DNA of 64,000 nucleotides. Origin: Loktanella sp. 3ANDIMAR09 (GTDB lineage Bacteria; Pseudomonadota; Alphaproteobacteria; Rhodobacterales; Rhodobacteraceae). How positions within the stretch are numbered: position 1 is the first letter of the stretch; each line of letters starts with the position of its first letter. Both the position numbers and the translations under genes were made by a program. The stretch spans positions 186,001 through 250,000 of the forward strand of contig NZ_LJAK01000001.1 in NCBI RefSeq assembly GCF_001420005.1. Direction: 5' to 3'. The notes under the pieces were generated by a model. That model was not told the origin of the DNA. It saw only the letters and a program-made list of their open reading frames with translations, and did not search any database. This document shows positions 1 to 64,000 of the stretch, piece after piece.

Positions 1-381
1 GAACAAGAGGTCGTTGACGCCATGATCGTGGTGTCGAAACACGCGACGGAACACCCGCCGCTGATCGCGTTCTTCAAGGCGATCCCGGCTGGTCTGCTGA
101 TTGCGGCGCTGGTCTGGATGCTGGCCGCGGGCGAGGTGAACAACTTTTTCATCATCCTGATCATGACATGGCTGATCGCGGCGGGTGGGTTCACCCATAT
201 CATCGCCGGGTCCGTCGAAATGGCACTGCTGCTGGTCATTGGCGAGATGGGGATCATCCACGCGGTGTTCGGGTTCTGGATACCTGTGTTTCTGGGCAAC
301 GTGTTCGGCGGCACGATCGTATTCAGCCTGATCACCTGGGGTCAGGTCCGCGAAGAAGTACGCGCCCGCCGCGCCGATTAA
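1..381 (+). CDS. Formate/nitrite transporter family protein (5' truncated by window edge)
   Basis: The reading frame is open from base 1 to the TAA at 379-381, so only the last ~126 residues are present. They are strongly hydrophobic, with membrane segments around LLIAALVWMLAAG, NNFFIILIMTWLIAAGG and FWIPVFLGNVFGGT. The order 'FTHIIAGSVE...GFWIPVFLGNVFGGT' is the C-terminal pattern of the FocA/NirC (FNT) channel family, which forms inner-membrane pentamers for small monovalent anions. The soluble charged tail EEVRARRAD ends the protein. The substrate cannot be told from this fragment, and YfdC-like members are often of unknown substrate. The stop overlaps the stop of the convergent downstream gene by two bases. 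Family is fairly sure, substrate unknown. Confidence 0.8.
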   Translation, partial: EQEVVDAMIVVSKHATEHPPLIAFFKAIPAGLLIAALVWMLAAGEVNNFFIILIMTWLIAAGGFTHIIAGSVEMALLLVIGEMGIIHAVFGFWIPVFLGNVFGGTIVFSLITWGQVREEVRARRAD

Positions 382-1301
382 TTGTGACCGACGGATCCGG
401 TGACCTTGCGTTGCCGGGTCCGTTGCAGACCCAGATGGCGTTCGCGCAGAATGATCCCGATGCCCGCCGCAATCACGATGGCCGCACCGATCAGCATGGT
501 CCCTGTCGGCACCTCGTCAAAAAACACATAGCCCACGATCAGCGCCAGCAGCATCGAGGTATAGTCAAAAGGCGCCACCAGCGACGCCTCGGCGTAGCGG
601 TAGCTGGAGGTCAGGAAAATCTGACCCAGACCACCCAACAGCCCCGCCACGATCAGCAAGGCCAGCCGGTCAGCCGACGGGACGGTCCAGCCCCACGGCA
701 AGGTCAGCAGCGACAGACAGGTGGCGGTCACGGAAAACCAGAACACGATGGCGGCGGTGGATTCGGTCGCGACCAGCTTGCGCACGAAAACCTGTGCGAG
801 TGCTGCACAGATTGCCCCCATCAGCACCAGAACGGCCCCCAGCGTTTCAGCCGTGCTGGCACTGGCCCCGATGGACAGGCGCGGCGACAGCACGATCAGA
901 ACACCCGCCATGCCCACGGCGACGGCAGTCAGACGAAATTTGCCCACCTGTTCGTTCAGGAACATCGCGGCAAAAACGACCACCAGCATCGGCGCGGCAT
1001 AGCCGATGGCCGTCACCTCTGGCAGGGGCAACAACCCCAGACCCGCAAAGCCCAGACCCATCGCGGTCGTGCCCACCAGCCCACGCCAGACATGACCCAT
1101 CGGATTGGCGCTGCGCCAGCCTGTGCGCAACTCGTGCCGCATGGCAAGCCAGCCCAGAATCACCGGCAAGGCACAGAGCGAGCGAAAGAATACGGCCTGA
1201 CCCGGCGGCACCTGATCGGATGCGGCCTTGATCAGCGCGGACATGGCGACGAACAGGCAAACCGAAAGGATCTTGAAGGCGATACCGTGCAAGGGTTGCA
1301 T
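378..1301 (-). CDS. DMT-superfamily EamA-type permease
   Basis: A 307-residue, very hydrophobic protein with about ten predicted membrane helices arranged as two EamA repeats (roughly residues 5-135 and 150-285). This is the usual size and layout of drug/metabolite transporter exporters of the inner membrane. Characteristic pieces are the early 'KAASDQVPPGQAVFFRS' loop, and 'YAAPMLVVVFAAMFLNEQ' closing the first repeat with its counterpart 'ASLVAPFDYTSMLLALIVGY' in the second. The start ATG at 1299-1301 has an AAGGA eight bases upstream. It runs against the FNT gene with overlapping stops and is separated by 55 bp from the next gene on its own strand. Substrate unknown; such proteins export amino acids, S-adenosylmethionine or nucleotides in relatives. 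Confidence 0.85.
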   Translation of the reverse strand: MQPLHGIAFKILSVCLFVAMSALIKAASDQVPPGQAVFFRSLCALPVILGWLAMRHELRTGWRSANPMGHVWRGLVGTTAMGLGFAGLGLLPLPEVTAIGYAAPMLVVVFAAMFLNEQVGKFRLTAVAVGMAGVLIVLSPRLSIGASASTAETLGAVLVLMGAICAALAQVFVRKLVATESTAAIVFWFSVTATCLSLLTLPWGWTVPSADRLALLIVAGLLGGLGQIFLTSSYRYAEASLVAPFDYTSMLLALIVGYVFFDEVPTGTMLIGAAIVIAAGIGIILRERHLGLQRTRQRKVTGSVGHN

Positions 1302-1356
1302 ATGGCGGGTCCTTTTTCGCCGACCCTACGCCCCGGCGAAACCATCCGAAAGGGGG

Positions 1357-2355
1357 TCAGGCGGCGGGTCTGACCGCAACCGCGAGGCGCGCCAGCGCAT
1401 TGCGATAATCCGTCGACACGCTGACAGGCACGTTCACAGCCCCAAGCCGTTCGATCTGAAGCTGGTCGTCCGTATCCAGACCATCGGCGGTGGTCCGCAA
1501 CACGACGTGCAGGACGCGGCCGGGGTGGCGAATGGCGGCATCGGCATAGATATGCGCATCATGCTGGCCGGTATCGCCGATCAACACCACGGGCAGGTCG
1601 GGGTTGGCCGCCATCAGACGGTCCACGGCATCGCCCTTGTGGCTGCCATGGCTGGCCGTGATGAACTGATCCTTGCCGAAACCGTAATCCTTGAGGAATT
1701 TCGGGGCCACCGGCAGCCCCGCCCGCGCAAAGACTTCGTCGAGAAAATCGTGAAAATTCCACGGCGAAGAGCTGACGAAATAGACAGGGTTGCGGCCATC
1801 TGCATGCAACATCCGCATCAGTTCGACCGCATCGCCAAAGACTTCGCGGCTTTCGACGCTGCCGGTAAAGGACGTCCACAGGTTGCGCAGGGTGGAATAG
1901 GCCCCCGTGCGCATCATCGTGTCGTCAATGTCGGACACCACCATCATCTGCGCCGCAGGATCAGCGACCAGCACCGGGCAGGTCGCAGTGACGTCACCTG
2001 TGGAGACGGTCACGTCGATCCAGCCGGTCCGGGCGTCGCGCGGCAACAGCAGGGTGAAATACCCTTCGGCATCGGATACTGCCGTCACATCACCGGCGCT
2101 GACGGTGACATCCGCCACCTCATGCGTGGCGAACAGACGCAACATCTGCCGCGCATTGGCCAGCCGGCTCCCCCCGCCCGGTGTACGCTCTGACGCGCGC
2201 AAGGCCAGAACGCGTCCCCGCGCGATCAGATGTTCGGGCGTGGCATAGCCGTGGTAGGGTTCGATCACCAACCGGGTCAGATCACCCCGGAAAAACACCC
2301 GTTCCACAGCGCGTTCCACAGCGGCAGCACCACGCAAGACAAGACGTCTGATCAT
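1357..2355 (-). CDS. App1-type phosphatase (DUF2183 family)
   Basis: A 332-residue protein. The C-terminal two thirds match the App1 catalytic (DUF2183) family, a HAD-like domain known in yeast as phosphatidate phosphatase and present in many bacteria. The visible HAD motif I is DIDDT at residues 142-146, with the following 'RTGAYSTLRNLWTSF' and the 'FVSSSPWNFHDFLDEVF' segment typical of the family. The C-terminal 'VVLIGDTGQHDAHIYAD' carries the acidic motif. The first ~130 residues form a beta-rich accessory region seen in the family. No signal peptide is evident, so it is probably cytoplasmic. Its ATG overlaps the stop of the upstream sugar dehydrogenase gene (ATGA at 2352-2355), so it is probably co-translated with it and queG. 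The real substrate is unproven. Confidence 0.8.
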   Translation of the reverse strand: MIRRLVLRGAAAVERAVERVFFRGDLTRLVIEPYHGYATPEHLIARGRVLALRASERTPGGGSRLANARQMLRLFATHEVADVTVSAGDVTAVSDAEGYFTLLLPRDARTGWIDVTVSTGDVTATCPVLVADPAAQMMVVSDIDDTMMRTGAYSTLRNLWTSFTGSVESREVFGDAVELMRMLHADGRNPVYFVSSSPWNFHDFLDEVFARAGLPVAPKFLKDYGFGKDQFITASHGSHKGDAVDRLMAANPDLPVVLIGDTGQHDAHIYADAAIRHPGRVLHVVLRTTADGLDTDDQLQIERLGAVNVPVSVSTDYRNALARLAVAVRPAA

Positions 2356-3509
2356 TGCCCCGGCACGACGCGGATGATGGACCCCGGATCGGCGTCGATC
2401 AACACCAGCAATTCACCGTTGTCCAACACTTCGACGTCGCGGATGCGACCGAGGTCGCGCAGCAGGCGCTCTTCGCCCACGACCTGCCCATCCCGCAGTT
2501 TCAGGCGCACCAGCGCGCCCGGGTTCAGGCCTGCGATGAACAGATCATCCTGCCAGTCGGCATAATCGCCGTCATAGAATCCGATTCCGCCGGGCGCGAT
2601 GACGGGGTCCCAGTAATAGACAGGCTGCTCCATGCCTTCACGCACAGCCTCGCCGGACCCGACGGGCGAACCGCTGTAGTTGACCCCATAGGAAATCACG
2701 GGCCAGCCATAGTTCAGGCCCGCCTCGGGGCGGTTCAATTCGTCCCCGCCGCGCGGACCATGTTCCATCGTCCACAGGGCACCGTCAGGACCGATGTCCG
2801 CCCCCTGCACGTTGCGATGACCGTAGGACCAGATGCTGTCGATCCCGTCTGCCCCGACAAAGGGGTTGTCAGACGGCACGCTGCCGTCGGCATTCAGGCG
2901 GATGATCTTGCCGTAGGTCGTGTTGATATCCTGCGCCAGCACGCGGTCAGCGGGGGTGCTGTGTTCACCGGTGGTGATGAATACCTTGCCATCCGCTGTC
3001 GGCACGACACGGCTGCCGTAATGCATCGTCGCCTGCGATGGCGGCGTCTGCACAAAGATTTCCTGCACCCCGGACAAGGTATTTTCCGTCAGCGTCGCAC
3101 GCGCGGCGACGGTGCCCGTGCCGCCGCCATACCGTTTGGCATAGGTCAGATAGATCGTGCCAGTCTGTGCGAAATCGGGCGCAATCGCCACATCCAGCAA
3201 ACCACCCTGCCCGCGTGCATCGACCTGCGGCACCCCGGCAATGGGGTCGGACAGCGCGCCGTCTGCACTGACCCGGCGCAATGTGCCCGGCCGTTCCGTC
3301 ACCAGATAGGACCCGTCCGGCAATGCCGCGATACCCCATGGATTCGCCAGACCCTCTGCCATGACGCTGGTCGTGACAGGTGTCGCGGGCAAGGCAGGGG
3401 CCCGCGTCTGGCTGGCGAACGCCGGCTGGAAATCGGTGTTGGGTGCACCCTGCTCGACCTGGGCGCAGGCCAGGGTCGGCAGGATCATCATCATGGCAGC
3501 AAATCTCAT
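2352..3509 (-). CDS. PQQ-dependent aldose sugar dehydrogenase family (YliI/Asd-like), exported
   Basis: A 385-residue protein with an N-terminal export signal ([17 protein letters not shown]; a cysteine at the cleavage region could be lipidated, but the lipobox is weak). The rest is a six-bladed beta-propeller of the glucose/sorbosone dehydrogenase family. Family hallmarks are '[18 protein letters not shown]' after the signal, '[20 protein letters not shown]', '[16 protein letters not shown]', '[14 protein letters not shown]' and '[15 protein letters not shown]'. Soluble members use PQQ and Ca2+ to oxidise aldoses in the periplasm. Whether this one binds PQQ is not shown by the sequence alone. 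It overlaps queG upstream and the App1-like gene downstream by ATGA junctions, forming a tight three-gene unit. Confidence 0.88.
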
Positions 3510-4561
3510 GGTCTCTCCCCGTTCAATCGGGCCGAGGCCCAGTGCGCGGCATCGGCCACAACGGGGTCGGCATCATCCATCAGGGGGGTCAACGCCGACC
3601 GCAGGTCAGGGTTCCCCGAATTGCCGATCGCATAGCACACATTGCGCACGAAACGGTCCCGCCCGATCCGTTTGATCGGCGATCCCGAAAACCGCGCGCG
3701 AAAGCCCGCATCATCCAGGGCCGCAAGCTCGGCCAGCGGCGGCGCGCGCAGATCGTCACGGGCCGCGAGGCGCACATCCTTGGCGGCAATGGCGAATTTG
3801 TTCCAGGGACAGACGGCCAGGCAATCGTCACAACCATAGATGCGGTTGCCCATGCGTGCACGCAGATCCGGATCGACCGGGCCGCGGTGCTCGATGGTCA
3901 GATAGGAAATGCAACGCCGCGCATCCAGTTGAAACGGGGCCGGAAAGGCATCTGTCGGGCAAACATCCAGACACTTGCGACAACTGCCGCAATGGTCCTG
4001 CTCGGGCGCATCCACATCCAGTTCCAGCGTGGTAAAGATCGCGCCGAGGAACACCCAATTCCCCAGATCGCGCGCCAGCAGGTTGGTATGCTTGCCTTGC
4101 CAGCCCAGTCCCGCCGCCTGCGCCAGCGGTTTTTCCATCACCGGGGCGGTATCGACAAAGACCTTGATCTCGGCACCGGGCGACTGGTCGATCAACCAGC
4201 GCCCCACCTGCTTGAGCCGCTTTTTCACCACATCATGATAGTCCCGCCCCTGCGCATAGACCGAAATCGCGGCGCGATCACGCTGCTCGAGCACCACCAG
4301 GGGGTCGGCATCCGGCGCATAGTTTTCGGCCAACATGATGATGGACCGGGCCTGCGGCCACAGCGCCGCGGGATCACCGCGCCAGGCCATGCGGTCGGCC
4401 ATCCAGGCCATTTGCCCATGCCGTCCGTCCGCAACAAAGGCCGCCAACCGCTCCGGCAGGCCGGTCGCCGCGTCAGGCCGGCAGATCCCCACCTTGGCAA
4501 ATCCGGCGTCCAGCGCAAAGCGGCGCAACCGTTCGGTCAGATCAGGGCTTCTTCTGGTCAT
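3506..4561 (-). CDS. queG: Epoxyqueuosine reductase QueG
   Basis: A 351-residue cobalamin-dependent iron-sulfur enzyme that reduces epoxyqueuosine to queuosine in tRNA, the last step of queuosine formation, in the cytoplasm. The N-terminal domain shows the conserved '[11 protein letters not shown]' opening and '[12 protein letters not shown]'. Two ferredoxin-like clusters follow: [17 protein letters not shown] (near residues 190-207) and [14 protein letters not shown] (near 240). The C-terminal region '[22 protein letters not shown]' is a HEAT-like repeat. The ATG at 4559-4561 lies inside a short intergenic repeat (see 4548-4575) and no good Shine-Dalgarno precedes it. A later start is unlikely because the conserved N-terminus follows quickly. 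First gene of the queG / sugar dehydrogenase / App1 unit. Confidence 0.95.
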
Positions 4562-4575
4562 AAATATCCTGGGGG
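4548..4575 (-). repeat. Short intergenic repeat motif overlapping the queG start
   Basis: On the minus strand this reads CCCCCAGGATATTTATG followed by ACCAGAAGAAG. A diverged copy (GAGTATTTTTGGCAAGATG) lies at 50407-50425. From memory, similar 'agtattttTggccagaagaag' motifs are scattered between genes in Rhodobacterales genomes. That identification is recall, not a search. In this copy the ATG of queG falls inside the motif. Confidence 0.4.
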
Positions 4576-4587
4576 AGTCCGCAGGAC

Positions 4588-4630
4588 GGGGGCAAAGCCC
4601 CCAAAAAGGGTTGGGTGGGCGGGCCCACCC
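4588..4630 (-). terminator. Tandem GC-rich hairpins after the GST gene
   Basis: Two inverted repeats lie between the GST stop and queG. GGGTGGGC/GCCCACCC (4613-4630, two-base loop) is followed on the minus strand by AACCCTTTTT. GGGGGC/GCCCCC (4588-4602, three-base loop) comes next. The first hairpin plus T-run looks like an intrinsic terminator for the GST gene. The second may be part of the intergenic repeat at 4548-4575. Confidence 0.55.
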
Positions 4631-4639
4631 GCCCCCGCA

Positions 4640-5305
4640 TCAAAAATCGAGATCGGCATAATGCGCGGGTGGCAGAAAACCGGGCACCTGATCGGCCAGC
4701 AGCGTGCGGAACGCGGGCCGCGACTTGATCTTGGCATACCAATCCTTGACCACCTCGGACCGGTTCCAGTCCACATCGGAAATATAATCGAGGCAGGAAA
4801 TCTGTGCTGCCGCCGCGAAATCGGCCAGCGTCATCTCGTTGCCGGCCAGCCAGCGCCGTTTTTCCAGCAGACCCGTCATGTAATCCAGATGGAACCGCAC
4901 CGCGCGGCTGCCGGCCTTGACGTTGGTGCTATCCGGGTATCCCGTGCCCATCACCTTGCGAAAGACCCGTTCCCCCACCAGTTTCACCGTGCATTCGTGA
5001 TAGAACGTATCGTCGAACCAGCCGACCAGGCGGCGCGCCTCATAGGCGGCGTCGGGATCGCGGGGCAGCAGCGGTGGATTCGGATAGGCCTGTTCGAGGT
5101 ATTCGCAGATCGCCGTGCTTTCCGACATCAGCTTGTTGCCCAGCCGCAGCACAGGGACCTTGCCGGCCGGATTGCGGCGCAGGAAATCAGGGTCTTTTTC
5201 CCAATAGCGTTCCTGCGTCAACTCGACCTCGATCCGCTTTTCCGCAAGGCTCAGACGGACTTTGCGGGAAAAAGGGGACAAGGGGTAATGATACAGCCGG
5301 TTCAT
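4640..5305 (-). CDS. Glutathione S-transferase family protein
   Basis: A 221-residue soluble protein with the two-domain GST layout. The thioredoxin-like N-terminal domain (about 1-80) opens with 'LYHYPLSPFSRKVRLSLAEK' and contains the glutathione-binding 'KVPVLRLGNKLMSESTAIC' with the cis-proline and the ES pair. The all-helical C-terminal domain has 'WLAGNEMTLADFAAAAQISCLDY', the N-capping box of the GST fold. The residue in the catalytic position is a serine/proline context (PLSPFSRK) rather than tyrosine, as in many bacterial beta/theta-like GSTs. Substrate unknown. It stands alone, followed by terminator-like hairpins and preceded by mtgA on the same strand 55 bp away. Confidence 0.87.
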   Translation of the reverse strand: MNRLYHYPLSPFSRKVRLSLAEKRIEVELTQERYWEKDPDFLRRNPAGKVPVLRLGNKLMSESTAICEYLEQAYPNPPLLPRDPDAAYEARRLVGWFDDTFYHECTVKLVGERVFRKVMGTGYPDSTNVKAGSRAVRFHLDYMTGLLEKRRWLAGNEMTLADFAAAAQISCLDYISDVDWNRSEVVKDWYAKIKSRPAFRTLLADQVPGFLPPAHYADLDF

Positions 5306-5360
5306 GGGGTTCTCGCAGGGATATTGGGTCCCACTTCAATGCCGCAAGCGCAGGCCCGGT

Positions 5361-6077
5361 TCAATCCTCGAAACAGGACGCGCGGCCGTCCGCCTGAATA
5401 GTCGCGGCACCGTCCATGATGCTGGCGGTCCGGCTGCGCTGCCAATCCGTCGGATTGGCGGCGTCGCGCCCCTTGGGATCGGGCAGGACCATCGCCAGCC
5501 GGGCCGCCTGAAGGTCGGACAGCTCTGCCGCCGAGACACCAAAATAATGCGGCGCGGCAGCCCCGACCCCGAACACACCAGTGTCGAATTCGACCACGTT
5601 CAGATAGAGCTCCAGCATCCTGCGCTTGGGCCAGAACGCCTCTGCCAGGGGTGTCCAGATCGCCTCGATGGACTTGCGCACCCAGGACCGACCCTGCCAG
5701 AGAAAGACATTTTTCACCACCTGCTGACTGATGGTCGATCCGCCACGGGCGGCTCCCTCTTCCATCGCGGCGCGGATGGCGGTCACGTCCAGCCCCCAAT
5801 GCAGGCAGAAATTCGCGTCCTCCGCCGCGACAACGGACCGGGCCATGACAGGGGCGATGTCGTCCATTGCGACCCAATGCCGTTCAGTGCCGCCCAGACG
5901 CCAGCCTTCGGCCAGTTGGTAGGGCGTCACGGGCGGACCGACCACGCGGTAGGCCAGCGTCGAGACAACGACGAGACCCAACAGCCCCACAAGGCCCAGC
6001 GTCACGGCCCGGCGCATACGACGTCCCAGGGCAGGTTTGTCGGTCGTCTTGGTTTTCGCGGATTTCTTTTTCGCCAT
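5361..6077 (-). CDS. mtgA: Monofunctional biosynthetic peptidoglycan transglycosylase
   Basis: A 238-residue GT51 enzyme that polymerises lipid II glycan strands on the periplasmic face of the inner membrane. A basic N-terminus is followed by one membrane segment (about residues 27-48, TLGLVGLLGLVVVSTLAYRVV). The catalytic motif is AAEDANFCLHWG (about residues 85-96), where the glutamate is the base. It is followed by the second GT51 motif 'RGGSTISQQVVKNVFLW' and 'RKSIEAIWTPLAEAFWPKRRMLELYLNVVEFD'. There is no transpeptidase domain, and the length is normal for MtgA. Standalone gene, 55 bp upstream of the GST gene on the same strand. Confidence 0.95.
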   Translation of the reverse strand: MAKKKSAKTKTTDKPALGRRMRRAVTLGLVGLLGLVVVSTLAYRVVGPPVTPYQLAEGWRLGGTERHWVAMDDIAPVMARSVVAAEDANFCLHWGLDVTAIRAAMEEGAARGGSTISQQVVKNVFLWQGRSWVRKSIEAIWTPLAEAFWPKRRMLELYLNVVEFDTGVFGVGAAAPHYFGVSAAELSDLQAARLAMVLPDPKGRDAANPTDWQRSRTASIMDGAATIQADGRASCFED

Positions 6078-6128
6078 ACCGCATAAGCCACGGCGCGGTG
6101 CGCTGGGTCAAGACAAGCGGATGTGCAA

Positions 6129-6156
6129 ACGCCCCGCAGGTGATCCTGCGGGGCGT
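6129..6156 (-). terminator. Strong hairpin after gltB
   Basis: Perfect 12-bp arms (ACGCCCCGCAGG and its complement) with a four-base loop, 29 bp after the gltB stop. On the minus strand it is followed by TTTGC, so the T-tract is short. It is still the obvious end of the gltD-gltB transcript and could also act for the opposite strand. Confidence 0.7.
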
Positions 6157-6185
6157 GCGTTTGGTTCTGCGCTGTGGCGATCAGG

Positions 6186-9100
6186 TCATTCCGCCGGGAT
6201 CGCGGTCTCTTCGGCGCTGAGCGGGACGGGCAGGTTGGCCAGCATTTCCTTGGGGCAGACCTGCACAAAGTTGCGCAGTTCGTCGTCCCAATGTTGCAGG
6301 ATTTCCTGCGCCTTCTTGCTGCCGGTCTCGTCCGCGTGGCGCTGAACAAGGGTCCGCAGCTGATTGGTCCAGTGATCCATCGTGACCGGGCAGGTCACCA
6401 GCGTTTCCATGTTCATCAGGTCCGCCGCCGTGCCCTCGGGGTCATACAGATAGGCCATGCCGCCTGTCATACCCGCGCCAAAGTTGGCACCGATCGACCC
6501 CAGGATCACCGCAACGCCACCGGTCATATATTCGCAACCGTTGGTGCCGCAGCCCTCGATCACGACATGGGCACCGGAATTGCGCACCGCAAAACGTTCA
6601 CCGGCGCGCCCCGCCGCGAACAGGTAACCGTCGGTCGCACCATAAAGCACGGTGTTGCCGATGATGGTGTTTTTCGCAGCGACCAGCGGGGATTGCATCG
6701 GCGGCCGCACGATGATCGTGCCGCCGGACAGACCCTTGCCCACATAGTCGTTGGCATCGCCGGACACCTCCAGCTTGAGCCCGTGAACGGCAAAGGCACC
6801 CAGCGACTGACCGGCGGCCCCCTTGAGTTTCACCGTCAGATGGTCGTCCTGAAGGCTGTTGCGCATCCCGAAACGCTGCACGATGTGCGACGACGTCCGC
6901 GTGCCGATGGTACGCAGCGTGTTCTGCACAGCGTATTCCAGCTGCATCTTTTCACCGTCCTTGAGGAAACGTTCCGCGTCCTTGACGATTTCGACGTCCA
7001 GCGTGTCCAGGACCGCGTTGCGCGGCTGATGCCGGTCATAGGTGATCCGGTTTGCCCCATCGACAGTAATCAACAGCGGGTTCAGGTCCAGATCGTCCAG
7101 ATGCGCGGACCCGCGGCTGACCTGCGTCAGCAGATCGGCGCGGCCGATCACGTCCGCAATGCTGCGCGCGCCGATGGATGCCAGGATTTCGCGGACCTCG
7201 GTCGCGTAGAAGGTGATGAGGTTCACCACCTTGTCGGCGTTGCCGGTGAACTTCTCGCGCAGGGCTTCGTCCTGTGTGCAGACACCGACCGGGCAGGTGT
7301 TGGACTGGCACTGGCGCACCATGATGCACCCCATTGCGATCAGGGCGGCGGTGCCGATGCCGTATTCCTCTGCGCCCAGCATGGCGGCCATGACGATGTC
7401 ACGACCCGTCCGCAAACCACCGTCGGTGCGCAGCGTGATACGCGACCGCAGGTTGTTCATGGCCAGAACCTGATGCGCCTCGGTCAGGCCCATTTCCCAC
7501 GGCAGGCCTGCGTATTTGATCGACGTGCCTGGCGACGCGCCTGTCCCGCCGTTGTGACCCGAGATCAGGATGATGTCGGCCTTGGCCTTGGCCACGCCGG
7601 CGGCGATCGTGCCGACGCCCGAGGATGCCACCAGTTTCACCGTCACCTTGCAGTGCGGGTTGATCTGTTTCAGGTCGTAGATCAGCTGCGCCAGATCCTC
7701 GATCGAATAGATGTCATGGTGCGGCGGCGGTGAAATCAGCGTCACGCCTTTGGTCGAATGGCGCAGCTTGGCGATCAGGTCGGTGACCTTCATGCCGGGC
7801 AGCTGACCACCCTCGCCGGGCTTCGCACCCTGGGCGACCTTGATTTCCAGTTCCTCGCAGGCCAGCAGATATTCCGCCGTCACGCCAAAGCGACCGGATG
7901 CGACCTGCTTGATCTTGGCAGACCGGTTGTCGCCGTTCGCATCGGGCGTGAAATCATCCGGGCTTTCGCCACCTTCGCCGCTGTCGGATTTCGCACCGAT
8001 GCGGTTCATCGCGATGGACAGGGTGCGGTGCGCCTCTGGTGACAGGGCACCAAGGCTCATGCCCGGGGTCACGAAACGCTTGCGGATCGACGTGATCGAT
8101 TCGACCTCTTCGATCGGGATCGGCTTGCCCAGCGGCTTGATCGCCAGCAGGTCACGCAGATGGATCGGCGGGTTCGCCTGAAGCGCCTTGGAATACTGCT
8201 GCCACAGGGCATAGGACGATTTCGCACAGGCCGCTTGCAGCATGTGCATGGTCTGCGCTTCCCAGGCGTGCTTTTCCCCCGAACGACGGGATTTGTAGAA
8301 CCCACCGATGGGCAGGATGTCTGTCGATTGCTTCCAGCCGTGGGCGTGGACCTCTTCCAGCTTGGCCTGGATACCGTTGATGCCGATACCGGAAATGCGC
8401 GAATGCATGCCGGGGAAATATTCGGCGCACATGGCGCGCGACAGGCCGACCGCCTCGAAGTTCAGGCCGCCACGGTAGGACGACAGGACGGAAATCCCCA
8501 TCTTGGACATGATTTTCAACAGGCCCGCGTCGATTGCCTTGCGATAGCGGGCGACGGCCTCGGTCAGGGTCCCCTCGACGAGGCCGCGGTTCACGCGGTC
8601 GGCGATGGAATCCTGGGCCAGATAGGCGTTCACCGTGGTCGCACCACAGCCGATCAGCACGGCGAAATAATGCGGGTCGATACATTCGGCAGACCGCACG
8701 TTCACCGAACAGAACGTCCGCAACCCCTTGCGGGTCAGGTGCGAATGCACGGCAGAGGTCGCCAGGATCATCGGCATCGCGACCTTTTCGGCGGACTGGT
8801 GCGCGTCGGTCAGGACGATGTGCCCTGCGCCGGAGCGCACGGCGTCCTCTGCCTCGGCCCGGATCCGGGCCAGCGCGTCACCAAGGGCATGTTCGCCCGA
8901 TTCGAATGTGCAATCGATGTGCACGACCGTATCGCCAAACTGTTCGACCATCTTTTCGAATTCGGCGTTCGCGATGAACGGGCTTTCGAGGACGATGATT
9001 TCGGTCTGGCTGCTGTCCTGATCCAGCACGTTTTTCAGGTTTCCAAAGCGCGTTTTCAGCGACATCACCCGGCTTTCGCGCAAGCTGTCGATCGGCGGGT

Positions 9101-10718
9101 TTGTCACCTGACTGAAGTTCTGGCGGAAGAAGTGCGACAGTGGACGGAAGGTTGTCGACAGCACCGCAGAGGGTGTGTCGTCGCCCATCGACGCGATCAT
9201 TTCCTTGCCGTCCTCGGCCATCGGGGCCAGAACCTGTTCCAGCTCTTCGATGCTGTAGCCGGCGGCGCGCTGGCGGCGGCGCAATTCGTCGCCTTCGTAG
9301 ATGGCGAATTCTGCCGTCTCGCGGAATGCGTCGGACAGTTCGACGACCTTTTCCACCCAATCCCCAAAGGGTTGGGCCGAGGCCAGGTCGTTCTTCAGCT
9401 CTTCGTCATGAAACAGGCGCTGCGTTTCCATATCGACGGCGATCATCTGGCCCGGACCAAGCGCGCCTTTTTCCACGACGCGGGATTCGTCGATCTGGAC
9501 CATGCCCACCTCGGAACCAGCGATCAGCAGGCCGTCGCCGGTCACGACATAACGCAGGGGGCGCAGACCGTTGCGGTCGAGGCCGCCACAGACCCAGCGG
9601 CCATCGGTCATGGCGAGGGCGGCGGGACCGTCCCAGGGTTCCATCACCGCGTTGCAGTAGGAATACATGTCCTGCAACGCCTGCGGCATTTCGGCGGCCT
9701 GTTTCGACCATGCCTCTGGGACCAGCATGGTTTTCGCCATCGGCGCGTTGCGACCGGCGCGGACCAGCACCTCGAACACGGAATCCAGGGCGGCGGAATC
9801 GGACGACCCTGACGGGATGATCGGCTTGATATCCTCTGCCGCGTCACCGAACGCGCTGGACGCCATACGGATCTCGTGGCTGCGCATCCAGTTCACGTTG
9901 CCCTTGAGCGTGTTGATTTCACCGTTGTGCGCCAGCATGCGGAACGGCTGCGCCAGCGACCACTGCGGGAAGGTGTTGGTGGAATAGCGCTGGTGATAGA
10001 TGGCAAAGGCGGATTCAAACCGTTCGTCCATCAGGTCGGGGTAAAAGGTCGCGACCTGTTCGGCCAGCATCATGCCCTTGTAGATGATCGACCGGGTGGA
10101 CAGGCTGCAGATATAGAACCCGTTGGCACCGCTGGCGGTCACGGCCTTTTCGATGCGACGGCGGACGATATACAATTCGCGCTCGAACGCTTCTTCGTCG
10201 ATGCCGGGGCGGCAGCGGACGATGATCTGTTCGATTTCGGGGCGGGTGGCGTTGGCCTTTTCGCCCAGCACTTCGGTGTTCACGGGGACATGACGCCAGC
10301 CATAGATGTAATGACCCATGCGCAGCACTTCGGATTCGACGATCGTGCGGCAGCGTTCCTGGCTGGCAAAGTCGGTGCGCGGCAGGAAAATCTGACCCAC
10401 GGCGATGCGTTCGCCCGGTTGCGGTTCGTGGCCGGTGCGGCGAATCTGGTCCTCAAAGAAGGGGGCCGGGATCTGGATGTGGATACCCGCACCGTCACCC
10501 GTCTTGCCGTCGGCATCGACAGCACCACGGTGCCAGATCGCCTTGAGCGCGTTGATCCCCTTTTCGACGACATCGCGGCTGCGCTCGCCTTTGATCGACA
10601 CGACCAGGCCGACCCCGCAGGAGGAGTGTTCGTCGTCATCGCGGTACAGGCCGTTTTCAGCCATCCATGCGCGCTTGGCTTCTTCGGCAGCCACCCAGGC
10701 GTCATCATAGGTTGTCAT
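6186..10718 (-). CDS. gltB: Glutamate synthase (NADPH) large subunit
   Basis: A 1510-residue enzyme converting glutamine plus 2-oxoglutarate to two glutamates, together with GltD. The start at 10718 is chosen over a longer frame because AGGAGA lies just upstream and the ATG overlaps the previous stop (ATGA). A 33-residue propeptide precedes the Ntn-amidotransferase nucleophile Cys34 in 'HSSCGVGLV'. The central and FMN/2-oxoglutarate domains follow, including 'GEGGESPDDF' and 'QLPGMKVTDLIAKLRHS'. The 3Fe-4S cysteines are in 'CIMVRQCQSNTCPVGVC', and the C-terminal GXGXG beta-helix contains 'GKGLSGGTIIVRPP'. Last gene of the gltD - unknown - gltB operon and followed by a strong hairpin. Confidence 0.98.
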   Translation of the reverse strand: MTTYDDAWVAAEEAKRAWMAENGLYRDDDEHSSCGVGLVVSIKGERSRDVVEKGINALKAIWHRGAVDADGKTGDGAGIHIQIPAPFFEDQIRRTGHEPQPGERIAVGQIFLPRTDFASQERCRTIVESEVLRMGHYIYGWRHVPVNTEVLGEKANATRPEIEQIIVRCRPGIDEEAFERELYIVRRRIEKAVTASGANGFYICSLSTRSIIYKGMMLAEQVATFYPDLMDERFESAFAIYHQRYSTNTFPQWSLAQPFRMLAHNGEINTLKGNVNWMRSHEIRMASSAFGDAAEDIKPIIPSGSSDSAALDSVFEVLVRAGRNAPMAKTMLVPEAWSKQAAEMPQALQDMYSYCNAVMEPWDGPAALAMTDGRWVCGGLDRNGLRPLRYVVTGDGLLIAGSEVGMVQIDESRVVEKGALGPGQMIAVDMETQRLFHDEELKNDLASAQPFGDWVEKVVELSDAFRETAEFAIYEGDELRRRQRAAGYSIEELEQVLAPMAEDGKEMIASMGDDTPSAVLSTTFRPLSHFFRQNFSQVTNPPIDSLRESRVMSLKTRFGNLKNVLDQDSSQTEIIVLESPFIANAEFEKMVEQFGDTVVHIDCTFESGEHALGDALARIRAEAEDAVRSGAGHIVLTDAHQSAEKVAMPMILATSAVHSHLTRKGLRTFCSVNVRSAECIDPHYFAVLIGCGATTVNAYLAQDSIADRVNRGLVEGTLTEAVARYRKAIDAGLLKIMSKMGISVLSSYRGGLNFEAVGLSRAMCAEYFPGMHSRISGIGINGIQAKLEEVHAHGWKQSTDILPIGGFYKSRRSGEKHAWEAQTMHMLQAACAKSSYALWQQYSKALQANPPIHLRDLLAIKPLGKPIPIEEVESITSIRKRFVTPGMSLGALSPEAHRTLSIAMNRIGAKSDSGEGGESPDDFTPDANGDNRSAKIKQVASGRFGVTAEYLLACEELEIKVAQGAKPGEGGQLPGMKVTDLIAKLRHSTKGVTLISPPPHHDIYSIEDLAQLIYDLKQINPHCKVTVKLVASSGVGTIAAGVAKAKADIILISGHNGGTGASPGTSIKYAGLPWEMGLTEAHQVLAMNNLRSRITLRTDGGLRTGRDIVMAAMLGAEEYGIGTAALIAMGCIMVRQCQSNTCPVGVCTQDEALREKFTGNADKVVNLITFYATEVREILASIGARSIADVIGRADLLTQVSRGSAHLDDLDLNPLLITVDGANRITYDRHQPRNAVLDTLDVEIVKDAERFLKDGEKMQLEYAVQNTLRTIGTRTSSHIVQRFGMRNSLQDDHLTVKLKGAAGQSLGAFAVHGLKLEVSGDANDYVGKGLSGGTIIVRPPMQSPLVAAKNTIIGNTVLYGATDGYLFAAGRAGERFAVRNSGAHVVIEGCGTNGCEYMTGGVAVILGSIGANFGAGMTGGMAYLYDPEGTAADLMNMETLVTCPVTMDHWTNQLRTLVQRHADETGSKKAQEILQHWDDELRNFVQVCPKEMLANLPVPLSAEETAIPAE

Positions 10719-11419
10719 GAAATCTCTCCTTGAATGGGGGCAATCAGTTGCGACAGCATCACGCCGCAATCGTGTTTGGGGTTGGCAGACAGGAAACCGG
10801 GTTCACCGGGAAAGATGAATTCGACCGGACTGTCGTTTTTGTCGTAGGCATCGCCGGGCACCGTGACGCGGCCCGTGCCGCCGATGAACATGCGCCAGTC
10901 GTCGCTGACGTATTCGTTCCCGGCCGAGGACCACAATTCGGTGCCGTCGGCGGCATAGGCGGTGATCTGGTAGGCGGTGCGCCGCAGGGTCACGTCATCA
11001 ATCGTCACCACCTCGCCGGTCAGCGTATCCTCGCCCACATAGCGGGTGGGACCGACCTGATCGGACAGCGTGGTAAAGTCATAGCTGTCGCGCCCGGTTT
11101 CCAGCAGTTCTGTCAGGGACGCAGGGTCGGCCGGGCTGGATTCCAGCTGTTCGGAATGACCCGTGAACGGATGGAAACTGTCCAGCCATTGCGCCTCTTT
11201 ATCGGTGCTGCCGGCGTAGGTCAGGCCGTCCTCGCTCAGGCTGACGCGCCGTTTGACACCCTCGGCATCGCCCGAACAGGTGAAATGATGTTCCACCGAA
11301 CAGCTGCGCGACTGGATTGTCACAAAGGCATCGCAACCTGCGGGCAGGCTGAACGTGTCCGGGGCCTGTGCTGTGACAGGCCCGGCCAGGACGCAAAGCA
11401 ATGCGCCCGTGCGGATCAT
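10715..11419 (-). CDS. Uncharacterised exported protein encoded between gltD and gltB
   Basis: A 234-residue protein of unrecognised family. The N-terminus MIRTGALLCVLAGPVTAQA is a short but typical Sec signal ending in an AxA-like site, so it is probably periplasmic. The mature part has several cysteines: an N-terminal group (GCDAF, RSCSVEHHFTC) and one near the C-terminus (KHDCGV), suggesting disulfides. It looks beta-rich, with many T/V/D alternations and a 'WRMFIGGTGRVTVPGD' segment. It overlaps gltD (ATGA at 11416-11419) and gltB (ATGA at 10715-10718), so all three are co-translated. An exported protein inside a cytoplasmic nitrogen-assimilation operon is odd. Its function cannot be inferred from sequence; coupling may just ensure expression. 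Confidence 0.8.
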   Translation of the reverse strand: MIRTGALLCVLAGPVTAQAPDTFSLPAGCDAFVTIQSRSCSVEHHFTCSGDAEGVKRRVSLSEDGLTYAGSTDKEAQWLDSFHPFTGHSEQLESSPADPASLTELLETGRDSYDFTTLSDQVGPTRYVGEDTLTGEVVTIDDVTLRRTAYQITAYAADGTELWSSAGNEYVSDDWRMFIGGTGRVTVPGDAYDKNDSPVEFIFPGEPGFLSANPKHDCGVMLSQLIAPIQGEIS

Positions 11420-12891
11420 TCTGCGGCAACCGCGTCAGATTGCGACAGGTAGTCCAGGATCGCGGTGGCGCAGTCGCGCCCGTCGCGAATTGCCCAGACC
11501 ACGAGGCTGGCACCGCGCACGATGTCGCCCGCCGCAAAGACACCGTCCAGCGATGTCTTTCCGGTGGTGAAATCCGCCTTGACCGTGCCCCAGCGCGTGA
11601 CCTCCAGACCTTCGACACCCCACAGGGCCGGCAGGTCCTCGGGTTCAAAGCCCAGCGCCTTGACGACCAGATCGGCCTCTTCGACGTAATGGGCACCCGC
11701 GATCAGTTCCGGGCTTTGGCGGCCGGTGGCGTCGGGCTGACCCAGACGCATCTTGTCCACCACAACGCCGCGCAGCGGGCCACTGATGGGGGCTGGCGTG
11801 TCCACATTCATCTGGGCGGCGTCATCGACGAACATCTTGGGCGCGGACAGCCAGACGAATTCGACGCCTTCTTCTTCGGCGTTCTGCACTTCGCGTTGCG
11901 AACCGGGCATGTTCTGCTTGTCGCGGCGATACAGGCATTTGACCGATGTCGCGCCCTGACGAATGGCCGTGCGGACGCAGTCCATGGCCGTGTCGCCACC
12001 ACCGATCACGACGACCTTTTTACCCGATGCGTTCAGTTCACCACTGTCGAATTCGGGCACCGTGTCACCAAAGCTGACCTTGTTCGAGGCCGTCAGATAG
12101 TCGATCGCGCGGACGATGCCGTCGGCCTCTGATCCCGGATTGTCCAACTCGCGTGTTTTATAGACGCCGGTGGCGATCAGCACTGCGTCATGTTTGCCAC
12201 GGATCGCGTCAAAGGTAATGTCCTCACCCACATTGCAGTTCAGGCGGAATTCGACGCCACCATCCTCGAGCTGGGCCATCCGTTTCATCACGACGTCTTT
12301 TTCCAGCTTGAACCCGGGGATGCCGTAGGTCAGCAGGCCGCCCCCGCGGTCATAGCGGTCATAGACGGTGACCTGCACGCCCTGACGGCGCAGCATGTCG
12401 GCGGCAGCAAGGCCGCCGGGGCCTGCACCGATGATACCGACAGATTCGCTGCGTTCGGCGTGGGGACGGATCGGTTTGACCCAGCCTTCCTCGAATGCGG
12501 TGTCGGTGATGTATTTCTCGACCGACCCGATGGTCACCGTGCCGTGGCCGGATTGTTCGATGACGCAGTTCCCCTCGCACAGGCGATCCTGCGGACAGAT
12601 GCGACCGCAGATTTCCGGGAATGTGTTCGTCGCCTGAGACACCTCATAGGCCTCTTGCAGGCGGCCCTCGGCGGTCAGGCGCAACCAGTCGGGGATGTTG
12701 TTGTGCAACGGGCAATGCGACTGACAGTATGGCACGCCGCACTGGCTGCACCGGCTGGCCTGCTCTGCGGCCTTGGCGGTCGCATATTCGGCGTAGATTT
12801 CGCCGAAATCCTTGTTGCGCAGGTCAGGCGGACGCTTTTCGGGCATGTCACGGCTGACAGTGGTAAACTTCAACATCTTTTCGCCGGCCAT
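11416..12891 (-). CDS. gltD: Glutamate synthase small subunit
   Basis: A 491-residue NADPH-dependent flavoprotein that feeds electrons to GltB. The start at 12891 is preferred over an in-frame ATG five codons upstream because GGAG sits seven bases before it and the family N-terminus 'MLKFTTVSRDMPEKR' follows directly. N-terminal 4Fe-4S cysteines appear in CSQCGVPYCQSHCPLHN and CGRICPQDRLCEGNC. The FAD Rossmann motif GIIGAGPGGLAAA and the NADPH motif VVVIGGGDTAMDC follow. The C-terminal 'DGVFAAGDIVRGASLVVWAI' is the second FAD-binding segment. First gene of the operon; 230 bp separate it from the divergent uppP, where its promoter should lie. Confidence 0.97.
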   Translation of the reverse strand: MAGEKMLKFTTVSRDMPEKRPPDLRNKDFGEIYAEYATAKAAEQASRCSQCGVPYCQSHCPLHNNIPDWLRLTAEGRLQEAYEVSQATNTFPEICGRICPQDRLCEGNCVIEQSGHGTVTIGSVEKYITDTAFEEGWVKPIRPHAERSESVGIIGAGPGGLAAADMLRRQGVQVTVYDRYDRGGGLLTYGIPGFKLEKDVVMKRMAQLEDGGVEFRLNCNVGEDITFDAIRGKHDAVLIATGVYKTRELDNPGSEADGIVRAIDYLTASNKVSFGDTVPEFDSGELNASGKKVVVIGGGDTAMDCVRTAIRQGATSVKCLYRRDKQNMPGSQREVQNAEEEGVEFVWLSAPKMFVDDAAQMNVDTPAPISGPLRGVVVDKMRLGQPDATGRQSPELIAGAHYVEEADLVVKALGFEPEDLPALWGVEGLEVTRWGTVKADFTTGKTSLDGVFAAGDIVRGASLVVWAIRDGRDCATAILDYLSQSDAVAAE

Positions 12892-13121
12892 GGTCACACT
12901 CCGCATCTGTATGTCTTTTGCAGCGTCTTACGCGAGGCTCATCACAATGAAAAGTCAGCAGTGCTGTCCTATTAATGAATTTTTCACCGGCTCAGCACCG
13001 AGGTAGGCGAAAAAGCACCGGAAATTAGGTCCGATGCGATACCTATCTTCGGTCTGGCGACATTGCCCGCGTCGGCTAATGTGGCGACGAATCATGAATG
13101 GCGGACAAAGGTGACTGCGCA

Positions 13122-13952
13122 ATGACGCTCTTTACTCTGGTGCTGGTGGCCTTGATCCAAGGCGTGACCGAATTTCTGCCGGTCTCGTCCTCGGGGCATC
13201 TTGTGCTCTTGCCTTTGTTGACGGGCGAACCCGCGCAGGGATTGGCCATCGATGTGGCGGCGCATCTGGGCACATTGGTCGCCGTTGTCCTGTTTTTCTG
13301 GACCGATGTGCGCATGGCGCTGTCAGGGCTGTCGCGCCTGATCCGGGGCAAGGTCGACACGCAGGGCGCATGGCTGGCGCTGTGCCTGATGGTTGCGACG
13401 ATCCCGGTCATCCTTGCGGGACTGATTCTGAAGGTCACCGGACTTGCTGATCTGATCCGCGACAGCATGGTTGTCATCGCACTCGCGTTTATCGTCTTTG
13501 GCATCGTGTTGTATCGCGCCGATCAGACGAACCCGGAAACACGGACGGCACCCCAATGGACGATGAAACACGCCGTCATCATGGGATTGTGGCAGGTCGT
13601 CGCACTGATCCCCGGCACATCGCGGTCTGGCATCACCATCACGGGCGCGCGGACATTGGGCTATACCCGAACCGATGCAGCACGGCTGTCCATGCTGATG
13701 TCCATTCCGACGATCCTGGCATCAGGGTCGTTGCTGGCGCTGGATGTGATCGGTGACACCACACCGGGCCTGTGGTCCGATATCGCAATCGTGGCCGGGC
13801 TGTCCTGCGTCGCGGCCCTCGCCGCATTGACGCTGATGATGCGCCTGCTGCGGTCGGTCAGCTATACGCCCTATGTGGTCTACAGGGTCGCACTGGGTGC
13901 GATCCTGCTGATCATTGCTATGACTGGCGGAGGTTCTTTGCCGAGTTCTTGA
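13122..13952 (+). CDS. uppP: Undecaprenyl-diphosphatase UppP/BacA
   Basis: A 276-residue integral membrane enzyme that dephosphorylates undecaprenyl diphosphate to recycle the lipid carrier for peptidoglycan and other glycans. The start at 13122 (MTLFTLVLVALIQG) is chosen over an ATG eight codons earlier, since family members begin right before the first helix and AAAGG lies about ten bases upstream. Conserved motifs are 'QGVTEFLPVSSSGHL' near residues 14-28, with the catalytic glutamate and serines, and 'PGTSRSGITITGAR' in the second half. About eight membrane segments. Its 3' end overlaps the convergent NDUFA9-like gene by 35 bp. Confidence 0.96.
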   Translation: MTLFTLVLVALIQGVTEFLPVSSSGHLVLLPLLTGEPAQGLAIDVAAHLGTLVAVVLFFWTDVRMALSGLSRLIRGKVDTQGAWLALCLMVATIPVILAGLILKVTGLADLIRDSMVVIALAFIVFGIVLYRADQTNPETRTAPQWTMKHAVIMGLWQVVALIPGTSRSGITITGARTLGYTRTDAARLSMLMSIPTILASGSLLALDVIGDTTPGLWSDIAIVAGLSCVAALAALTLMMRLLRSVSYTPYVVYRVALGAILLIIAMTGGGSLPSS

Positions 13953-14901
13953 TCGCGGCATACTGACCCGACGGGCGGAACCGCCACAGATAGTCGGGCA
14001 GCACCGATTCCAGCGACGTGGGCGTCAGCCCCAGATCGGCAAAGCCACGCGCACCGTCGGACACCACGTTGTCAATCGCAAGGTTCTTGACCTGATCGGT
14101 CGTCAGCGGGGCCGGGGCGAGACCAAAGGTCACCTTGTTCAGCAGACCGAATGCAGCGGCCATGATGCGCGCCATGAAAAACGGGATGTTCATGACCATG
14201 TTGTTGCGGTTGATGGTCTGCAGCATCTGGCGCATCAATTCGCGGAACGACGCCACATCCGGGCCGCCCAACTCAAAGACGCCGGCGACCGATGGATCGC
14301 GCAGGGCCACGGAAACCGCACTGGCCACGTCATCAACGTATACGGGCTGGAACAACGTATCCGCACCCACCACCGGCAAAACCGGACCCATCCGGGACAT
14401 GCCCGCAAAGCGGTTAAAGAATTCGTCCTCTGGTCCGAACACGATCGAGGGGCGCAGGATCACGGCACCGGGCTGATGTTCCAGCAACGCCTGTTCGCCC
14501 AGCGCCTTGGTCTTGGCATAGTCACTGTCCGCATCTGCATCGGCACCGATGGCGGAAATCTGCACCATCCGGTTGATGCCCTCTTGGGCGGCAATCCGGG
14601 CGATCCGGCCCGGGGCCTCGGCCTGAAGCGCCTTGAATGTGTTCTTACCCTTTTCGGCAAGCACACCCACGCAATTCACGACCGCATCGGCACCGCGCGT
14701 CACCGCGCGCACGGAATCATCGTCGCGCACGTTGCAGAACACGGGTTCGACCTGTCCGACCACACCATAGGTGCGCACGAACATCGCCTCGTTCGGGGTG
14801 CGGCAGGCCACGCGGATGCGCCACCCGTCCTGAGCCAGCCTGCGCGCGATGTAACGACCGACAAAGCCGGATCCACCGAAAATCGTAACGAGCTTGGACA
14901 T
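13918..14901 (-). CDS. Complex I NDUFA9-like NAD(P)-binding protein
   Basis: A 327-residue atypical short-chain dehydrogenase. The N-terminal dinucleotide motif is GGSGFVGR (residues 9-16), followed by 'ARRLAQDGWRIRVACRTP', 'CNVRDDDSVRAVTRGADAVVNCVG' and 'ILRPSIVFGPEDEFFNRFA'. In alphaproteobacteria this family is the homolog of the accessory complex I subunit NDUFA9 and is thought to bind NADPH structurally rather than act as an oxidoreductase. No nuo genes lie nearby in this window. The active-site YxxxK of classical SDRs is replaced by a YAKTKALGE segment. It ends 35 bp inside uppP on the other strand and its start faces the tRNA-Leu gene. Confidence 0.88.
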   Translation of the reverse strand: MSKLVTIFGGSGFVGRYIARRLAQDGWRIRVACRTPNEAMFVRTYGVVGQVEPVFCNVRDDDSVRAVTRGADAVVNCVGVLAEKGKNTFKALQAEAPGRIARIAAQEGINRMVQISAIGADADADSDYAKTKALGEQALLEHQPGAVILRPSIVFGPEDEFFNRFAGMSRMGPVLPVVGADTLFQPVYVDDVASAVSVALRDPSVAGVFELGGPDVASFRELMRQMLQTINRNNMVMNIPFFMARIMAAAFGLLNKVTFGLAPAPLTTDQVKNLAIDNVVSDGARGFADLGLTPTSLESVLPDYLWRFRPSGQYAAIKNSAKNLRQS

Positions 14902-15050
14902 GGGACGCCTCTTTTGCAGTACCCCGCCGATGTAAACTGCACCCCGCCCACGAGCAAGACGAAAGGCGCTGCGGCAAAATCGTGAGTGTGACGCAAAAAG
15001 GGGGGTTTACAGTCCCCCACACTCCTTCTAAATCGCCCTTCACGTGACCT

Positions 15051-15136
15051 GCCCAGGTGGCGGAATGGTAGACGCGCTAGCTTCAGGTGCTAGTACTGGC
15101 AACGGTGTGGAGGTTCGAGTCCTCTCCTGGGCACCA
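15051..15136 (+). tRNA. tRNA-Leu (anticodon CAG), CCA encoded
   Basis: The acceptor stem GCCCAGG (15051-15057) pairs with CCTGGGC (15126-15132), followed by A and an encoded CCA. The anticodon stem CTAGC/GCTAG encloses the loop TTCAGGT, giving anticodon CAG (codon CUG). A long variable arm, as expected for leucine tRNA, precedes the T-arm with GGTTCGAGTCC. The 3' 14 bases plus one base beyond are duplicated at 20122-20136, showing that the gene is the integration site of the island that follows. Confidence 0.97.
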
Positions 15137-15137
15137 C
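15123..15137 (+). repeat. Attachment site at tRNA-Leu 3' end (attL)
   Basis: The 15-base sequence TCTCCTGGGCACCAC, made of the tRNA-Leu 3' end including CCA, occurs identically at 20122-20136. With a tyrosine integrase between the copies, these are best read as the attachment duplication. The bases flanking the two copies are unrelated. Confidence 0.85.
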
Positions 15138-15249
15138 TTAAATCCAAATAGTTGAACGATAACAGCAATCTGGGCTAGGTGGCCTGCCGTCTATCCCCCT
15201 CTGCATCCCCCTTTCTGCATCCGCTGACGGCCTGTTGTTCGTCATGGGT

Positions 15250-15855
15250 TCAGCGGAATCGATGCACCCAGTCCATGATGCTGCCAAGGGCGTGCGCTTC
15301 GAGTGCGTCGTATTCTCTAACCAGACGCCAGTAGGTCGCGCGATGCATCCCCTTTGGGCGTCCCCAGTTCGATCCGTTGAAAATCCCGACAGGCCAGCCC
15401 AGCCTTTCGCGTAGCTTGTCGGCACGGCGCGCGGCACGGTCGCGTGCGCTTTCATTTTCGGATGGGTAGGCCAAACCGTGACAGTGCCGACAGGCAAAGA
15501 CAGCGCCGCCATAGAGTGTGGCGACCCTACGACCGCACCCTCGCGCTGGGCACAGGAACCACGCGCGGGTGCCGCCAAGGTGGCACGGGGTCCAGTCGAT
15601 CTGCACAGGGTAATCCATATCCCGCCAGTCACCGCCGTTTGTTCTGGTCCGATAGGTCAGGACAACATGCCCCGCCGCCGCCCTGACCATGATATCGCCC
15701 ATCCTCTGCCCAGCGCGCGACCACGCGAAAGAGCAGGTGCCGTTGCTTTCCAGCCAGCCATTGCGGGCTAGCTTGCCAATTTGCAGCGCCCGCATATCGT
15801 GGATTGTGGATCTGGTCCCGCATCGCAGGTAGGTGCCGCTTCCTATGCCGCCCAT
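15250..15855 (-). CDS. Island-borne zinc-ribbon protein of unknown function
   Basis: A protein of 201 residues beginning MGGIGSGTY. This start (15855) is chosen over an ATG three codons upstream because AAAGG lies about nine bases before it. The N-terminal half is basic and tryptophan-rich. The middle holds two cysteine pairs, WFLCPARGCGRRVATLY and FACRHCHGLAYPSENE (about residues 113-150), a likely zinc ribbon. The C-terminal part is a charged helical segment (RDRAARRADKLRERLG). I recall similar 'MGGxGSGR...CP..GC.RRV..LY' proteins as orphans in proteobacterial mobile elements, none with a known role. Nucleic-acid binding is plausible but unproven. It is the island gene nearest the tRNA. Confidence 0.75.
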   Translation of the reverse strand: MGGIGSGTYLRCGTRSTIHDMRALQIGKLARNGWLESNGTCSFAWSRAGQRMGDIMVRAAAGHVVLTYRTRTNGGDWRDMDYPVQIDWTPCHLGGTRAWFLCPARGCGRRVATLYGGAVFACRHCHGLAYPSENESARDRAARRADKLRERLGWPVGIFNGSNWGRPKGMHRATYWRLVREYDALEAHALGSIMDWVHRFR

Positions 15856-16274
15856 GTGTTTCATCCTTTTCGTCCAAATCGACTGGCAAGTTAGGGCGAT
15901 TAATCAAAGCACCGGACCCGCTTTTTTGTCTCCAAACTGACGGCATGGAAAACTACGACCAGCTCCGGTTTTCTTTTCGTCGTCGTCAGGCTTTGCGATA
16001 CCCCCCCCATACGCTTAAAGCCCCCGTTCATCGCGCCCCGTAAAACCATGTGCCTATGGCTAGATGTAGATATGTCCTAATGAGTGTGCCGCTTGGCAGG
16101 CCGCAAATGGCGCTGGGCGTCACAGTTATTGTGCGTGAATGTCCAAGGCCCGGAACCATGCACAAAATCAGTGACAAGGTATGCATGGCATTTGTGCGAG
16201 GCTTCTAAATTTTGAATAGAATTTAGTGAGCCTAACTTATAGCCTTCACTAAACGTAGGTTCGCGGGGCATGCC
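15856..16274. other. 419-bp gene-free spacer in the island
   Basis: No convincing gene on either strand. It contains a run of eight C at 16001-16008 and two overlapping inverted repeats at 16205-16253. It lies between divergently transcribed genes, so it should hold promoters for both. Possible short frames (for example one starting at 15945 on the plus strand, 32 codons) lack a Shine-Dalgarno sequence. Confidence 0.6.
16205..16253 (+). promoter_or_regulatory. Two overlapping inverted repeats upstream of the immunity-like gene
   Basis: CTAAATT (16205-16211) pairs with AATTTAG (16220-16226) over an eight-base spacer. TTTAGTGA (16222-16229) pairs with TCACTAAA (16246-16253) over sixteen bases. 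They share bases 16222-16226, so the two hairpins exclude each other. They end 21 bp before the ATG at 16275. This could be a pair of operator half-site arrays (repeated CTAAA/TTTAG) or an attenuator-like RNA switch. Confidence 0.5.
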
Positions 16275-16673
16275 ATGAGACAAATCGCATTTGCGTCAGC
16301 GTTGATGACAGTTCCCAGCCACGGCGCAACCCAAGAGCTTGTTACTGGCAATGATATCCTAAACGCATGTCGGACGATGAGCGACAGCATTGCGGTGGAG
16401 GCAGGCTTTTGCGTAGGTCACATCATCGGAACTTGGGAAGGTGCCAAGTTCGGTGCAGCAAGTGTCTTAAGTGCCGCTATGCCGGAAGCGACGGCTAGTG
16501 AACTTGAATCCGCCGTAAACAACTTTCTGAACGTGTGCCTTCCGTTAGAGTTCGAGTCGGGCCAGATGGTCGATTTATTCATGGTGCGCCTAGAGGAGCG
16601 TCCCGCAAGCAGACACGAAAGCGCCCGCTCTCTGCTGGTTGCGATGCTAAGCGAAACCTATCCCTGCGTTTGA
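16275..16673 (+). CDS. Rap1a/Tai immunity-like exported protein
   Basis: A 132-residue protein. The N-terminus MRQIAFASALMTVPSHGATQ resembles a short signal peptide, so it is probably periplasmic. The mature part follows the Rap1a/Tai immunity pattern: a first cysteine in 'DILNACRTM', then 'FCVGHIIGTWEG', 'NVCLPLEFESGQMVDLFMVRLEERP' and the terminal 'SETYPC' motif, giving four cysteines for two disulfides. In the known family such proteins neutralise type VI-secreted peptidoglycan amidases (Ssp/Tae4). No effector gene is adjacent, so this is an orphan. It is the only plus-strand gene in the island, is AT-richer than the flanks and has its own leader with inverted repeats. The family call is by pattern recognition; target unknown. 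Confidence 0.7.
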   Translation: MRQIAFASALMTVPSHGATQELVTGNDILNACRTMSDSIAVEAGFCVGHIIGTWEGAKFGAASVLSAAMPEATASELESAVNNFLNVCLPLEFESGQMVDLFMVRLEERPASRHESARSLLVAMLSETYPCV

Positions 16674-16724
16674 AGTCGCCTCCGGCCCAACCCCTCGCGC
16701 GCGTTTTGTTTTTTGGCTGTCCAC

Positions 16725-17144
16725 TTAGTCCCGACCGGGTCGGCTATTCGGTACAATACATGCGGGGGTTTTCCATTGCTTGAACGCCATAGACGCCTTG
16801 CCTCCGTTTACCGTGCGGGCCTCTGCCAGCGCCCATGTGGACGCGCGACCGACGCCTGACGGGCCTAGGTGCGGGGCACGGGTCATGTGGATCAACCCGC
16901 GTTCCTCTAGCATCTTGAACCACGGCCCGACCGTGTTGCGGTGGACGTTCAACGCAACCGCCGCGTCACGGTGGCTTAGGAATATGTCGCCATTGTTCGC
17001 ACCGTTGTAGCGCCGTTTCAGTTCGAGGTAGAGCGCGCGGGGGCCGGGGGGCAAGGTTGCCCATGCCCCCTGTGCTTGAAACCATTCCTCTAGGCGGACG
17101 TGACGACCGCCGCCGCCTTTGGCGTATCGTGCCTTGCCACCCAT
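16725..17144 (-). CDS. HTH/replication-type protein of the island cassette
   Basis: A 139-residue protein starting MGGKARYAKGG at 17144; an upstream in-frame extension is rejected because this ATG overlaps the previous stop by one base (TGATG). The middle reads 'ATLPPGPRALYLELKRRYNG', 'NNGDIFLSHRDAAVALNVHRNT' and 'FKMLEERGLIHMTRA', a winged-helix DNA-binding arrangement. The later 'GRASTWALAEARTVNGGKASMAFKQWK' is a pattern I recall in small alphaproteobacterial plasmid/island proteins annotated as replication or HTH proteins. Probably binds element DNA to control replication or transcription. Last gene of the overlapping cassette. Function inferred only. Confidence 0.7.
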   Translation of the reverse strand: MGGKARYAKGGGGRHVRLEEWFQAQGAWATLPPGPRALYLELKRRYNGANNGDIFLSHRDAAVALNVHRNTVGPWFKMLEERGLIHMTRAPHLGPSGVGRASTWALAEARTVNGGKASMAFKQWKTPACIVPNSRPGRD

Positions 17145-17314
17145 CAGCGTTTGTCCTGACAGTCGCAGCCAACCATGACGCGCAAGGCGACCACAGGGCA
17201 CCCACAGCCCCCCAGGTCGATCCATACGGCCTGTGCGGTGCCGTGTGCGACCTTGCGGGCCATGATGTGCCACTTTCCATTATGCCGGATAAGGCGCGTG
17301 TGTTTGTCAGTCAT
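17144..17314 (-). CDS. 56-residue microprotein of the island cassette
   Basis: Begins MTDKHTRLIRHNGKW and ends GCDCQDKR. It contains a hydrophobic core segment 'AQAVWIDLGGCGCPVVALRVMVGCDC' with two closely spaced cysteine pairs (GCGC and CDC). Its start overlaps the stop of the 33-residue gene by eight bases (ATGACTGA at 17307-17314), and its stop overlaps the next start by one base, so translation is probably coupled on both sides. No family recognised. Coding status rests on this perfect packing rather than on homology. Confidence 0.6.
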   Translation of the reverse strand: MTDKHTRLIRHNGKWHIMARKVAHGTAQAVWIDLGGCGCPVVALRVMVGCDCQDKR

Positions 17315-17408
17315 GCTTGCCCCCATAGTGCAGGGCCGCGACAAGGCGGGCTTGTGATGGTGTCATGCCATAGCGACGGCACAGGCGACGGATGCTTGCG
17401 GGGGTCAT
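17307..17408 (-). CDS. 33-residue microprotein of the island cassette
   Basis: A 34-codon frame beginning MTPASIRRLCRRYGM and ending AALHYGGKHD. It resembles an isolated helix-turn-helix: basic helix, YGMT turn, then 'PSQARLVAAL'. It starts inside the stop of the 94-residue gene (ATGA at 17405-17408) and overlaps the following microprotein by eight bases. I recall very similar 'MTPAxIRRLxRRYGLTxxQAxxLAxLxxGE' peptides in Rhodobacteraceae islands, but that is memory, not a search. Small enough to be missed by most gene finders. Confidence 0.6.
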   Translation of the reverse strand: MTPASIRRLCRRYGMTPSQARLVAALHYGGKHD

Positions 17409-17689
17409 TGCACACCCCCTTTGCCCAGCGCGCGCGCCGATCTGGGAAAACGTAGCTTGGTCCGGTCTGCATCCGCTTTCAGGGAATAGTGGGCCACGTT
17501 CTGCGGTCCGATGTATTCGACATGGATAGGCCAGCCGTAGCGGTGCCGCAGGCGATGAATGATTGCTGCCAACCGCCAGCCGTCCACCTCTTTGATTTCG
17601 GTGCGATGGTTGATGGTCTGGTTTGCCAGTAGCGCCTTGCAGGTCCAGAACACCTGCGAGTCGCTGGAGTAGGTTAAATCGTGTGTCAT
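17405..17689 (-). CDS. Small winged-helix DNA-binding protein (HTH_39-like)
   Basis: A 94-residue protein opening the four-gene overlapping cassette. The central segment 'LLANQTINHRTEIKEVDGWRLAAIIHRLRHRYGWPIHVEY' followed by 'NVAHYSL' fits the phage/plasmid helix-turn-helix family in which a conserved G-W/R-L-A-A-I-x-x-L-R motif forms the recognition helix and the wing ends in a Y-x-L strand. Likely an element regulator. The next frame begins within its stop. Family assignment is tentative but a DNA-binding role is likely. Confidence 0.65.
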   Translation of the reverse strand: MTHDLTYSSDSQVFWTCKALLANQTINHRTEIKEVDGWRLAAIIHRLRHRYGWPIHVEYIGPQNVAHYSLKADADRTKLRFPRSARALGKGGVQ

Positions 17690-17756
17690 GATGTCGTGCC
17701 TTTCAGTTGAAAGAGCAGGACGCCGGGTCTATGGTGTGTCTGCTAGAACGGTGCAC

Positions 17757-17795
17757 CACCCCCAGCGCCTGCGGTTATCCGCAAGTGCGGGGGTG
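17757..17795 (-). repeat. Nested inverted repeat between alpA-like gene and cassette
   Basis: Outer arms CACCCCC (17757-17763) and GGGGGTG (17789-17795) enclose inner arms TGCGG/CCGCA around TTAT. It lies just after the alpA-like stop on the minus strand and has no T-tract, so it could be an RNA stabiliser, a weak terminator or an operator between the two transcription units. Confidence 0.4.
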
Positions 17796-17798
17796 TTG

Positions 17799-17969
17799 TT
17801 ATTTCTGAGTCTTGGTCAGCGCCGCGTCGATATCGGCCTCGTTCCAATAAAGTCGCGCACCGAATTTGATCGGTTGCGGCAAACGGCCCAGCGCGATGTC
17901 GCGGTAAACGCTGGATCGGCTACGACCTCCGATCTTCGATTGCAGGTCAGAGAAAGAGAGGAAACGCAT
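17799..17969 (-). CDS. AlpA-family excisionase/regulator
   Basis: A 56-residue protein beginning MRFLSFSDLQSKIGGRSR, followed by 'SSVYRDIALGRLPQPIKFG' and ending with 'ARLYWNEADIDAALTK'. This is the complete AlpA-type MerR-like HTH layout: L-x-F-x-D-L-x-x-x-x-G, S-x-x-x-Y-R-x-I-x-x-G-x-x-P-x-P, then W-x-x-x-D-I/V. Such proteins act as directionality factors or activators of integrase in P4-like elements. GGAG lies seven bases before the ATG at 17967-17969. It is upstream of the overlapping cassette and downstream of the integrase and unknown gene, all on the minus strand. Confidence 0.85.
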   Translation of the reverse strand: MRFLSFSDLQSKIGGRSRSSVYRDIALGRLPQPIKFGARLYWNEADIDAALTKTQK

Positions 17970-18028
17970 CTTGATGCTCCGTGGTTATTCACAGAGCCAA
18001 CATGAGCAGATTGATCGATTAGCGCATG

Positions 18029-18790
18029 TTACAAACCAACTTCGCTTTTTCCCTCGATGGAAGAATAAGCCATAGACATTGCTAACACATCGGCGCGAAA
18101 CGTAGCGAGGCGGCTTTCCCAGTTTTGGCGCTCGGATGGCATATTCGGCCTGTAAGTTAGCTGTAGTGCATCGACATCCCCAATGAATGAGAAGCCATCT
18201 CGCAGCTTGCGCTTGCTAGGGTGCACCAGAATATTTTTAACTTCGGAGTATTTTGTTGAACGTCCACACCAACTGAGGCTTTCGGCAACCGCATCACAAG
18301 CACTCAGGGTTGGACTACCTTCGTCATTTCGAGTGCGAGTAAGGCCAAATTTTTCTGATACGCAGTTCACCAAAAGCCAAATAAAATATGTTTCTAAGAA
18401 GATTTTCTTTGCGGGCCGATTGGCGAGGGTCGGCCTTTTAAGTGAGCCCAGTAAAATTTTGGAAGCAAAATCTCTGAGAGGCGGTGGCATTTCAGCGCCA
18501 CTAGAGAGCAACTCAGCAGATAATTTTGCGCAAACATCGAACGCTTCCGCATTACGATCCGCTAGTTCTACAATGATGGTAGCAATCTGCGACTTTATCT
18601 CAAATTCTACGCTTTCAAGTCTTGCCGCATTTGTGAATGATTCCATCTTAATACAAGCATTCGCGACACCTGAAGCGCGGATCAAGAATGCATCCATCAC
18701 AGACGATTCTGGTAGAGCAAATGACCCATTTTTTATCAAGTCATCAACTTCGTCACAGACGAACATCGTAGCCGCACGAAAATTATCCAT
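18029..18790 (-). CDS. Unknown 253-residue island protein coupled to integrase
   Basis: No family recognised. Largely helical by composition, no signal peptide or membrane helix apparent. Notable parts are 'KKIFLETYFIWLLVNCVSEKFGLTRTR' and a C-terminal 'SEVKNILVHPSKRKLRDGFSFIGD'. The gene is visibly more AT-rich than its neighbours and uses codons rare in the rest of the window, so it is foreign. Its ATG (18788-18790) overlaps the integrase stop by eight bases, so it is translated after the integrase from the same message. Possible roles are integrase accessory protein or cargo (defence or superinfection control); the sequence does not decide. Confidence 0.7.
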   Translation of the reverse strand: MDNFRAATMFVCDEVDDLIKNGSFALPESSVMDAFLIRASGVANACIKMESFTNAARLESVEFEIKSQIATIIVELADRNAEAFDVCAKLSAELLSSGAEMPPPLRDFASKILLGSLKRPTLANRPAKKIFLETYFIWLLVNCVSEKFGLTRTRNDEGSPTLSACDAVAESLSWCGRSTKYSEVKNILVHPSKRKLRDGFSFIGDVDALQLTYRPNMPSERQNWESRLATFRADVLAMSMAYSSIEGKSEVGL

Positions 18791-19976
18791 GTGCCCTTAA
18801 ACCTCGCAAGACATTGGTTTCAAGTGAAACCATCCGGCTCCATCGTTCCATCAGCGCCCTCCGTTGCTCCAAGAAGTCTGTCCGACGATACGCCCGTTCA
18901 ACTGCACCGCCCGTGGTGTGGCCTAGGCAAGTCTCTGCCACGTCATGCGGGGTTTGTGTTGCCTCTGCCGTCCAGTCGCGGAATGATGACCGGAACCCGT
19001 GAGGACGCTCTGACAGGCCGCGCCGATCCATCAGGGCAGTCATGGTCATGTCGGATATGACGCCACGCTTGGCCCCCGGAAACAGGAACCCGTCACGGGC
19101 GAATTTGCGGGCCTCTGCTATCACGCGCTGGGCCTCTGCCGACAGCGGCACCCGAAAATCAGACGTGGCCCCCAGACGGCCTTTCATCGCCGCTGCGGGG
19201 ATGGTCCAGATATCGCCGTCGATCTGGTCAACGTGCAGATTGCGCAACGGGCCGGACCGCACCGCCGTCAGGATAAGCAGCCGCAGGGCCAGTTCCGTCA
19301 CGCTGCCCCCCAGCGACTGATAGAAGGCGGGCACGTCGCGCCAGTTCATCGCGGGGACATTCGTGACCGTGTGCCGTTGTTTGCCCAAGAGCGCCTTGGC
19401 CTTGTCCGTCGCTTGCAGGTCAACGTCCAAGCCCAGCGCCGCCGCATGTTTCAGGACAATGCCCAGACGGTTCATTGCTTTGCGCGCGGTTTCCGCCTTG
19501 GTGTGCCAGATGGGGGCCAACGTGTCGCGTATGTCGCGTTGGTCAATATCGGCAACGGGGACGCGGCCCAGCTTTGGCAGGACGTGCAGTTCCAGCGGGG
19601 AAAACCAGCGGCCTGCCGTGCCATCGCCTTTCAGTTCGGCCTTGCGGCTTTCAAAGGCGTCCAGCGCGATATCTGACAGCATATGGATATTGCGCGCCGC
19701 CTCGCGCTGCTGGCGTTCACGTTCCTTGATGGGGTCCAGCCCTTGCCGCGCGACCGCGCGGGCCTTTTCCGCCGCCTCTCTCGCTGCTTTCAGTGATACG
19801 CTGGGGAAAGACCCTAGGCCCATCTCGCGCCGCCTGCCGTGGACCGTCACACGCAACACCCATTGCGCGCCGCCGTCCTCGCGCTTTACCAGCCAAAGCC
19901 CAGCGCCGTCCGCATGTTTGCCCACGGGAGCGGCCTTCACCCCGGATGCGCTTAGGCGGTTCGTCGCATGTGCCAT
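18783..19976 (-). CDS. Tyrosine-type integrase of the island
   Basis: A 397-residue site-specific recombinase of the P4-like type. The N-terminal arm-binding domain (DUF4102-like) reads 'KHADGAGLWLVKREDGGAQWVLR...GLGSFPSVSLKAAREAAEKAR'. The core-binding domain follows (about residues 100-200). The catalytic domain shows Arg in 'TAVRSGPLRNL', HxxR in 'RPHGFRSSFRDW', His in 'CLGHTTGG' and the nucleophile Tyr in 'VERAYRRTD' (near residue 370). GGA lies six bases before the ATG at 19976. It lies near the attR end, its 5' end facing attR, and presumably recombines the 15-bp tRNA-Leu core. Appears intact, so excision may be possible. Confidence 0.93.
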   Translation of the reverse strand: MAHATNRLSASGVKAAPVGKHADGAGLWLVKREDGGAQWVLRVTVHGRRREMGLGSFPSVSLKAAREAAEKARAVARQGLDPIKERERQQREAARNIHMLSDIALDAFESRKAELKGDGTAGRWFSPLELHVLPKLGRVPVADIDQRDIRDTLAPIWHTKAETARKAMNRLGIVLKHAAALGLDVDLQATDKAKALLGKQRHTVTNVPAMNWRDVPAFYQSLGGSVTELALRLLILTAVRSGPLRNLHVDQIDGDIWTIPAAAMKGRLGATSDFRVPLSAEAQRVIAEARKFARDGFLFPGAKRGVISDMTMTALMDRRGLSERPHGFRSSFRDWTAEATQTPHDVAETCLGHTTGGAVERAYRRTDFLEQRRALMERWSRMVSLETNVLRGLRAHG

Positions 19977-20121
19977 ATTTCGTCCACCTCTCTATCCCCC
20001 TCAACATATGGTATGCCGTGGGGTGTTGTGAAGTGCCGTGATACAGTGAATGACTTGAAAAGCGTTGAAAAACAGGGGTGCGCGGTTGCGGTGGTGCATC
20101 AAGATATAGGGATTAGATGCG

Positions 20122-20136
20122 TCTCCTGGGCACCAC
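20122..20136 (+). repeat. Attachment site at distal end of island (attR)
   Basis: The second identical copy of TCTCCTGGGCACCAC. It is a free-standing fragment of the tRNA-Leu 3' end with no tRNA body before it, 145 bp beyond the integrase start. The 261-bp gap 19977-20237 holds this site and presumably the integrase promoter on one side and the cardiolipin synthase promoter on the other. Confidence 0.85.
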
Positions 20137-20237
20137 GATTTCCCCTCAGACAAACGCATCCCTTCGGGGGCCCGCGGTGATCGTTGGAATGACGCCAGCC
20201 GGGGGTTAGGCTATGGTATCGTGCCAGAGGATTTACC

Positions 20238-21590
20238 GTGCCACTCAGTCTGCTGACGACCCATTTCGAGATCGTTTTCCTGACGCTGTTCGTGCTGCTG
20301 GCAGCTGCATTCATGTTGCAGCAACGCAGAACGCCGCAGTCGACCGCCGCATGGTTGCTGGCGCTGGTCGTGCTGCCCTACCTGACTGTGCCGATTTTCA
20401 TTGTGCTGGGGTTTCGCAAACGCCCGGGCAAGGACAACAGCATCCAGTTTCGCGACATCGATGCCGCTGACCCGGTCGACGGCTGGGACAGGACACTGCG
20501 GTGTTATGACCTGCCGCCCGCCACCGCCGGGCATGATCTGACGCTGCTTGATCGCCCGCACACCGCCCGAGAGGCACTGACCGACCTGATCGCAGGGGCG
20601 CAGCACCGGATCGACGCATTGTTCTACATCGTCGCGAACGACCCGACGGGTACGGATTTCGTGGCGCAATTGACCCGGCGCGCAACCGAGGGCGTGCAGG
20701 TCCGGCTGCTGATCGACCGGCTTGGGACATTGCGACCGCCGACCAAAGCGTTGCGCGCACTGACGGCCGCTGGCGGTCAGGTGGCCTATTTCTCTCCTTT
20801 TACGCAGCGACCGCAGCGCGGACACATCAACCTGCGCAACCACCGCAAGATGCTGATCGCGGACGGGGTGCGGGTGTTTTCGGGTGGCATGAACATCGCG
20901 CGTAGTTATCTGGATGACACGCCGGAGTCCTGGGTCGATCTGGCCTACGTTCTGACTGGCCCGGCGGTGACAAGCTTTGGCGATGTCTTTGCATCCGACT
21001 GGTCCGTGGCGGCCACGCAGATCGACCCCACCGGCGGTGCCGCGGACAGCCACGGTGCCGCGGTCGTGCAGCTGGTCCCGTCCGGTCCGGACCTGCCGCA
21101 CGACGGTTTCCACGATTCGCTGGTGAACGTCATCCACCGCGCCCGCGACCGGGTCTGGATCGCGACCCCCTATTTCCTGCCCACCGACAGCCTGTCCGAG
21201 GCGCTGGCGGTTGCAGCGCGGCGGCGGGTCGATGTCAGGCTGCTGCTGCCGCGCAAATCGAACCAGATGATCGCCGATTTCGCACGCGGCGCCTATCTGC
21301 GTGAATTGCAGGAGGCAGGCGTGCAGGTCCTGCTGTTCGAGGACGGCATGATGCACGCCAAGGCAGGTGTGATCGACACCAACGCCTATGTCGGGTCCAG
21401 CAATTGCGATGTGCGGTCCATGTTACTTAATTTTGAAACGACACTGGTATTGCATGACGACGCCAGTGCGGCGCTGATTGCGGATTGGTTCACGGGACTG
21501 TCGGACCGCTGCACGGTCGGCGTCGCAGAGGCCGGAACGCTGCGCCGCATCGCAGAGGGATTTTTCCGCATCGGGGCACCCGTGCTATGA
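20238..21590 (+). CDS. cls: Cardiolipin synthase (phospholipase D family)
   Basis: A 450-residue inner-membrane enzyme that condenses phosphatidylglycerol into cardiolipin. GTG start at 20238 with AGAGG seven bases upstream. Two N-terminal membrane helices (residues about 8-28 and 37-58) are followed by two phospholipase D motifs: HRKMLIADG at residues 202-210 with 'FSGGMNIA', and HAKAGVIDTN near residue 373 with 'VGSSNCDVRS'. The order and length fit ClsA-type synthases. Its stop overlaps the start of the next gene (ATGA at 21587-21590). First chromosomal gene beyond the island. Confidence 0.93.
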   Translation: MPLSLLTTHFEIVFLTLFVLLAAAFMLQQRRTPQSTAAWLLALVVLPYLTVPIFIVLGFRKRPGKDNSIQFRDIDAADPVDGWDRTLRCYDLPPATAGHDLTLLDRPHTAREALTDLIAGAQHRIDALFYIVANDPTGTDFVAQLTRRATEGVQVRLLIDRLGTLRPPTKALRALTAAGGQVAYFSPFTQRPQRGHINLRNHRKMLIADGVRVFSGGMNIARSYLDDTPESWVDLAYVLTGPAVTSFGDVFASDWSVAATQIDPTGGAADSHGAAVVQLVPSGPDLPHDGFHDSLVNVIHRARDRVWIATPYFLPTDSLSEALAVAARRRVDVRLLLPRKSNQMIADFARGAYLRELQEAGVQVLLFEDGMMHAKAGVIDTNAYVGSSNCDVRSMLLNFETTLVLHDDASAALIADWFTGLSDRCTVGVAEAGTLRRIAEGFFRIGAPVL

Positions 21591-22303
21591 CCGAGGACAG
21601 GCCGATCAGGCTGCTGAGCTACAACATCCGCAAGGCGCTGGGCACCGACCGCAGGCGCGATCCCATGCGGATCATCCGCGTCCTGTCACACACCCAGGCC
21701 GATATCGTCCTGCTGCAAGAGGCCGATCTGCGGCTGGGCGACCGTCCTGCCGTGCTGTCCGAGGACGCGCTGGGCGATATCGGCCTTGTGCCGCTGGCGG
21801 TCGCGGACACCGACGTCAGCATGGGCTGGCATGGCAATGCCATCCTGCTGCGCACGGATTGGGCGGCACGGCAGATCACCCGCATCCCCCTGCCCGGAGT
21901 CGAACCACGCGGTGCCGTTTCTGCTATCATCGACACGCCACAGGGACCGCTGCGCGTGATCGGTCTGCACATGGGCCTGTTGCGGCGGTCGCGGGTGGCG
22001 CAACAAAATGCGATTCTCGCATGGATCGCGGACCAGCCCGACATCCAGACGATCCTTGCCGGTGATCTGAACGAATGGACGCTGCACCGCGGCCTTGGCC
22101 CCTTTGCCAAGAGCCACAGCCTGCACGCGCCCGGTCGCAGCTATCATGCGCGCTGGCGGCTGGCACCGCTGGACCGCATCGCAGTGGACCGGCGGCTGGA
22201 CCTGATCGACACGGGCATGATCGACACGAAACTGACCCGTGCGGCCTCGGACCACCTGCCGATCTATGCCGATCTGGAACCCGGATCGCTGCGCGGGGTC
22301 TGA
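21587..22303 (+). CDS. Endonuclease/exonuclease/phosphatase family protein
   Basis: A 238-residue protein of the EEP fold. The start at 21587 (MTEDRPIRLLSYNIRK) overlaps the cls stop; a longer frame within cls is rejected. Metal and active-site motifs are visible: 'LLSYNIRKALG' (Asn), 'VLLQEADLR' (Glu), 'VIGLHMGL' (His), 'AGDLNEW' (Asp/Asn) and the terminal 'ASDHLPIYADL' (Asp-His). EEP proteins paired with cls in proteobacteria are often annotated as membrane-lipid-linked phosphodiesterases; the substrate here may be DNA, RNA or a lipid head group. No signal peptide. Confidence 0.85.
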   Translation: MTEDRPIRLLSYNIRKALGTDRRRDPMRIIRVLSHTQADIVLLQEADLRLGDRPAVLSEDALGDIGLVPLAVADTDVSMGWHGNAILLRTDWAARQITRIPLPGVEPRGAVSAIIDTPQGPLRVIGLHMGLLRRSRVAQQNAILAWIADQPDIQTILAGDLNEWTLHRGLGPFAKSHSLHAPGRSYHARWRLAPLDRIAVDRRLDLIDTGMIDTKLTRAASDHLPIYADLEPGSLRGV

Positions 22304-22381
22304 TCCGCCAAGGCCAAAGGGGGTTGAGCGAGGCGCCACAGCGTCCTATCTGACAGCGAACCCAAGGAAAGCGAAACCACC

Positions 22382-22993
22382 ATGGCCAACCATCTGTATC
22401 AAAACGATCTGCCCGACGGGCTGGATCTGGGACCGGTGGTTGCCATCGACTGCGAAACGATGGGCCTGAACCCGCACCGTGACCGCCTGTGCCTGATCCA
22501 GATGTCCGGCGGCGACGGCGACTGCCATCTGGTCCAGGTCGCCAAGGGCCAGACCGAGGCCCCGAACCTGTGCCGGATGCTGGCCGACCCAAAGATCTTG
22601 AAACTGTTCCATTTCGGGCGCTTTGACATCGCCGCGATGGAACATGCATTCGGCACGCTGGCCGCACCCGTCTATTGCACAAAAATCGCGTCCAAGATGG
22701 TGCGGACCTTCACCGACCGCCATGGGCTGAAATACCTGCTGCAGGAACTGGTCGGGGTCGATATTTCCAAACACCAACAGCAAAGCGACTGGGGGGCCGA
22801 AACCCTGACCGAGGCGCAGTTGAACTATGCCGCGTCCGATGTGCTGTACCTGCATCAGTTGCGGGACGAGCTGAACCTGCGGCTGGAACGCGAAGGCCGC
22901 ATGGATCTGGCGCAGGCCTGTTTCGATTTTCTGCCGACGCGGGCGAAACTCGATCTGGTCGGCTGGCCTGAAACAGACATCTTTTCGCACTGA
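22382..22993 (+). CDS. Ribonuclease D-type 3'-5' exonuclease
   Basis: A 203-residue single-domain DEDDy exonuclease. Exo I 'VVAIDCETMGLNPHRDRL' (Asp and Glu), Exo II 'LFHFGRFDIAAM' and Exo III 'LNYAASDVLYLHQLR' (Tyr and Asp) are present in order. It lacks the HRDC domains of full RNase D (about 380 residues), as is usual for the short alphaproteobacterial paralog. It would trim structured RNA, for instance tRNA 3' ends, in the cytoplasm. The stop overlaps the next ATG by one base (TGATG at 22991-22995), so it is coupled to kdsD. Confidence 0.9.
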   Translation: MANHLYQNDLPDGLDLGPVVAIDCETMGLNPHRDRLCLIQMSGGDGDCHLVQVAKGQTEAPNLCRMLADPKILKLFHFGRFDIAAMEHAFGTLAAPVYCTKIASKMVRTFTDRHGLKYLLQELVGVDISKHQQQSDWGAETLTEAQLNYAASDVLYLHQLRDELNLRLEREGRMDLAQACFDFLPTRAKLDLVGWPETDIFSH

Positions 22994-23955
22994 TGTCCGG
23001 GGCAGATTCATTCCAGGCCGTGGGCCGCCGGGTTATCGACGCAGAGGCCACGGCGCTGACGACGCTGTCGCAGTCGCTTGGCGCTGATTTCGACGCCGCC
23101 GTCGCCCTTTTGCTCAAGGCCACGGGACGAATCATCATCTCCGGCATGGGCAAATCGGGCCACATCGGCAAGAAGATCGCCGCGACGCTGGCCAGCACCG
23201 GCACGCCCGCGCATTTCGTCCACCCCGCCGAGGCAAGCCACGGTGACCTTGGCATGCTGGCGCGGGGCGATGTGGTGATCGTCCTGTCCAATTCGGGTGA
23301 AACCCCGGAATTGTCCGATATCGTGGCCTATACCCGCCGCTATGACATCCCGCTGATCGGTGTCGCCAGCCGCGCGGAAAGCACGCTGTGCCGTCAGGCT
23401 GACATCGCGCTGATCCTGCCGCAACTAGGCGAGGCCTGCGGAACCGGCGTGGTACCGACGATTTCGACGACGATGACCCTGGCACTGGGCGATGCGCTTG
23501 CCATCGCCTTGATGGAACACCGTAAGTTCACGCCGGAAAATTTCCGCGACGTGCATCCCGGCGGCAAGCTGGGCGCGCGCCTGTCCAAGGTCGCTGACCT
23601 GATGCACACCGGCGACGCGCTGCCGCTGGTCAGCGCAGACACCCCGATGGGAGAAGTGCTGCTGACCATCAGCCAAAAGGGATTCGGCGTCGCAGGAATC
23701 GCCAGCGCTGACGGCGGGCTGGCCGGTGTGATTACCGATGGTGACCTGCGTCGCCACATGCAGGGCCTGCTGGACCATACTGCATCCGAGGTAATGACCC
23801 CGAACCCCACGACCGTGCCCGCGGGTGCACTGGCCGAACGCGCCGTCGGGGTGATGAATGACCGCAAGATCACCTGCCTGTTCGCTCTTGATACCGATGG
23901 TCGCATTGCGGGCATTCTGCATATCCATGACTGCCTGCGCGCGGGCGTCGCCTGA
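22993..23955 (+). CDS. kdsD: Arabinose-5-phosphate isomerase (KpsF/GutQ family)
   Basis: A 320-residue isomerase converting ribulose-5-phosphate to arabinose-5-phosphate, the first step of Kdo synthesis. An N-terminal SIS domain (about residues 30-175) contains 'IISGMGKSGHIGKKIA', 'FVHPAEASHGDLGML' and 'VLSNSGETPELSD'. Two CBS domains follow (about 205-320), with 'FGVAGIASADGGLAGVITDGD' and 'DRKITCLFALDTDGRIAGILHIHD'. It leads directly into lptC-lptA-lptB, matching the conserved kdsD-lpt order that ties Kdo supply to LPS export. Confidence 0.95.
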   Translation: MSGADSFQAVGRRVIDAEATALTTLSQSLGADFDAAVALLLKATGRIIISGMGKSGHIGKKIAATLASTGTPAHFVHPAEASHGDLGMLARGDVVIVLSNSGETPELSDIVAYTRRYDIPLIGVASRAESTLCRQADIALILPQLGEACGTGVVPTISTTMTLALGDALAIALMEHRKFTPENFRDVHPGGKLGARLSKVADLMHTGDALPLVSADTPMGEVLLTISQKGFGVAGIASADGGLAGVITDGDLRRHMQGLLDHTASEVMTPNPTTVPAGALAERAVGVMNDRKITCLFALDTDGRIAGILHIHDCLRAGVA

Positions 23956-23958
23956 ACC

Positions 23959-24570
23959 ATGACACGGGATATCAGCCTCCATACTCAGGTGGTGGGTTGG
24001 CTGCGCATCCTGCTGCCGTTGGGCGCGCTGATCCTGCTGTCCACGCTGTTTCTGATCGCGCGCGGCGATCCGGCAGAGACTGAAATTCCGTTTGCCCAGA
24101 TCGACGCCGTGGCGGATGAACAGCGGATCGGCGCACCCAGGTTCACCGGACTGACCGACACGGGCGACAGCATCGCGCTTACCGCGACCTCGGCCCAGCC
24201 CGGTGCGGCAGATCCCGACCTTGTGGACGTGACGCGGCCCCGGCTGGCGCTGGACGGTTTGGACGGCACATCGGTCAGGGTAACGGCGGGCAACGGCACG
24301 ATGAACACCGCCGCACAGAAGGCGACCCTGACCGGGCTTGCGCGGCTGGACCTGTCCACGGGATATTCGATGGAAACAGCCGGTCTGAACGCCGACCTCG
24401 CGACCGGGGTCATCACGTCCGACGGGGCATTGGCGATCAAGGCACCTTACGGTGATTTGACGGCGGGGCAGGCTCGGATACAGTTGAGCGGCGACGGACA
24501 GGGCACGCAGCTGCAATTCAGTGACGGCGTGCGGCTGGTGTTCGTGCCGCAGCAAACGGGCGAGGAATGA
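23959..24570 (+). CDS. lptC: LPS export protein LptC
   Basis: A 203-residue bitopic protein of the Lpt bridge. One N-terminal membrane helix (about residues 12-35, WLRILLPLGALILLSTLFLIA) anchors a periplasmic beta-jellyroll that receives LPS from LptB2FG and passes it to LptA. The family motif region 'PFAQIDAVADEQRIGAPRFTG' and the repeating beta-strand pattern support the call, as does position between kdsD and lptA. Sequence conservation in LptC is low, so position carries weight. Confidence 0.9.
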   Translation: MTRDISLHTQVVGWLRILLPLGALILLSTLFLIARGDPAETEIPFAQIDAVADEQRIGAPRFTGLTDTGDSIALTATSAQPGAADPDLVDVTRPRLALDGLDGTSVRVTAGNGTMNTAAQKATLTGLARLDLSTGYSMETAGLNADLATGVITSDGALAIKAPYGDLTAGQARIQLSGDGQGTQLQFSDGVRLVFVPQQTGEE

Positions 24571-24572
24571 CC

Positions 24573-25049
24573 ATGAAACGAATGACCGCCCTGATCTGCG
24601 CCCTGCTGGCCGGACCCGCATTGGCGCAGACCAACATCAATCTGGGCGGCATTTCAGCCGATCCGAATGCCCCGGTCGAGGTGACGGCGGATAGCCTGAA
24701 CGTGGACCAGGACGCCGGCACGGCCGTGTTCAGCGGCAATGTGGTGATCGGCCAAGGCGATTTGCGCCTGTCCGCGCCGCAGGTCAATGTCACCTATGGC
24801 GCTGACAGCGGTGACATCACCCGGTTGCAGGCCAGCGGCGGTGTGACATTCGTCACCGCAACCGAAGCGGCAGAGGCGCAGACAGCCGATTACGACCTGC
24901 AGGCCGGCACGCTGACGCTGAACGGTGACGTGCTGCTGACCCAAGGCGCATCGGCGCTGTCATCGCAAACCATGGTCGTCGACCTGAACACAGGGCGCGC
25001 ACAGATGTCGGGCCGGGTCAGCACCGTGTTCCAGCAAGGCGGCAACTGA
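24573..25049 (+). CDS. lptA: LPS transport periplasmic protein LptA
   Basis: A 158-residue periplasmic protein. The start at 24573 (MKRMTALICALLAGPALAQ) has GAGGA about seven bases upstream, whereas the ATG two codons earlier, overlapping the lptC stop, would sit directly on it. The signal peptide ends at ALAQ. The mature domain is the OstA/LptA jellyroll: 'VEVTADSLNVDQDAGTAVFSG' followed by 'VVIGQGDLRLSAPQVNVTY' and 'DVLLTQGASALSSQTMVVDL'. It bridges LptC and LptD. Stop overlaps the lptB start by one base. Confidence 0.93.
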   Translation: MKRMTALICALLAGPALAQTNINLGGISADPNAPVEVTADSLNVDQDAGTAVFSGNVVIGQGDLRLSAPQVNVTYGADSGDITRLQASGGVTFVTATEAAEAQTADYDLQAGTLTLNGDVLLTQGASALSSQTMVVDLNTGRAQMSGRVSTVFQQGGN

Positions 25050-25801
25050 TGAAGGACCTCGCCGCGCCAGACGGTGATCGCGGGCTTCGGGTGCGCCACC
25101 TGCGCAAATCCTATCGCAAGCGGCCCGTGATTCGTGATGTGAGCCTTGATTTGGGCCAGGGCGAGGTCGTGGCCCTGCTGGGCCCGAACGGGTCGGGCAA
25201 GACGACCTGTTTTTACCTGATCGCCGGTCTGATCCGGCTGGAAGGCGGGCAAGTCAGCGTCGATGGCGAGGATGTCACGACATTGCCGATGTACCGCCGG
25301 GCCAACCGCGGCATCGGCTATCTGCCGCAGGAAATGTCGATTTTTCGCGGATTGACGGTCGAGGACAACATCCTCGCGGTGCTGGAAATCGCCGAACCCG
25401 ACAAGAAACGCCGCCGCGACAAGCTGGAACGCCTGCTGTCGGAATTTTCGATCAGCCACCTGCGCAGGGCGCCCTCGATCGCGCTGTCCGGCGGTGAACG
25501 CCGCCGCGCCGAAATCGCGCGTTGCCTTGCGGCAGGGCCAAAATACGTGCTGCTGGACGAACCCTTTGCCGGGGTGGATCCGATCGCGGTCGCGGAAATC
25601 CGCGGATTGGTCGCAGATCTGAAAAACCGGGGAATCGGCGTTCTGATCACCGACCACAACGTGCAGGAAACGCTGCAAATCGTTGATCGCGCTTATATTT
25701 TGAATGACGGAAAGGTTCTGATGTCCGGCACCGCCGAAGACGTCGTCAAGGACGAGAACGTGCGCCGCGTCTACCTGGGCGACAGCTTTCGCGTGAATTG
25801 A
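25049..25801 (+). CDS. lptB: LPS export ABC transporter ATPase LptB
   Basis: A 250-residue cytoplasmic ATPase powering LPS extraction. Walker A GPNGSGKTT (near residue 45), the Q-loop 'GIGYLPQEMSIFRGLTVEDN', signature LSGGERRRAEIARCLA, Walker B 'YVLLDEPFAGVDPIA' and the H-loop 'VLITDHNVQETL' are all intact. Size and the 'DPIAVAEI' segment are typical of LptB. Coupled to lptA by TGATG. In many alphaproteobacteria rpoN follows; here a terminator and then hpf come next. Confidence 0.97.
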   Translation: MKDLAAPDGDRGLRVRHLRKSYRKRPVIRDVSLDLGQGEVVALLGPNGSGKTTCFYLIAGLIRLEGGQVSVDGEDVTTLPMYRRANRGIGYLPQEMSIFRGLTVEDNILAVLEIAEPDKKRRRDKLERLLSEFSISHLRRAPSIALSGGERRRAEIARCLAAGPKYVLLDEPFAGVDPIAVAEIRGLVADLKNRGIGVLITDHNVQETLQIVDRAYILNDGKVLMSGTAEDVVKDENVRRVYLGDSFRVN

Positions 25802-25839
25802 TACGCCATTGACACAAGGGTGGTTTCGGCGCTTCATTC

Positions 25840-25873
25840 AAGGGATGACGATGAATGGATCCCTTTTCTTTTT
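25840..25873 (+). terminator. Intrinsic terminator after lptB
   Basis: AAGGGAT (25840-25846) pairs with ATCCCTT (25859-25865) across a twelve-base loop, followed by a T-rich tail TTCTTTTTC. It lies 39 bp after the lptB stop and ends the kdsD-lpt transcript. A TTGACA hexamer at 25809-25814 just upstream might be a promoter element for hpf, but no good -10 follows at the right distance. Confidence 0.7.
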
Positions 25874-26015
25874 CGTTCCCACCGCGTCTGAAAAGGACCG
25901 GTTCGGCGGATCAGGCAGACCATTTTCTTCATTTTTCACCCGCAGAAACGACATCGGTGCCACCGCCTGAGGGCGCGGTGCCTGCACGCCTGCACGTCCA
26001 TCCAAGGAGAAGACC

Positions 26016-26597
26016 ATGCGCTATCAAATCAGTGGCAAGCAAATCGACATCGGCGAGGCGCTGCAAACCCACGTGCAGACCGAGATGGGTGAGACGCTGT
26101 CAAAATATGCGGGCCGCCCGACCGAGGCGATCGTGGTTTTTTCCAAAACCGGCCATGAATTCGTGGCCGAGGCCGTCGTTCATCTGTCGACGGGCCTGAC
26201 GGTGCAGGCCACTGCACGTGACGCTGAAATCTATGCCGCTTTTGACGCCTGTTGCGAAAAAATGGACAAGCAACTGCGCCGCTACAAGCGCCGGTTGAAA
26301 GACCATCACAGGGACCGTCCCGATCCGGTTGAAATCTCTGGAGGCGGCGCGTATATCCTCGCCGCAACAGCAGATGACAACGACGAGACAGAGCAGACCA
26401 GTGACGCACCCGTGATCGTGGCAGAGACGGAAGCCAAGATCCCGTCATTGTCTGTCGGTGAAGCGGTCATGCAAATGGAACTCGCAAGCAGCCCGGTGCT
26501 GGTTTTTCGCAACGAAAAACACGACCGGATCAATGTAGTTTATAGACGGGAAGACGGAAACATTGGATGGGTCGATCCTCACACACGTGGGGACTAA
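26016..26597 (+). CDS. hpf: Ribosome hibernation promoting factor, long form
   Basis: A 193-residue protein. The N-terminal S30AE domain (residues about 1-105) starts 'MRYQISGKQIDIGEALQ' and carries the basic 'KMDKQLRRYKRRLKDH' helix that blocks the decoding site. A linker rich in D/E/T follows. The C-terminal dimerisation domain has 'MQMELASSPVLVFRNEKHDR' then 'NVVYRREDGNIGWVDPH', so this is the long form that makes 100S ribosomes without RMF. AAGGAG lies seven bases before the ATG. The 214-bp gap upstream suggests its own promoter; followed closely by ptsN. Confidence 0.95.
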   Translation: MRYQISGKQIDIGEALQTHVQTEMGETLSKYAGRPTEAIVVFSKTGHEFVAEAVVHLSTGLTVQATARDAEIYAAFDACCEKMDKQLRRYKRRLKDHHRDRPDPVEISGGGAYILAATADDNDETEQTSDAPVIVAETEAKIPSLSVGEAVMQMELASSPVLVFRNEKHDRINVVYRREDGNIGWVDPHTRGD

Positions 26598-26623
26598 TCC
26601 GTCGGCCGTCCTGGGGAATTGTG

Positions 26624-27088
26624 ATGCAGCTCGCAGAAATCTTGCAACAAAGCGCGATCAAGACCCTTGGCGGATGTTCCAGCAAGAAACGGCTGTTTCA
26701 TGAACTGGGCGTGCTGGCGGAGCAGACCTACAGTGTCCCCGCCAGCGACGTCACCGAGGCCCTGATCGAGCGTGAGGGGCTGGGACCGACCGGTGTCGGA
26801 CATGGCATCGCCCTGCCCCATGCGCGGCTGAACCAGGTCGAGGCCGTGCGCGGCGTTTTCCTGCGGCTGGAAAAACCCCTGAACTTTGACTCGATCGACC
26901 GGCAGCCGGTCGATCTGGTGTTCGCGCTGCTGGCCCCGTCAGAGGCGGGTGTCGATCACCTCAAGGCGCTGGCACTGGTGTCGCGGACCCTGCGCAACCC
27001 CGATGTCTGCGCCAAGTTGCGCGCGAACGTCGAACCGGCGACACTGCATATGATCCTGACCGAAGCGACCGCGTCACAAGCCGCCTGA
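26624..27088 (+). CDS. ptsN: PTS IIA-like nitrogen regulatory protein PtsN
   Basis: A 154-residue EIIA-Ntr protein. The start at 26624 (MQLAEILQQSAIKTLGG) matches the family N-terminus and has GGGGA about six bases upstream; longer frames run back into hpf. The phosphoacceptor is His66 in 'GVGHGIALPHARL'. It would take phosphate from EI-Ntr/NPr and adjust potassium transport and metabolic regulators. The hpf-ptsN pairing is conserved. The stop TGA abuts the stop of the convergent sulfotransferase gene with no gap, so the two transcripts must overlap. Confidence 0.95.
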   Translation: MQLAEILQQSAIKTLGGCSSKKRLFHELGVLAEQTYSVPASDVTEALIEREGLGPTGVGHGIALPHARLNQVEAVRGVFLRLEKPLNFDSIDRQPVDLVFALLAPSEAGVDHLKALALVSRTLRNPDVCAKLRANVEPATLHMILTEATASQAA

Positions 27089-28522
27089 TCAGCGCAGGCT
27101 GCCGAACCCAAAGGATTCGTAATCCTTGCCATAGGCATCGCGGGCCGCGGCCTCGATGTCTGCGTCGTAAATCGCCGCGAGGCGGGCGGCGTAGGGATCT
27201 GTGACTGTCGGCACCTCTGGCATCGTGTCGTGACCGACCTGCCCGGCCAGTCGCGCCAGGTCACCACGCAGAGCGGTTTCGCGGACGATCACATCCGGCA
27301 ACCCGAAATCCGACATGGCCTGCAACAGCGACAGCTGTGACGCCCATGCGGCATCCGTACGCACCGCCGTCTGCGCGGACAGGTTGTTGCGCAGGAATTT
27401 CAAAAAGGCGAGGAACGCGATCTTGTGCGCGGCCATGGTGTAGGTCGGATGGGTTTCGGGCTGGGGCCCGCCATCCGGCACGTCGACCCCGTGCACCTTG
27501 CGCAGGGTGCCGCGAATTTCGGTGAAACTGCCCTTGCCGTTGAACACGATCCGTTCGCAAAACGCGGTATGGGCCCAGATCACCGGGTGCCTGATCACGG
27601 TAAACTTGCGATGCGTGGGGTTGCCGCGCAGCCATTCGCGCAACGTTTTCTGACTGAAGGACTGCAACAGATCATCGACCGGAACCTTGTCCAGACGCGC
27701 CAACCAGTCGGAAATCGCAGCGGTGGGGCCAGATTTCAGGGGCATGTACAACAGCGGGCTGTGCGCCGCCGCGATATACGTCGGAATCATCGGTCCACGG
27801 CGCGGTTCGAAATTCGGCGTGCGGGTCAGATTGAACCGGTCCAGACGCGCAAGGGTGGTTTCCATTGCATCGAAATTCGCGACCTTGTCCGCCATCGGCA
27901 TCGGGTTCTGTTTCTTCAGCTTCTTGTTCAGGGCGGTGATCTGGCTGTCGACCCCCAGCCAGAGCGTGAGGCCGTTCATCACCTCGACATCGTGCAGGTC
28001 CTCGTAGGCGACATAGAACGCGGTCTGGCCCGTGCGCTGCAGCGTGTTCATCAGCCTGACCTGAAAGCCCTGCAAATCAGTCAGGTGACGTTCGAATTCG
28101 GCGGGATCGAACCGGATCTGACTGGTTTTTGCGTGGGTCGCATTGGTCAGTTTCCACTGCCCCGTGGCCGTCGCGATTTTCCAACTGACATAGCTGTCGG
28201 CGGGATTGCGGGTCAGAATGATCTTGGCGCAGCGCGGATCGGTCAGCGCAATGTCCAGCACCCTGGGGTCGTGATCGTTAAAGAAACGAAACCCGTTCAG
28301 ACCGGGGGCGGCGATCACGGCGTCGATCAGTTTCCGGGGATCGTCCTCGCGTTCGCGCTGCGTGATGCCCAGCACATTTTCGGTGTCGGGATACCCGATG
28401 AAATGTGGGTTGAACGCCTCGCCCAGACAGGAAATGCCGTCAAAACTGTTCAGGTTTGCCTCGAGGAAATTGGACCCCGTCCGCATTTCCGCGAACAGGA
28501 TAAAGTAGTCGTATTTTGACAC
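27089..28522 (-). CDS. Two-domain sulfotransferase-family protein
   Basis: A 477-residue protein. The N-terminal half resembles NodH/Stf0-type sulfotransferases: the PAPS 5'-phosphosulfate loop is in 'FAEMRTGSNFLEANL' and the 3'-phosphate motif in 'KIILTRNPADSYVSWKIA'. The C-terminal half repeats the logic in a different style: 'PLLYMPLKSGPTAAISDWLARL' looks like the K-x-G-x-T loop of Sulfotransfer_2 proteins and 'KFTVIRHPVIWAHTAFCERI' like their R-x-P-x-x-x-x-x-S/A-x-F motif. It would transfer sulfate from PAPS to a glycan in the cytoplasm. GTG start at 28522, one base after the stop of the GT14-like gene. Whether both domains are active is unknown. Confidence 0.75.
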   Translation of the reverse strand: MSKYDYFILFAEMRTGSNFLEANLNSFDGISCLGEAFNPHFIGYPDTENVLGITQREREDDPRKLIDAVIAAPGLNGFRFFNDHDPRVLDIALTDPRCAKIILTRNPADSYVSWKIATATGQWKLTNATHAKTSQIRFDPAEFERHLTDLQGFQVRLMNTLQRTGQTAFYVAYEDLHDVEVMNGLTLWLGVDSQITALNKKLKKQNPMPMADKVANFDAMETTLARLDRFNLTRTPNFEPRRGPMIPTYIAAAHSPLLYMPLKSGPTAAISDWLARLDKVPVDDLLQSFSQKTLREWLRGNPTHRKFTVIRHPVIWAHTAFCERIVFNGKGSFTEIRGTLRKVHGVDVPDGGPQPETHPTYTMAAHKIAFLAFLKFLRNNLSAQTAVRTDAAWASQLSLLQAMSDFGLPDVIVRETALRGDLARLAGQVGHDTMPEVPTVTDPYAARLAAIYDADIEAAARDAYGKDYESFGFGSLR

Positions 28523-28523
28523 G

Positions 28524-30221
28524 TTATTTCACCAGATAGGGTTTGCGCGGCTTTGGCGACTGGTTCAGCGGTGCAGCCTCGACCGGGAAATCGCCCATGA
28601 GGTAGGGGTGCATCCCCTGGTTTTTCAGGTTTTGCAGGAATTGCCCGAAACCGGTCAGGTCATGCATCCGCGGTGCCTCAGTCAGGCGGCGTGTGGTTTT
28701 TCCGGTCATCTCGTCAACGATGGTCTGAAGCGATTCCATCGGCGTTTCGATGAATTCGGCCATGGTCCAGATCCGCACCCGGGCCTTGGTCCAGGGGGAC
28801 CGCAGCACGCTCAGGTGATCGTTTTCAATCTTTTGCAGGCGTGCCGCCTCGTGACGCAATTCGGCAAAGTTGCGGTTCGACTGGAACAGCGGGACCGCCC
28901 ATGCGCCCGAAATGACCGACACCTGCGCATTGCCATCCTTGGCCAGCATCCAGTTGATGTTCTGGCTGTCACCGGGTCCGTATTGAAACGCCTGACGTTC
29001 GCCACGGGTGTTCCAGATCAGGTTGGTCAGGAACATCTGCGGGCTGTGGTCGCGCATCGGTGCGCTGTCGGACAGCGCGCCGTTGAAACAGGCCTGCCGT
29101 CCATCAAACTGCACCCGGTCAGGCGCATACAGGTGGCCATGCACCCGTGCGCCCGAAATCTTGGCCAGCCAGGGTTCGAAATTTTCAAACAGTTCGGTAA
29201 ACCCCTGAAAGACGGAATATGGCGCTGCCGTGATCCCGTTTTCCCAGTCCTGATTGGGCCAACGGCTTTGCATGTACAGGCCGCGACGGCCTTGCGTGCG
29301 CCGCTCCACGGCCTTGGCAAAGATGCGGTCAATCTTGCCCGGATTGGGTTCCGCGCCTTTCATCGTGGCGGCGTCATCCGACAGGAATGCCTGATAAAGC
29401 CGGTCTGCATGCGGCCAGATCTTGCGGGCCACGAAACAATCGGACCGCCGCAACAATTGCAGGTGATCGTCGTAAAAGATGTGCGGTTTGCCCTGAAAGT
29501 CGAATTTTGACAGCGTCAATGATCGGCTTTCGATGTTGAACGAATAGCTACGGGCGAGGGTCTGGAAATAGCTTTCGTCAGGAATCCAGACCCGCGAAAA
29601 GTATTTGTCATACAGCGGGCGATCGGGGTCCTGCAGGATCGCGGACAGGGTCTGCCGGGTCAGGCACCACCACTGCGACCCCATGTGCGGGACCAGCCCG
29701 TCCGGGATCTTGCGGCGGAAACCGATTGCGCGCTGGAATGCCACGTATTTGTCGAACATGTAGCGATTGGTCCGCCACGAAAACGGGAACCGCAGCGTGA
29801 AACGTTCCTGATCCAGCCCGCCGACCGTCCAGGGCACGTCGGCGGTTGTCGCGCTTTCGATGAAATCGGTACGGGGCCGGCTGTCGAGATAGCGGCGCAA
29901 TTCGCGCACGGGGCGCAGCGGCATGCACGACCCCGAGGCCAGATAGACGTGGCGCACATCGGCAAAGCTGCTCAGCATCACTTCGGCAGCGGATTGCGTG
30001 CCTGCCACAATGCCCCATGTGCCCCATTCGCAGCGATGGCGTTTGCAGAACTTGATCATGTCCACATCCGCCAGGGCTGCGCGAAAGATCTTGAACCGGG
30101 CGTCGCTGACATGCTTGTCCACGTGGATCACCACGGGACAGCCGCCGCTGACCCAGTGCCGCGCCACCTGTTCCGCGCGGTCAAAGGCGGTGTGCACCAG
30201 CATGATCACACCCAGCGTCAT
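28524..30221 (-). CDS. GT14-type beta-1,6-N-acetylglucosaminyltransferase with long C-terminal domain
   Basis: A 565-residue protein. The start at 30221 (MTLGVIMLVHTAFDRAEQ) overlaps the upstream stop (ATGA). The first ~250 residues match core-2/I-branching enzymes: 'VIHVDKHVSDARFK', 'WGTWGIVAGTQSAAEVML', 'HVYLASGSCMPLRP' and 'HMGSQWWCLTRQTL...VWIPDESYFQTLA', with the conserved final acid pair. The C-terminal ~300 residues are soluble and match what I recall as DUF5928 in roseobacters. No membrane segment. It would add N-acetylglucosamine or similar branches to a glycan. Lies between the GT2-type and sulfotransferase genes on one strand, forming a triad. Confidence 0.8.
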   Translation of the reverse strand: MTLGVIMLVHTAFDRAEQVARHWVSGGCPVVIHVDKHVSDARFKIFRAALADVDMIKFCKRHRCEWGTWGIVAGTQSAAEVMLSSFADVRHVYLASGSCMPLRPVRELRRYLDSRPRTDFIESATTADVPWTVGGLDQERFTLRFPFSWRTNRYMFDKYVAFQRAIGFRRKIPDGLVPHMGSQWWCLTRQTLSAILQDPDRPLYDKYFSRVWIPDESYFQTLARSYSFNIESRSLTLSKFDFQGKPHIFYDDHLQLLRRSDCFVARKIWPHADRLYQAFLSDDAATMKGAEPNPGKIDRIFAKAVERRTQGRRGLYMQSRWPNQDWENGITAAPYSVFQGFTELFENFEPWLAKISGARVHGHLYAPDRVQFDGRQACFNGALSDSAPMRDHSPQMFLTNLIWNTRGERQAFQYGPGDSQNINWMLAKDGNAQVSVISGAWAVPLFQSNRNFAELRHEAARLQKIENDHLSVLRSPWTKARVRIWTMAEFIETPMESLQTIVDEMTGKTTRRLTEAPRMHDLTGFGQFLQNLKNQGMHPYLMGDFPVEAAPLNQSPKPRKPYLVK

Positions 30222-31222
30222 GCCCAGTTCCCCTTGGACATAAGCCCCAAAATTTCGAGCTGCCGCCAATTGATATAACGTTCCGACCACGTGCACCAAA
30301 GGTCAGGTGAATCGTCACTGGCGTAGGCGCGATATTCCAGACTGTTGGCGTAGTGCTGCTTGCGTTCCATTTCCTCCTTGGCCTTGTCGGAAAAGGTCGA
30401 GAGGAACTTGGTATGCAGCAAGGCACCAGAGGCCTTTTCGCCGCCCCATTCGTCGTAAACGAGGTTGAGGCCGCGCGGCAACAGCATGTGGGTCGAACTG
30501 ACGTAGGCGTAGCGGCGGTTCCATTTCACCAGCGGGATCTTGTTCAGCGCGGGCGCGCGTTCGGGTTCACCGGCAAAGAACGTGCGCGACCGTGGGCCAC
30601 CCTGAATCCACAAATTACCGAACCGCGGGTTGCGGTTGATGGTATAATTGCCGCTGTCGAACCATTCCGCGATCTGTAGCGGGTCAGCACCACGCTTGTA
30701 TGGCAGATCATCGACCCGTCCCTTGGGATACATGTCGACCAGCATCGCACCGAACGATTTGATCGACGATGCGTCCAGCCAGTCGGTCAGGGCACGCAGT
30801 GGCCGCGTGTCGCAGAACGGATAGACCAGCAATTCATCGGGATCGACCACCAGCGTCCAATGACCGTGCCCGTATTTGCACTGAAGCCAGTTCAGCCAGT
30901 CCACGCCGAAACGGGCGCGTTTGTAACTGGCGTCGGTGCGGAACAGGGTGACATCCGGCTGGTCGCGCAGGAATTCACCACCGCCATCCGTGCTGGCGTT
31001 GTCCACCATGATGAAATGGTTGACCCCCAATCGGCGGTAATATTCCAGAAAGTAGGGTAACCTGATGTTTTCGTTGCGAAAGGTCGAATAGACGATGATA
31101 TCGTCAGGTTTGATCTGCGATGTGCGGTTGGCGACTGATTTCAGCTCCCGACGCTTGCGAATAGCGCGGACAAGCCAACGCTGCCGCTGGACCCTCAGCT
31201 TGTAGGACTCCCACGCACCCAC
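30218..31222 (-). CDS. Glycosyltransferase family 2 protein (GT92-like)
   Basis: A 334-residue protein with GTG start at 31222 and AAAGG six bases upstream. After a basic N-terminus come 'IIVYSTFRNENIRLPYFLEYYRRLGVNHFIMVDNASTDG' (here spanning about residues 41-80) and the metal-binding 'LVVDPDELLVYP', typical of the Glyco_tranf_2_4/GT92 family that uses nucleotide sugars. The donor and acceptor are unknown. It overlaps the GT14-like gene by four bases and follows the GT4 gene by 34 bp, so the block 27089-34657 is likely one or two long minus-strand transcripts. Confidence 0.82.
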   Translation of the reverse strand: MGAWESYKLRVQRQRWLVRAIRKRRELKSVANRTSQIKPDDIIVYSTFRNENIRLPYFLEYYRRLGVNHFIMVDNASTDGGGEFLRDQPDVTLFRTDASYKRARFGVDWLNWLQCKYGHGHWTLVVDPDELLVYPFCDTRPLRALTDWLDASSIKSFGAMLVDMYPKGRVDDLPYKRGADPLQIAEWFDSGNYTINRNPRFGNLWIQGGPRSRTFFAGEPERAPALNKIPLVKWNRRYAYVSSTHMLLPRGLNLVYDEWGGEKASGALLHTKFLSTFSDKAKEEMERKQHYANSLEYRAYASDDSPDLWCTWSERYINWRQLEILGLMSKGNWA

Positions 31223-31256
31223 CGCGAACCTTTCACCATCCGAAACGACGCCAACA

Positions 31257-32447
31257 CTACGGCGCTGACGTTAACACAGTATCAAAATGTTGCTTCCATG
31301 ACGGCGCGTCGCGCCTTGTTGTACGGCGTGCCGGCGCATGATCCAGAAGCGTCCTGATCTCTACGTTCCATTCATAGCGATCAGAGGGGTTCAGGTAAAC
31401 GGGCCAGTCACCCATCGCCTCGCGGCAGGCCGCAAGGTCGGCGCAAATGACCGGCACGCCCAGCGCCGCCGCCTCGATCGGGGGCAGGCCATAGCCTTCG
31501 GCAAAGGAGGGAAACAGCAGCCCCTGTGACCCGGCCAGCAGCGCGGCGATGGCACCATCGCTCAGATCCTGAACTTCTGTGACGTGGGGCACCCCCTCGT
31601 CCAGTCTGCGGAACACGTCCTCGTTCAGCCAGCCACGGCGACCGCAGATCAGCAGGTCCGGCGCGCCGGGCCCCCATTCCTGCCAGATATCCAACAGCAG
31701 CGCATGGTTCTTGCGGGGTTCGATCGTGCCGACAACCATGAAATAGGGGCGCACCGGCGACAGACGATAGGGGATTTCCTCGGGGGCTGGGCTGGGCGGT
31801 GTCACACCCAACGGGGCCACAACCACATTCAGCTGACCCGCACGCGGTCCGGCATGGCGGTGCAGGTCATGCGCCGCAGCCTGTGTCGTGCAGATCAGCT
31901 GATCGGCGTGGTTCAGCGCGGCTGTCAGCATCTTGCGAAACCGCGGCACAGACTTGGGGCGCTGCATGTCGGGGTAATCCAGCGGGATCGTGTCGTGGAT
32001 CAAGACAGTGACCCGCGACCCATCGTGGTTCGACAGCGTGCGCAACAGCTGCCCGGTCAGATTGCTGTGGCCCACGTTGTAATACGACAAGCCGCCGCCC
32101 AGCCGGTCGAGCATGCGGCCCAGCCGGTGTGGCCTGCAACGGTCCACCGCCCGCCACCGCACAAAGGTCTGACCACGACGCGCGGCAGGGGTCAGGTTTC
32201 CGTTCAGGCGCGACAGGAGGTCAGGCAGATCGAATGCCCCGGTGCGGCAGGCTGCGGCAAAGGCCGTCAGCCCCTTGCGATCCAGCAGGGCCAACCCGAG
32301 CGCCGTCCGGGCCAGCCCGTAGACAGGCGTCTGTGTGTCCGCAAGGAATGCGTCCACATAGGCCAATTCGACGCGATCCACGCCTGTCGGAGTCAAACCA
32401 GCCCGGGACACAAGACGAGAGATGTCCAGCAGGCGGGTTCGGGGCAT
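31257..32447 (-). CDS. Glycosyltransferase family 1/4 protein
   Basis: A 396-residue GT-B enzyme. The start at 32447 (MPRTRLLDISRLVSRAG) lies one base past the galU stop; longer in-frame extensions run inside galU and are rejected. The N-terminal domain has 'LTPTGVDRVELAYVDAFL' and 'VLIHDTIPLDYPD'. The C-terminal donor-binding domain has 'YFMVVGTIEPRKNHALLLDIW', 'LLFPSFAEGYGLPPIEAAALGVPVICAD' with the E-x7-E nucleotide-sugar motif. Sugar specificity unknown. Probably acts on the surface polysaccharide assembled by this block, using donors derived from GalU. Confidence 0.87.
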   Translation of the reverse strand: MPRTRLLDISRLVSRAGLTPTGVDRVELAYVDAFLADTQTPVYGLARTALGLALLDRKGLTAFAAACRTGAFDLPDLLSRLNGNLTPAARRGQTFVRWRAVDRCRPHRLGRMLDRLGGGLSYYNVGHSNLTGQLLRTLSNHDGSRVTVLIHDTIPLDYPDMQRPKSVPRFRKMLTAALNHADQLICTTQAAAHDLHRHAGPRAGQLNVVVAPLGVTPPSPAPEEIPYRLSPVRPYFMVVGTIEPRKNHALLLDIWQEWGPGAPDLLICGRRGWLNEDVFRRLDEGVPHVTEVQDLSDGAIAALLAGSQGLLFPSFAEGYGLPPIEAAALGVPVICADLAACREAMGDWPVYLNPSDRYEWNVEIRTLLDHAPARRTTRRDAPSWKQHFDTVLTSAP

Positions 32448-32448
32448 G

Positions 32449-33342
32449 TCAGGAATCGGCAACAACGCGTTTGAGGTAGGCGCGGAAATCATCGCCCAGC
32501 TCTGCATTCGCGAGGGCAAAAGCGACGGTGGCCTCCAGATAGCCGGCCTTGGACCCGCAATCGTAGCGCTGACCCTCAAACCGGTAGCCGAAAACGTCGC
32601 GGTTCTGGGTGATCTCGGCGGCGATGGCGTCGGTCAATTGCACTTCGTTGCCGGACCCGCGCCCGATGTCGTTCAGGTTCGACATCACATCGGGTGTCAG
32701 GATGTAGCGGCCGATCACCGCCAGGTTCGACGGCGCGGTGCCTGCCGCGGGTTTTTCGACCATACCCTTGGCACGGACCAGACGGTCATCCTGGATCACG
32801 GCCTTGTCGTCCACGTCCAGAACGCCATAGGATTTCGTCTGCTCGGGGGCGACTTCCATCGTGGCGACCATCGACCCGCCGCATTCGTTGTAGGCCTCTA
32901 CCATCTGCGCAAGGCAGGATTTGTCCCCGGCGATCACGTCATCCGGCAACATCACCGCAAAGGGTTCGTTCCCGATCAGGCGTCGTGCACACCAGACGGC
33001 GTGGCCCAGCCCCATCGCCTTGTGCTGGCGGATATAGGCGATGGCACCACTTTCCATGTTGGTGGATTTCAGTGTTTCCAGCAGTTCCAGCTTGCCGTCC
33101 TTGCGCAGACGGTTTTCAAGCTCTGGCGCGTTGTCGAAATAATCCTCGAGCGCGTTCTTGCCGCGCGCGGTGACGAAAATGAATTCCTTGATTCCCGCCT
33201 CGCGTGCCTCGTCGATGGCGTATTGCACCAGCGGGCGGTCGACCAGCGTCATGATTTCCTTGGGCACGGCCTTGGTGGCCGGCAGAAATCGCGTTCCCAT
33301 GCCAGCTACGGGAAAGATCGCTTTGGTTACTTTTTTGCGCAT
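32449..33342 (-). CDS. galU: UTP-glucose-1-phosphate uridylyltransferase
   Basis: A 297-residue cytoplasmic enzyme making UDP-glucose, precursor of many glycans. The nucleotidyltransferase signature 'KAIFPVAGMGTRFLPATKAVPKEI' occupies residues 7-30. 'VDRPLVQYAIDEAREAGI', 'PFAVMLPDDVIAG' and 'YDCGSKAGYLEATVAFAL' follow as in bacterial GalU. GAGG lies five bases before the ATG. Between glycosyltransferase genes, it supplies donor sugar for the same pathway. The 79-bp gap to the upstream GT2 gene holds no clear terminator. Confidence 0.95.
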   Translation of the reverse strand: MRKKVTKAIFPVAGMGTRFLPATKAVPKEIMTLVDRPLVQYAIDEAREAGIKEFIFVTARGKNALEDYFDNAPELENRLRKDGKLELLETLKSTNMESGAIAYIRQHKAMGLGHAVWCARRLIGNEPFAVMLPDDVIAGDKSCLAQMVEAYNECGGSMVATMEVAPEQTKSYGVLDVDDKAVIQDDRLVRAKGMVEKPAAGTAPSNLAVIGRYILTPDVMSNLNDIGRGSGNEVQLTDAIAAEITQNRDVFGYRFEGQRYDCGSKAGYLEATVAFALANAELGDDFRAYLKRVVADS

Positions 33343-33421
33343 TTGGGCCTCGGAAATGAATATTCTGGCAAGTCAGGATAGCGTCTAGGCCAGAGAAGCA
33401 ATAAATCCAAGACAAGTTGTT

Positions 33422-34657
33422 TTAATTTACATTCGACTTTGACACCTGCGGCACACGCAGATCATGGACGCGCTGCGCCTCGCGCAGGGAACGCGCACGG
33501 GCCGTCACGAACGTCAGGATCGGCGCATCCCTGTCTGATCGGCCGAATTGCCCGCCGGATTGTTCCCAGACGCCCGCATCAGTGAACCGGACCCGATGAA
33601 ACAGGGCCGAGAACGAAAACAGATATAGCGTCACGACGGCCCCGCCGCTGACCCGCGCGCGCGCCTCATCCCGCAAGCGCGACGCCTGCCAGAACCGTCC
33701 TGATATGACATCGTGTGGCCGCACCGTCGTGGGAAAACGCAAACGAACCCGGGGGTCCTCGACAAGCGCAATCTGCCCCAACGGGCGGGCCATGCCAGCC
33801 GCCCAGCCCGCATCAAAGGTCGCGAGGATTCGGCGCACATCCCCCGGCATCATGTGCCCGGCAACCATATGGCCCAAGAGGCGTCTGCGTTGTTCGGCGC
33901 GATGCAGAACGCGGGACGGGTTGCGGGTCGGACCGTGTTTGCGCAGGAACACCGCAAGGCTGGCACCGATCTGGAACAGATTGCGCGGCACACGCCCGGC
34001 CGTGCGGCGTGGGCTGGCGGCATAGCCGTGATGCACCTGCGCCAGCGGCACCAGCGCCGTGACCGCACCGCGTGCAGCCAGTCGCAGGTTCACGTCCGTC
34101 TCATCCAGATAGAATTCAAAGGCAGGATCGAAACCGCCGATCGCCATCAACGCGTCGCGGCGCACGGCCATGTTCGTGCCTTCGGTCTTGGCCGCGCGAC
34201 CCACAGACCCCTGCACCAGAACCGGACGGGTCCCCTTGACCGGCAGCGGCACGGCCTGCCCGTCACCGAACACCATCCGCCCGCGCCACTGGAAACTGAT
34301 CCCGTTGCGACCGCGCACGAAACCACCCGCAACAGTGACGCTGCCGTCCTGCATCGGGGCCAGCAGATGCGACAGCCAGCGCGGTTCGGGCACCGCGTCG
34401 TCGTCGATGAATGCAATCAGATCACCCGTCGCCTGTGCCACGCCTGCGTTGCGCGCAGCCGAGATGTTGGGAGTCTCGAACGGCACAAGACGGATCGCAT
34501 CTGCCAGACCTGACGACGCCACCGCAGCAGCAGATGTGGCATCGGCAACCACGATCACCTCGACGTCCGGGTAGTCGATCTGCGCCAGACCCGCGAGGCA
34601 GCGCCGCAGCGCGTCGGGTCGGCCGTGGCTGACAACGACGACGCTGGCAGGCAGCAT
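33422..34657 (-). CDS. Glycosyltransferase family 2 protein
   Basis: A 411-residue GT-A enzyme. Start at 34657 (MLPASVVVVSHGRP), one base after the kdsB stop. The GT2 fold shows 'VVVSHGRPDALRRCLAGL', 'PNISAARNAGVAQATGDLIAFIDDDAVPEPRWL' with the metal-binding D-D-D, 'GTNMAVRRDALMAIGGFD' and 'FYLDETDVNLRL'. These last motifs resemble rhamnosyl- and other capsule-type transferases. The C-terminal ~180 residues are a basic, helical extension without membrane helices. Position after kdsB and before galU fits surface glycan assembly. Substrates unknown. Confidence 0.85.
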   Translation of the reverse strand: MLPASVVVVSHGRPDALRRCLAGLAQIDYPDVEVIVVADATSAAAVASSGLADAIRLVPFETPNISAARNAGVAQATGDLIAFIDDDAVPEPRWLSHLLAPMQDGSVTVAGGFVRGRNGISFQWRGRMVFGDGQAVPLPVKGTRPVLVQGSVGRAAKTEGTNMAVRRDALMAIGGFDPAFEFYLDETDVNLRLAARGAVTALVPLAQVHHGYAASPRRTAGRVPRNLFQIGASLAVFLRKHGPTRNPSRVLHRAEQRRRLLGHMVAGHMMPGDVRRILATFDAGWAAGMARPLGQIALVEDPRVRLRFPTTVRPHDVISGRFWQASRLRDEARARVSGGAVVTLYLFSFSALFHRVRFTDAGVWEQSGGQFGRSDRDAPILTFVTARARSLREAQRVHDLRVPQVSKSNVN

Positions 34658-34658
34658 G

Positions 34659-35456
34659 TTAGTCCAGTCCCATTTTTGCCAGCATCGCCTCGATCCGGGG
34701 AACATCCTCTGGGTTGTTCAGTTCCCAGAATTCGCGCCCCTTGGCCGCGACCTTGACGCATAGCACGCGCTGCGCCTGTTCCAGAAACCGCAGTTGTTCC
34801 AGCCCTTCGAGGGTTTCCAGCGGACCGGTGGGCCAGGTCATGTAGGCCCGCAGCGCATCGGGGCGGTAGGCATAGACGCCCACGTGATGCCAGACGGGCG
34901 TCATGGCGTCGTCGGCATAGGTTTCACCCCGGTAAGGGATCACTTCCTTGGAAAAATACAGCGCGTTCATCGCCGCGCCGAATACGGCCGTCGTCCCGCC
35001 GACACGGCCCGACTGACGGTCCTCGAGGAACCCGCGCAGTGCTGCCCCTTCGGTTTGCAGAACAGGCGTGGCGACCATCGCGTCAGGGTTCGCGCGCAGG
35101 CCGGCGACCAGTTCCTTGACGAACCATGCGGGCGTCAGCGGCGCGTCGCCTTGCAGGTTGACGACGATTTCGGGATTGCCCAGCGCGTCCAGTGCCGCGG
35201 CACAGCGTTCGGTGCCATTGGCGCAGGACACGGGCGTCATCACGACCTCTGCGCCGAAGGCCTGAGCCGCGTCGCGGATGCGGTCGTCATCGGTGGCGAC
35301 CACCACACGGTCTACGCCCGAAACCGTCATCGCGGCATCCCAGCTGCGACGGATCAGGCTGCGCGCAGTCCCATTGGCACCGCGCAGATCCACCAACGGT
35401 TTTCCCGGATAACGGGTCGAGGCATAGCGGGCGGGAATGACGATGACGACGCTCAT
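34659..35456 (-). CDS. kdsB: 3-deoxy-manno-octulosonate cytidylyltransferase
   Basis: A 265-residue enzyme activating Kdo as CMP-Kdo. The N-terminal 'VVIVIPARYASTRYPGKPLVDL' is the KdsB signature; 'RVVVATDDDRIRDAAQAFGAEVVMT', 'VVNLQGDAPL' and 'HHVGVYAYRPDALRAYM' complete it. Some alphaproteobacteria carry a second KdsB-like (KpsU) for capsule. Its placement among glycosyltransferases and an ABC permease suggests CMP-Kdo for a Kdo-anchored polysaccharide as well as LPS. It overlaps the CysQ-like gene by ATGA. Confidence 0.93.
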   Translation of the reverse strand: MSVVIVIPARYASTRYPGKPLVDLRGANGTARSLIRRSWDAAMTVSGVDRVVVATDDDRIRDAAQAFGAEVVMTPVSCANGTERCAAALDALGNPEIVVNLQGDAPLTPAWFVKELVAGLRANPDAMVATPVLQTEGAALRGFLEDRQSGRVGGTTAVFGAAMNALYFSKEVIPYRGETYADDAMTPVWHHVGVYAYRPDALRAYMTWPTGPLETLEGLEQLRFLEQAQRVLCVKVAAKGREFWELNNPEDVPRIEAMLAKMGLD

Positions 35457-36256
35457 GATGTCAGCAGGTCCACGTCGGGCGAATAAGCGATAAAGAACGG
35501 GTTGGCGAAACCGTCCTTGCCGTATTGCAGCGGCTGGTGATTATCGAACCGCACCACGCGGCCGCCAGCGCCGTTCAGCACCGCATGACCGGCAGCGGTG
35601 TCCCACTCCATCGTGCGACCCAGACGGGGATACAGGTCGGCCTCTCCGGTCGCGATCAGGCAGAATTTCAGCGAGGACCCCGCGGATTTCATGTCCTTGA
35701 CCATGTACAGGTCGATATAGTCGTCGGTCGCCTGATCGCGGTGCGATTTCGATGCCACCACCAGCAGCGCATTGTTGTCGGGACGCGACACGCTGATGGT
35801 TTCGACCTCACCCACGGTGTCCTTGTCGAATGGTCCCAGTTCCTCGACCGTGGTGCCGTCGGCCTGCGTATAGAACATGCGGCCCTTGGCGGGGGCATAG
35901 ACGACGCCCCGGATCGGCGCGCCATCGACCACATAGGCGATGTTCACGGTGAAATCGCCCCGGCGCTTGATGAATTCCTTGGTGCCGTCCAGCGGATCGA
36001 CGATCAGGAACGTGCTGGCGGTCTCTCCGTGCGTTTTTGACTGTTCCTCGGTGACCAGCGCCACATCGGGAAAGGCCGCGCGCAGGCCCGCGCTGATGAT
36101 CGCGTCTGCCGCCTCGTCCGCCGCCGTCACGGGGCTGTCGTCGGATTTGGAACGGACCTCGAAATCGGGGCTGTCATAGATTTCCATGATACGGTCACCC
36201 GCCTCGAGCGAGAGGCGGCGCATAACAGCCGTCAGCTTTTCAAAATCCATGGTCAT
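35453..36256 (-). CDS. cysQ: 3'(2'),5'-bisphosphate nucleotidase CysQ
   Basis: A 267-residue member of the inositol monophosphatase superfamily. Metal-binding motifs are 'LVTEEQSKTHGE' (Glu), 'FLIVDPLDGTKEFI' (D-P-L-D-G-T) and 'TMEWDTAAGHAVL' (W-D). The family removes the 3'-phosphate of PAP, the by-product of PAPS-using sulfotransferases and sulfate reduction. Co-location with sulfotransferase and glycosyltransferase genes suggests service to glycan sulfation. The start at 36256 (MTMDFEKLT) is chosen because conserved sequence begins there; the next Met two codons later is possible. Coupled to kdsB. Confidence 0.9.
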   Translation of the reverse strand: MTMDFEKLTAVMRRLSLEAGDRIMEIYDSPDFEVRSKSDDSPVTAADEAADAIISAGLRAAFPDVALVTEEQSKTHGETASTFLIVDPLDGTKEFIKRRGDFTVNIAYVVDGAPIRGVVYAPAKGRMFYTQADGTTVEELGPFDKDTVGEVETISVSRPDNNALLVVASKSHRDQATDDYIDLYMVKDMKSAGSSLKFCLIATGEADLYPRLGRTMEWDTAAGHAVLNGAGGRVVRFDNHQPLQYGKDGFANPFFIAYSPDVDLLTS

Positions 36257-36374
36257 ACTTTCTTCGCAATCCTGGGTCACACGTTGAATTGATTGATGAA
36301 CAATGCTGCGGCCCTTATGCTGTGGCGGCAGACGGACGGCAAGAATTTCGTCAACAGACCCGCAAGGCAGTGAA

Positions 36375-37196
36375 ATGTTTCAACCCGATCTTCGCAGAAC
36401 ACGGACACGCACCGTCTTTGGGATGATGGAATTGATCTATCACAGTGCCGTCCGCGACATCCGCAAGAGTCACCGCAACGCGCTGATGGGTCTGGTTCTG
36501 AACATTTTCCAGACCGTGCTGTTCGTGCTCAGTTTCTATGCGATGTTCATGCTGCTGGGGATGCGGGGGGCAGCTGTGCGTGGTGATTTCCTGCTGTACA
36601 TCATGTCGGGTATTTTCCTGTACATGAGCCATACCAAGGCGATGAACGCGATCGTCCAGTCCGAAGGCCCGGCCAGCGCGATGATGCAACACGCGCCGAT
36701 GAACACGGTGATCGCGATCTGCGCATCGGCCTTGTCGGCGCTGTATCTTCAAATCCTGTCGATCCTCGTGGTGCTGTTTTTCTACCATGTCCTGTTCACG
36801 CCCGTGTATATCCACCAGCCGATCGGCGCGCTGGGCATGGTGATTCTGGCGTGGTTTTCTGGCTGCGCCGTGGGCACCATTTTCCTGGCCATCAAACCCT
36901 GGATGCCTGAATTCGCGAAAATCGGCAGTTCGATCTACGGTCGCGTGAACATGATCGCCAGCGGCAAGATGTTTCTGGCCAATGCCCTGCCTGCGTCGAT
37001 GCTGGCGATGTTCGACTGGAACCCGCTGTTTCACTGCATCGACCAGATGCGGGGTTTCGTGTTTGAAAACTATCACCCCTATAATTCCAATGTCGGCTAC
37101 CCGATCAAGGTTGCGATTGTCCTGCTGGTGCTGGGCCTGCTGGGTGAATTCTATACGCGGCGTCAGGCCTCTGCTTCGTGGAACGCAGCACGCTGA
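36375..37196 (+). CDS. Capsule-type polysaccharide ABC exporter permease (ABC-2/KpsM-like)
   Basis: A 273-residue membrane protein with about six helices in the ABC-2 permease layout. Start at 36375 with AAGG seven bases upstream. Features are the amphipathic N-terminus, 'GLVLNIFQTVLFVLSFYAMFMLLGM', 'FLLYIMSGIFLYMSHTKAMN' and the family's C-terminal 'WNPLFHCIDQMRGFVFENYHPYNSNVGYPI'. Such proteins pair with a KpsT-type ATPase to export polysaccharide across the inner membrane. No ATPase gene is adjacent (dnaK follows), so the partner must be elsewhere. Divergent from cysQ-kdsB. Confidence 0.83.
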   Translation: MFQPDLRRTRTRTVFGMMELIYHSAVRDIRKSHRNALMGLVLNIFQTVLFVLSFYAMFMLLGMRGAAVRGDFLLYIMSGIFLYMSHTKAMNAIVQSEGPASAMMQHAPMNTVIAICASALSALYLQILSILVVLFFYHVLFTPVYIHQPIGALGMVILAWFSGCAVGTIFLAIKPWMPEFAKIGSSIYGRVNMIASGKMFLANALPASMLAMFDWNPLFHCIDQMRGFVFENYHPYNSNVGYPIKVAIVLLVLGLLGEFYTRRQASASWNAAR

Positions 37197-37258
37197 TTGC
37201 TGACGCACCGGCATGAGGGCCGTGCAAAAAATCTAGGCAATTGGTGCGACACCCCCGG

Positions 37259-37287
37259 TTGCAGGCCCCCGAACCCCCTCCTATATA
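37259..37287 (+). promoter_or_regulatory. Putative heat-shock promoter of dnaK
   Basis: TTGCAG at 37259-37264 and TATATA at 37282-37287, 17 bases apart, with CC preceding the TATATA. This fits the alphaproteobacterial sigma-32 pattern (CTTG near -35, CYTATNTA near -10) reasonably. It lies about 110 bp before the dnaK start in the 199-bp gap after the permease gene. Confidence 0.5.
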
Positions 37288-37395
37288 CGGCCAGTCGGTG
37301 TGACGGGCAGAGCCCTGCACCCAAAACCAATCGGGCGCAGGTGCCGCAATGGGTCTGCGCCTCTCAAACCGCCTGATGTTAAAGGGATTTGAACC

Positions 37396-39303
37396 ATGGC
37401 CAAAGTGATCGGTATCGACCTCGGTACGACCAACTCCTGCATTGCCATCATGGATGGCAGCAAACCCCGCGTGATCGAAAACAGCGAAGGTGCCCGCACC
37501 ACGCCGTCGATCGTCGCGTTCACGGATGACGAGCGCCTTGTGGGCCAGCCGGCGAAACGCCAGGCCGTCACCAACCCCGAAAACACGATTTTCGCCGTCA
37601 AGCGCCTGATCGGTCGTCGGTTCGACGACAGCGATCTGGCCAAGGACAAGAAAAACATGCCGTTCGACGTGGTCGACGGCGGCAACGGTGACGCATGGGT
37701 ATCCGCCAAGGGCGAGAAATACTCCCCGTCGCAGATCTCTGCATTCATCCTGGGCAAGATGAAGGAAACCGCCGAGAGCTATCTGGGCGAAGAGGTCACG
37801 CAGGCCGTCATCACCGTGCCCGCCTATTTCAACGACGCCCAGCGTCAGGCCACCAAGGATGCGGGCAAGATCGCGGGCCTCGAGGTGCTGCGCATCATCA
37901 ACGAGCCGACCGCCGCCGCCCTGGCCTATGGTCTGGACAAGAAAGACACCAAGACGATCGCCGTCTATGACCTGGGTGGCGGTACGTTCGACGTGACTAT
38001 CCTGGAAATCGACGACGGCCTGTTCGAGGTGAAATCCACCAACGGTGACACGTTCCTGGGTGGTGAAGATTTCGACATGCGGATCGTCAACTACCTCGCT
38101 GACGAGTTCAAAAAAGAGCATTCCGTCGATCTGACCAAGGACAAGATGGCGCTTCAGCGTCTGAAGGAAGCTGCCGAAAAGGCCAAGATCGAACTGTCCA
38201 GCTCTTCTTCGACAGAGATTAACCAGCCCTTCATCTCGATGGGGTCCAACGGCCAGCCGCTGCACATGGTCATGAAACTGACCCGTGCGAAGCTGGAAAG
38301 CCTCGTGGGCGACCTGATCAAGAACTCCATCAAGCCGTGCAAGGACGCGCTGAAGGATGCCGGCCTGTCGGTCGGTGACATCGACGAGGTCGTTCTGGTC
38401 GGCGGTATGACCCGCATGCCGAAGGTGAAGGAAGAAGTCGCCAAGTTCTTCGGCAAGGAAGCCCATCAGGGCGTGAACCCCGACGAAGTCGTCGCCATGG
38501 GCGCCGCCATTCAGGCCGGCGTGCTGCAAGGTGACGTCAAGGACGTGGTCCTGCTCGACGTGACCCCGTTGTCGCTGGGCATCGAGACGCTGGGTGGTGT
38601 CTTCACCCGTCTGATCGACCGCAACACGACGATCCCGACGAAAAAGTCGCAGACGTTCTCGACCGCCGAGGACAACCAGAACGCCGTGACCCTGCGCGTG
38701 TTCCAGGGTGAGCGCGAGATGGCCGCCGACAACAAGATGCTGGGTCAGTTCAACCTCGAAGGTATCCCGCCCGCACCGCGCGGCATGCCCCAGATCGAGG
38801 TCACCTTTGACATCGACGCCAACGGTATCGTGTCCGTGGGTGCCAAGGACAAGGGCACTGGCAAGGAACAAACGATCACCATCCAGGCGTCCGGCGGTCT
38901 GTCCGACGAGGACATCGAGGAAATGGTCAAGGACGCAGAGGCCAACGCCGATGCCGATAAGGAACGCCGCGAGCTGGTCGAAGCCAAGAACCAGGCAGAG
39001 AGCCTGATTCACTCGACCGAAAAGTCGATGGAAGAGCATGCGGACAAAGTCGACCCTACCACGATCGAGGCGATCGAACTGGCCATTGCCGCGCTCAAGG
39101 ACGATCTGGAAAAGAACGATTCCGCCAAGATCAAGTCCGGCATCCAGAACGTCACCGAATCCGCGATGAAGCTGGGCGAGGCCATCTACAAGGCCAGCCA
39201 AGAGGCCGAGGATGGCGGATCGGATGAACCAAAGGGGGCCGATGCGGATGACGACATCCTCGACGCCGACTTTGAAGATCTGGACGACGAAAAGCGCAAC
39301 TAA
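37396..39303 (+). CDS. dnaK: Molecular chaperone DnaK (Hsp70)
   Basis: A 635-residue ATP-dependent chaperone. The N-terminal signature '[18 protein letters not shown]' is followed by '[17 protein letters not shown]' (near 195) and '[13 protein letters not shown]' (near 335). The linker '[15 protein letters not shown]' leads to the substrate-binding domain and a helical lid. The acidic C-terminus '[18 protein letters not shown]' fits bacterial DnaK. AAGGGA lies upstream of the ATG. A strong terminator separates it from dnaJ, which would give less DnaJ than DnaK. Confidence 0.99.
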
Positions 39304-39322
39304 GGCATTCGCCTGACGGAAT

Positions 39323-39354
39323 AGACCGGCCCCTTTAACCGGGCCGGTCTTTTT
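39323..39354 (+). terminator. Intrinsic terminator between dnaK and dnaJ
   Basis: Ten-base perfect arms AGACCGGCCC/GGGCCGGTCT with an eight-base loop, followed by TTTT. It starts 20 bp after the dnaK stop and ends 21 bp before dnaJ, so dnaJ depends on read-through or on its own weak promoter. Confidence 0.85.
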
Positions 39355-39375
39355 CCATTCCCAGAGGGGAACACC

Positions 39376-40524
39376 ATGGCAAAACGCGATTACTACGAAA
39401 CTCTTGGGCTGGCGCGTGGCGCAGATGCGGCCGAGATCAAGAAAGCCTACCGCCAGAAGGCAAAGGAACTGCACCCCGACCGCAATTCCGACAACCCTAA
39501 GGCAGAAGAACAATTCAAGGAAGCCAACGAGGCCTACGAGGTCCTCAAGGACGCGAACAAGAAAGCGGCCTATGACCGCTACGGTCACGCTGCATTCGAA
39601 GGCGGCATGGGCGGCGGTGGCGGCGGGCCGCGCGGACCGCAGGGCCAGGGCGATTTCGCATCCGCCTTTTCGGATGTGTTCGACGACCTGTTCGGGGATT
39701 TCATGGGGGGCCAGCGCGGCGGCGGGCGCGCGCGCGCCACACGCGGGTCGGACCTGCGCTATAACCTGCGGGTCAAGCTGGAAGAAGCCTACACCGGCCA
39801 GCAGAAAACGATCAACGTGCCAACGGCCGTGCAATGCGGCAGCTGCAAGGGATCGGGCGCAGAGGATGGGTCCGACCCGGTCACCTGCCCCACCTGTTCG
39901 GGCATGGGCAAGGTGCGCGCGCAACAGGGCTTTTTCACCGTGGAACGGACCTGTCCGACCTGCAACGGCGCAGGCCAGACCGTGAAAAACCCGTGCCGCG
40001 TGTGCCACGGTGCCGGACGTGTCGAAAAGGAAAAGTCCCTGTCGGTGAACATCCCGGCCGGGGTGGAAACGGGCACCCGTATCCGTCTGGCCGGCGAAGG
40101 CGAGGCCGGGATGCGCGGCGGACCGGCGGGCGATCTGTACATCTTTATAGAGGTCGAGGATCACCAGCTGTTCGAACGGGAATCATCGAACCTGTTCTGC
40201 CGTGTGCCTGTCAGCATCGCAGCTGCTGCCTTGGGTGGCGAGATCGAAGTGCCGACAATCGACGGTGGCCGCAGCCGGGTCAAGATTCCCGAAGGGTCGC
40301 AATCGGGACGTCAGATGCGCCTGCGCGGCAAGGGCATGCCTGCCCTGCGTGGCGGCGGTGCCGGTGACATGTTCATCGAACTGGCGGTTGAGACGCCTGT
40401 GAACCTGACCTCTCGCCAAAAGGAAATCCTGCGCGAATTCGACACCCTGTCCAAGGAAAACAACCCGCAAGGGTCCAGTTTTTTCAAGTCAGTCAAAGGG
40501 TTCTGGGATTCCATGAAGGGCTGA
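39376..40524 (+). CDS. dnaJ: Co-chaperone DnaJ (Hsp40)
   Basis: A 382-residue type I J-protein that stimulates DnaK ATPase and binds unfolded clients. The J-domain (1-70) has HPD in '[10 protein letters not shown]'. A Gly-rich region (about 75-120) follows. The four zinc CxxCxGxG repeats are [27 protein letters not shown] and CRVCHGAGR (about 148-215). The C-terminal substrate domains include '[20 protein letters not shown]' and '[19 protein letters not shown]'. Size and all domains are normal. Confidence 0.99.
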
Positions 40525-40546
40525 ACGCCCCGTCTGACCGACCCAG

Positions 40547-40579
40547 AACGGCCCGGACCTGCATGGTTCGGGCCGTTTT
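40547..40579 (+). terminator. Intrinsic terminator after dnaJ
   Basis: Thirteen-base arms 40547-40559 and 40565-40577 (one G-U pair) around the loop TGCAT, ending in TTTT. It begins 23 bp after the dnaJ stop. Its T-run is short but the stem is strong. Confidence 0.8.
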
Positions 40580-40661
40580 GCGTGGCCGATTGTGATGTCA
40601 GCGCCGGCTGGCGCGGAACACGATTAACCCTGTCTTCATTATTTGGCGTCAATCTGGCGAC

Positions 40662-41411
40662 ATGACTGGATTTCAGGATGCCCTTCCCATCTTTGGCGAC
40701 CCGGACGAGGCTACAGGCCCACCCGGCGGTGCCCGTCAGCCATCCTATCTGCGGGACCATCGGGCGCGGTTGCGCGACCGGTTTCGCACCGGCGGGGCGG
40801 CGGCCTTGCCTGACTATGAAATGTTGGAATTGCTGCTGTTCCGGTCCATCCCCCGACAGGACGTGAAACCGCTGGCGCGCGCGTTGATCGACCACTTTGG
40901 CGACTTGAACGGCGTGCTCTCCGCCACCCCGGACAGGTTGGGCAGGATCAAGGGTGTGGGCGATGCGGTCATAACGGACCTGAAACTGGTCGAGGCCGCA
41001 ACCCACCGCATGGCGCGGGGCCGCGTGATGCAGCGACACGTCGTGTCCAGCTGGGATGCACTGCTGGACTATTGCCATACGGTCATGTCGCACCGCGATA
41101 CCGAACAATTCCGCATCCTGTTTCTGGACACCCGCAACACGCTGATCGCGGACGAGGCACAGGCCAGCGGCACCATCGACCATGTCCCCGTTTACCCGCG
41201 CGAGGTCGTGAAACGCGCGCTGGAACTGAACGCGGCATCGCTGATCCTTGTGCATAACCACCCCTCGGGCGACCCGACCCCATCCGACGCCGATATCGCC
41301 ATGACACGCCAGATCGCCGCTGCTGCAGAAACCATGCGTATCACGGTGCATGATCATCTGATCATCGGGAAATCACGCGAATTGTCATTCCGCGCAGAGG
41401 GTCTTCTTTAG
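40662..41411 (+). CDS. radC: RadC family JAMM/MPN protein
   Basis: A 249-residue protein. An N-terminal helix-hairpin-helix region ('LNGVLSATPDRLGRIKGVGDAVITDL') precedes the JAMM metal motif HNHPSGDPTPSDAD near residue 205. 'YCHTVMSHRDTEQFRILFLDTRNTLIADE' and 'TIDHVPVYPREVVKRALELNAASLILVHNH' are the usual surroundings. The family was named for a supposed DNA repair role; the true activity of RadC remains unclear. Its stop overlaps the stop of the convergent OmpA-type gene by four bases. Confidence 0.93.
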   Translation: MTGFQDALPIFGDPDEATGPPGGARQPSYLRDHRARLRDRFRTGGAAALPDYEMLELLLFRSIPRQDVKPLARALIDHFGDLNGVLSATPDRLGRIKGVGDAVITDLKLVEAATHRMARGRVMQRHVVSSWDALLDYCHTVMSHRDTEQFRILFLDTRNTLIADEAQASGTIDHVPVYPREVVKRALELNAASLILVHNHPSGDPTPSDADIAMTRQIAAAAETMRITVHDHLIIGKSRELSFRAEGLL

Positions 41412-42961
41412 TCGCCGATCCAGACTTCGACCCGGCGATTCGCCTGCCGGCCGCGGGCGGTGTCGTCGCAGCCGATGGGCAGCGCTTCTCCAAAGGCTGC
41501 CGTGTCGATCTGTACGGTTTCGGGCAGATCATCACCCAGCACATCCAGCAGGCGGTCACGGACACGCGCCGCACGTTCCGCAGAGAGGTCCAGATTGGCC
41601 AGCGCCGGTCCCTCGCCATCACTGAAACCGATCAGCAGAAGGTCACGCCCATCATACAGTCCCGCTCGGATGTCATGGGCCAGCGTCAACAGGTTTGCGT
41701 TCGAGACAGGATCCAGCGTCGCGGTCCCGACATCAAAGCGGAATGTCAGCGACGACCGCGCGCGGGCATGCATCAATTGCACCATGCGCTGCAATTCGGT
41801 CAGGGGCGTATCCACGCCTGCAATCGTGATCGCATGGGCAAGCCGCCCGCCCTGCCCATCCAGCGGAATGGGCACCACCCCCAGATCCACAAGACCCGCG
41901 CGGCGAATGATCAGATGCGCCTCGGGGCTGCGCAGGTAGCGCAGAAAATCGAGGACGATCTGCGGCTGGCGCTGCTGGGCCAAGGTCAGGAACAGCGGGG
42001 TGGTCAGCGGATAATCCTGTGTCTTGATGCTGCTGATACGCGGCGCACTGACCAGACCGCAGGTATCGACCAGACTGACAGCCTGGGCCACACCGGTTGC
42101 CGACAGGGCCGTGACACCCAGCGCCCCGACATCCTCTGCCACGGCGGCACTCAGGGCGGCAGCGTCGCCATGACGGGTCAGGGATGCCGCATCCCCAGGC
42201 AGACTGGCAAGAAACGCATCCGCTTGCCCGTCAAGTTCGGGCCCCAGATGCAACGACAGCGGCGTGCCATCGGGCCAAGCCGTCACGTCACCGGTAAAGG
42301 CTGCATCCAGCAGGCCGGGGTCGATCCTGCGTTGCGGGTTGAGCGGGGATACGATGGGCACCAATGCATCAATCCCGAGGATGAACGCATGGCCCAACCC
42401 CCGCAGATCCGGGAGGCCCACGTCGGCTGCCCGCTGGTTTTCAACATCGAGGATTTCCCGAAACGACAGCGCGGCATCGGCCCGAAATGTCACCAGATCG
42501 GCAAAGGCCTCGGCGGCATTCGACGGCAGGACCGGCACGTCCAGCACGGGGGCATTCCGGGCATCCAGCAGCATTATGCCGGTCATCCTGTCGTCCGACA
42601 CGATCTGCTGCGCCGTCAGGCCAGCCTGTCGGGCGAATCCGTCCAGCAGCGCCGGGAACAGGATTTCGGTCGCGCGGGCCTCGCCAGAAATGCGCAGCCG
42701 CGGCACATATTGGGCCGGGTCGGGACAGGCGGCACCGCTGCATTGCACGGTGCCGAAATCGACCGTCAGCGGACCGTAATCCGATTCGATGCGCAGGTAT
42801 TGCCCGTCATAGCTGACAATCCGCCCCGTCACGCTTAGCCCGCCCTGCGCCGAGGTAATCGTCACCTCTTGGGCAGCGACCGGGGACAGACACGCGAAAA
42901 GTGCGACAACCAAAGCTGCCGCACTTTTCAAGATGGATCGGGACCTGTTGCGTGCATTCAT
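41408..42961 (-). CDS. Phosphate-binding-like / OmpA fusion protein, exported
   Basis: A 517-residue protein with a signal peptide (about 1-30, ending SPVAAQE). The middle (about 100-370) is a periplasmic-binding-protein fold similar to PstS, with 'SDDRMTGIMLLDARN', 'DPGLLDAAFTGDVTAWPDGTPL', 'LLDFLRYLRSPEAHLI' and 'DYPLTTPLFLTL'. The C-terminal OmpA domain (about 395-517) shows 'LTFRFDVGTATLDPVSNANLLTLA', 'LLIGFSDGEGPALANLDLSAERAARV' and 'GRQANRRVEVWI', the peptidoglycan-binding pattern. Thus a ligand-binding module anchored to the cell wall. Its ligand is not shown. Co-translated (ATGA) with the proline-rich gene upstream. Confidence 0.8.
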   Translation of the reverse strand: MNARNRSRSILKSAAALVVALFACLSPVAAQEVTITSAQGGLSVTGRIVSYDGQYLRIESDYGPLTVDFGTVQCSGAACPDPAQYVPRLRISGEARATEILFPALLDGFARQAGLTAQQIVSDDRMTGIMLLDARNAPVLDVPVLPSNAAEAFADLVTFRADAALSFREILDVENQRAADVGLPDLRGLGHAFILGIDALVPIVSPLNPQRRIDPGLLDAAFTGDVTAWPDGTPLSLHLGPELDGQADAFLASLPGDAASLTRHGDAAALSAAVAEDVGALGVTALSATGVAQAVSLVDTCGLVSAPRISSIKTQDYPLTTPLFLTLAQQRQPQIVLDFLRYLRSPEAHLIIRRAGLVDLGVVPIPLDGQGGRLAHAITIAGVDTPLTELQRMVQLMHARARSSLTFRFDVGTATLDPVSNANLLTLAHDIRAGLYDGRDLLLIGFSDGEGPALANLDLSAERAARVRDRLLDVLGDDLPETVQIDTAAFGEALPIGCDDTARGRQANRRVEVWIGD

Positions 42962-44007
42962 CGTGCCGCGAGTGTCAGGTCCTCGAACATATTATTCAAC
43001 ACCAGAAATTCACCAACGGCATCGCAATCGGGCATCGACATCACCAGATCGGTCGCATCCGTGGGCTTGCCCGGAACGACCTGCAGGCTTTGGGCCGCAA
43101 CCTGGCGACCGCAATTGCCAGCCGTCACTTCTGCCTCGACGCTGAGTGCGACATTGCCATCACGGGCGTTGGACCCGCTTGGGAACGTATAGACCTCGGC
43201 CATGAAACCGTCGCTGATCGCCGGATCACCCAGCGGCGTCAGGACACCGCCCGTTCCGAATTCCGCAGCAGCCAGATCGCCGGTTGCGCCGTTCCAGATA
43301 TGGCCGTCCTCGAAATAGGACGCACCGAATTCAAGGGCGTGCAATTCAATGTCCTCTGCCCCCTGCCATTGCAACACAGCACGATCGTATTGATCGATGT
43401 CGGACACGTCCGTGCTGGCAGCCGCCCCAAGACCCGTGCCGAAATCCGCCACGAACAACGCGTTGCGCGCCAGCGCCGGCACGGTCACAACCAATGCGCC
43501 GTCATCGTCGGTCAGGTTCTGAAACATCATGCCACGATGATGGATAGTGACAGCCTCGTTCGGGCGGCACGTGTCCGTCAATGTGATCTGCACCATCGCG
43601 ATCGGCAGCACCTGCGCATCCATTTTGGGGCTACAATCAGCGATTTCGACCTTGATCACCTCTTCGGGCACAACGACCTCTTCGGGCGCGGATTCAACGA
43701 CCAATTCCGGCTCCACGGATTCGATCCGCGGCAGCGGCATGGCCTCTGGTGTCTCCAGGACGGGCGCCGGTGGGGTCACGGCCGGCGGGTCAATCGCCAC
43801 GACGGGTGCGGGGGCCGCCTTGGGCAGCAGGATCATGCCGGGGGCTGCGGTCGCTGTCCGCACAGGGGGCTGCACCATCACCTGCGGTGCGTCTTCGCCG
43901 CCAAGGCGCGACGCAAGTGCGTCACCGTATTGCATGACCGTACCAATGCCGAGTGCCGCGGAAAACGTCAGCCCGGCTGTGGCATATTTCTTCATCTTGG
44001 TCCGCAT
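42958..44007 (-). CDS. Uncharacterised proline-rich secreted/anchored protein
   Basis: A 349-residue protein; the start at 44007 has AGGAG six bases upstream. One N-terminal hydrophobic segment (about residues 8-28, TAGLTFSAALGIGTVMQYG) is a signal or anchor. Residues about 45-110 are Pro/Ala/Val-rich with acidic stretches, a likely extended linker like those of cell-wall-spanning proteins. The C-terminal ~220 residues are beta-rich with cysteines (ADCSPKM, DTCRPN, GNCGRQ, PDCDAV). 'DTCRPNEAVTIHHRGMMF' and 'NDD/TDDDG' resemble carboxypeptidase-regulatory-like beta-sandwich domains. No family recognised with confidence. Overlap with the PstS/OmpA gene suggests a common envelope role. Confidence 0.65.
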   Translation of the reverse strand: MRTKMKKYATAGLTFSAALGIGTVMQYGDALASRLGGEDAPQVMVQPPVRTATAAPGMILLPKAAPAPVVAIDPPAVTPPAPVLETPEAMPLPRIESVEPELVVESAPEEVVVPEEVIKVEIADCSPKMDAQVLPIAMVQITLTDTCRPNEAVTIHHRGMMFQNLTDDDGALVVTVPALARNALFVADFGTGLGAAASTDVSDIDQYDRAVLQWQGAEDIELHALEFGASYFEDGHIWNGATGDLAAAEFGTGGVLTPLGDPAISDGFMAEVYTFPSGSNARDGNVALSVEAEVTAGNCGRQVAAQSLQVVPGKPTDATDLVMSMPDCDAVGEFLVLNNMFEDLTLAAR

Positions 44008-44118
44008 GTCCCACTCCTCGTCCAATGACTTGGGGCAGGTGTGACATTCCCCCGTGTCGTCAGCGGGACGGACTCGCGGAATTAAAGTGGCATGAATGGG
44101 GCGGCGCAGATGTCCGGA

Positions 44119-44952
44119 TCAGCGCAGATCATAGCCAAAATAGGTGACCAACGGTTCATCTCGCGACAATATACCCGTGATCATGTCGATTTCGTCCTGC
44201 GACAACAGCGCCACCTGTTCGGCATTCATGTTCACGATGGGCTGCGGTTCGTAATCCTTGACCGACAGGTCGCCCGTGACGTCGATGCCCATGTCCGCCA
44301 GACCAAGCGCCGACACGAGCCTGGACGGATCCGCGCAAAACGCCTCATAGTTCAGCATCGGTACACCGTGATTTTCAACGATATCGCGCAGGAACCTGCT
44401 GCGATACAGCCAGAACTCGGCCAGATGGGCCAATGCCTCCTGACGGGTCACGTTTGCGTAAATCAGCTTGCGGTAGCGTTTGATCTGGGACCCGATGTTG
44501 GCGTAAGGATCGCGATTGTTGACCAAGGCCCTGCGTTCAGGAAACAGCGCGAACATGGTTTCCGGCCGCACAAGGTTGGGCGGGCTTTTTTCCACGAACC
44601 AGGCAATGTCTGGATTCTCGCGCAATTGCTGTTCCGCGACCTTGTTCAGCGTGCCTGCGATGGAATCGGGCACGATCAACGACTGAGGCCACCACAGGTT
44701 GTTGTTCAGCGTCCCGGGCACAAGGCGATTTGCCTCGCTGTGTTTGATTTCATAGGTCGAAATGCGCGACGATGTCTGAAGCAGCTTGGCAATGGCAGTG
44801 GACCCCGAATTCGGCGGGGTAAAGATCAGGATCGTCGGAAACCGCACCGGACCGGGTGCGCGGTTGGGCCAGACCTCGTCAGGGTCAGGCCGGCGTTCCA
44901 CGCGCCGAAACCCGAAATGGCGCATCGTCTTGCCTGCCAGTTTTCGCAACAT
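44119..44952 (-). CDS. Sulfotransferase family protein
   Basis: A 277-residue protein starting MLRKLAGKTMRHFG at 44952 (an ATG eight codons upstream is possible). The PAPS 5'-phosphosulfate loop is in 'ILIFTPPNSGSTAIAKLL' (about residue 45), and the 3'-phosphate-binding segment in 'RRALVNNRDPYANIGSQIKRYRK' with R-x-P replaced by RDP. No signal or membrane helix. It would sulfate a cytoplasmic glycan or metabolite. Lies alone between the envelope pair and secA, 73 bp from secA. Acceptor unknown. Second sulfotransferase-type gene in the window. Confidence 0.78.
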   Translation of the reverse strand: MLRKLAGKTMRHFGFRRVERRPDPDEVWPNRAPGPVRFPTILIFTPPNSGSTAIAKLLQTSSRISTYEIKHSEANRLVPGTLNNNLWWPQSLIVPDSIAGTLNKVAEQQLRENPDIAWFVEKSPPNLVRPETMFALFPERRALVNNRDPYANIGSQIKRYRKLIYANVTRQEALAHLAEFWLYRSRFLRDIVENHGVPMLNYEAFCADPSRLVSALGLADMGIDVTGDLSVKDYEPQPIVNMNAEQVALLSQDEIDMITGILSRDEPLVTYFGYDLR

Positions 44953-45026
44953 GCAAGTTGCCCCCCATCCCGCCATGCCGGGTCACGCCCGCGGGCAAGA
45001 CCCGGACAAGTTTTCCTGATGCCGCG

Positions 45027-47729
45027 TCAGACCTGACCGTGACAATGCTTGAACTTTTTGCCGGACCCGCAAGGGCAGGCATCGTTCCGACCCGGGTTGC
45101 CCCAGGTCTTGGGGTCGTCCTCGACGAAACCGGCGCGCGCCGAGGCATCGCCCGGCGTCTGGGCCGAGGTCGCCCGTTCAACGCTGGCATCTGCCCGCGC
45201 TGCGGCCTGCGCCTTCATCTGGGCGATCAACTGCTGCTGCTGTTCGGGCGACATGGGACGGATCTGAGACAGTTTTTCGGTCACATCGATCCGCAGACCG
45301 TCCAGCAGACGTTCGAACAGCTGGAAACCTTCGGTCTTGTATTCGTTCAGCGGATCACGCTGGGCATAGCCACGGAAACCGACCACTGACCGCAGGTGTT
45401 CCAACGTCACCAGATGTTCACGCCATTTGGTGTCGATGGTTTGCAGCAGGATCTGCTTTTCCACGCTGCGCATGGTGTCCGCGCCAAAGGACGCCTCTTT
45501 TTCGGCCATGGCGTCGTCGCTGGCTTTTTCCAGACGCTCGCGCATGTCGGCATTATCGACGCCTTCTTCTTCACCCCATGCGATGACGGGGGCGTTGACA
45601 CCCAGAACGCGGGTGACCTCGGCGCTCAGCCCCTCGGTATCCCATTGGTCGGCATAGGATTTTGGCGGCATGAAGTCATCGACCATATCCTCGATCACCT
45701 GATGACGCATGTCAGCGGTGATTTCGGACAGATCCTGCGCTTCCATGATCTCGCGGCGCTGGCCAAAGATGACCTTGCGCTGTTCGTTCATCACGTCGTC
45801 GTATTTCAGCAATTGCTTGCGGATATCAAAGTTGCGGCCCTCGACCTTGGCCTGGGCACGTTCCAGCGACTTGTTCACCCAAGGGTGCACGATCGCCTCG
45901 CCCTCTTTCATGCCCAGCGTGGACAGCACCTTTTCCAGACGCTCGGACCCGAAAATCCGCATCAGGTCATCCTCGAGCGAGAGGAAAAACACCGACCGGC
46001 CCGGGTCGCCCTGACGGCCTGAACGTCCGCGCAGCTGGTTGTCGATCCGGCGGCTCTCGTGGCGTTCGGTTGCCAGCACGAACAGACCGCCAGCCTCGAG
46101 CACGCGGGCTTTCTCGTCGGCGTGCTCGGCCTCGATCTGCTGACGCAGGGCATCGACATCGGCATCCGGATTTTCGGCCAGTGCCTCTTGAACCTTCATT
46201 TCGACGTTGCCGCCCAGCTGAATGTCGGTGCCGCGACCGGCCATGTTGGTGGCGATGGTCACTGCCCCGATCTTGCCGGCATCGGCGATGATCTGCGCCT
46301 CTTGTTCATGCTGGCGGGCGTTCAGCACGTTGTGCGTGATGCCTTCCTTGGTCAGCAGTTGCGACAGGAATTCGGATTTTTCGATAGACGTGGTGCCCAC
46401 GAGGACCGGCTGGCCCTTGGCGTGTGCGGTCTTGATTTCCTCGACCACGCCGTTGAATTTCTCGACGGCGGTCCGGTAGACCTGATCGTTTTCGTCCTGC
46501 CGCGCGATGGGCTTGTTTGTCGGCACCTCGACCACGCCAAGGCGGTAAATCTCGCGGAATTCGTCGGCCTCGGTCAGCGCGGTGCCGGTCATGCCCGCCA
46601 GTTTGTTGTACAGGCGGAAATAGTTCTGGAACGTGACGGATGCGAGGGTCACGTTTTCAGGGCGGATCTGGACGCCTTCCTTGGCCTCGATGGCCTGATG
46701 CAGACCGTCGGACAGGCGGCGGCCCGTCATCATCCGGCCGGTGAATTCGTCGATCAGCACGACGTCATCGCCGCGCACGATGTAATCCTTGTCCTTGGTG
46801 AACAGCTTGTGCGCACGCAGGGCCTGGTTGACGTGATGCACCAGTGACGCGCTCTCGGGATCATAAAGCGACTGACCCTCTGGCAGCTGACCCGCACGCG
46901 ACAGCGCATCCTCGAGGAAATCGTTGCCTTCGTCGGTATAGGTCACCTGACGGGTCTTTTCGTCCAGCGTGAAATGGTCGTCCTGAATGCCCGGCACGAT
47001 CTTGTCGATTTCGCGGTACATCTCGGACCGATCCTGCGCGGGGCCGGAAATGATCAGGGGCGTGCGCGCCTCGTCGATCAGGATGCTGTCGACCTCGTCC
47101 ACGATCGCAAAGTTATGCGGCCGCTGATACATTTGCGACAGTTCGGATTTCATATTGTCGCGCAGGTAATCGAACCCCAGTTCGTTGTTCGTGGCATAGG
47201 TCACGTCGCACTGATAGGCGTGTTTCTTTTCCTCGTCGGGCTGCTGCGGGACCACGACGCCGGTGGTCATCCCAAGGGCCGCATAGACCTTGGACATCCA
47301 TTCGGCGTCGCGCCGTGCGAGGTAGTCGTTCACGGTGACGATATGCACACCCTCGCCCGACAGCGCGTTCAGATAGGCCGGGAATGTCGCGACCAGCGTC
47401 TTGCCCTCGCCGGTTTTCATTTCCGCGATATTGCCCTGATGCAGGAAAATGCCGCCCATCAACTGGGTATCGAAGGCCCGCAGACCCAGCGCACGGCGCG
47501 CGGCCTCGCGGCAGTTGGCGAATGCCTCTGGCAGTAGCGCATCCAGGCTTTCGCCACCCTTGGCGCGATCCTGAAGGCTCCGGGTGCGGTCGATGATTTC
47601 GGCGTCGGTCAGGGCGCTGAATTCTGGTTCAAGCGCGTTGATCTGTGCGATCAGCGGGCGGACGGATTTGACCTTGCGATCATTGGCGGTCCCAAAGACC
47701 TTTTTGGTGATGGTTCCAAGACCCAGCAT
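45027..47729 (-). CDS. secA: Preprotein translocase ATPase SecA
   Basis: A 900-residue motor that drives secretory proteins through SecYEG. The start at 47729 ([19 protein letters not shown]) has GGAGA five bases upstream; longer frames are unsupported. Walker [12 protein letters not shown] (near 105), [11 protein letters not shown] (Walker B), '[13 protein letters not shown]' and '[26 protein letters not shown]' belong to the two nucleotide domains. The C-terminal zinc site '[17 protein letters not shown]' binds SecB. Length is normal. Divergent from the parvulin PPIase gene, sharing the 186-bp promoter region. Confidence 0.99.
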
Positions 47730-47915
47730 AATCTCTCCGCGGGCGAATGGCGCCCATGTGATCCGAATGACAGAGGAGGTTGCTTGTAGGCTATCGCCTG
47801 CGCCCCTAAACAGGGCCGAGACCAGCCCCCTCAAGGCTTGCAGCCGATGTAAGGGGCCGACCCAATACTGTCAACGTGCGCTCGTTTTGGCGCAATGATG
47901 AAAGGACACGACCCC

Positions 47916-48755
47916 ATGAACAGACTGACCGCCCTGATGGGCGCAGCCGTCATCGCAGGCAGCGCACAGACCGCCGCCGCACAGGATGCATCCACCGTCG
48001 TCGCCACCGTCGGTGAGACCAAAATCACGCTGGGTGAAATGATCATCGCCCGCGCACAATTGCCCGCGCAATACGACCAGTTTCCTGCCGATGTCCTGTT
48101 CGAAGGCATCGTTGACCAGCTGGTGCAGCAGGAACTGCTGGCCGCATCGCTGACCGATGTGCCGTCCCGTGTCGCCCTGTCGCTGGCGAACGAAGAACGG
48201 TCCCTCAAGGCCGGTGAAGTCATCAACGCGCTGACCGGTGAGGCCGTCACCGAAGAGGCCGTTCAGGCCCGCTATGACGAAATTATTGCCGAATTCGAGG
48301 CGAACCCCGCCACCGAATACAACGCAAGCCACCTGCTGGTCGAAACCGAGGAAGAGGCGCAGGCCGCCGCCGAACGCGCAGCGGACGAGGATTTCGCCGC
48401 ACTGGCGATGGAACTGTCCACCGGTCCGTCCGGCCCCAATGGCGGCGAATTGGGCTGGTTCGGCACCGGCGCCATGGTCCCCGAATTCGAGGCCGCCGTG
48501 GTCGACATGGAGGTCGGCGCGGTGTCCGCACCGGTGCAGACCCAGTTTGGCTGGCATGTGATCAAACTGAACGACACCCGCCCCGTGGCGGCCCCTGACC
48601 TCGAAGAGGTGCGCAGCGAAATCAGCAGCGCCATTCAGGAAGAGGCGATCACGGCACGTATCGCGGAACTGCGCGATGCGACCGCCATCACTCTGCCGGA
48701 AGCAGGCGAGATCGACGCAGAACTGCTGAACAACCTCGAACTGCTGGAACCCTGA
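47916..48755 (+). CDS. Exported parvulin-type peptidyl-prolyl isomerase
   Basis: A 279-residue protein; the start at 47916 (MNRLTALMGAAVIAGSAQ) has AAAGGA about nine bases upstream and gives a good signal peptide ending AAAQD. The N-terminal helical chaperone region includes 'FEGIVDQLVQQELLAASL'. The parvulin domain (about 135-235) shows 'YNASHLLVETEEEAQ', 'ALAMELSTGPSGPNGGELGWF', 'GTGAMVPEFEAAV' and 'TQFGWHVIKLNDTRP', the full PpiC-type pattern. It likely helps fold periplasmic or outer-membrane proteins delivered by Sec, whose motor gene is divergent. Three bases separate it from argJ. Confidence 0.93.
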   Translation: MNRLTALMGAAVIAGSAQTAAAQDASTVVATVGETKITLGEMIIARAQLPAQYDQFPADVLFEGIVDQLVQQELLAASLTDVPSRVALSLANEERSLKAGEVINALTGEAVTEEAVQARYDEIIAEFEANPATEYNASHLLVETEEEAQAAAERAADEDFAALAMELSTGPSGPNGGELGWFGTGAMVPEFEAAVVDMEVGAVSAPVQTQFGWHVIKLNDTRPVAAPDLEEVRSEISSAIQEEAITARIAELRDATAITLPEAGEIDAELLNNLELLEP

Positions 48756-48758
48756 AAC

Positions 48759-49973
48759 ATGGCTCTGTCCCCGCTTGCACCCGCTGCATTTCCTGACCTG
48801 CCCGTCATCGACGGCGTAACCTTTGCGGCGGGTGCCGCGGGGGTCAAATACCAGAACCGCACTGACGTGATGCTGGCGCTGCTGGCTCCCGGCAGCACCA
48901 TCGCAGGCGTCTTTACCCGGTCGGCCACGCGGTCGGCCAACGTGCTGGACTGCCAGGCCAAGATGGGCAGCGATGCGCAGGCGGGGGCTGCCATTATCGT
49001 GAATTCCGGAAACTCCAACGCCTTTACCGGTAAGGCTGGCGATGGGTCAGTCCAGCGCATCTGCGAGGGCGTCGCAGTGCGGGCTCATTTGCCCGCCAAT
49101 CGGGTCTATACATCGTCCACTGGGGTCATCGGGGAACCTCTGCCGGACGACCGGATCACCGCCAAACTGGACGACCTGATGGCAGCCCAGTCACCCGACG
49201 GGATCGCCGAAGCCGCCCGCGCCATCATGACGACCGACACGTTCCCCAAGGGGTCGGCACAGACCGTCACCATCGACGGCACGCCCGTGCAGATCGCCGG
49301 TATTGCCAAGGGGTCTGGCATGATCGCGCCCGACATGGCGACCATGCTGGTCTATATCTTTACCGATGCGCAGATCGGCCACGGCGCGCTGCAATCCTTG
49401 CTGTCGCGTCTGACGGACCGGACATTCAACAACATCACCGTCGACAGCGACACATCCACATCGGACACGCTGCTGATGGGGGCCACCGGCACATCCGGCG
49501 TGGACGTGACCGACAATGCCGCCTTCGCGGACGCGCTGCACGCCGTGATGCTGGACCTGTCGCATCAGGTCGTGCGCGACGGCGAGGGTGCGACGAAATT
49601 CGTGACCGTGAACGTCACGGGGGCCGCCAATGACACCGATGCGCGTCTGGTGGCCATGGCGACCGCCAACAGCCCACTGGTCAAAACCGCCATCGCCGGA
49701 GAGGACCCGAACTGGGGCCGCATCGTCATGGCCGTCGGCAAGTCCGGCGCACAGGCCGACCGGGACCGGCTGACCATTCGCTTGGGCGATCTGGTGCTGG
49801 CACGCGATGGCTGGCGCGCGCCCGAATATTCCGAGGACGCCTGCGCCGCTTACATGAAAGGCCAGAACATCGACATCAACGTGGACCTCGGGCTGGGCGA
49901 TGGAACCTGCACTGTCTGGACCTGCGATCTGACCCATGAATACATCCGCATCAACGCGGATTACCGGTCATGA
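48759..49973 (+). CDS. argJ: Bifunctional ornithine acetyltransferase / N-acetylglutamate synthase
   Basis: A 404-residue arginine-pathway enzyme that recycles acetyl from N-acetylornithine to glutamate. It is made as a precursor that self-cleaves at the A-T bond in 'GMIAPDMATMLVYIFTDA' (Thr near residue 196 becomes the nucleophile). 'NSGNSNAFTGKAGDG', 'TDTFPKG', 'NNITVDSDTSTSDTLLM' and 'GEDPNWGRIVMAVGKSGA' are family marks, ending in '...TCTVWTCDLTHEYIRINADYRS'. Start three bases after the PPIase stop and overlap of ATGA with mutT indicate co-transcription. Confidence 0.97.
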   Translation: MALSPLAPAAFPDLPVIDGVTFAAGAAGVKYQNRTDVMLALLAPGSTIAGVFTRSATRSANVLDCQAKMGSDAQAGAAIIVNSGNSNAFTGKAGDGSVQRICEGVAVRAHLPANRVYTSSTGVIGEPLPDDRITAKLDDLMAAQSPDGIAEAARAIMTTDTFPKGSAQTVTIDGTPVQIAGIAKGSGMIAPDMATMLVYIFTDAQIGHGALQSLLSRLTDRTFNNITVDSDTSTSDTLLMGATGTSGVDVTDNAAFADALHAVMLDLSHQVVRDGEGATKFVTVNVTGAANDTDARLVAMATANSPLVKTAIAGEDPNWGRIVMAVGKSGAQADRDRLTIRLGDLVLARDGWRAPEYSEDACAAYMKGQNIDINVDLGLGDGTCTVWTCDLTHEYIRINADYRS

Positions 49974-50368
49974 AAACTGTCCTGGTGTCCGCCGTCGCCC
50001 TCATCGACGTCGAGGGCCGCATCCTGCTGGCCCAAAGGCCACCCGGCAAATCGCTGGCGGGCCTGTGGGAATTTCCCGGCGGCAAGGTCGAACCCGGCGA
50101 AACCCCCGAGGCTGCGCTGGTCCGCGAACTGCAAGAAGAGCTGGGGATCGACACCTGGGCCTCCTGCCTCGCACCGCTGACCTTTGCCAGCCACAGTTAC
50201 GATGATTTCCATCTGCTGATGCCGCTGTTTGCCTGTCGCAAATGGAACGGCACACCGCAGGGACGCGAGGGGCAGGTCCTGAAATGGGCCCGCGCATCAG
50301 AACTGCGGGATTACCCGATGCCACCCGCCGACATCCCGCTGATCCCCATTCTGCGCGACTGGCTCTAG
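49970..50368 (+). CDS. mutT: MutT-type (8-oxo-)dGTP diphosphatase
   Basis: A 132-residue Nudix hydrolase that cleans oxidised dGTP (8-oxo-dGTP) from the nucleotide pool. The Nudix box is 'GGKVEPGETPEAALVRELQEELGID' (Gx5Ex7REUXEEXGU) near residues 38-60, preceded by 'LLAQRPPGKSLAGLWEFP', typical of MutT rather than other Nudix enzymes. 'PLTFASHSYDDFHLLMPLFAC' and 'PPADIPLIPILRDWL' complete the family pattern. The ATG overlaps the argJ stop. A strong terminator lies 65 bp downstream. Confidence 0.93.
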   Translation: MKTVLVSAVALIDVEGRILLAQRPPGKSLAGLWEFPGGKVEPGETPEAALVRELQEELGIDTWASCLAPLTFASHSYDDFHLLMPLFACRKWNGTPQGREGQVLKWARASELRDYPMPPADIPLIPILRDWL

Positions 50369-50406
50369 GCGCCTGGCTGTTACGCGCTGCGGTGCCAGTG
50401 CTGTAT

Positions 50407-50425
50407 CATCTTGCCAAAAATACTC
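50407..50425 (+). repeat. Second copy of short intergenic repeat motif
   Basis: The minus strand reads GAGTATTTTTGGCAAGATG, resembling the motif at 4548-4575 (GGATATTTATGACCAGAAG). It lies between the mutT stop and the terminator at 50434. Association with a terminator fits the recalled pattern of this Rhodobacterales intergenic motif. Confidence 0.4.
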
Positions 50426-50433
50426 AAAAAAAG

Positions 50434-50465
50434 AGGCCCGCCAGCATCGCTGACGGGCCTTTTTC
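50434..50465. terminator. Bidirectional terminator between mutT and infB
   Basis: AGGCCCG (50434-50440) and CGGGCCT (50454-50460), with inner CAGC/GCTG around ATC. TTTTT follows on the plus strand, and the minus strand has a T-run from the AAAAAAA at 50426-50432. It can end both the argJ-mutT and the infB transcripts. Confidence 0.85.
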
Positions 50466-50490
50466 ATGACTGCGCGGCGTTTGCAGACCT

Positions 50491-52980
50491 TTACAGGTTC
50501 CGCTCGACCGATTCGCGCTCAAAGATTTCGATGACGTCACCGTCACGGATATCCTCGTAGTTCTCGAACGCCATGCCGCATTCCTGACCGGACTGCACTT
50601 CGGCCACTTCGTCCTTGAAACGCTTGAGCGTTTTCAACGTGCCCTCGTGGATCACGACGTTGTCGCGCAGCAGGCGAACGCCTGCGGACCGGCGCGCGAC
50701 ACCTTCGGTGACGATACAGCCTGCAACCTTGCCCACGCCCGTGACCTTGAACACCTCTTTGATGTTCGCATAGCCGATGAACTTTTCGCGGATCTCGTCG
50801 CCCAGCAGGCCGCTGGCGGCGGATTTCACGTCATCCACCAGATCGTAGATCACCGAATAATAACGGATCTCGACGCCCTTCTGGTTGGCCGAATTCCGCG
50901 CGGTCGCATTTGCACGCACGTTAAAGCCAAAGACAGGTGCGCCAGATGCCTCGGCAAGGCCGATGTCGGTTTCCGTGATCGCACCCACACCGGAATGCAG
51001 GACGCGCACGCGCACCTCGTCGTTGCCGATCTTTTCCATCGCCTGAACGATGGCTTCGGCGGACCCCTGCACGTCTGCTTTGACCACAATCGGCAGTTCA
51101 CTGACGTTTTCGTTGGCCTTGGCGTTGGCCATCAGCTGTTCCAGCGTCGTGGCCGCACCCAATGCAGCACGTTTGTCCTTGGCGACCTGTGCGCGGTAAT
51201 CGGCGATTTCACGCGCCTGCGCCTCGGTTGCGGTCACGTTCAGAACGTCACCTGCCTCGGGCGTGCCGTTCAGGCCCAAAACCTCGACAGGAACCGACGG
51301 ACCGGCCTCTTTGACGCGGTCGCCCTTGTCGTCGATCAACGCGCGGACCTTGCCCCACTGTTCGCCGACAACAAAGATGTCACCCTGCTTCAGCGTGCCG
51401 TTCTGCACCAGAACGGTCGCGACGGGACCACGGCCCACGTCCAGCTGTGCCTCGATCACGGCACCCATGGCAGCGCGGTCGGGGTTGGCCTTGAGTTCCA
51501 GGATTTCGGCCTGCAACGCGATGGCGTCCAGCAGGTTGTCCAGGCCCTGACCCGTCTGGGCCGAAACCTCGACGTCCTGCACGTCACCGGACATCGCCTC
51601 GACGATGACCTCGTGTTGCAGCAGATCCGTGCGGACCTTGTTGGCGTCGGCCGACGGTTTGTCCATCTTGTTGATCGCAACGATCATCGGGACCTTGGCG
51701 GCCTTGGCGTGGTTGATCGCCTCGATCGTCTGCGGCATCACCGCATCATCAGCGGCAACGACAAGGACCACGATATCCGTGACCTGCGCACCGCGCGACC
51801 GCATCGACGTGAACGCCGCGTGGCCGGGCGTATCCAGGAACGACAGCGTCTGACCGGATTTGGTCACGACCTGATAGGCACCGATGTGCTGCGTGATGCC
51901 ACCTGCCTCGCCTGCGACGACGCGGGCGTTGCGGATCGCGTCCAGCAGCGAGGTTTTGCCGTGGTCGACGTGGCCCATGATCGTGATGATCGGCGCACGC
52001 GGTTTCAGGTCAGCGGGTTTGTCCTCTGACTGTTCGATCACCTGTTCGACGTCGGCATCGGACACGCGCACAACGCGGTGGCCAAATTCCTCGATGATCA
52101 ATTCAGCGGTATCGGCGTCGATGGTCTGGGTCTGTGTGACCATCATGCCCATCTGCATCAGCGATTTCACGACGTCGGACACGCGTTCCGCCATGCGGTT
52201 CGCCAGTTCGCCCACCGTGATTGCCTCTGGCAGCTGGACGTCGCGCACGACCTTTTCACGCTCGACCTGACCGCCCATCGCCTTTTGACGATTGCGTTCC
52301 TGCTTGCGCTTCATGGCGGCCATGGATTTCGGACGACCGCCGGCACCGCCGCGCAATGCGTCGTTGACCGTCAGTTTTCCGGACCGGCGACCATCGTCGC
52401 TGCGGCCGGGTTTGCTGTCGCGCGGTTTCACATCGCGGTCGCGGTCGGTCTTGCGCGGTGCGGCAGAGGGGCGCGACACGGCGGTTTCGCCGGGTGCTGC
52501 GGCAGCCATGTCGGGGGATGCGGCAGGCGCAGGCGCGTTTTTCGCGGCCTCTTCCTTGCGGCGCTTTTCCTCTTCTTCGGCGGCTTTTGCTTTGGCGCGT
52601 TCCTCGCGTTCGCGGTCCTCGGCCTCTTTTGCCTCGATCTCGGCGCGACGACGCTCACGCTCTTCGGCGCGGGCCTTTTCCTCGGCGGCACGTTTTGCCG
52701 CGTCCTCGGCCTCGCGGGCCTTGGACATCGCGAGCGCCTTCATCCGGCGCTCCAGCTCTGCATCGGAAATGCCTGCGGGCCGCTTGGACGGATCGCCGCC
52801 CAGCCGGTTCGCTGTTCCGGTTGCCGTGGGTTTCGCTGCACCGGGTTTCGGCACAACCACGCGCTTGCGCTTGGTTTCCACAACGACGTTCTTGGTCCGT
52901 CCATGCGAAAAGCTTTGCTTTACGTTGCTGGGGCGGGACCCGCCAAGGCCGAGTGGTTTCTTGCCGTCAGTATCGCTCAT
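50491..52980 (-). CDS. infB: Translation initiation factor IF-2
   Basis: An 829-residue GTPase that positions initiator tRNA. A long charged N-terminal region (to about 230; alternating K/E/R/A such as '[18 protein letters not shown]') precedes the IF2 N-domain. The G domain (about 325-500) has G1 '[12 protein letters not shown]', '[10 protein letters not shown]', G3 'DTPGHAAF', G4 'NKMDKP'. Domains II-IV follow, ending '[10 protein letters not shown]'. Length fits alphaproteobacteria. Last gene of rimP-nusA-ylxR-infB; terminated by the hairpin at 50434. Confidence 0.99.
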
Positions 52981-52984
52981 CTAG

Positions 52985-53611
52985 CTATATATCCTTCCCG
53001 ACAGCCGGATCGCTGTCGTCAATCTCGCGCAGGCCGCGCAGTCTTGCGGCCTCCATTACAACACGGTCGCTAATTCCGCCAGTCGCGAGCGCACCATGTA
53101 TCACACTTTGCCGTCCGAATGCCAAACCCAGTTCGGCGCCCGTCAGGCAGTTAAAATAGCGGGCCCCTTCCGGGGTCCAGAGTTTCGCCTTGCCGCGGTC
53201 AGACCCATCGGCGGCCTGCAACAGCACGCGGACACGCACGCCACCCGCCAGCCAGCCCTTGACCTTTTCAAAGCCACAGATCGCCAGACCGGCCTTGCGG
53301 GCCATCGCGATGAGGTCAATCACACGCCGCGTCATCTGGCGTTCAACCTCGTCCGCCAGATCGTCAGGCACTGTCACGGCCTGTTTCGCGGATCGGCTGA
53401 ACTGACCCTTTTTCGCGGCATCCAACGCGTTACGGGTGGATGACACATACATGCCCCGTCCCGGCAGTTTTTCCAGTACATCGGGCACAACAAGGTTGTC
53501 TGGCCCGACGACGAACCGAACCAGACCCGATTTCGGGGCCGTCTCGCCGGTGACGATGCACCGCCGTTCGGGGCCATCATCCCGGTTCTTTTTCAATCCG
53601 CCGCGCGCCAT
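52985..53611 (-). CDS. RNA-binding protein (YlxR/DUF448 plus L7Ae-like domain)
   Basis: A 208-residue protein; the start at 53611 (MARGGLKKNRDDGPERRC) sits 16 bases after the nusA stop, and longer frames run into nusA. The YlxR motif 'RRCIVTGETAPKSGLVRFVVGPDNLVVPDVLEKLPGRGMYV' fills about residues 14-56, with 'GRGMYVSSTRNAL'. A second domain (about 95-190, 'ARKAGLAICGFEKVKGWLAGGVRVRVLLQAADGS') resembles ribosomal L7Ae/L30e. This fusion is usual in alphaproteobacteria. Function in ribosome assembly or RNA binding is inferred. Four bases separate it from infB. Confidence 0.88.
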   Translation of the reverse strand: MARGGLKKNRDDGPERRCIVTGETAPKSGLVRFVVGPDNLVVPDVLEKLPGRGMYVSSTRNALDAAKKGQFSRSAKQAVTVPDDLADEVERQMTRRVIDLIAMARKAGLAICGFEKVKGWLAGGVRVRVLLQAADGSDRGKAKLWTPEGARYFNCLTGAELGLAFGRQSVIHGALATGGISDRVVMEAARLRGLREIDDSDPAVGKDI

Positions 53612-53619
53612 CGCGATGT

Positions 53620-53638
53620 CAGAGGCCTCAGGCCTCTG
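53620..53638 (-). other. Perfect hairpin spanning the nusA stop codon
   Basis: CAGAGGCC and GGCCTCTG flank the nusA stop (TGA, 53628-53630) as loop, making a 19-base near-palindrome. In mRNA it would form an eight-base stem around the stop and just before the ylxR start, which lacks a good Shine-Dalgarno. It may regulate coupling to ylxR, or be chance. Confidence 0.4.
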
Positions 53639-55238
53639 CCTCCTGTTCCATATCGGCATCGTCCTCGTCGGATACAAGGTCATCGGGATCGACCCAACCC
53701 AGCATCACGCGGGCCGTCATGATCATGTTCTGCGCTTCTTCGAGGCTGATGTCGAATTTCTCCAGCGCGCCTTCGTCCTTGTGACGCTCGCCGTTGACGA
53801 TGGTCCAGCCACCGGCCAGTTCCCAGTCGGCACAGGTGGCAAAATCCTCGAGCGTTTTCACGTCGTCCTCGGCCAATGCCTCGACCATTTGCGGGGTCAG
53901 ACCGTCGAATTCGATCAGGCTGTCCTCTGCACCCAACGCGCGGGCGCGATCCAGCGCCTTGGCGTTCTGCGCCTCTAGGTAGTCGCGGGCGCGGGCCTGC
54001 AATTCGCCGGCGGTGTCGTCGTCGACGCCCTCGATGACCAGCAGTTCCTCTGCATCGACATAGGCGACTTCTTCGAGGTTGGTGAAACCTTCGGACACCA
54101 GCAGCTGCGCAAAGAATTCGTCCAGATCCAGCGTGTCCATGAACAGCTTGGTGCGGACTTCGAATTCGGCCTGACGGCGCTTGGATTCTTCTTCTTCGGT
54201 CAGGATGTCGATATCCAGACCGGTCAGCATCGACGCAAGACGCACGTTCTGACCGCGACGACCGATGGCCAGGCTCAGCTGTTCATCGGGCACGACCACT
54301 TCGATCTTGCCGGCTTCTTCGTCCAGAACCACCTTGCTGACCTCGGCGGGCTGCAATGCGTTCACCAGAAAGGTCGGCATGTCCTCGTTCCAGGGGATGA
54401 TGTCGATCTTCTCACCCTGAAGTTCGTTGACGACGGCCTGCACGCGGCTGCCGCGCATACCCACGCAGGCACCCACGGGGTCGATGCCGCTGTCATAGGA
54501 AATGACAGCAATCTTGGCGCGGGAGCCGGGGTCGCGGGCGACGGCCTTGATCTCAATGATGCCTTCGTAGATTTCGGGCACTTCCATCTTGAACAGTTCG
54601 GCCATGAATTCCGGCGCGGTCCGCGACAGGAAGATCTGCGGCCCGCGCTGTTCGCGGCGCACGTCCTTGATGTAGCAGCGGATGCGGTCGTTGGGGCGGT
54701 ATGCCTCGCGGCCGATCTTTTCGTTGCGGCGCAGGATCGCCTCGCCAGAGCCTACGTCCACGATGACGTTGCCGTATTCCTCGCGCTTGACCATCGCGTT
54801 GATGATCGTGCCGGCGCGGTCCTTGAATTCTTCGTATTGCTTGTCGCGCTCTGCTTCGCGGACCTTTTGCAGGATCACCTGCTTGGCGGATTGTGCAGCG
54901 ATCCGGCCCAGTTCGACCGGGGGAACCTGTTCGACCAGCGTGTCGCCGACCTTGGCGTCCTCGATATAGCCCTTGGCGGTTTCGACCGTGAACTGGGACT
55001 GATAGTTTTCGTATTCCTCGTCCGCCACGACCGTACGCACACGGGTGAACGTCGCACGACCGGTCTTGCGGTCGATGCTGACGCGGATGTCCATTTCAGC
55101 GCCATAACGCGACTTGGCCGCACGTGCGAGCGACTCTTCCATCGCCTCGACCACCAGACCGGGGTCGATGTTTTTCTCGCGTGCCACGGCCTCTGCGGTT
55201 TGCAAAAGCTCTAGCTGGTTGGCGGATGTAATGGCCAT
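53628..55238 (-). CDS. nusA: Transcription termination/antitermination factor NusA
   Basis: A 536-residue RNA polymerase-associated factor. N-terminal domain (1-130) begins '[35 protein letters not shown]'-type sequence (conserved first 30 residues). The S1 domain (about 135-200) follows, then KH1/KH2 with 'GSRAKIAVISYDSGIDPVGACVGMRGSRVQAVVNEL' and 'IGRRGQNVRLASMLTG'. C-terminal acidic repeats (about 360-520) contain 'LVSEGFTNLEEVAYVDAEELLVIEGVDD' and end in an acidic tail. Overlaps the rimP stop by TGATG. The antisense strand has long open frames that are not genes. Confidence 0.98.
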   Translation of the reverse strand: MAITSANQLELLQTAEAVAREKNIDPGLVVEAMEESLARAAKSRYGAEMDIRVSIDRKTGRATFTRVRTVVADEEYENYQSQFTVETAKGYIEDAKVGDTLVEQVPPVELGRIAAQSAKQVILQKVREAERDKQYEEFKDRAGTIINAMVKREEYGNVIVDVGSGEAILRRNEKIGREAYRPNDRIRCYIKDVRREQRGPQIFLSRTAPEFMAELFKMEVPEIYEGIIEIKAVARDPGSRAKIAVISYDSGIDPVGACVGMRGSRVQAVVNELQGEKIDIIPWNEDMPTFLVNALQPAEVSKVVLDEEAGKIEVVVPDEQLSLAIGRRGQNVRLASMLTGLDIDILTEEEESKRRQAEFEVRTKLFMDTLDLDEFFAQLLVSEGFTNLEEVAYVDAEELLVIEGVDDDTAGELQARARDYLEAQNAKALDRARALGAEDSLIEFDGLTPQMVEALAEDDVKTLEDFATCADWELAGGWTIVNGERHKDEGALEKFDISLEEAQNMIMTARVMLGWVDPDDLVSDEDDADMEQEAEA

Positions 55239-55864
55239 CAGTTCATCTCCTTGCGCGAACTCGGTCGCTTTTTCGATCTCTTGTCGGGGGCGACGTTGTC
55301 GTCGCTGTCAATAATGGTCTGGACTTCGTCGAATTGGGTCTCGTCGATCAGGCCGCCATCCTTGCGACCCTTGAGAGCCTCGCGGATCAGGTCGTCGGTC
55401 AGGACCAGTTTCGCATCCGACAGCCATTCAAATTTCAGGCCGATGGTGCCTTCTTCGATCTCGATCAGCACTTCGTCGCCCTCGACGCCGGCCAATTCGC
55501 CCTTGAACCTACGACGACCGTCGATCAGCTCGTCGGTTTCGATCTTGGCCTCGAACCCCTGCCATTGTTCGAAATCCTTGAGACGGGTCAGGGGCCGGTC
55601 GATGCCGGGGCTGCTGACCTCCAGCGTATAGGCGTCCAGAATCGGGTCCTCGACATCCATGACGGCGCTGACGGCGGTGCTGATCTTGCCGCAGTCGTCG
55701 ACTTCGATGGTGCCGTCAGGTTTCTGCGCCATGATCTGGAGCGTCGTTTCCTTGCCGGACATCAGACGGATGCGCACGATTTCATAACCCAGGTCCTCGA
55801 CCACGGGGGTAATGATCTCTGCAATCCGACGGTCGATGGCCGCCTTGGCGATGAGGTCGTTCAT
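55238..55864 (-). CDS. rimP: Ribosome maturation factor RimP
   Basis: A 208-residue factor for 30S assembly. The start at 55864 ([28 protein letters not shown]) has GGAGGA six bases upstream. '[33 protein letters not shown]' and '[21 protein letters not shown]' are the RimP signatures. An additional in-frame open stretch upstream crosses the terminator-like hairpin and is not taken as coding. First gene of the rimP-nusA-ylxR-infB operon. Confidence 0.95.
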
Positions 55865-55880
55865 GGATTCCTCCAAGCAC

Positions 55881-55904
55881 AAAAAAACGGGCGCGCGGCC
55901 CGTT
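55881..55904 (-). terminator. Terminator-like hairpin in the rimP leader (possible attenuator)
   Basis: On the minus strand AACGGGC (from 55904) pairs with GCCCGTT over a five-base loop and runs directly into seven T (55881-55887). It ends 16 bp before the rimP start, leaving room only for the GGAGGA ribosome site. Any promoter for rimP must therefore be upstream of the hairpin, for example the weak TTGCAG-17-TATGTG at 55958-55986. It may simply end the upstream binding-protein gene (stop at 56019), or act as an attenuator of the nusA operon. Confidence 0.65.
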
Positions 55905-56018
55905 CGAAATTCCGGTTGGGCGCTGGGGGTGGAGGCCAGCACGCCGCTGTTGAGCATCACATAGAGCAACCTCAGACAAACTGCAAGTGATGCCGATCAG
56001 CGCCCCCGTGGCTGGATG

Positions 56019-57479
56019 TCAGGCCATCCACCAGCGTTCGGCCATGCGCGCGTCGTCCATCGGTCGCTGGTGCCCCAGTTGCGCTGGCGTGCCGATCCGC
56101 GTCGATACGGCCTGAAGCGTTGTGGCAAAGGCCGGGATGATCGCGCGGCCCTGATCACGCAGCAGCATCTGCGCCTCGGCATAGATTGCATCGCGCCGGT
56201 CGGCGTCCATCGTGGACCGCCCCTGCCGGAGCAAGTCCCGGAACCGTTCCGATCCCTCGATCCCGTCGGTCGCCTGACCATAGGCCGCCAGCAACATCCA
56301 GTCGGCGGTTGCCCGCCCGGCGGATCCGATCGCCGCACAGGTCAGAACCCCGCGGCCCGACGCATCGCGCAAGCTGATCCGGGGGCCGGTCGCGCCCCAT
56401 GATCCCGTGATCCGCGCGGCCCCGAATCCCGCCTGTGCCAGATGGTAGCCTGCGCGCTCGGGGTCGCAGGCTTGGGTGTGGCTAGCTTGAAAATGGGGGT
56501 TTGCCGGACCAATCGGGCTGTCTGCCGCGACCTGACCATAACCCGCCAAGAGGTCATCGACCCAGGCCTGCCGGTCTATCCCATGACGCAAGGCCGCCCG
56601 CAGATGATGCGCTGCCGGGCCATGCGACACGTGAAACGCATCGTGCTGGTTGCCCGACACCTGTTGTAGCGACAGTCGCGGATGTGCCGCGATTGTCGCC
56701 ACATCCGACGGGGCAACCCGGTTGATCGCATCCACACGCCCCGCCACCAGCCCCAAGAGCCGGGCTGCGGGATCATTCATCGCGACATAGTCGATCCGGT
56801 CGAACCAGCCCGCAGTTTCGCCCTTGTAATGATCGTCAACGCGCACCGCCGTCATGCGCCGACCGGGCTGAAACGACGTGACCCGGTACAGGCCGGTGCC
56901 GATCCCGTCGCGCATCGCCGCATCGATCTGGCCTGCCGGATAGATCAACAGGTGGTGATCCGACAGCAAGTAGGGGAAATCCGCATTCGGCGCAGTCAGT
57001 TTCAACGTGACCTGATATGGGCCGGACGCGCGCATATCGTCGATCAAACGCACGATTGCACCCGCACCAAAGGCGCGGTCGTCGTCGCGGTGCAGGTTCA
57101 AAGAGGCGATCACATCCGCAGGGCCAAAATCCGCACCATTGTGAAAACGCACGCCACGGCGCAGGTTAAAGACCCAGGTCTGGCCATCCGTGCTGTCCCA
57201 GCTTTCGGCCAATTCACCCTTGAGGCTGCCATCAGCGGCGATTTCCGTCAGACAATCGAACACTGCGCCCTGACCCGCCGCAATCATGAACAGATCGCTG
57301 TGACCGCGCGCATCCCAGCTGTCGGACGGATGCGCCCCGCCCAGACCCGCGACCAGGGTGCCACCGCGCGACTGCGCCCGCAAAGGCAGCCCCGTCAGTC
57401 CCAGCACACCGGCAGCCACCGCGCCCTGCAACAGGCGGCGGCGGTTGGGAATACTGGTCGGTGCGCGTCGGTCTGCCAT
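56019..57479 (-). CDS. Peptide/nickel-type ABC transporter substrate-binding protein (Tat-exported)
   Basis: A 486-residue periplasmic protein of the SBP_bac_5 (DppA/OppA) family. Start at 57479 (MADRRAPTSIP) places a Tat signal NRRRLLQGAVAAGVLGLTG near residues 12-30; a longer frame is unlikely. Marks are 'GAVFDCLTEIAADGSLKGELAESWDSTDGQTWVFNLRRGVRFHNGADFGPADV' (family strand pattern near 80-130) and 'IDRQAWVDDLLAGYGQVAADSPI'. No permease or ATPase gene is adjacent, so the transporter partner is elsewhere. Ligand unknown. Sixty bp from the iminopeptidase gene upstream, which hints at peptide use. Confidence 0.88.
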   Translation of the reverse strand: MADRRAPTSIPNRRRLLQGAVAAGVLGLTGLPLRAQSRGGTLVAGLGGAHPSDSWDARGHSDLFMIAAGQGAVFDCLTEIAADGSLKGELAESWDSTDGQTWVFNLRRGVRFHNGADFGPADVIASLNLHRDDDRAFGAGAIVRLIDDMRASGPYQVTLKLTAPNADFPYLLSDHHLLIYPAGQIDAAMRDGIGTGLYRVTSFQPGRRMTAVRVDDHYKGETAGWFDRIDYVAMNDPAARLLGLVAGRVDAINRVAPSDVATIAAHPRLSLQQVSGNQHDAFHVSHGPAAHHLRAALRHGIDRQAWVDDLLAGYGQVAADSPIGPANPHFQASHTQACDPERAGYHLAQAGFGAARITGSWGATGPRISLRDASGRGVLTCAAIGSAGRATADWMLLAAYGQATDGIEGSERFRDLLRQGRSTMDADRRDAIYAEAQMLLRDQGRAIIPAFATTLQAVSTRIGTPAQLGHQRPMDDARMAERWWMA

Positions 57480-57538
57480 GGCCTGCCTGTGCTGTGAATA
57501 TCTGGCAGGTTCGGCCGCAATGGCCGTCCTGTCAAACC

Positions 57539-58528
57539 CTATAGGCCCAAGGACGCGCGCTGGGCGGCAAAACGGTCCATCGCGCGCACCAGCTCTGCGC
57601 TGATCCCCGGTTCCGACAGCGCGTGACCCGCGCGCCCGACCAGTTTCAGCGTCGACATCGGCCAGGCCTGCGACAGCCTGTAGGCCGAAATCGGCGGACA
57701 AATCATGTCATAGCGCCCCTGGACGATGACACCGGGGATCTGCGCCAGACGGTCCATGCGGTTCAGGATCGCCGTGTCGTGGTCAAGCCAGCCCTGATTC
57801 TGAAAGTAATGGTTTTCCAGTCGCGAAAACGCGCGGGCATAATCGGCGGGGGATTCGCCTGTCACACCGTCGCTGTCTATCGCTGCCAGCGCATTTTCCC
57901 AGGCCGCCCAGGCACGGGCGTATTTGATTTCCTGCATCATGTCGCCGGAAAAAAGGCGTTTATGGTAGGCCGCAATCAGGTCGCCGTGTTCATCCTCGGG
58001 GATCAGCTTGGTAAAGCGGTCCCACAGATCGGGCCAGAACCGGCCCGCACCACCGCCATAGAACCAATCCAGTTCCAGCTGCGTCATCAGGAACACGCCC
58101 CGGATCGCGAGGGCCGCGGCACGGTCGGGATGCGTTTGGGCATAGATCAGCGAAAGTGTCGCACCCCAGCTGCCACCAAACACGATCCACCGGTCGATCT
58201 TCAGCGTTTCGCGAATCAGTTCGATGTCGCGGACCAGATGCCAAGTCGTGTTGTTGCTGACTGCGGCATGGGGCCTTGATCGCCCGCATCCGCGCTGGTC
58301 GAACAGAATGACCCGGTAGTGTTCGGGATTGAAATAGCGGCGCATCGCGGGGCTGCATCCACCGCCCGGACCACCATGCAGGACAACCACGGGAATGCCC
58401 GCAGGGTTTCCGCATTGTTCGACGTAGACCGTATGGCCATCACCAACGTCCAGCGTCCGCTGATCAAACGGATCAATCGGCGGGTAGAGATAGGCGGATG
58501 CGCTCTTTTGTTTCAGGCTTCTGTCCAT
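57539..58528 (-). CDS. pip: Proline iminopeptidase
   Basis: A 329-residue alpha/beta hydrolase of peptidase family S33, releasing N-terminal proline from peptides in the cytoplasm. The oxyanion motif is 'VVLHGGPGGGCSP', followed by 'VILFDQRGCGRSRPHA' and the nucleophile elbow GGSWGATLSL (Ser near residue 111). The late 'VIVQGRYDMICPP' (Asp) and 'GRAGHALSEPG' (His) complete the triad. The start at 58528 (MDRSLKQKSASAYLYPPID) matches family starts. It is divergent from ubiG with 59 bp between them. The neighbouring peptide-binding protein suggests peptide catabolism. Confidence 0.94.
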   Translation of the reverse strand: MDRSLKQKSASAYLYPPIDPFDQRTLDVGDGHTVYVEQCGNPAGIPVVVLHGGPGGGCSPAMRRYFNPEHYRVILFDQRGCGRSRPHAAVSNNTTWHLVRDIELIRETLKIDRWIVFGGSWGATLSLIYAQTHPDRAAALAIRGVFLMTQLELDWFYGGGAGRFWPDLWDRFTKLIPEDEHGDLIAAYHKRLFSGDMMQEIKYARAWAAWENALAAIDSDGVTGESPADYARAFSRLENHYFQNQGWLDHDTAILNRMDRLAQIPGVIVQGRYDMICPPISAYRLSQAWPMSTLKLVGRAGHALSEPGISAELVRAMDRFAAQRASLGL

Positions 58529-58587
58529 GACAGTGGCATATAGTGCGCTACAATCTAAATCCACGCCCAACCCACTTTGAGGACGCG

Positions 58588-59331
58588 ATGAATACCAATA
58601 CGATTGATGACGGCGAAATCGCCAAGTTCGAGGCGATGGCCGCCGAATGGTGGGACGAGACCGGCAAGTTCAAACCGCTGCACATGATGAACCCGGTCCG
58701 ACTGGACTATATCACGATGCAGGTGGCCGCGCATTACAACCGCGACCTGTCGGCCGACCGGCCCTTTGCCGGGCTGCGCATCCTCGATATTGGTTGCGGT
58801 GGCGGTCTGTTGTGCGAACCGATGGCGAGACTGGGGGCCGATATCGTGGGCGTTGATGCGGCCCCCCGGAACATTCCCGTCGCACGGGTTCATGCCGATC
58901 AATCCGGGCTGGATATCGACTACCGTGTGGGCACCGCCGAGGCGCTGGCCGCCGCGGGCGAACAGTTCGATGTCGTCCTGAACATGGAGGTGGTCGAACA
59001 TGTGTCCGATCCCCAAGGCTATCTGGACGCTTGCCACGATCTGCTGAAACCCGGCGCGATCCACCTGTGTTCGACCATCAACCGCAACGCCAAATCATTC
59101 GCCATGGCCATCGTCGGCGCCGAATGGGTGATGCGCTGGCTTCCCAAGGGGACGCATGAATGGTCGAAATTCATCACTCCGGACGAGTTGTTCGCCATGA
59201 TGACCAAGGCCGGAATGGAACCGGTTGACCGCACGGGTTACGTGTTCAACCCACTCAGCTTTACATGGTCGATGTCGCCCAAGGATCTGTCGGTGAACTA
59301 TGTCACCGCGGCGATCAGGCCTGACCGCTAG
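58588..59331 (+). CDS. ubiG: Ubiquinone biosynthesis O-methyltransferase
   Basis: A 247-residue SAM-dependent enzyme methylating ring hydroxyls in ubiquinone synthesis. The start at 58588 ([23 protein letters not shown]) has GAGG five bases upstream. The SAM motif I is '[28 protein letters not shown]' (near 65-90), followed by '[16 protein letters not shown]' and '[23 protein letters not shown]', the last diagnostic for UbiG. The terminal '[12 protein letters not shown]' is usual. Standalone plus-strand gene between divergent pip and the convergent MarR gene. Confidence 0.97.
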
Positions 59332-59347
59332 GATACTGCGCAGGACT

Positions 59348-59791
59348 TCAGGTCTGATCCGACAATTTGACCCGCAGTTCGCGCAACAGCGGCAGGGCGG
59401 CGCGGACCTTGTCTTCGCCGACCTTGCCGGCGACATCCGCAACCAGCGGCGTGATCGCCGCGATGGCCGCATCACGGGCGGCACGACCCGCGGGGCTGAT
59501 CGACACCATCTTCTTGCGGGCGTCATCCCAATCGGGGCGGATATGGATGTAGCCTGCCCATTCCAGCTTGGTCAGCGTGTTGGTCATCGCGCCGCGCGTC
59601 AGATGAAATGTCTGCGCCAGTTGGGTGGGCGAGCGTTCTGCGTTGCTGTGGGCCAGATGGTTCAGCACACTGAAGTGCGACAGTTCCATCCCCTTGGGCA
59701 GCACACGGGCCAAGGCGTGGCGCACCAGTTGATCCACGGCCAGCAATTCGCTGAACAGGCTGACGGCAAGGTGCTGATTGGTATCGGTCAA
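59348..59791 (-). CDS. MarR-family transcriptional regulator
   Basis: A 147-residue winged-helix repressor. The pattern 'GMELSHFSVLNHLAHSNAERSPTQLAQTFHLTRGAMTNTLTKLEWAGYIHIRPDWDDARKKMVSISPAG' (about 38-105) gives the recognition helix and the D-x-R wing that define MarR. Probably a dimer that binds a palindrome and responds to a phenolic or oxidised ligand. Its ATG overlaps the stop of the nitrilase-type gene, so it sits in an operon of that gene, grxC and itself, and may control it. Ligand unknown. Confidence 0.9.
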   Translation of the reverse strand: MTDTNQHLAVSLFSELLAVDQLVRHALARVLPKGMELSHFSVLNHLAHSNAERSPTQLAQTFHLTRGAMTNTLTKLEWAGYIHIRPDWDDARKKMVSISPAGRAARDAAIAAITPLVADVAGKVGEDKVRAALPLLRELRVKLSDQT

Positions 59792-60621
59792 TGTGGCCCC
59801 GCGAATGGTCTGTCATGCGACAACGCCGGTATGCGCTGCCGGGCCTTTTCTACCTGCGACAGGTCAAGGTTCACAACCGTCACGCCGGGCGCGGTGCCCG
59901 CGTCGGCCAACACCTCTCCCCATGGGGTGATGGCCAGTGCGTGCCCCCAGGTCTGACGCGGCCGCCCCGCCTGTGCCGCATGTGTGCCGGTCTGGGCGGC
60001 GGCAAGGACGAAACACCCTGTTTCGATGGCACGCGCGCGCAGCAGCGTTTCCCAATGCGCCGCCCCCGTGACCGGGGAAAATGCCGACGGCACAAGCAGG
60101 ATATCGGCACCCGCCTGCGCCAAGGCCCGATACAGATGCGCAAACCGCAGATCATAACAGATCGACAGGCCCAGCGTGGCCGCGTCCGCGCGCACCGTCA
60201 CGGCCTGCGCCCCCGGGCGGTAACCTGCGGATTCACGATAACTTTCCGTGGCGCTGACGGTCACGTCGAACATGTGGATCTTGTCGTAATGGGCCGCGAT
60301 GGCGCCATTTGGGTCGATCAGGAAACTGCGGTTGGCGAACCGTCCATCCGCGTCATCCGTTTTCAGAGCCAGCGACCCGATGGACAGCCAGATCCCCAGA
60401 TCGGCCGCCTGCGCGCGCAGGGCCGTCAACGTGGGATCATCCTCCTGCCGGTGCAGAACACGCTGCTGCTGCGCCCGGTCCTGACTGACGCAGTTCGTCA
60501 CCTCTGGCGTGCAGATCAGGGTGGCACCGGCTGCGGCAGCCTGCGCCACATAGGCCTGTGTTACGCCCAGATTGACATCCGGGTCGTCGCCACTGGTCAG
60601 TTGGACCAGCGCCGCCTTCAT
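59788..60621 (-). CDS. Carbon-nitrogen hydrolase (nitrilase superfamily)
   Basis: A 277-residue enzyme. The catalytic Glu-Lys-Cys triad is visible in 'LICTPEVTNCVS' (Glu near residue 41), 'HYDKIHMFDV' (Lys) and 'LGLSICYDLRFAHLYRALA' (Cys). The overall pattern 'SIGSLALKTDDADGRFANRSFLIDPNG' and 'TWGHALAITPWGEVLADAG' fits the Nit1/Nit2 branch, which in bacteria includes deaminated-glutathione amidase and omega-amidase. Neighbouring glutaredoxin is consistent with glutathione-repair. ATGA overlaps link it to grxC and the MarR gene. Confidence 0.88.
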   Translation of the reverse strand: MKAALVQLTSGDDPDVNLGVTQAYVAQAAAAGATLICTPEVTNCVSQDRAQQQRVLHRQEDDPTLTALRAQAADLGIWLSIGSLALKTDDADGRFANRSFLIDPNGAIAAHYDKIHMFDVTVSATESYRESAGYRPGAQAVTVRADAATLGLSICYDLRFAHLYRALAQAGADILLVPSAFSPVTGAAHWETLLRARAIETGCFVLAAAQTGTHAAQAGRPRQTWGHALAITPWGEVLADAGTAPGVTVVNLDLSQVEKARQRIPALSHDRPFAGPH

Positions 60622-60875
60622 GCGGCCAAGAGGGCGTCCAGCTTACCCGCCTGTTCCAGCGCGTACAGATCATCGCAACCGCCCACATGCACCTCACCCA
60701 CGAAAATCTGCGGCACGGTGCGGCCACCATTGGCGCGCTGCATCATCTCGGCGCGTTTTTCGGGCTGTTGTGCAAGCGAGATTTCCTGAAACGCCACCCC
60801 CTTGGAGGTCAGCAGGCGTTTGGCGGCGTGGCAGAAACCACAGGTCGGTGTGGTATATATTTCAACGGATGGCAT
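60618..60875 (-). CDS. grxC: Glutaredoxin 3
   Basis: An 85-residue thioredoxin-fold protein that reduces disulfides or carries glutathione mixed disulfides. The active site is CGFC in 'YTTPTCGFCHAAKRLL' instead of the usual CPYC. 'NGGRTVPQIFVGEVHVGGCDDLYALEQAGKLDALL' holds the cis-Pro and the GG-x-D/C motifs of GrxC. Length is typical. The CGFC variant may change redox potential. Overlap (ATGA at 60618-60621) with the nitrilase-type gene suggests shared use in glutathione metabolism. Confidence 0.95.
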   Translation of the reverse strand: MPSVEIYTTPTCGFCHAAKRLLTSKGVAFQEISLAQQPEKRAEMMQRANGGRTVPQIFVGEVHVGGCDDLYALEQAGKLDALLAA

Positions 60876-60909
60876 GACGATCCCTCGGGTCCAGTGGGTT
60901 TCGCCTTAT

Positions 60910-61635
60910 CTAGTCATCTTTGACCGCCCTCGCCAGTGTGAGGACATGCACCCGCTGTGCGCCAGCGCGCAATGCCGCGTCAGCCGCCGCTGCAAGCGTG
61001 GCACCCGTCGTCATCACGTCATCCACGATCAACACACAGCGACCCGCCATCGCCACCCCCCGGCGCGGATGGGGCTGGATGGCGCGGTCGAGGGCGGCAA
61101 ACCGTGCGCTGCGGCCTGTTTCCACCATCTTGGGCGCAGGACGCGGACGCACCAGCGCATCAGGCAGATGTTCCAGCACCAGCTGCCGGGCCACCAGCGT
61201 CGACAACAGGTTCGCCTGATTATAGCGCCGCGCCAACAGGCGGGACCAATGCACGGGAACCGGCACGACCAGGGTGGCATCGTCAAAGAGCCCGGACGCC
61301 GCGCGCGTCATCCAGCGTGCGGCAGGCACGGCCAGATCGGTGCGGTCGCCGTGTTTCAGGCCCAGCACCATCCGCCGACCGATCCCGTCGTAGACCAACG
61401 CCGCGCGTCCCCGCGCCCAGGGACGCGCCAGGGTCATGCAATCGTCGCAATGCAGCACCGCAGCGCCCGCGTCGTCCCCCATCAGGGGCGCACCGCACAG
61501 ATCGCAGGCCGTGCCTGTGATGAACCGCGTATCCCGCCAACACGGGCCGCACAGGCCGTTTTCCGCAGCCGTGGGCTGATCGCAGGCGACGCAACTGGCG
61601 GGATAGATGGCGCGGATCACGCTTTGCAACTTCAT
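60910..61635 (-). CDS. ComF family amidophosphoribosyltransferase-like protein
   Basis: A 241-residue protein. N-terminal zinc-ribbon cysteine pairs CVACDQ, CGPCW, CDLCGAPL and HCDDC lie within the first ~75 residues. The C-terminal phosphoribosyltransferase fold (about 100-240) ends with the PRPP loop VLIVDDVMTTGATLAAAADAAL. ComF is needed for DNA uptake in some bacteria; in most, including alphaproteobacteria, the role is not proved and no competence cluster is seen here. ATG at 61633-61635. It is divergent from the methyltransferase gene, 13 bp apart, so promoters must overlap. Confidence 0.92.
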   Translation of the reverse strand: MKLQSVIRAIYPASCVACDQPTAAENGLCGPCWRDTRFITGTACDLCGAPLMGDDAGAAVLHCDDCMTLARPWARGRAALVYDGIGRRMVLGLKHGDRTDLAVPAARWMTRAASGLFDDATLVVPVPVHWSRLLARRYNQANLLSTLVARQLVLEHLPDALVRPRPAPKMVETGRSARFAALDRAIQPHPRRGVAMAGRCVLIVDDVMTTGATLAAAADAALRAGAQRVHVLTLARAVKDD

Positions 61636-61648
61636 CGCTTGCCCCTAC

Positions 61649-62470
61649 ATGACGCGGATGCAGCCATTGACCGACCGCCCCGCCCTGATCCGCAATCGCG
61701 CACGCGCCACCGAAAATTTCCTGCGCGTCCGCGCCATCGACGATGTCGAGGAAAGACTGCAAGAGGTTAACAGGTCGTTTACGGATGTGGCGATCGTCAC
61801 GCCGCGGCCAGACCTGTGGCAGACGCGCTGGGCAGACGCGCGAATTGTCGCAGACGACGATATTCTTGATCTACCACAAGGGTCGTTTGACCTGGTGATC
61901 CACGACCTGTCGCTACACTGGGCGCAGGATCTTGTGGGGCAGTTGGTGCAGTCGCGACGGGCCTTGCGGCCGGACGGATTGTTTCTGGCGACCCTGTTCG
62001 GGGGGCAGACGCTGAACGAGCTGCGCAGTGCATTGGGACAGGCCGAGGCGCGCATCACCGGCGGGCTGTCACCCAGGATCGCGCCGATGGGTGAAATCCG
62101 CGACCTGGGCGGGCTGTTGCAACGTGCTGAATTCGCGCTTCCCGTCGCTGATTCCGACACGATTACAGTGACTTACACCGATGCTATGGCGCTGATGCGT
62201 GACCTGCGCGCCATGGGCGAGGGCAACGCGCTGGACGCACGTCTGCGGCGCCCGACGCGGCGCGCGGTCATGGATGCGGCGACGCAGCTTTATGCGGATC
62301 ATTTCGGCACGCCGGAAGGACGCGTCACCGCCACCTTCGAGATCGTCACACTGACGGGATGGTGTCCTGCGGCCAGCCAGCCGCAACCCCTGCGCCCCGG
62401 TTCTGCCAAGACCCGGCTGGCGGATGCGCTGGGCGTGCCAGAGGCACCGCTTGACCCGTCCACAGATTGA
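61649..62470 (+). CDS. NDUFAF5-like class I SAM methyltransferase
   Basis: A 273-residue protein. The start at 61649 (MTRMQPLTDRPALIRNRARATENFLRV) is chosen to follow the ComF start; an ATG three codons later is equally possible. It lacks a classic Gly-rich motif I but shows 'DDDILDLPQGSFDLVIHDLSLHWAQDLVGQL', 'ALRPDGLFLATLFGGQTLNELRSAL', 'GGLSPRIAPMGEIRDLGGLLQRA' and 'VYAD...TFEIVTLTGW', the pattern of the NDUFAF5 (complex I assembly arginine hydroxylase) family. Its substrate in bacteria is unproven. The partner NDUFA9-like gene is 47 kb away. Confidence 0.83.
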   Translation: MTRMQPLTDRPALIRNRARATENFLRVRAIDDVEERLQEVNRSFTDVAIVTPRPDLWQTRWADARIVADDDILDLPQGSFDLVIHDLSLHWAQDLVGQLVQSRRALRPDGLFLATLFGGQTLNELRSALGQAEARITGGLSPRIAPMGEIRDLGGLLQRAEFALPVADSDTITVTYTDAMALMRDLRAMGEGNALDARLRRPTRRAVMDAATQLYADHFGTPEGRVTATFEIVTLTGWCPAASQPQPLRPGSAKTRLADALGVPEAPLDPSTD

Positions 62471-62523
62471 CCTGAGCCGCAAAGCGTTTATCTGACCCCT
62501 ATCCCGCCGCAGAGGAGTTTTCG

Positions 62524-63600
62524 ATGTTCGACGCAAAGTCAGAAGTGCGCCCCGCCACATGCCCGGTCCATGCCCCTGCGGATCACCCCGCCATCGAACC
62601 GGCCCGCGTCGGGATCCTGTTGGCGAACCTCGGCACACCTGACGGCACCGACTACTGGTCGATGCGGCGTTACCTGAACGAATTTTTGTCTGACAAACGC
62701 GTCGTCGATTATTCCGCCTGGATCTGGCAACCCCTGTTGCAGCTGATCATCCTGTCGAAACGCCCCTTTACCTCTGGTGCGGCCTACCGGTCGATCTGGA
62801 ACACCGAGGCGGACGAATCCCCGCTGCTGACGATCACCAAGGAACAGACCGCCGCGATCAAGGAAGAGATGCACAAACGCTACGGCGACCGCGTGCGTGT
62901 CGATTTCTGCATGCGCTACGGCAACCCGTCGACCAAATCCAAGGTCCGCGAAATGACCGAGGCCGGTTGCCAGAAGATCCTGTTTTTCCCGCTGTATCCG
63001 CATTACGCCGGTGCCACGTCGGCCACGGCAAACGACCAGTTTTTCCGCGCGCTGATGCAGGAAAAATGGCAACCCATCGCCCGCGTGGTCGAACCTTACT
63101 ACGAGGACCCCGCCTATATCGACGCCCTCGCCCAATCCATCGAAACCGCCTATGCCAAGATGGACAAGAAGCCTGAAAAGCTGATCTGTTCCTATCACGG
63201 TGTGCCGGAACGCTATCTGCGTGAGGGCGATCCGTACCACTGCCAGTGCCAGAAAACGACGCGCCTGCTAAAGGAACGGCTGGGCTGGGACGACACGCAG
63301 ATCGTGACGACATTCCAGTCGCGCTTTGGCCCCGAAGAATGGCTGAAACCCTACACCGTCAAGGAAGTCGCCCGACTGGCCGAAGAAGAAGGCGTCAAGA
63401 ACATCGCCGTCTGCGCGCCTGCCTTTTCAGCCGATTGCATCGAAACGCTGGAAGAGATCAACGAAGAGATCAAGGAAAGCTTTGAAGAAGCGGGTGGAGA
63501 GCATTTCACCTATATTCCCTGTCTCAACGCTGACGCCGCGCACATCCACGCGCTGTCTGGTGTCATCGACCGCAACCTGACGGGCTGGATCGACCAGTAG
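62524..63600 (+). CDS. hemH: Ferrochelatase
   Basis: A 358-residue enzyme inserting iron into protoporphyrin IX at the end of haem synthesis. GAGGAG lies six bases before the ATG. 'VGILLANLGTPDGTDYWSMRRYLNEFLSDKRVVDYS' (about 30-65), 'CMRYGNPS', 'LFFPLYPHYAGATSAT' and the catalytic His in 'LICSYHGVPERYL' (near residue 223) are present, with 'VCAPAFSADCIETLEEI' near the C-terminus. Some alphaproteobacterial forms have [2Fe-2S] cysteines at the C-terminus; here the last 20 residues lack a cysteine cluster. Standalone on the plus strand. Confidence 0.97.
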   Translation: MFDAKSEVRPATCPVHAPADHPAIEPARVGILLANLGTPDGTDYWSMRRYLNEFLSDKRVVDYSAWIWQPLLQLIILSKRPFTSGAAYRSIWNTEADESPLLTITKEQTAAIKEEMHKRYGDRVRVDFCMRYGNPSTKSKVREMTEAGCQKILFFPLYPHYAGATSATANDQFFRALMQEKWQPIARVVEPYYEDPAYIDALAQSIETAYAKMDKKPEKLICSYHGVPERYLREGDPYHCQCQKTTRLLKERLGWDDTQIVTTFQSRFGPEEWLKPYTVKEVARLAEEEGVKNIAVCAPAFSADCIETLEEINEEIKESFEEAGGEHFTYIPCLNADAAHIHALSGVIDRNLTGWIDQ

Positions 63601-63623
63601 GGCTTGCGCGTTTGACCTGCCCG

Positions 63624-63643
63624 TGTCAGCGATCACGCTGACA
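63624..63643 (+). repeat. 20-base inverted repeat before the MFS gene
   Basis: TGTCAGCG and CGCTGACA flank ATCA in an eight-base perfect inverted repeat. It is 23 bp after the hemH stop and 14 bp before the MFS start, with no T-run. It could be an operator for the transporter or a weak terminator. Confidence 0.4.
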
Positions 63644-63657
63644 TCAGGGAGGGTTCC

Positions 63658-64000
63658 ATGTCGATCATTGGCCGGATGAAACCGCAGCACCGCGTCTTTG
63701 CGGGATTTGCAATCTATGCATTCATCTTGGGTCAATTGTTCACCCGCCTGCCCACGGTCAAGGACGCGATGGGCATTGGAGAAGGCGCGCTGGGCCTCGG
63801 GCTGATCGGCGCGCCGGTCGGCACGCTGATTGCACTGACGCTGGCCCCGCCGCTGATCGAACGGTTCGGTCACAAACGGTCGATGATTGCCGCGCTGTGC
63901 GCCATGTCGGTGTTCTACGCCATTGCCGTCCATGCCACCGGGCCGGTCGCGTTGTTCTTGTTGCTGGTGCCCGCGGGCCTGACACTGGGCACCGTCGAAA
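63658..64000 (+). CDS. MFS transporter (3' truncated by window edge)
   Basis: The frame opens at ATG 63658 with GGGAGG five bases upstream and stays open to the end (114 codons). It begins 'MSIIGRMKPQHRVFAGFAIYAFILGQ' in sense (26 codons) and includes 'RLPTVKDAMGIGEGALGLGLIG', then the membrane segment 'LIALTLAPPLIERFGHKRSM' with the MFS loop 2-3 motif (R-F-G-H-K-R). Four helices are visible. Substrate unknown. It was identified by reading through the window edge. Confidence 0.8.
   Translation, partial: MSIIGRMKPQHRVFAGFAIYAFILGQLFTRLPTVKDAMGIGEGALGLGLIGAPVGTLIALTLAPPLIERFGHKRSMIAALCAMSVFYAIAVHATGPVALFLLLVPAGLTLGTVE

Follow-up and report, generated by a model that had tools for sequence, protein, structure and literature searches.

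A compact element of 4,999 bp is inserted precisely in a tRNA-Leu(CAG) gene of the window (by which we mean the whole stretch of 64,000 nucleotides analysed), bounded by identical 15-bp repeats. The insertion at this gene is real and confirmed. On balance, we consider it probable that the element belongs to a lineage of minimal, PICI/PICMI-like satellites in Rhodobacterales, in which a presumed rep gene and a presumed origin take the place of the primase.

The 3.67-Mb genome contains two copies of the repeat TCTCCTGGGCACCAC and no more, and its reversed pattern is absent. With up to two mismatches allowed, three matches were obtained against 0.21 expected, a count that covers the window only. 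In one related genome (G003), the two flanks joined at the core align as a single block (1802/1802 bases, 94.6%), which corresponds to an uninterrupted site. At the other seven loci of the genus in the same comparison, either the left flank alone or separate pieces aligned, and the clean empty site is therefore that of one genome. Genome-wide count, mismatch expectation and empty site together rule out a chance origin of the repeats. The original observation of tRNA-Leu 3´-end copies at both ends is borne out. The original interpretation was to fall if all relatives carried the element or if an empty site never occurred; neither came about, and G003 has the site empty.

Table 1. Features of the element and its target, with positions in the window
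Feature	Position	Strand	Remarks
tRNA-Leu(CAG), integration target	15051..15136	+	ARAGORN, Rfam; 3´ end is the left core copy
attL core, 15-bp direct repeat TCTCCTGGGCACCAC	15123..15137	+	at tRNA-Leu(CAG) 3´ end
Zinc-ribbon protein, up to 204 aa	15250..15864	-	start probably at 15855 (MGGIGSG); final gene ahead of the tRNA
Conserved uncoded site, proposed replication origin	16050..16124	-	inverted repeat and near-invariant AT-rich tail
Rap1a-family protein, 132 aa, probably cargo	16275..16673	+	Pfam PF18602, E 4.4e-13
Proposed replication initiator, a winged-helix (HTH) protein (139 aa counted from ATG)	16725..17144	-	
56-aa ORF (p56)	17144..17314	-	similar ORFs in several relatives
94-aa protein (p94), between AlpA and HTH gene	17405..17689	-	weak PHROG 4973 match, E 0.0029
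AlpA-like regulator / excision factor, 56 aa	17799..17969	-	Pfam PF05930, E 2.2e-5
253-aa protein (p253)	18029..18790	-	8-nt overlap of its start with the int stop (ATGGATAA)
Tyrosine integrase, 397 aa, intact	18783..19976	-	Pfam; motifs
attR core, 15-bp direct repeat TCTCCTGGGCACCAC	20122..20136	+	

The integrase, p253, AlpA, p94, p56, HTH and zinc-ribbon ORFs all share the minus strand; Rap1a is read opposite to its neighbours and sits between the HTH gene and the conserved site. All three integrase domains (arm-binding, central and catalytic) exceed their Pfam cut-offs, and RSG, HGFR and GH...Y stretches, which we take to be catalytic, follow in that order. AlpA passes the Phage_AlpA cut-off of Pfam (24.7 versus 21 bits). 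With Pfam matches considered up to E 1, none of the nine ORFs scanned fell into a family of structural or packaging proteins, relaxases or primases (DUF3987/DUF5906 included), and the combined Pfam, PHROGs and NCBIfam results contain no alpha primase, psu or sid family. A PADLOC scan of these ORFs for defence systems returned a single weak match, of AlpA to mad1 (E 0.0012). The intact integrase, the AlpA-like gene and the lack of structural, packaging, conjugation and primase genes had all been noted in the first reading, and with the att repeats and the empty site they uphold the original description of a minimal integrative element without transfer genes. Rap1a is probably accessory cargo, and the zinc-ribbon gene is possibly accessory as well.

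The label "HTH cassette", given earlier to the winged-helix gene, has to be replaced, as the gene instead resembles a replication initiator domain. In a comparison with the PDB, plasmid replication initiators fit the winged-helix model best. The top matches (4pql, 4pt7, 5kbj and 4pta, presumably RepA_N proteins) are titled initiator or Rep-DNA complex, and DnaD appears further down. Just one initiator match lies below E 0.001, with regulators such as MepR and CodY close behind. Weak PHROG matches point to helicase loader and replication initiation families. We propose that this gene is a rep gene and that the conserved site in its neighborhood may serve as the origin.

The site, overlooked in the first reading, consists of two arms (TGTGACGC / GCGGCACA, 7 of 8 pairs in the window copy) and the near-invariant AT-rich tail GACATATCTACATCTAGCCATAGGCA. 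Nineteen copies were found in 374 genomes (reversed control 0), 17 of them within 675 bp of an HTH match. Among bounded elements with the HTH gene, 18 of 23 carry the site at up to 5 mismatches and five lack it; it is also absent from 20 fetched loci with distant HTH relatives, hand-picked from weaker HTH matches and in three cases cut at most 212 bp from the gene. From 31 listed copies, leaving out three with 5 mismatches gave 28, and leaving out two more gave an alignment of 26. RNAalifold found no consensus structure on the MAFFT alignment of the site, and the stem was afterwards defined by hand upon inspection of the sequences. The arms so defined are 83.6% paired across copies, versus 20.8-53.1% in slid controls. 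Shuffles reached the observed value in 2/500 cases for pairing, 4/500 for covariation score, 33/500 for pairs with double change and 203/500 for pair types. Taken one copy at a time, the stem test gives weak results in many cases, and the longest perfect stem of the window copy measures 4 bp. Two other roles were considered: an intrinsic terminator was rejected by eye, no T-run following the stem, and a cargo promoter is unlikely, with cargo on either side of the site and the site inverted in locus L220.

The same site, exactly conserved, lies in a viral contig (L243) that carries an integrase and a distant winged-helix relative ahead of portal, capsid and terminase genes. It is the sole stretch of at least 15 bases common to the window element and L243, and two scans with exact patterns found it in this one IMG/VR contig only. 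Its location about 0.6 kb before the portal gene would suit a packaging site (cos or pac) borrowed from a helper phage, in which case the element would still be a satellite and the site no origin. We regard this as unlikely: TerS and TerL of L243 are more than 6 kb away, a single IMG/VR contig has the site by exact pattern, and it follows an initiator-like gene, not a terminase. The element might also be a conjugation hitchhiker, integrated and equipped with no more than an oriT, which the site would then represent and which a relaxase encoded on a co-resident plasmid would nick. An inverted repeat followed by a near-invariant tail does look oriT-like, and the zinc-ribbon gene is found on small plasmids too; yet L243 has this very site together with portal, capsid and terminase genes, an initiator-like gene stands near it in 17/19 copies, and no relaxase family appears among the nine ORFs in Pfam, a relaxase or a known oriT being the mark of integrative mobilizable elements. 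We judge this explanation quite improbable.

The integrase of L243 is distant too, an AlpA-like gene was recognized by eye only (no AlpA by Pfam or profile), and one gene resembles a tape measure, again by eye; the contig could be a small prophage. At two further loci, int, AlpA and HTH genes precede a portal or TerL match, both without the site.

The element is not unique: 25 repeat-bounded elements were obtained from 56 loci, in largely fixed gene order. The other 31 of the 56 yielded no bounded element, two of the 56 (L078 and L216) overlap, and 7 of 113 loci were removed as duplicates. Integrase and winged-helix gene occur together in 23 of the 25, and these 23 span 3.8-8.3 kb and reside in Leu, Ser, Thr or Ala tRNAs. 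The usual order is int, an int-overlapping gene, alpA, small genes, the winged-helix gene, cargo, often the zinc-ribbon gene, and the tRNA. A same-strand ORF overlaps the int stop in 18/25 elements, starts 3 nt past it in one and is missing in six, with ORFs called mechanically by script, which makes start sites and overlaps uncertain. The 253-residue gene, suggested as a marker, does recur, though as a family in just 6/25 elements; it stands there at the position after int. The supposition that small unknown proteins make up the core holds in part only: int, AlpA and the initiator-like winged-helix gene with its nearby site recur, as a rule together with an int-overlapping gene. The zinc-ribbon gene (15/25) is frequent but dispensable.

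The sizes of these elements bear on another explanation, a genomic island without dedicated carrier that spreads through natural transformation or in gene transfer agents, the limited capacity of which would select for short elements. Gene transfer agents with a capacity of about 4 kb are typical of Rhodobacterales, and 13 of the 23 HTH-bearing elements are below 5 kb. However, the other ten measure 5.0-8.3 kb, and a replication module and AlpA would be superfluous to such an island, which we find very improbable. Decay is also seen in the family: in some copies the HTH gene is interrupted by stops or the integrase is split, and a relative in G195, its core missing, lies beside IstA/IstB-like genes. 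The last was once taken for a phage, a reading dropped in favor of an element remnant. That the window element is itself a remnant with its mobility lost is nevertheless barely credible, since its core genes are open, its repeats exact and its site empty in a close relative.

No excised circles were found among 31 stretches (27 whole contigs, two contigs appearing twice), a poorly suited set chosen mostly by the zinc-ribbon gene and not by integrase; eight of them with end overlaps (seven distinct) carry plasmid-type genes. The zinc-ribbon protein matched nothing in Pfam or PHROGs up to E 1, and no fold in the PDB reached E 0.001 against it. Its gene is present at six loci in viral contigs and in 26 of 72,556 plasmid records, small plasmids included; in genome contigs, 441 of 496 candidate stretches (80 kept) were confirmed. 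Neither the zinc-ribbon nor the HTH protein has a match in 50,697 phage records. With none there and six loci in viral contigs, against 441 stretches in genome contigs and 26 plasmid records, the zinc-ribbon gene as a phage hallmark is unsupported.

For the phage-satellite reading, we suggest the following course of events. Integrase would join the circle to the tRNA-Leu(CAG) 3´ end while keeping the tRNA intact, a step for which the repeats and the empty site speak directly. A helper signal would raise AlpA, upon which Int and AlpA, perhaps with the int-overlapping 253-aa protein, would excise the element, as published genetics of PICIs and PICMIs lead us to expect. The winged-helix protein would then start replication at the conserved site, as suggested by its initiator-like model, the proximity of site and gene in relatives, and the inverted half-sites with AT-rich tail. 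Finally, copies would leave the cell inside particles of a helper phage. We infer excision, replication, packaging and helper alike, and with them mobilisation by a phage.

This reading draws support from the repeats, the intact integrase, the empty site and the largely fixed order of the 25 elements; from the int-overlapping ORF in 18 of them, as printed for PICMI iolg; and from the initiator-like fold, the weak PHROG matches to replication families, the site near an HTH match with its paired arms, the portal, capsid and terminase genes of L243, the two further loci with a portal or TerL match, and the published layout of Gram-negative PICIs. It is weakened as no single locus combines int, profile-level AlpA, HTH, site and capsid genes, as phage records lack the zinc-ribbon and HTH proteins, as the site is missing in 5/23 elements and separated from the HTH gene by Rap1a in the window, and as MepR and CodY lie near the initiator matches and there is no primase. 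It also counts against a satellite that we identified neither a helper nor a cos/pac site, a TerS or a gene for capsid remodelling for the window element, and that the poorly suited contigs yielded no excised circle. Three 20-kb stretches of its own genome that surround portal genes have no 15-mer in common with the element.

The original view of a gene set without counterpart among named satellite families holds by half: in gene content the element falls outside PICMI and P4 as defined, yet it is laid out like PICIs and PICMIs. P4-like satellites have alpha primase, psu and sid, none of which appeared among the nine ORFs of the window element in Pfam, PHROGs or NCBIfam. Capsid-forming PICIs possess their own capsid, portal and terminase genes; L243 and the two further loci are similar in that portal, capsid or terminase genes adjoin their int-HTH core, whereas the window element is free of them. 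The class is named in the available part of PMC11389934.

PICMIs of Vibrionaceae, according to the portion of PMC10803314 at hand, lie beside fis, are defined with a DUF3987/DUF5906 primase and show, in 21 of 35 subfamilies, a gene that overlaps int by a few nt. The same portion documents the likeness: about 5-6 kb, int, a gene overlapping it by a few nt, alpA, small genes and cargo, short direct repeats, no capsid-remodelling genes and varied families at the overlap position. In the window, p253 occupies the place of iolg with its 8-nt overlap (ATGGATAA), but the target is tRNA-Leu and not fis, and an initiator-like gene with its site replaces the primase; the two are likened by layout. Gram-negative PICIs, as far as excerpts of PMC6092414 describe them, are transcribed one way from int and have the ori directly 3´ of rep, with iterons flanking an AT-rich stretch. 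Like PICIs such as EcCICFT073, the window element has an integrase and a specific attachment site, is read one way from int (Rap1a aside), and carries AlpA, accessory genes and a candidate rep. The conserved site would be the candidate for such an origin, its inverted half-sites and AT-rich tail lying near the HTH gene in 17/19 copies and Rap1a intervening in the window. PICIs differ in having Pri-Rep and in being shown to be induced and packaged (PMC6092414, excerpts); our element, read from sequence alone, has no primase family in nine ORFs and an initiator-like winged-helix domain instead. With tmRNA islands carried by jumbo phages (I55 class), the accessible text of PMC12595487 indicates as common traits a tyrosine integrase with AlpA, short repeats (14 bp in those islands) at a tRNA-like gene, cargo for defence against phages, a lack of recognised transfer genes and wide distribution; these islands are larger (about 18 kb shared region), belong to Pseudomonas, and have int and alpA at opposite ends.

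A bolder and more tentative idea, which we hold with some doubt, is that one movable core (Int, int-coupled gene, AlpA, initiator-like winged-helix protein and conserved origin) might drive both capsid-free and capsid-encoding versions of a Rhodobacterales satellite lineage, interconverting by exchange of whatever follows the origin. We found no name in print for such a core-based lineage. It would provide possible links between capsid-free and capsid-bearing elements. The zinc-ribbon family, which lacks a Pfam match, recurs beside tRNA genes and on small plasmids, and the element offers a 75-bp site and a one-gene candidate initiator that are directly testable. Most of the well-studied satellites are those of Vibrio, enterobacteria and Gram-positive cocci, and Rhodobacterales are an important marine group. 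If our assumptions are true, a compact, recurring lineage of Rhodobacterales would extend the satellite world.

The original prediction placed the 15-bp repeats, the tRNA-Leu(CAG) gene, the intact integrase and the AlpA-like gene of the element correctly, and the whole host genome contains exactly two copies of the repeat. Joined at the core, the two flanks align without a break to a genome of the same genus, G003 (1802/1802 bases, 94.6%), where the tRNA-Leu site is uninterrupted. This is a single clean case, since at the other seven genus loci tested the left flank alone, or separate pieces, align. Integration of the element is near certain. In another genome, G006, the attB core and native right flank are found as two inverted copies at the end of a contig, adjoining tRNA-Leu(CAG); either misassembly or an inversion may account for this pair.

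Features discussed in the text and their locations
Feature	Location	Strand	Remark
15-bp direct repeats	window 15123-15137 / 20122-20136		bound the 4,999-bp insertion
Zinc-ribbon gene	window 15250..15864	-	
Conserved site	window 16050-16124		uncoded
Rap1a gene	window 16275..16673	+	probable cargo
HTH gene	window 16725..17144	-	winged helix
253-aa gene	window 18029..18790	-	overlaps int
Cis2_sRNA match	window 36938-37091	-	Ruegeria cis2 sRNA, Rfam, 72.9 bits
Inverted attB pair	L068:63-91 and ~1390-1404		G006, contig C15
Element remnant	L239:6725-9853		G195
Phage portal genes (three)	L284-L286		host genome G000, contigs C2, C11, C20
Zinc-ribbon gene on plasmids or circular-looking contigs	L005-L011, L072, L077, L111, L114, L115, L119, L124, L126		

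The element belongs to a family. Among 394 genomes of the host's family, 51 contain matches to the zinc-ribbon protein (E 0.001) and 53 to the HTH protein, weak matches included in both counts. We examined 56 loci (the window, 33 from whole-genome searches and 22 from a genome-contig scan) for a tRNA gene and a direct repeat, 14 bp or longer, at its 3' end, enclosing 2.5-9 kb. Such bounded elements were present at 25 loci. All 25 encode an integrase, 23 the HTH protein, 21 AlpA, 15 the zinc-ribbon protein and 6 a member of the 253-aa family. The 23 HTH-bearing elements measure 3,767-8,274 bp and reside in genes for tRNA-Leu (CAG, TAA), Ser (TGA, CGA, GCT, GGA), Thr (CGT, TGT) and Ala (GGC). 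The integrase of an element bounded at tRNA-Leu(TAA) in G006 is 93% identical to that of the window. Titles and abstract openings of the literature on AlpA satellites, Rhodobacterales islands, PICMI and the int-overlapping gene yielded no recognizable account of this family.

Starting at attR, the genes usually run int, an int-coupled gene, alpA, one or two small genes, the HTH gene and cargo, often followed by the zinc-ribbon gene and then attL with the tRNA; some elements hold additional genes between the zinc-ribbon gene and this end. The int-coupled ORF overlaps the int stop in 18/25 elements (by 1-17 nt, according to which start is taken), lies 3 nt after it in one and is absent from six. 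In the window the overlap of int with the 253-aa gene is ATGGATAA. One PICMI study reports that 21 of 35 subfamilies have an int-overlapping gene, iolg, which PICMI115 requires for excision (PMC10803314). The 253-aa gene resembles iolg by position, and by this analogy we infer that its product might likewise be needed for excision.

Modeled with AlphaFold2 (mean pLDDT 84.8), the HTH protein finds its best PDB matches in chains whose titles name an initiator or a Rep-DNA complex (4pql, E 6.8e-4, then 4pt7, 5kbj and 4pta). DnaD appears at rank 37, with MepR, CodY and other winged-helix regulators ranking in between, and PHROG families of DnaD-like helicase loaders and of replication initiation proteins are matched weakly (E 0.007-0.12). 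Because only a single fold match falls below E 0.001, we regard a replication initiator as a lead suggested by the predicted structure.

Close to the HTH gene is an uncoded site. It has arms resembling TGTGACGC...GCGTCACA and a tail, GACAYATATACATCTAGCCATAGGCA, that hardly varies; with up to five mismatches allowed, 18 of the 23 bounded elements with an HTH gene contain it. Exact matches to a 16-mer from the site number 11 across the 394 genomes, against one for the reversed control; a 24-mer pattern with at most one mismatch has 19 copies in 16/374 genomes, against none for the control. The distance to an HTH match is at most 675 bp for 17 of these 19 copies and at most 170 bp for 16; it reaches 675 bp in the window because Rap1a lies between. 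The other two copies are situated near a contig start and in the G195 remnant. There, the site and a 179-aa gene stand next to genes identified by eye as IstB/IstA-like, as though a member of the family had been interrupted. The stem, which was named after the sequences had been inspected, pairs 83.6% of cells, against 20.8-53.1% when slid, and shows both-side changes in 4/8 pairs; two of five shuffle measures are unremarkable (33/500, 203/500), and RNAalifold by itself predicted no stem in the site. In Gram-negative PICIs, as described in PMC6092414, the origin is immediately 3' of rep and iterons flank an AT-rich stretch. Given the initiator-like gene, the nearby site and the PICI layout, we read the pair as a putative rep and ori. 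The site may instead be for packaging, or an oriT.

As for the zinc-ribbon gene, the genome-contig scan found it in alpha-, beta- and gammaproteobacteria and beyond. Among 106 unique loci, many of them cut by contig ends, 33 have a tRNA gene within 2.2 kb after the start of the zinc-ribbon gene, and 33 have an integrase gene on the same strand no more than 8 kb upstream of it. A protein cluster with Toprim and DUF3987 domains in its representative is present at 31/106, mainly in beta- and gammaproteobacteria. L117, L152, L158 and similar loci of these classes contain AlpA, a Toprim/DUF3987-type protein and the zinc-ribbon gene, several directly before a tRNA, and possibly constitute a related satellite group. 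The gene is also carried by small plasmids of Rhodobacterales, Psychrobacter and Solidesulfovibrio and by circular-looking contigs; at several plasmid loci a small HTH gene and another gene, very variable in size, precede it. A Haloferax plasmid gives a match as well. For the zinc-ribbon protein, neither Pfam nor PHROG gave a match up to E 1, and no PDB fold matched at E 0.001. Since its gene occurs in integrated elements and plasmids alike, a helper of replication or maintenance would fit.

Membership of the element in PICMI or in the P4-like group is ruled out by the features tested, and strict PICI membership fails on primase. A putative satellite of PICI/PICMI kind is the best reading, somewhat favored in our judgment. 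No excised circle was found among 27 whole contigs, most of which had been selected on grounds other than an integrase, and the zinc-ribbon and HTH proteins have no match in 50,697 phage records. No helper was found, and the element has no common 15-mer with the three portal-gene regions of the host genome, which may belong to prophages or a gene transfer agent.

Two scans of viral contigs for the site retrieved one, L243. Its order is int, small genes, an HTH-looking gene, an HTH relative, the site, portal, capsid, head-completion, TerS and TerL, the last five above Pfam cut-offs. Identity to the window proteins is 24.5% for the integrase and 38.8% for the HTH relative; the HTH-looking gene, placed by eye in the AlpA position, has no Pfam or profile match. 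Twenty further loci with distant HTH relatives were fetched, with an integrase-like ORF in 17 and an AlpA-like one in 10. The site is absent from all 20, three of which are truncated no more than 212 bp from the HTH gene. In two, L267 and L278, int, AlpA and HTH genes stand ahead of a portal or TerL match, and a few others have restriction-modification-like genes, identified by eye. No single locus among those compared unites every part. Taken together, the bounded elements, L243, L267, L278 and the restriction-modification-like loci show related cores that either stand nearly alone or are linked with cargo or a capsid cassette.
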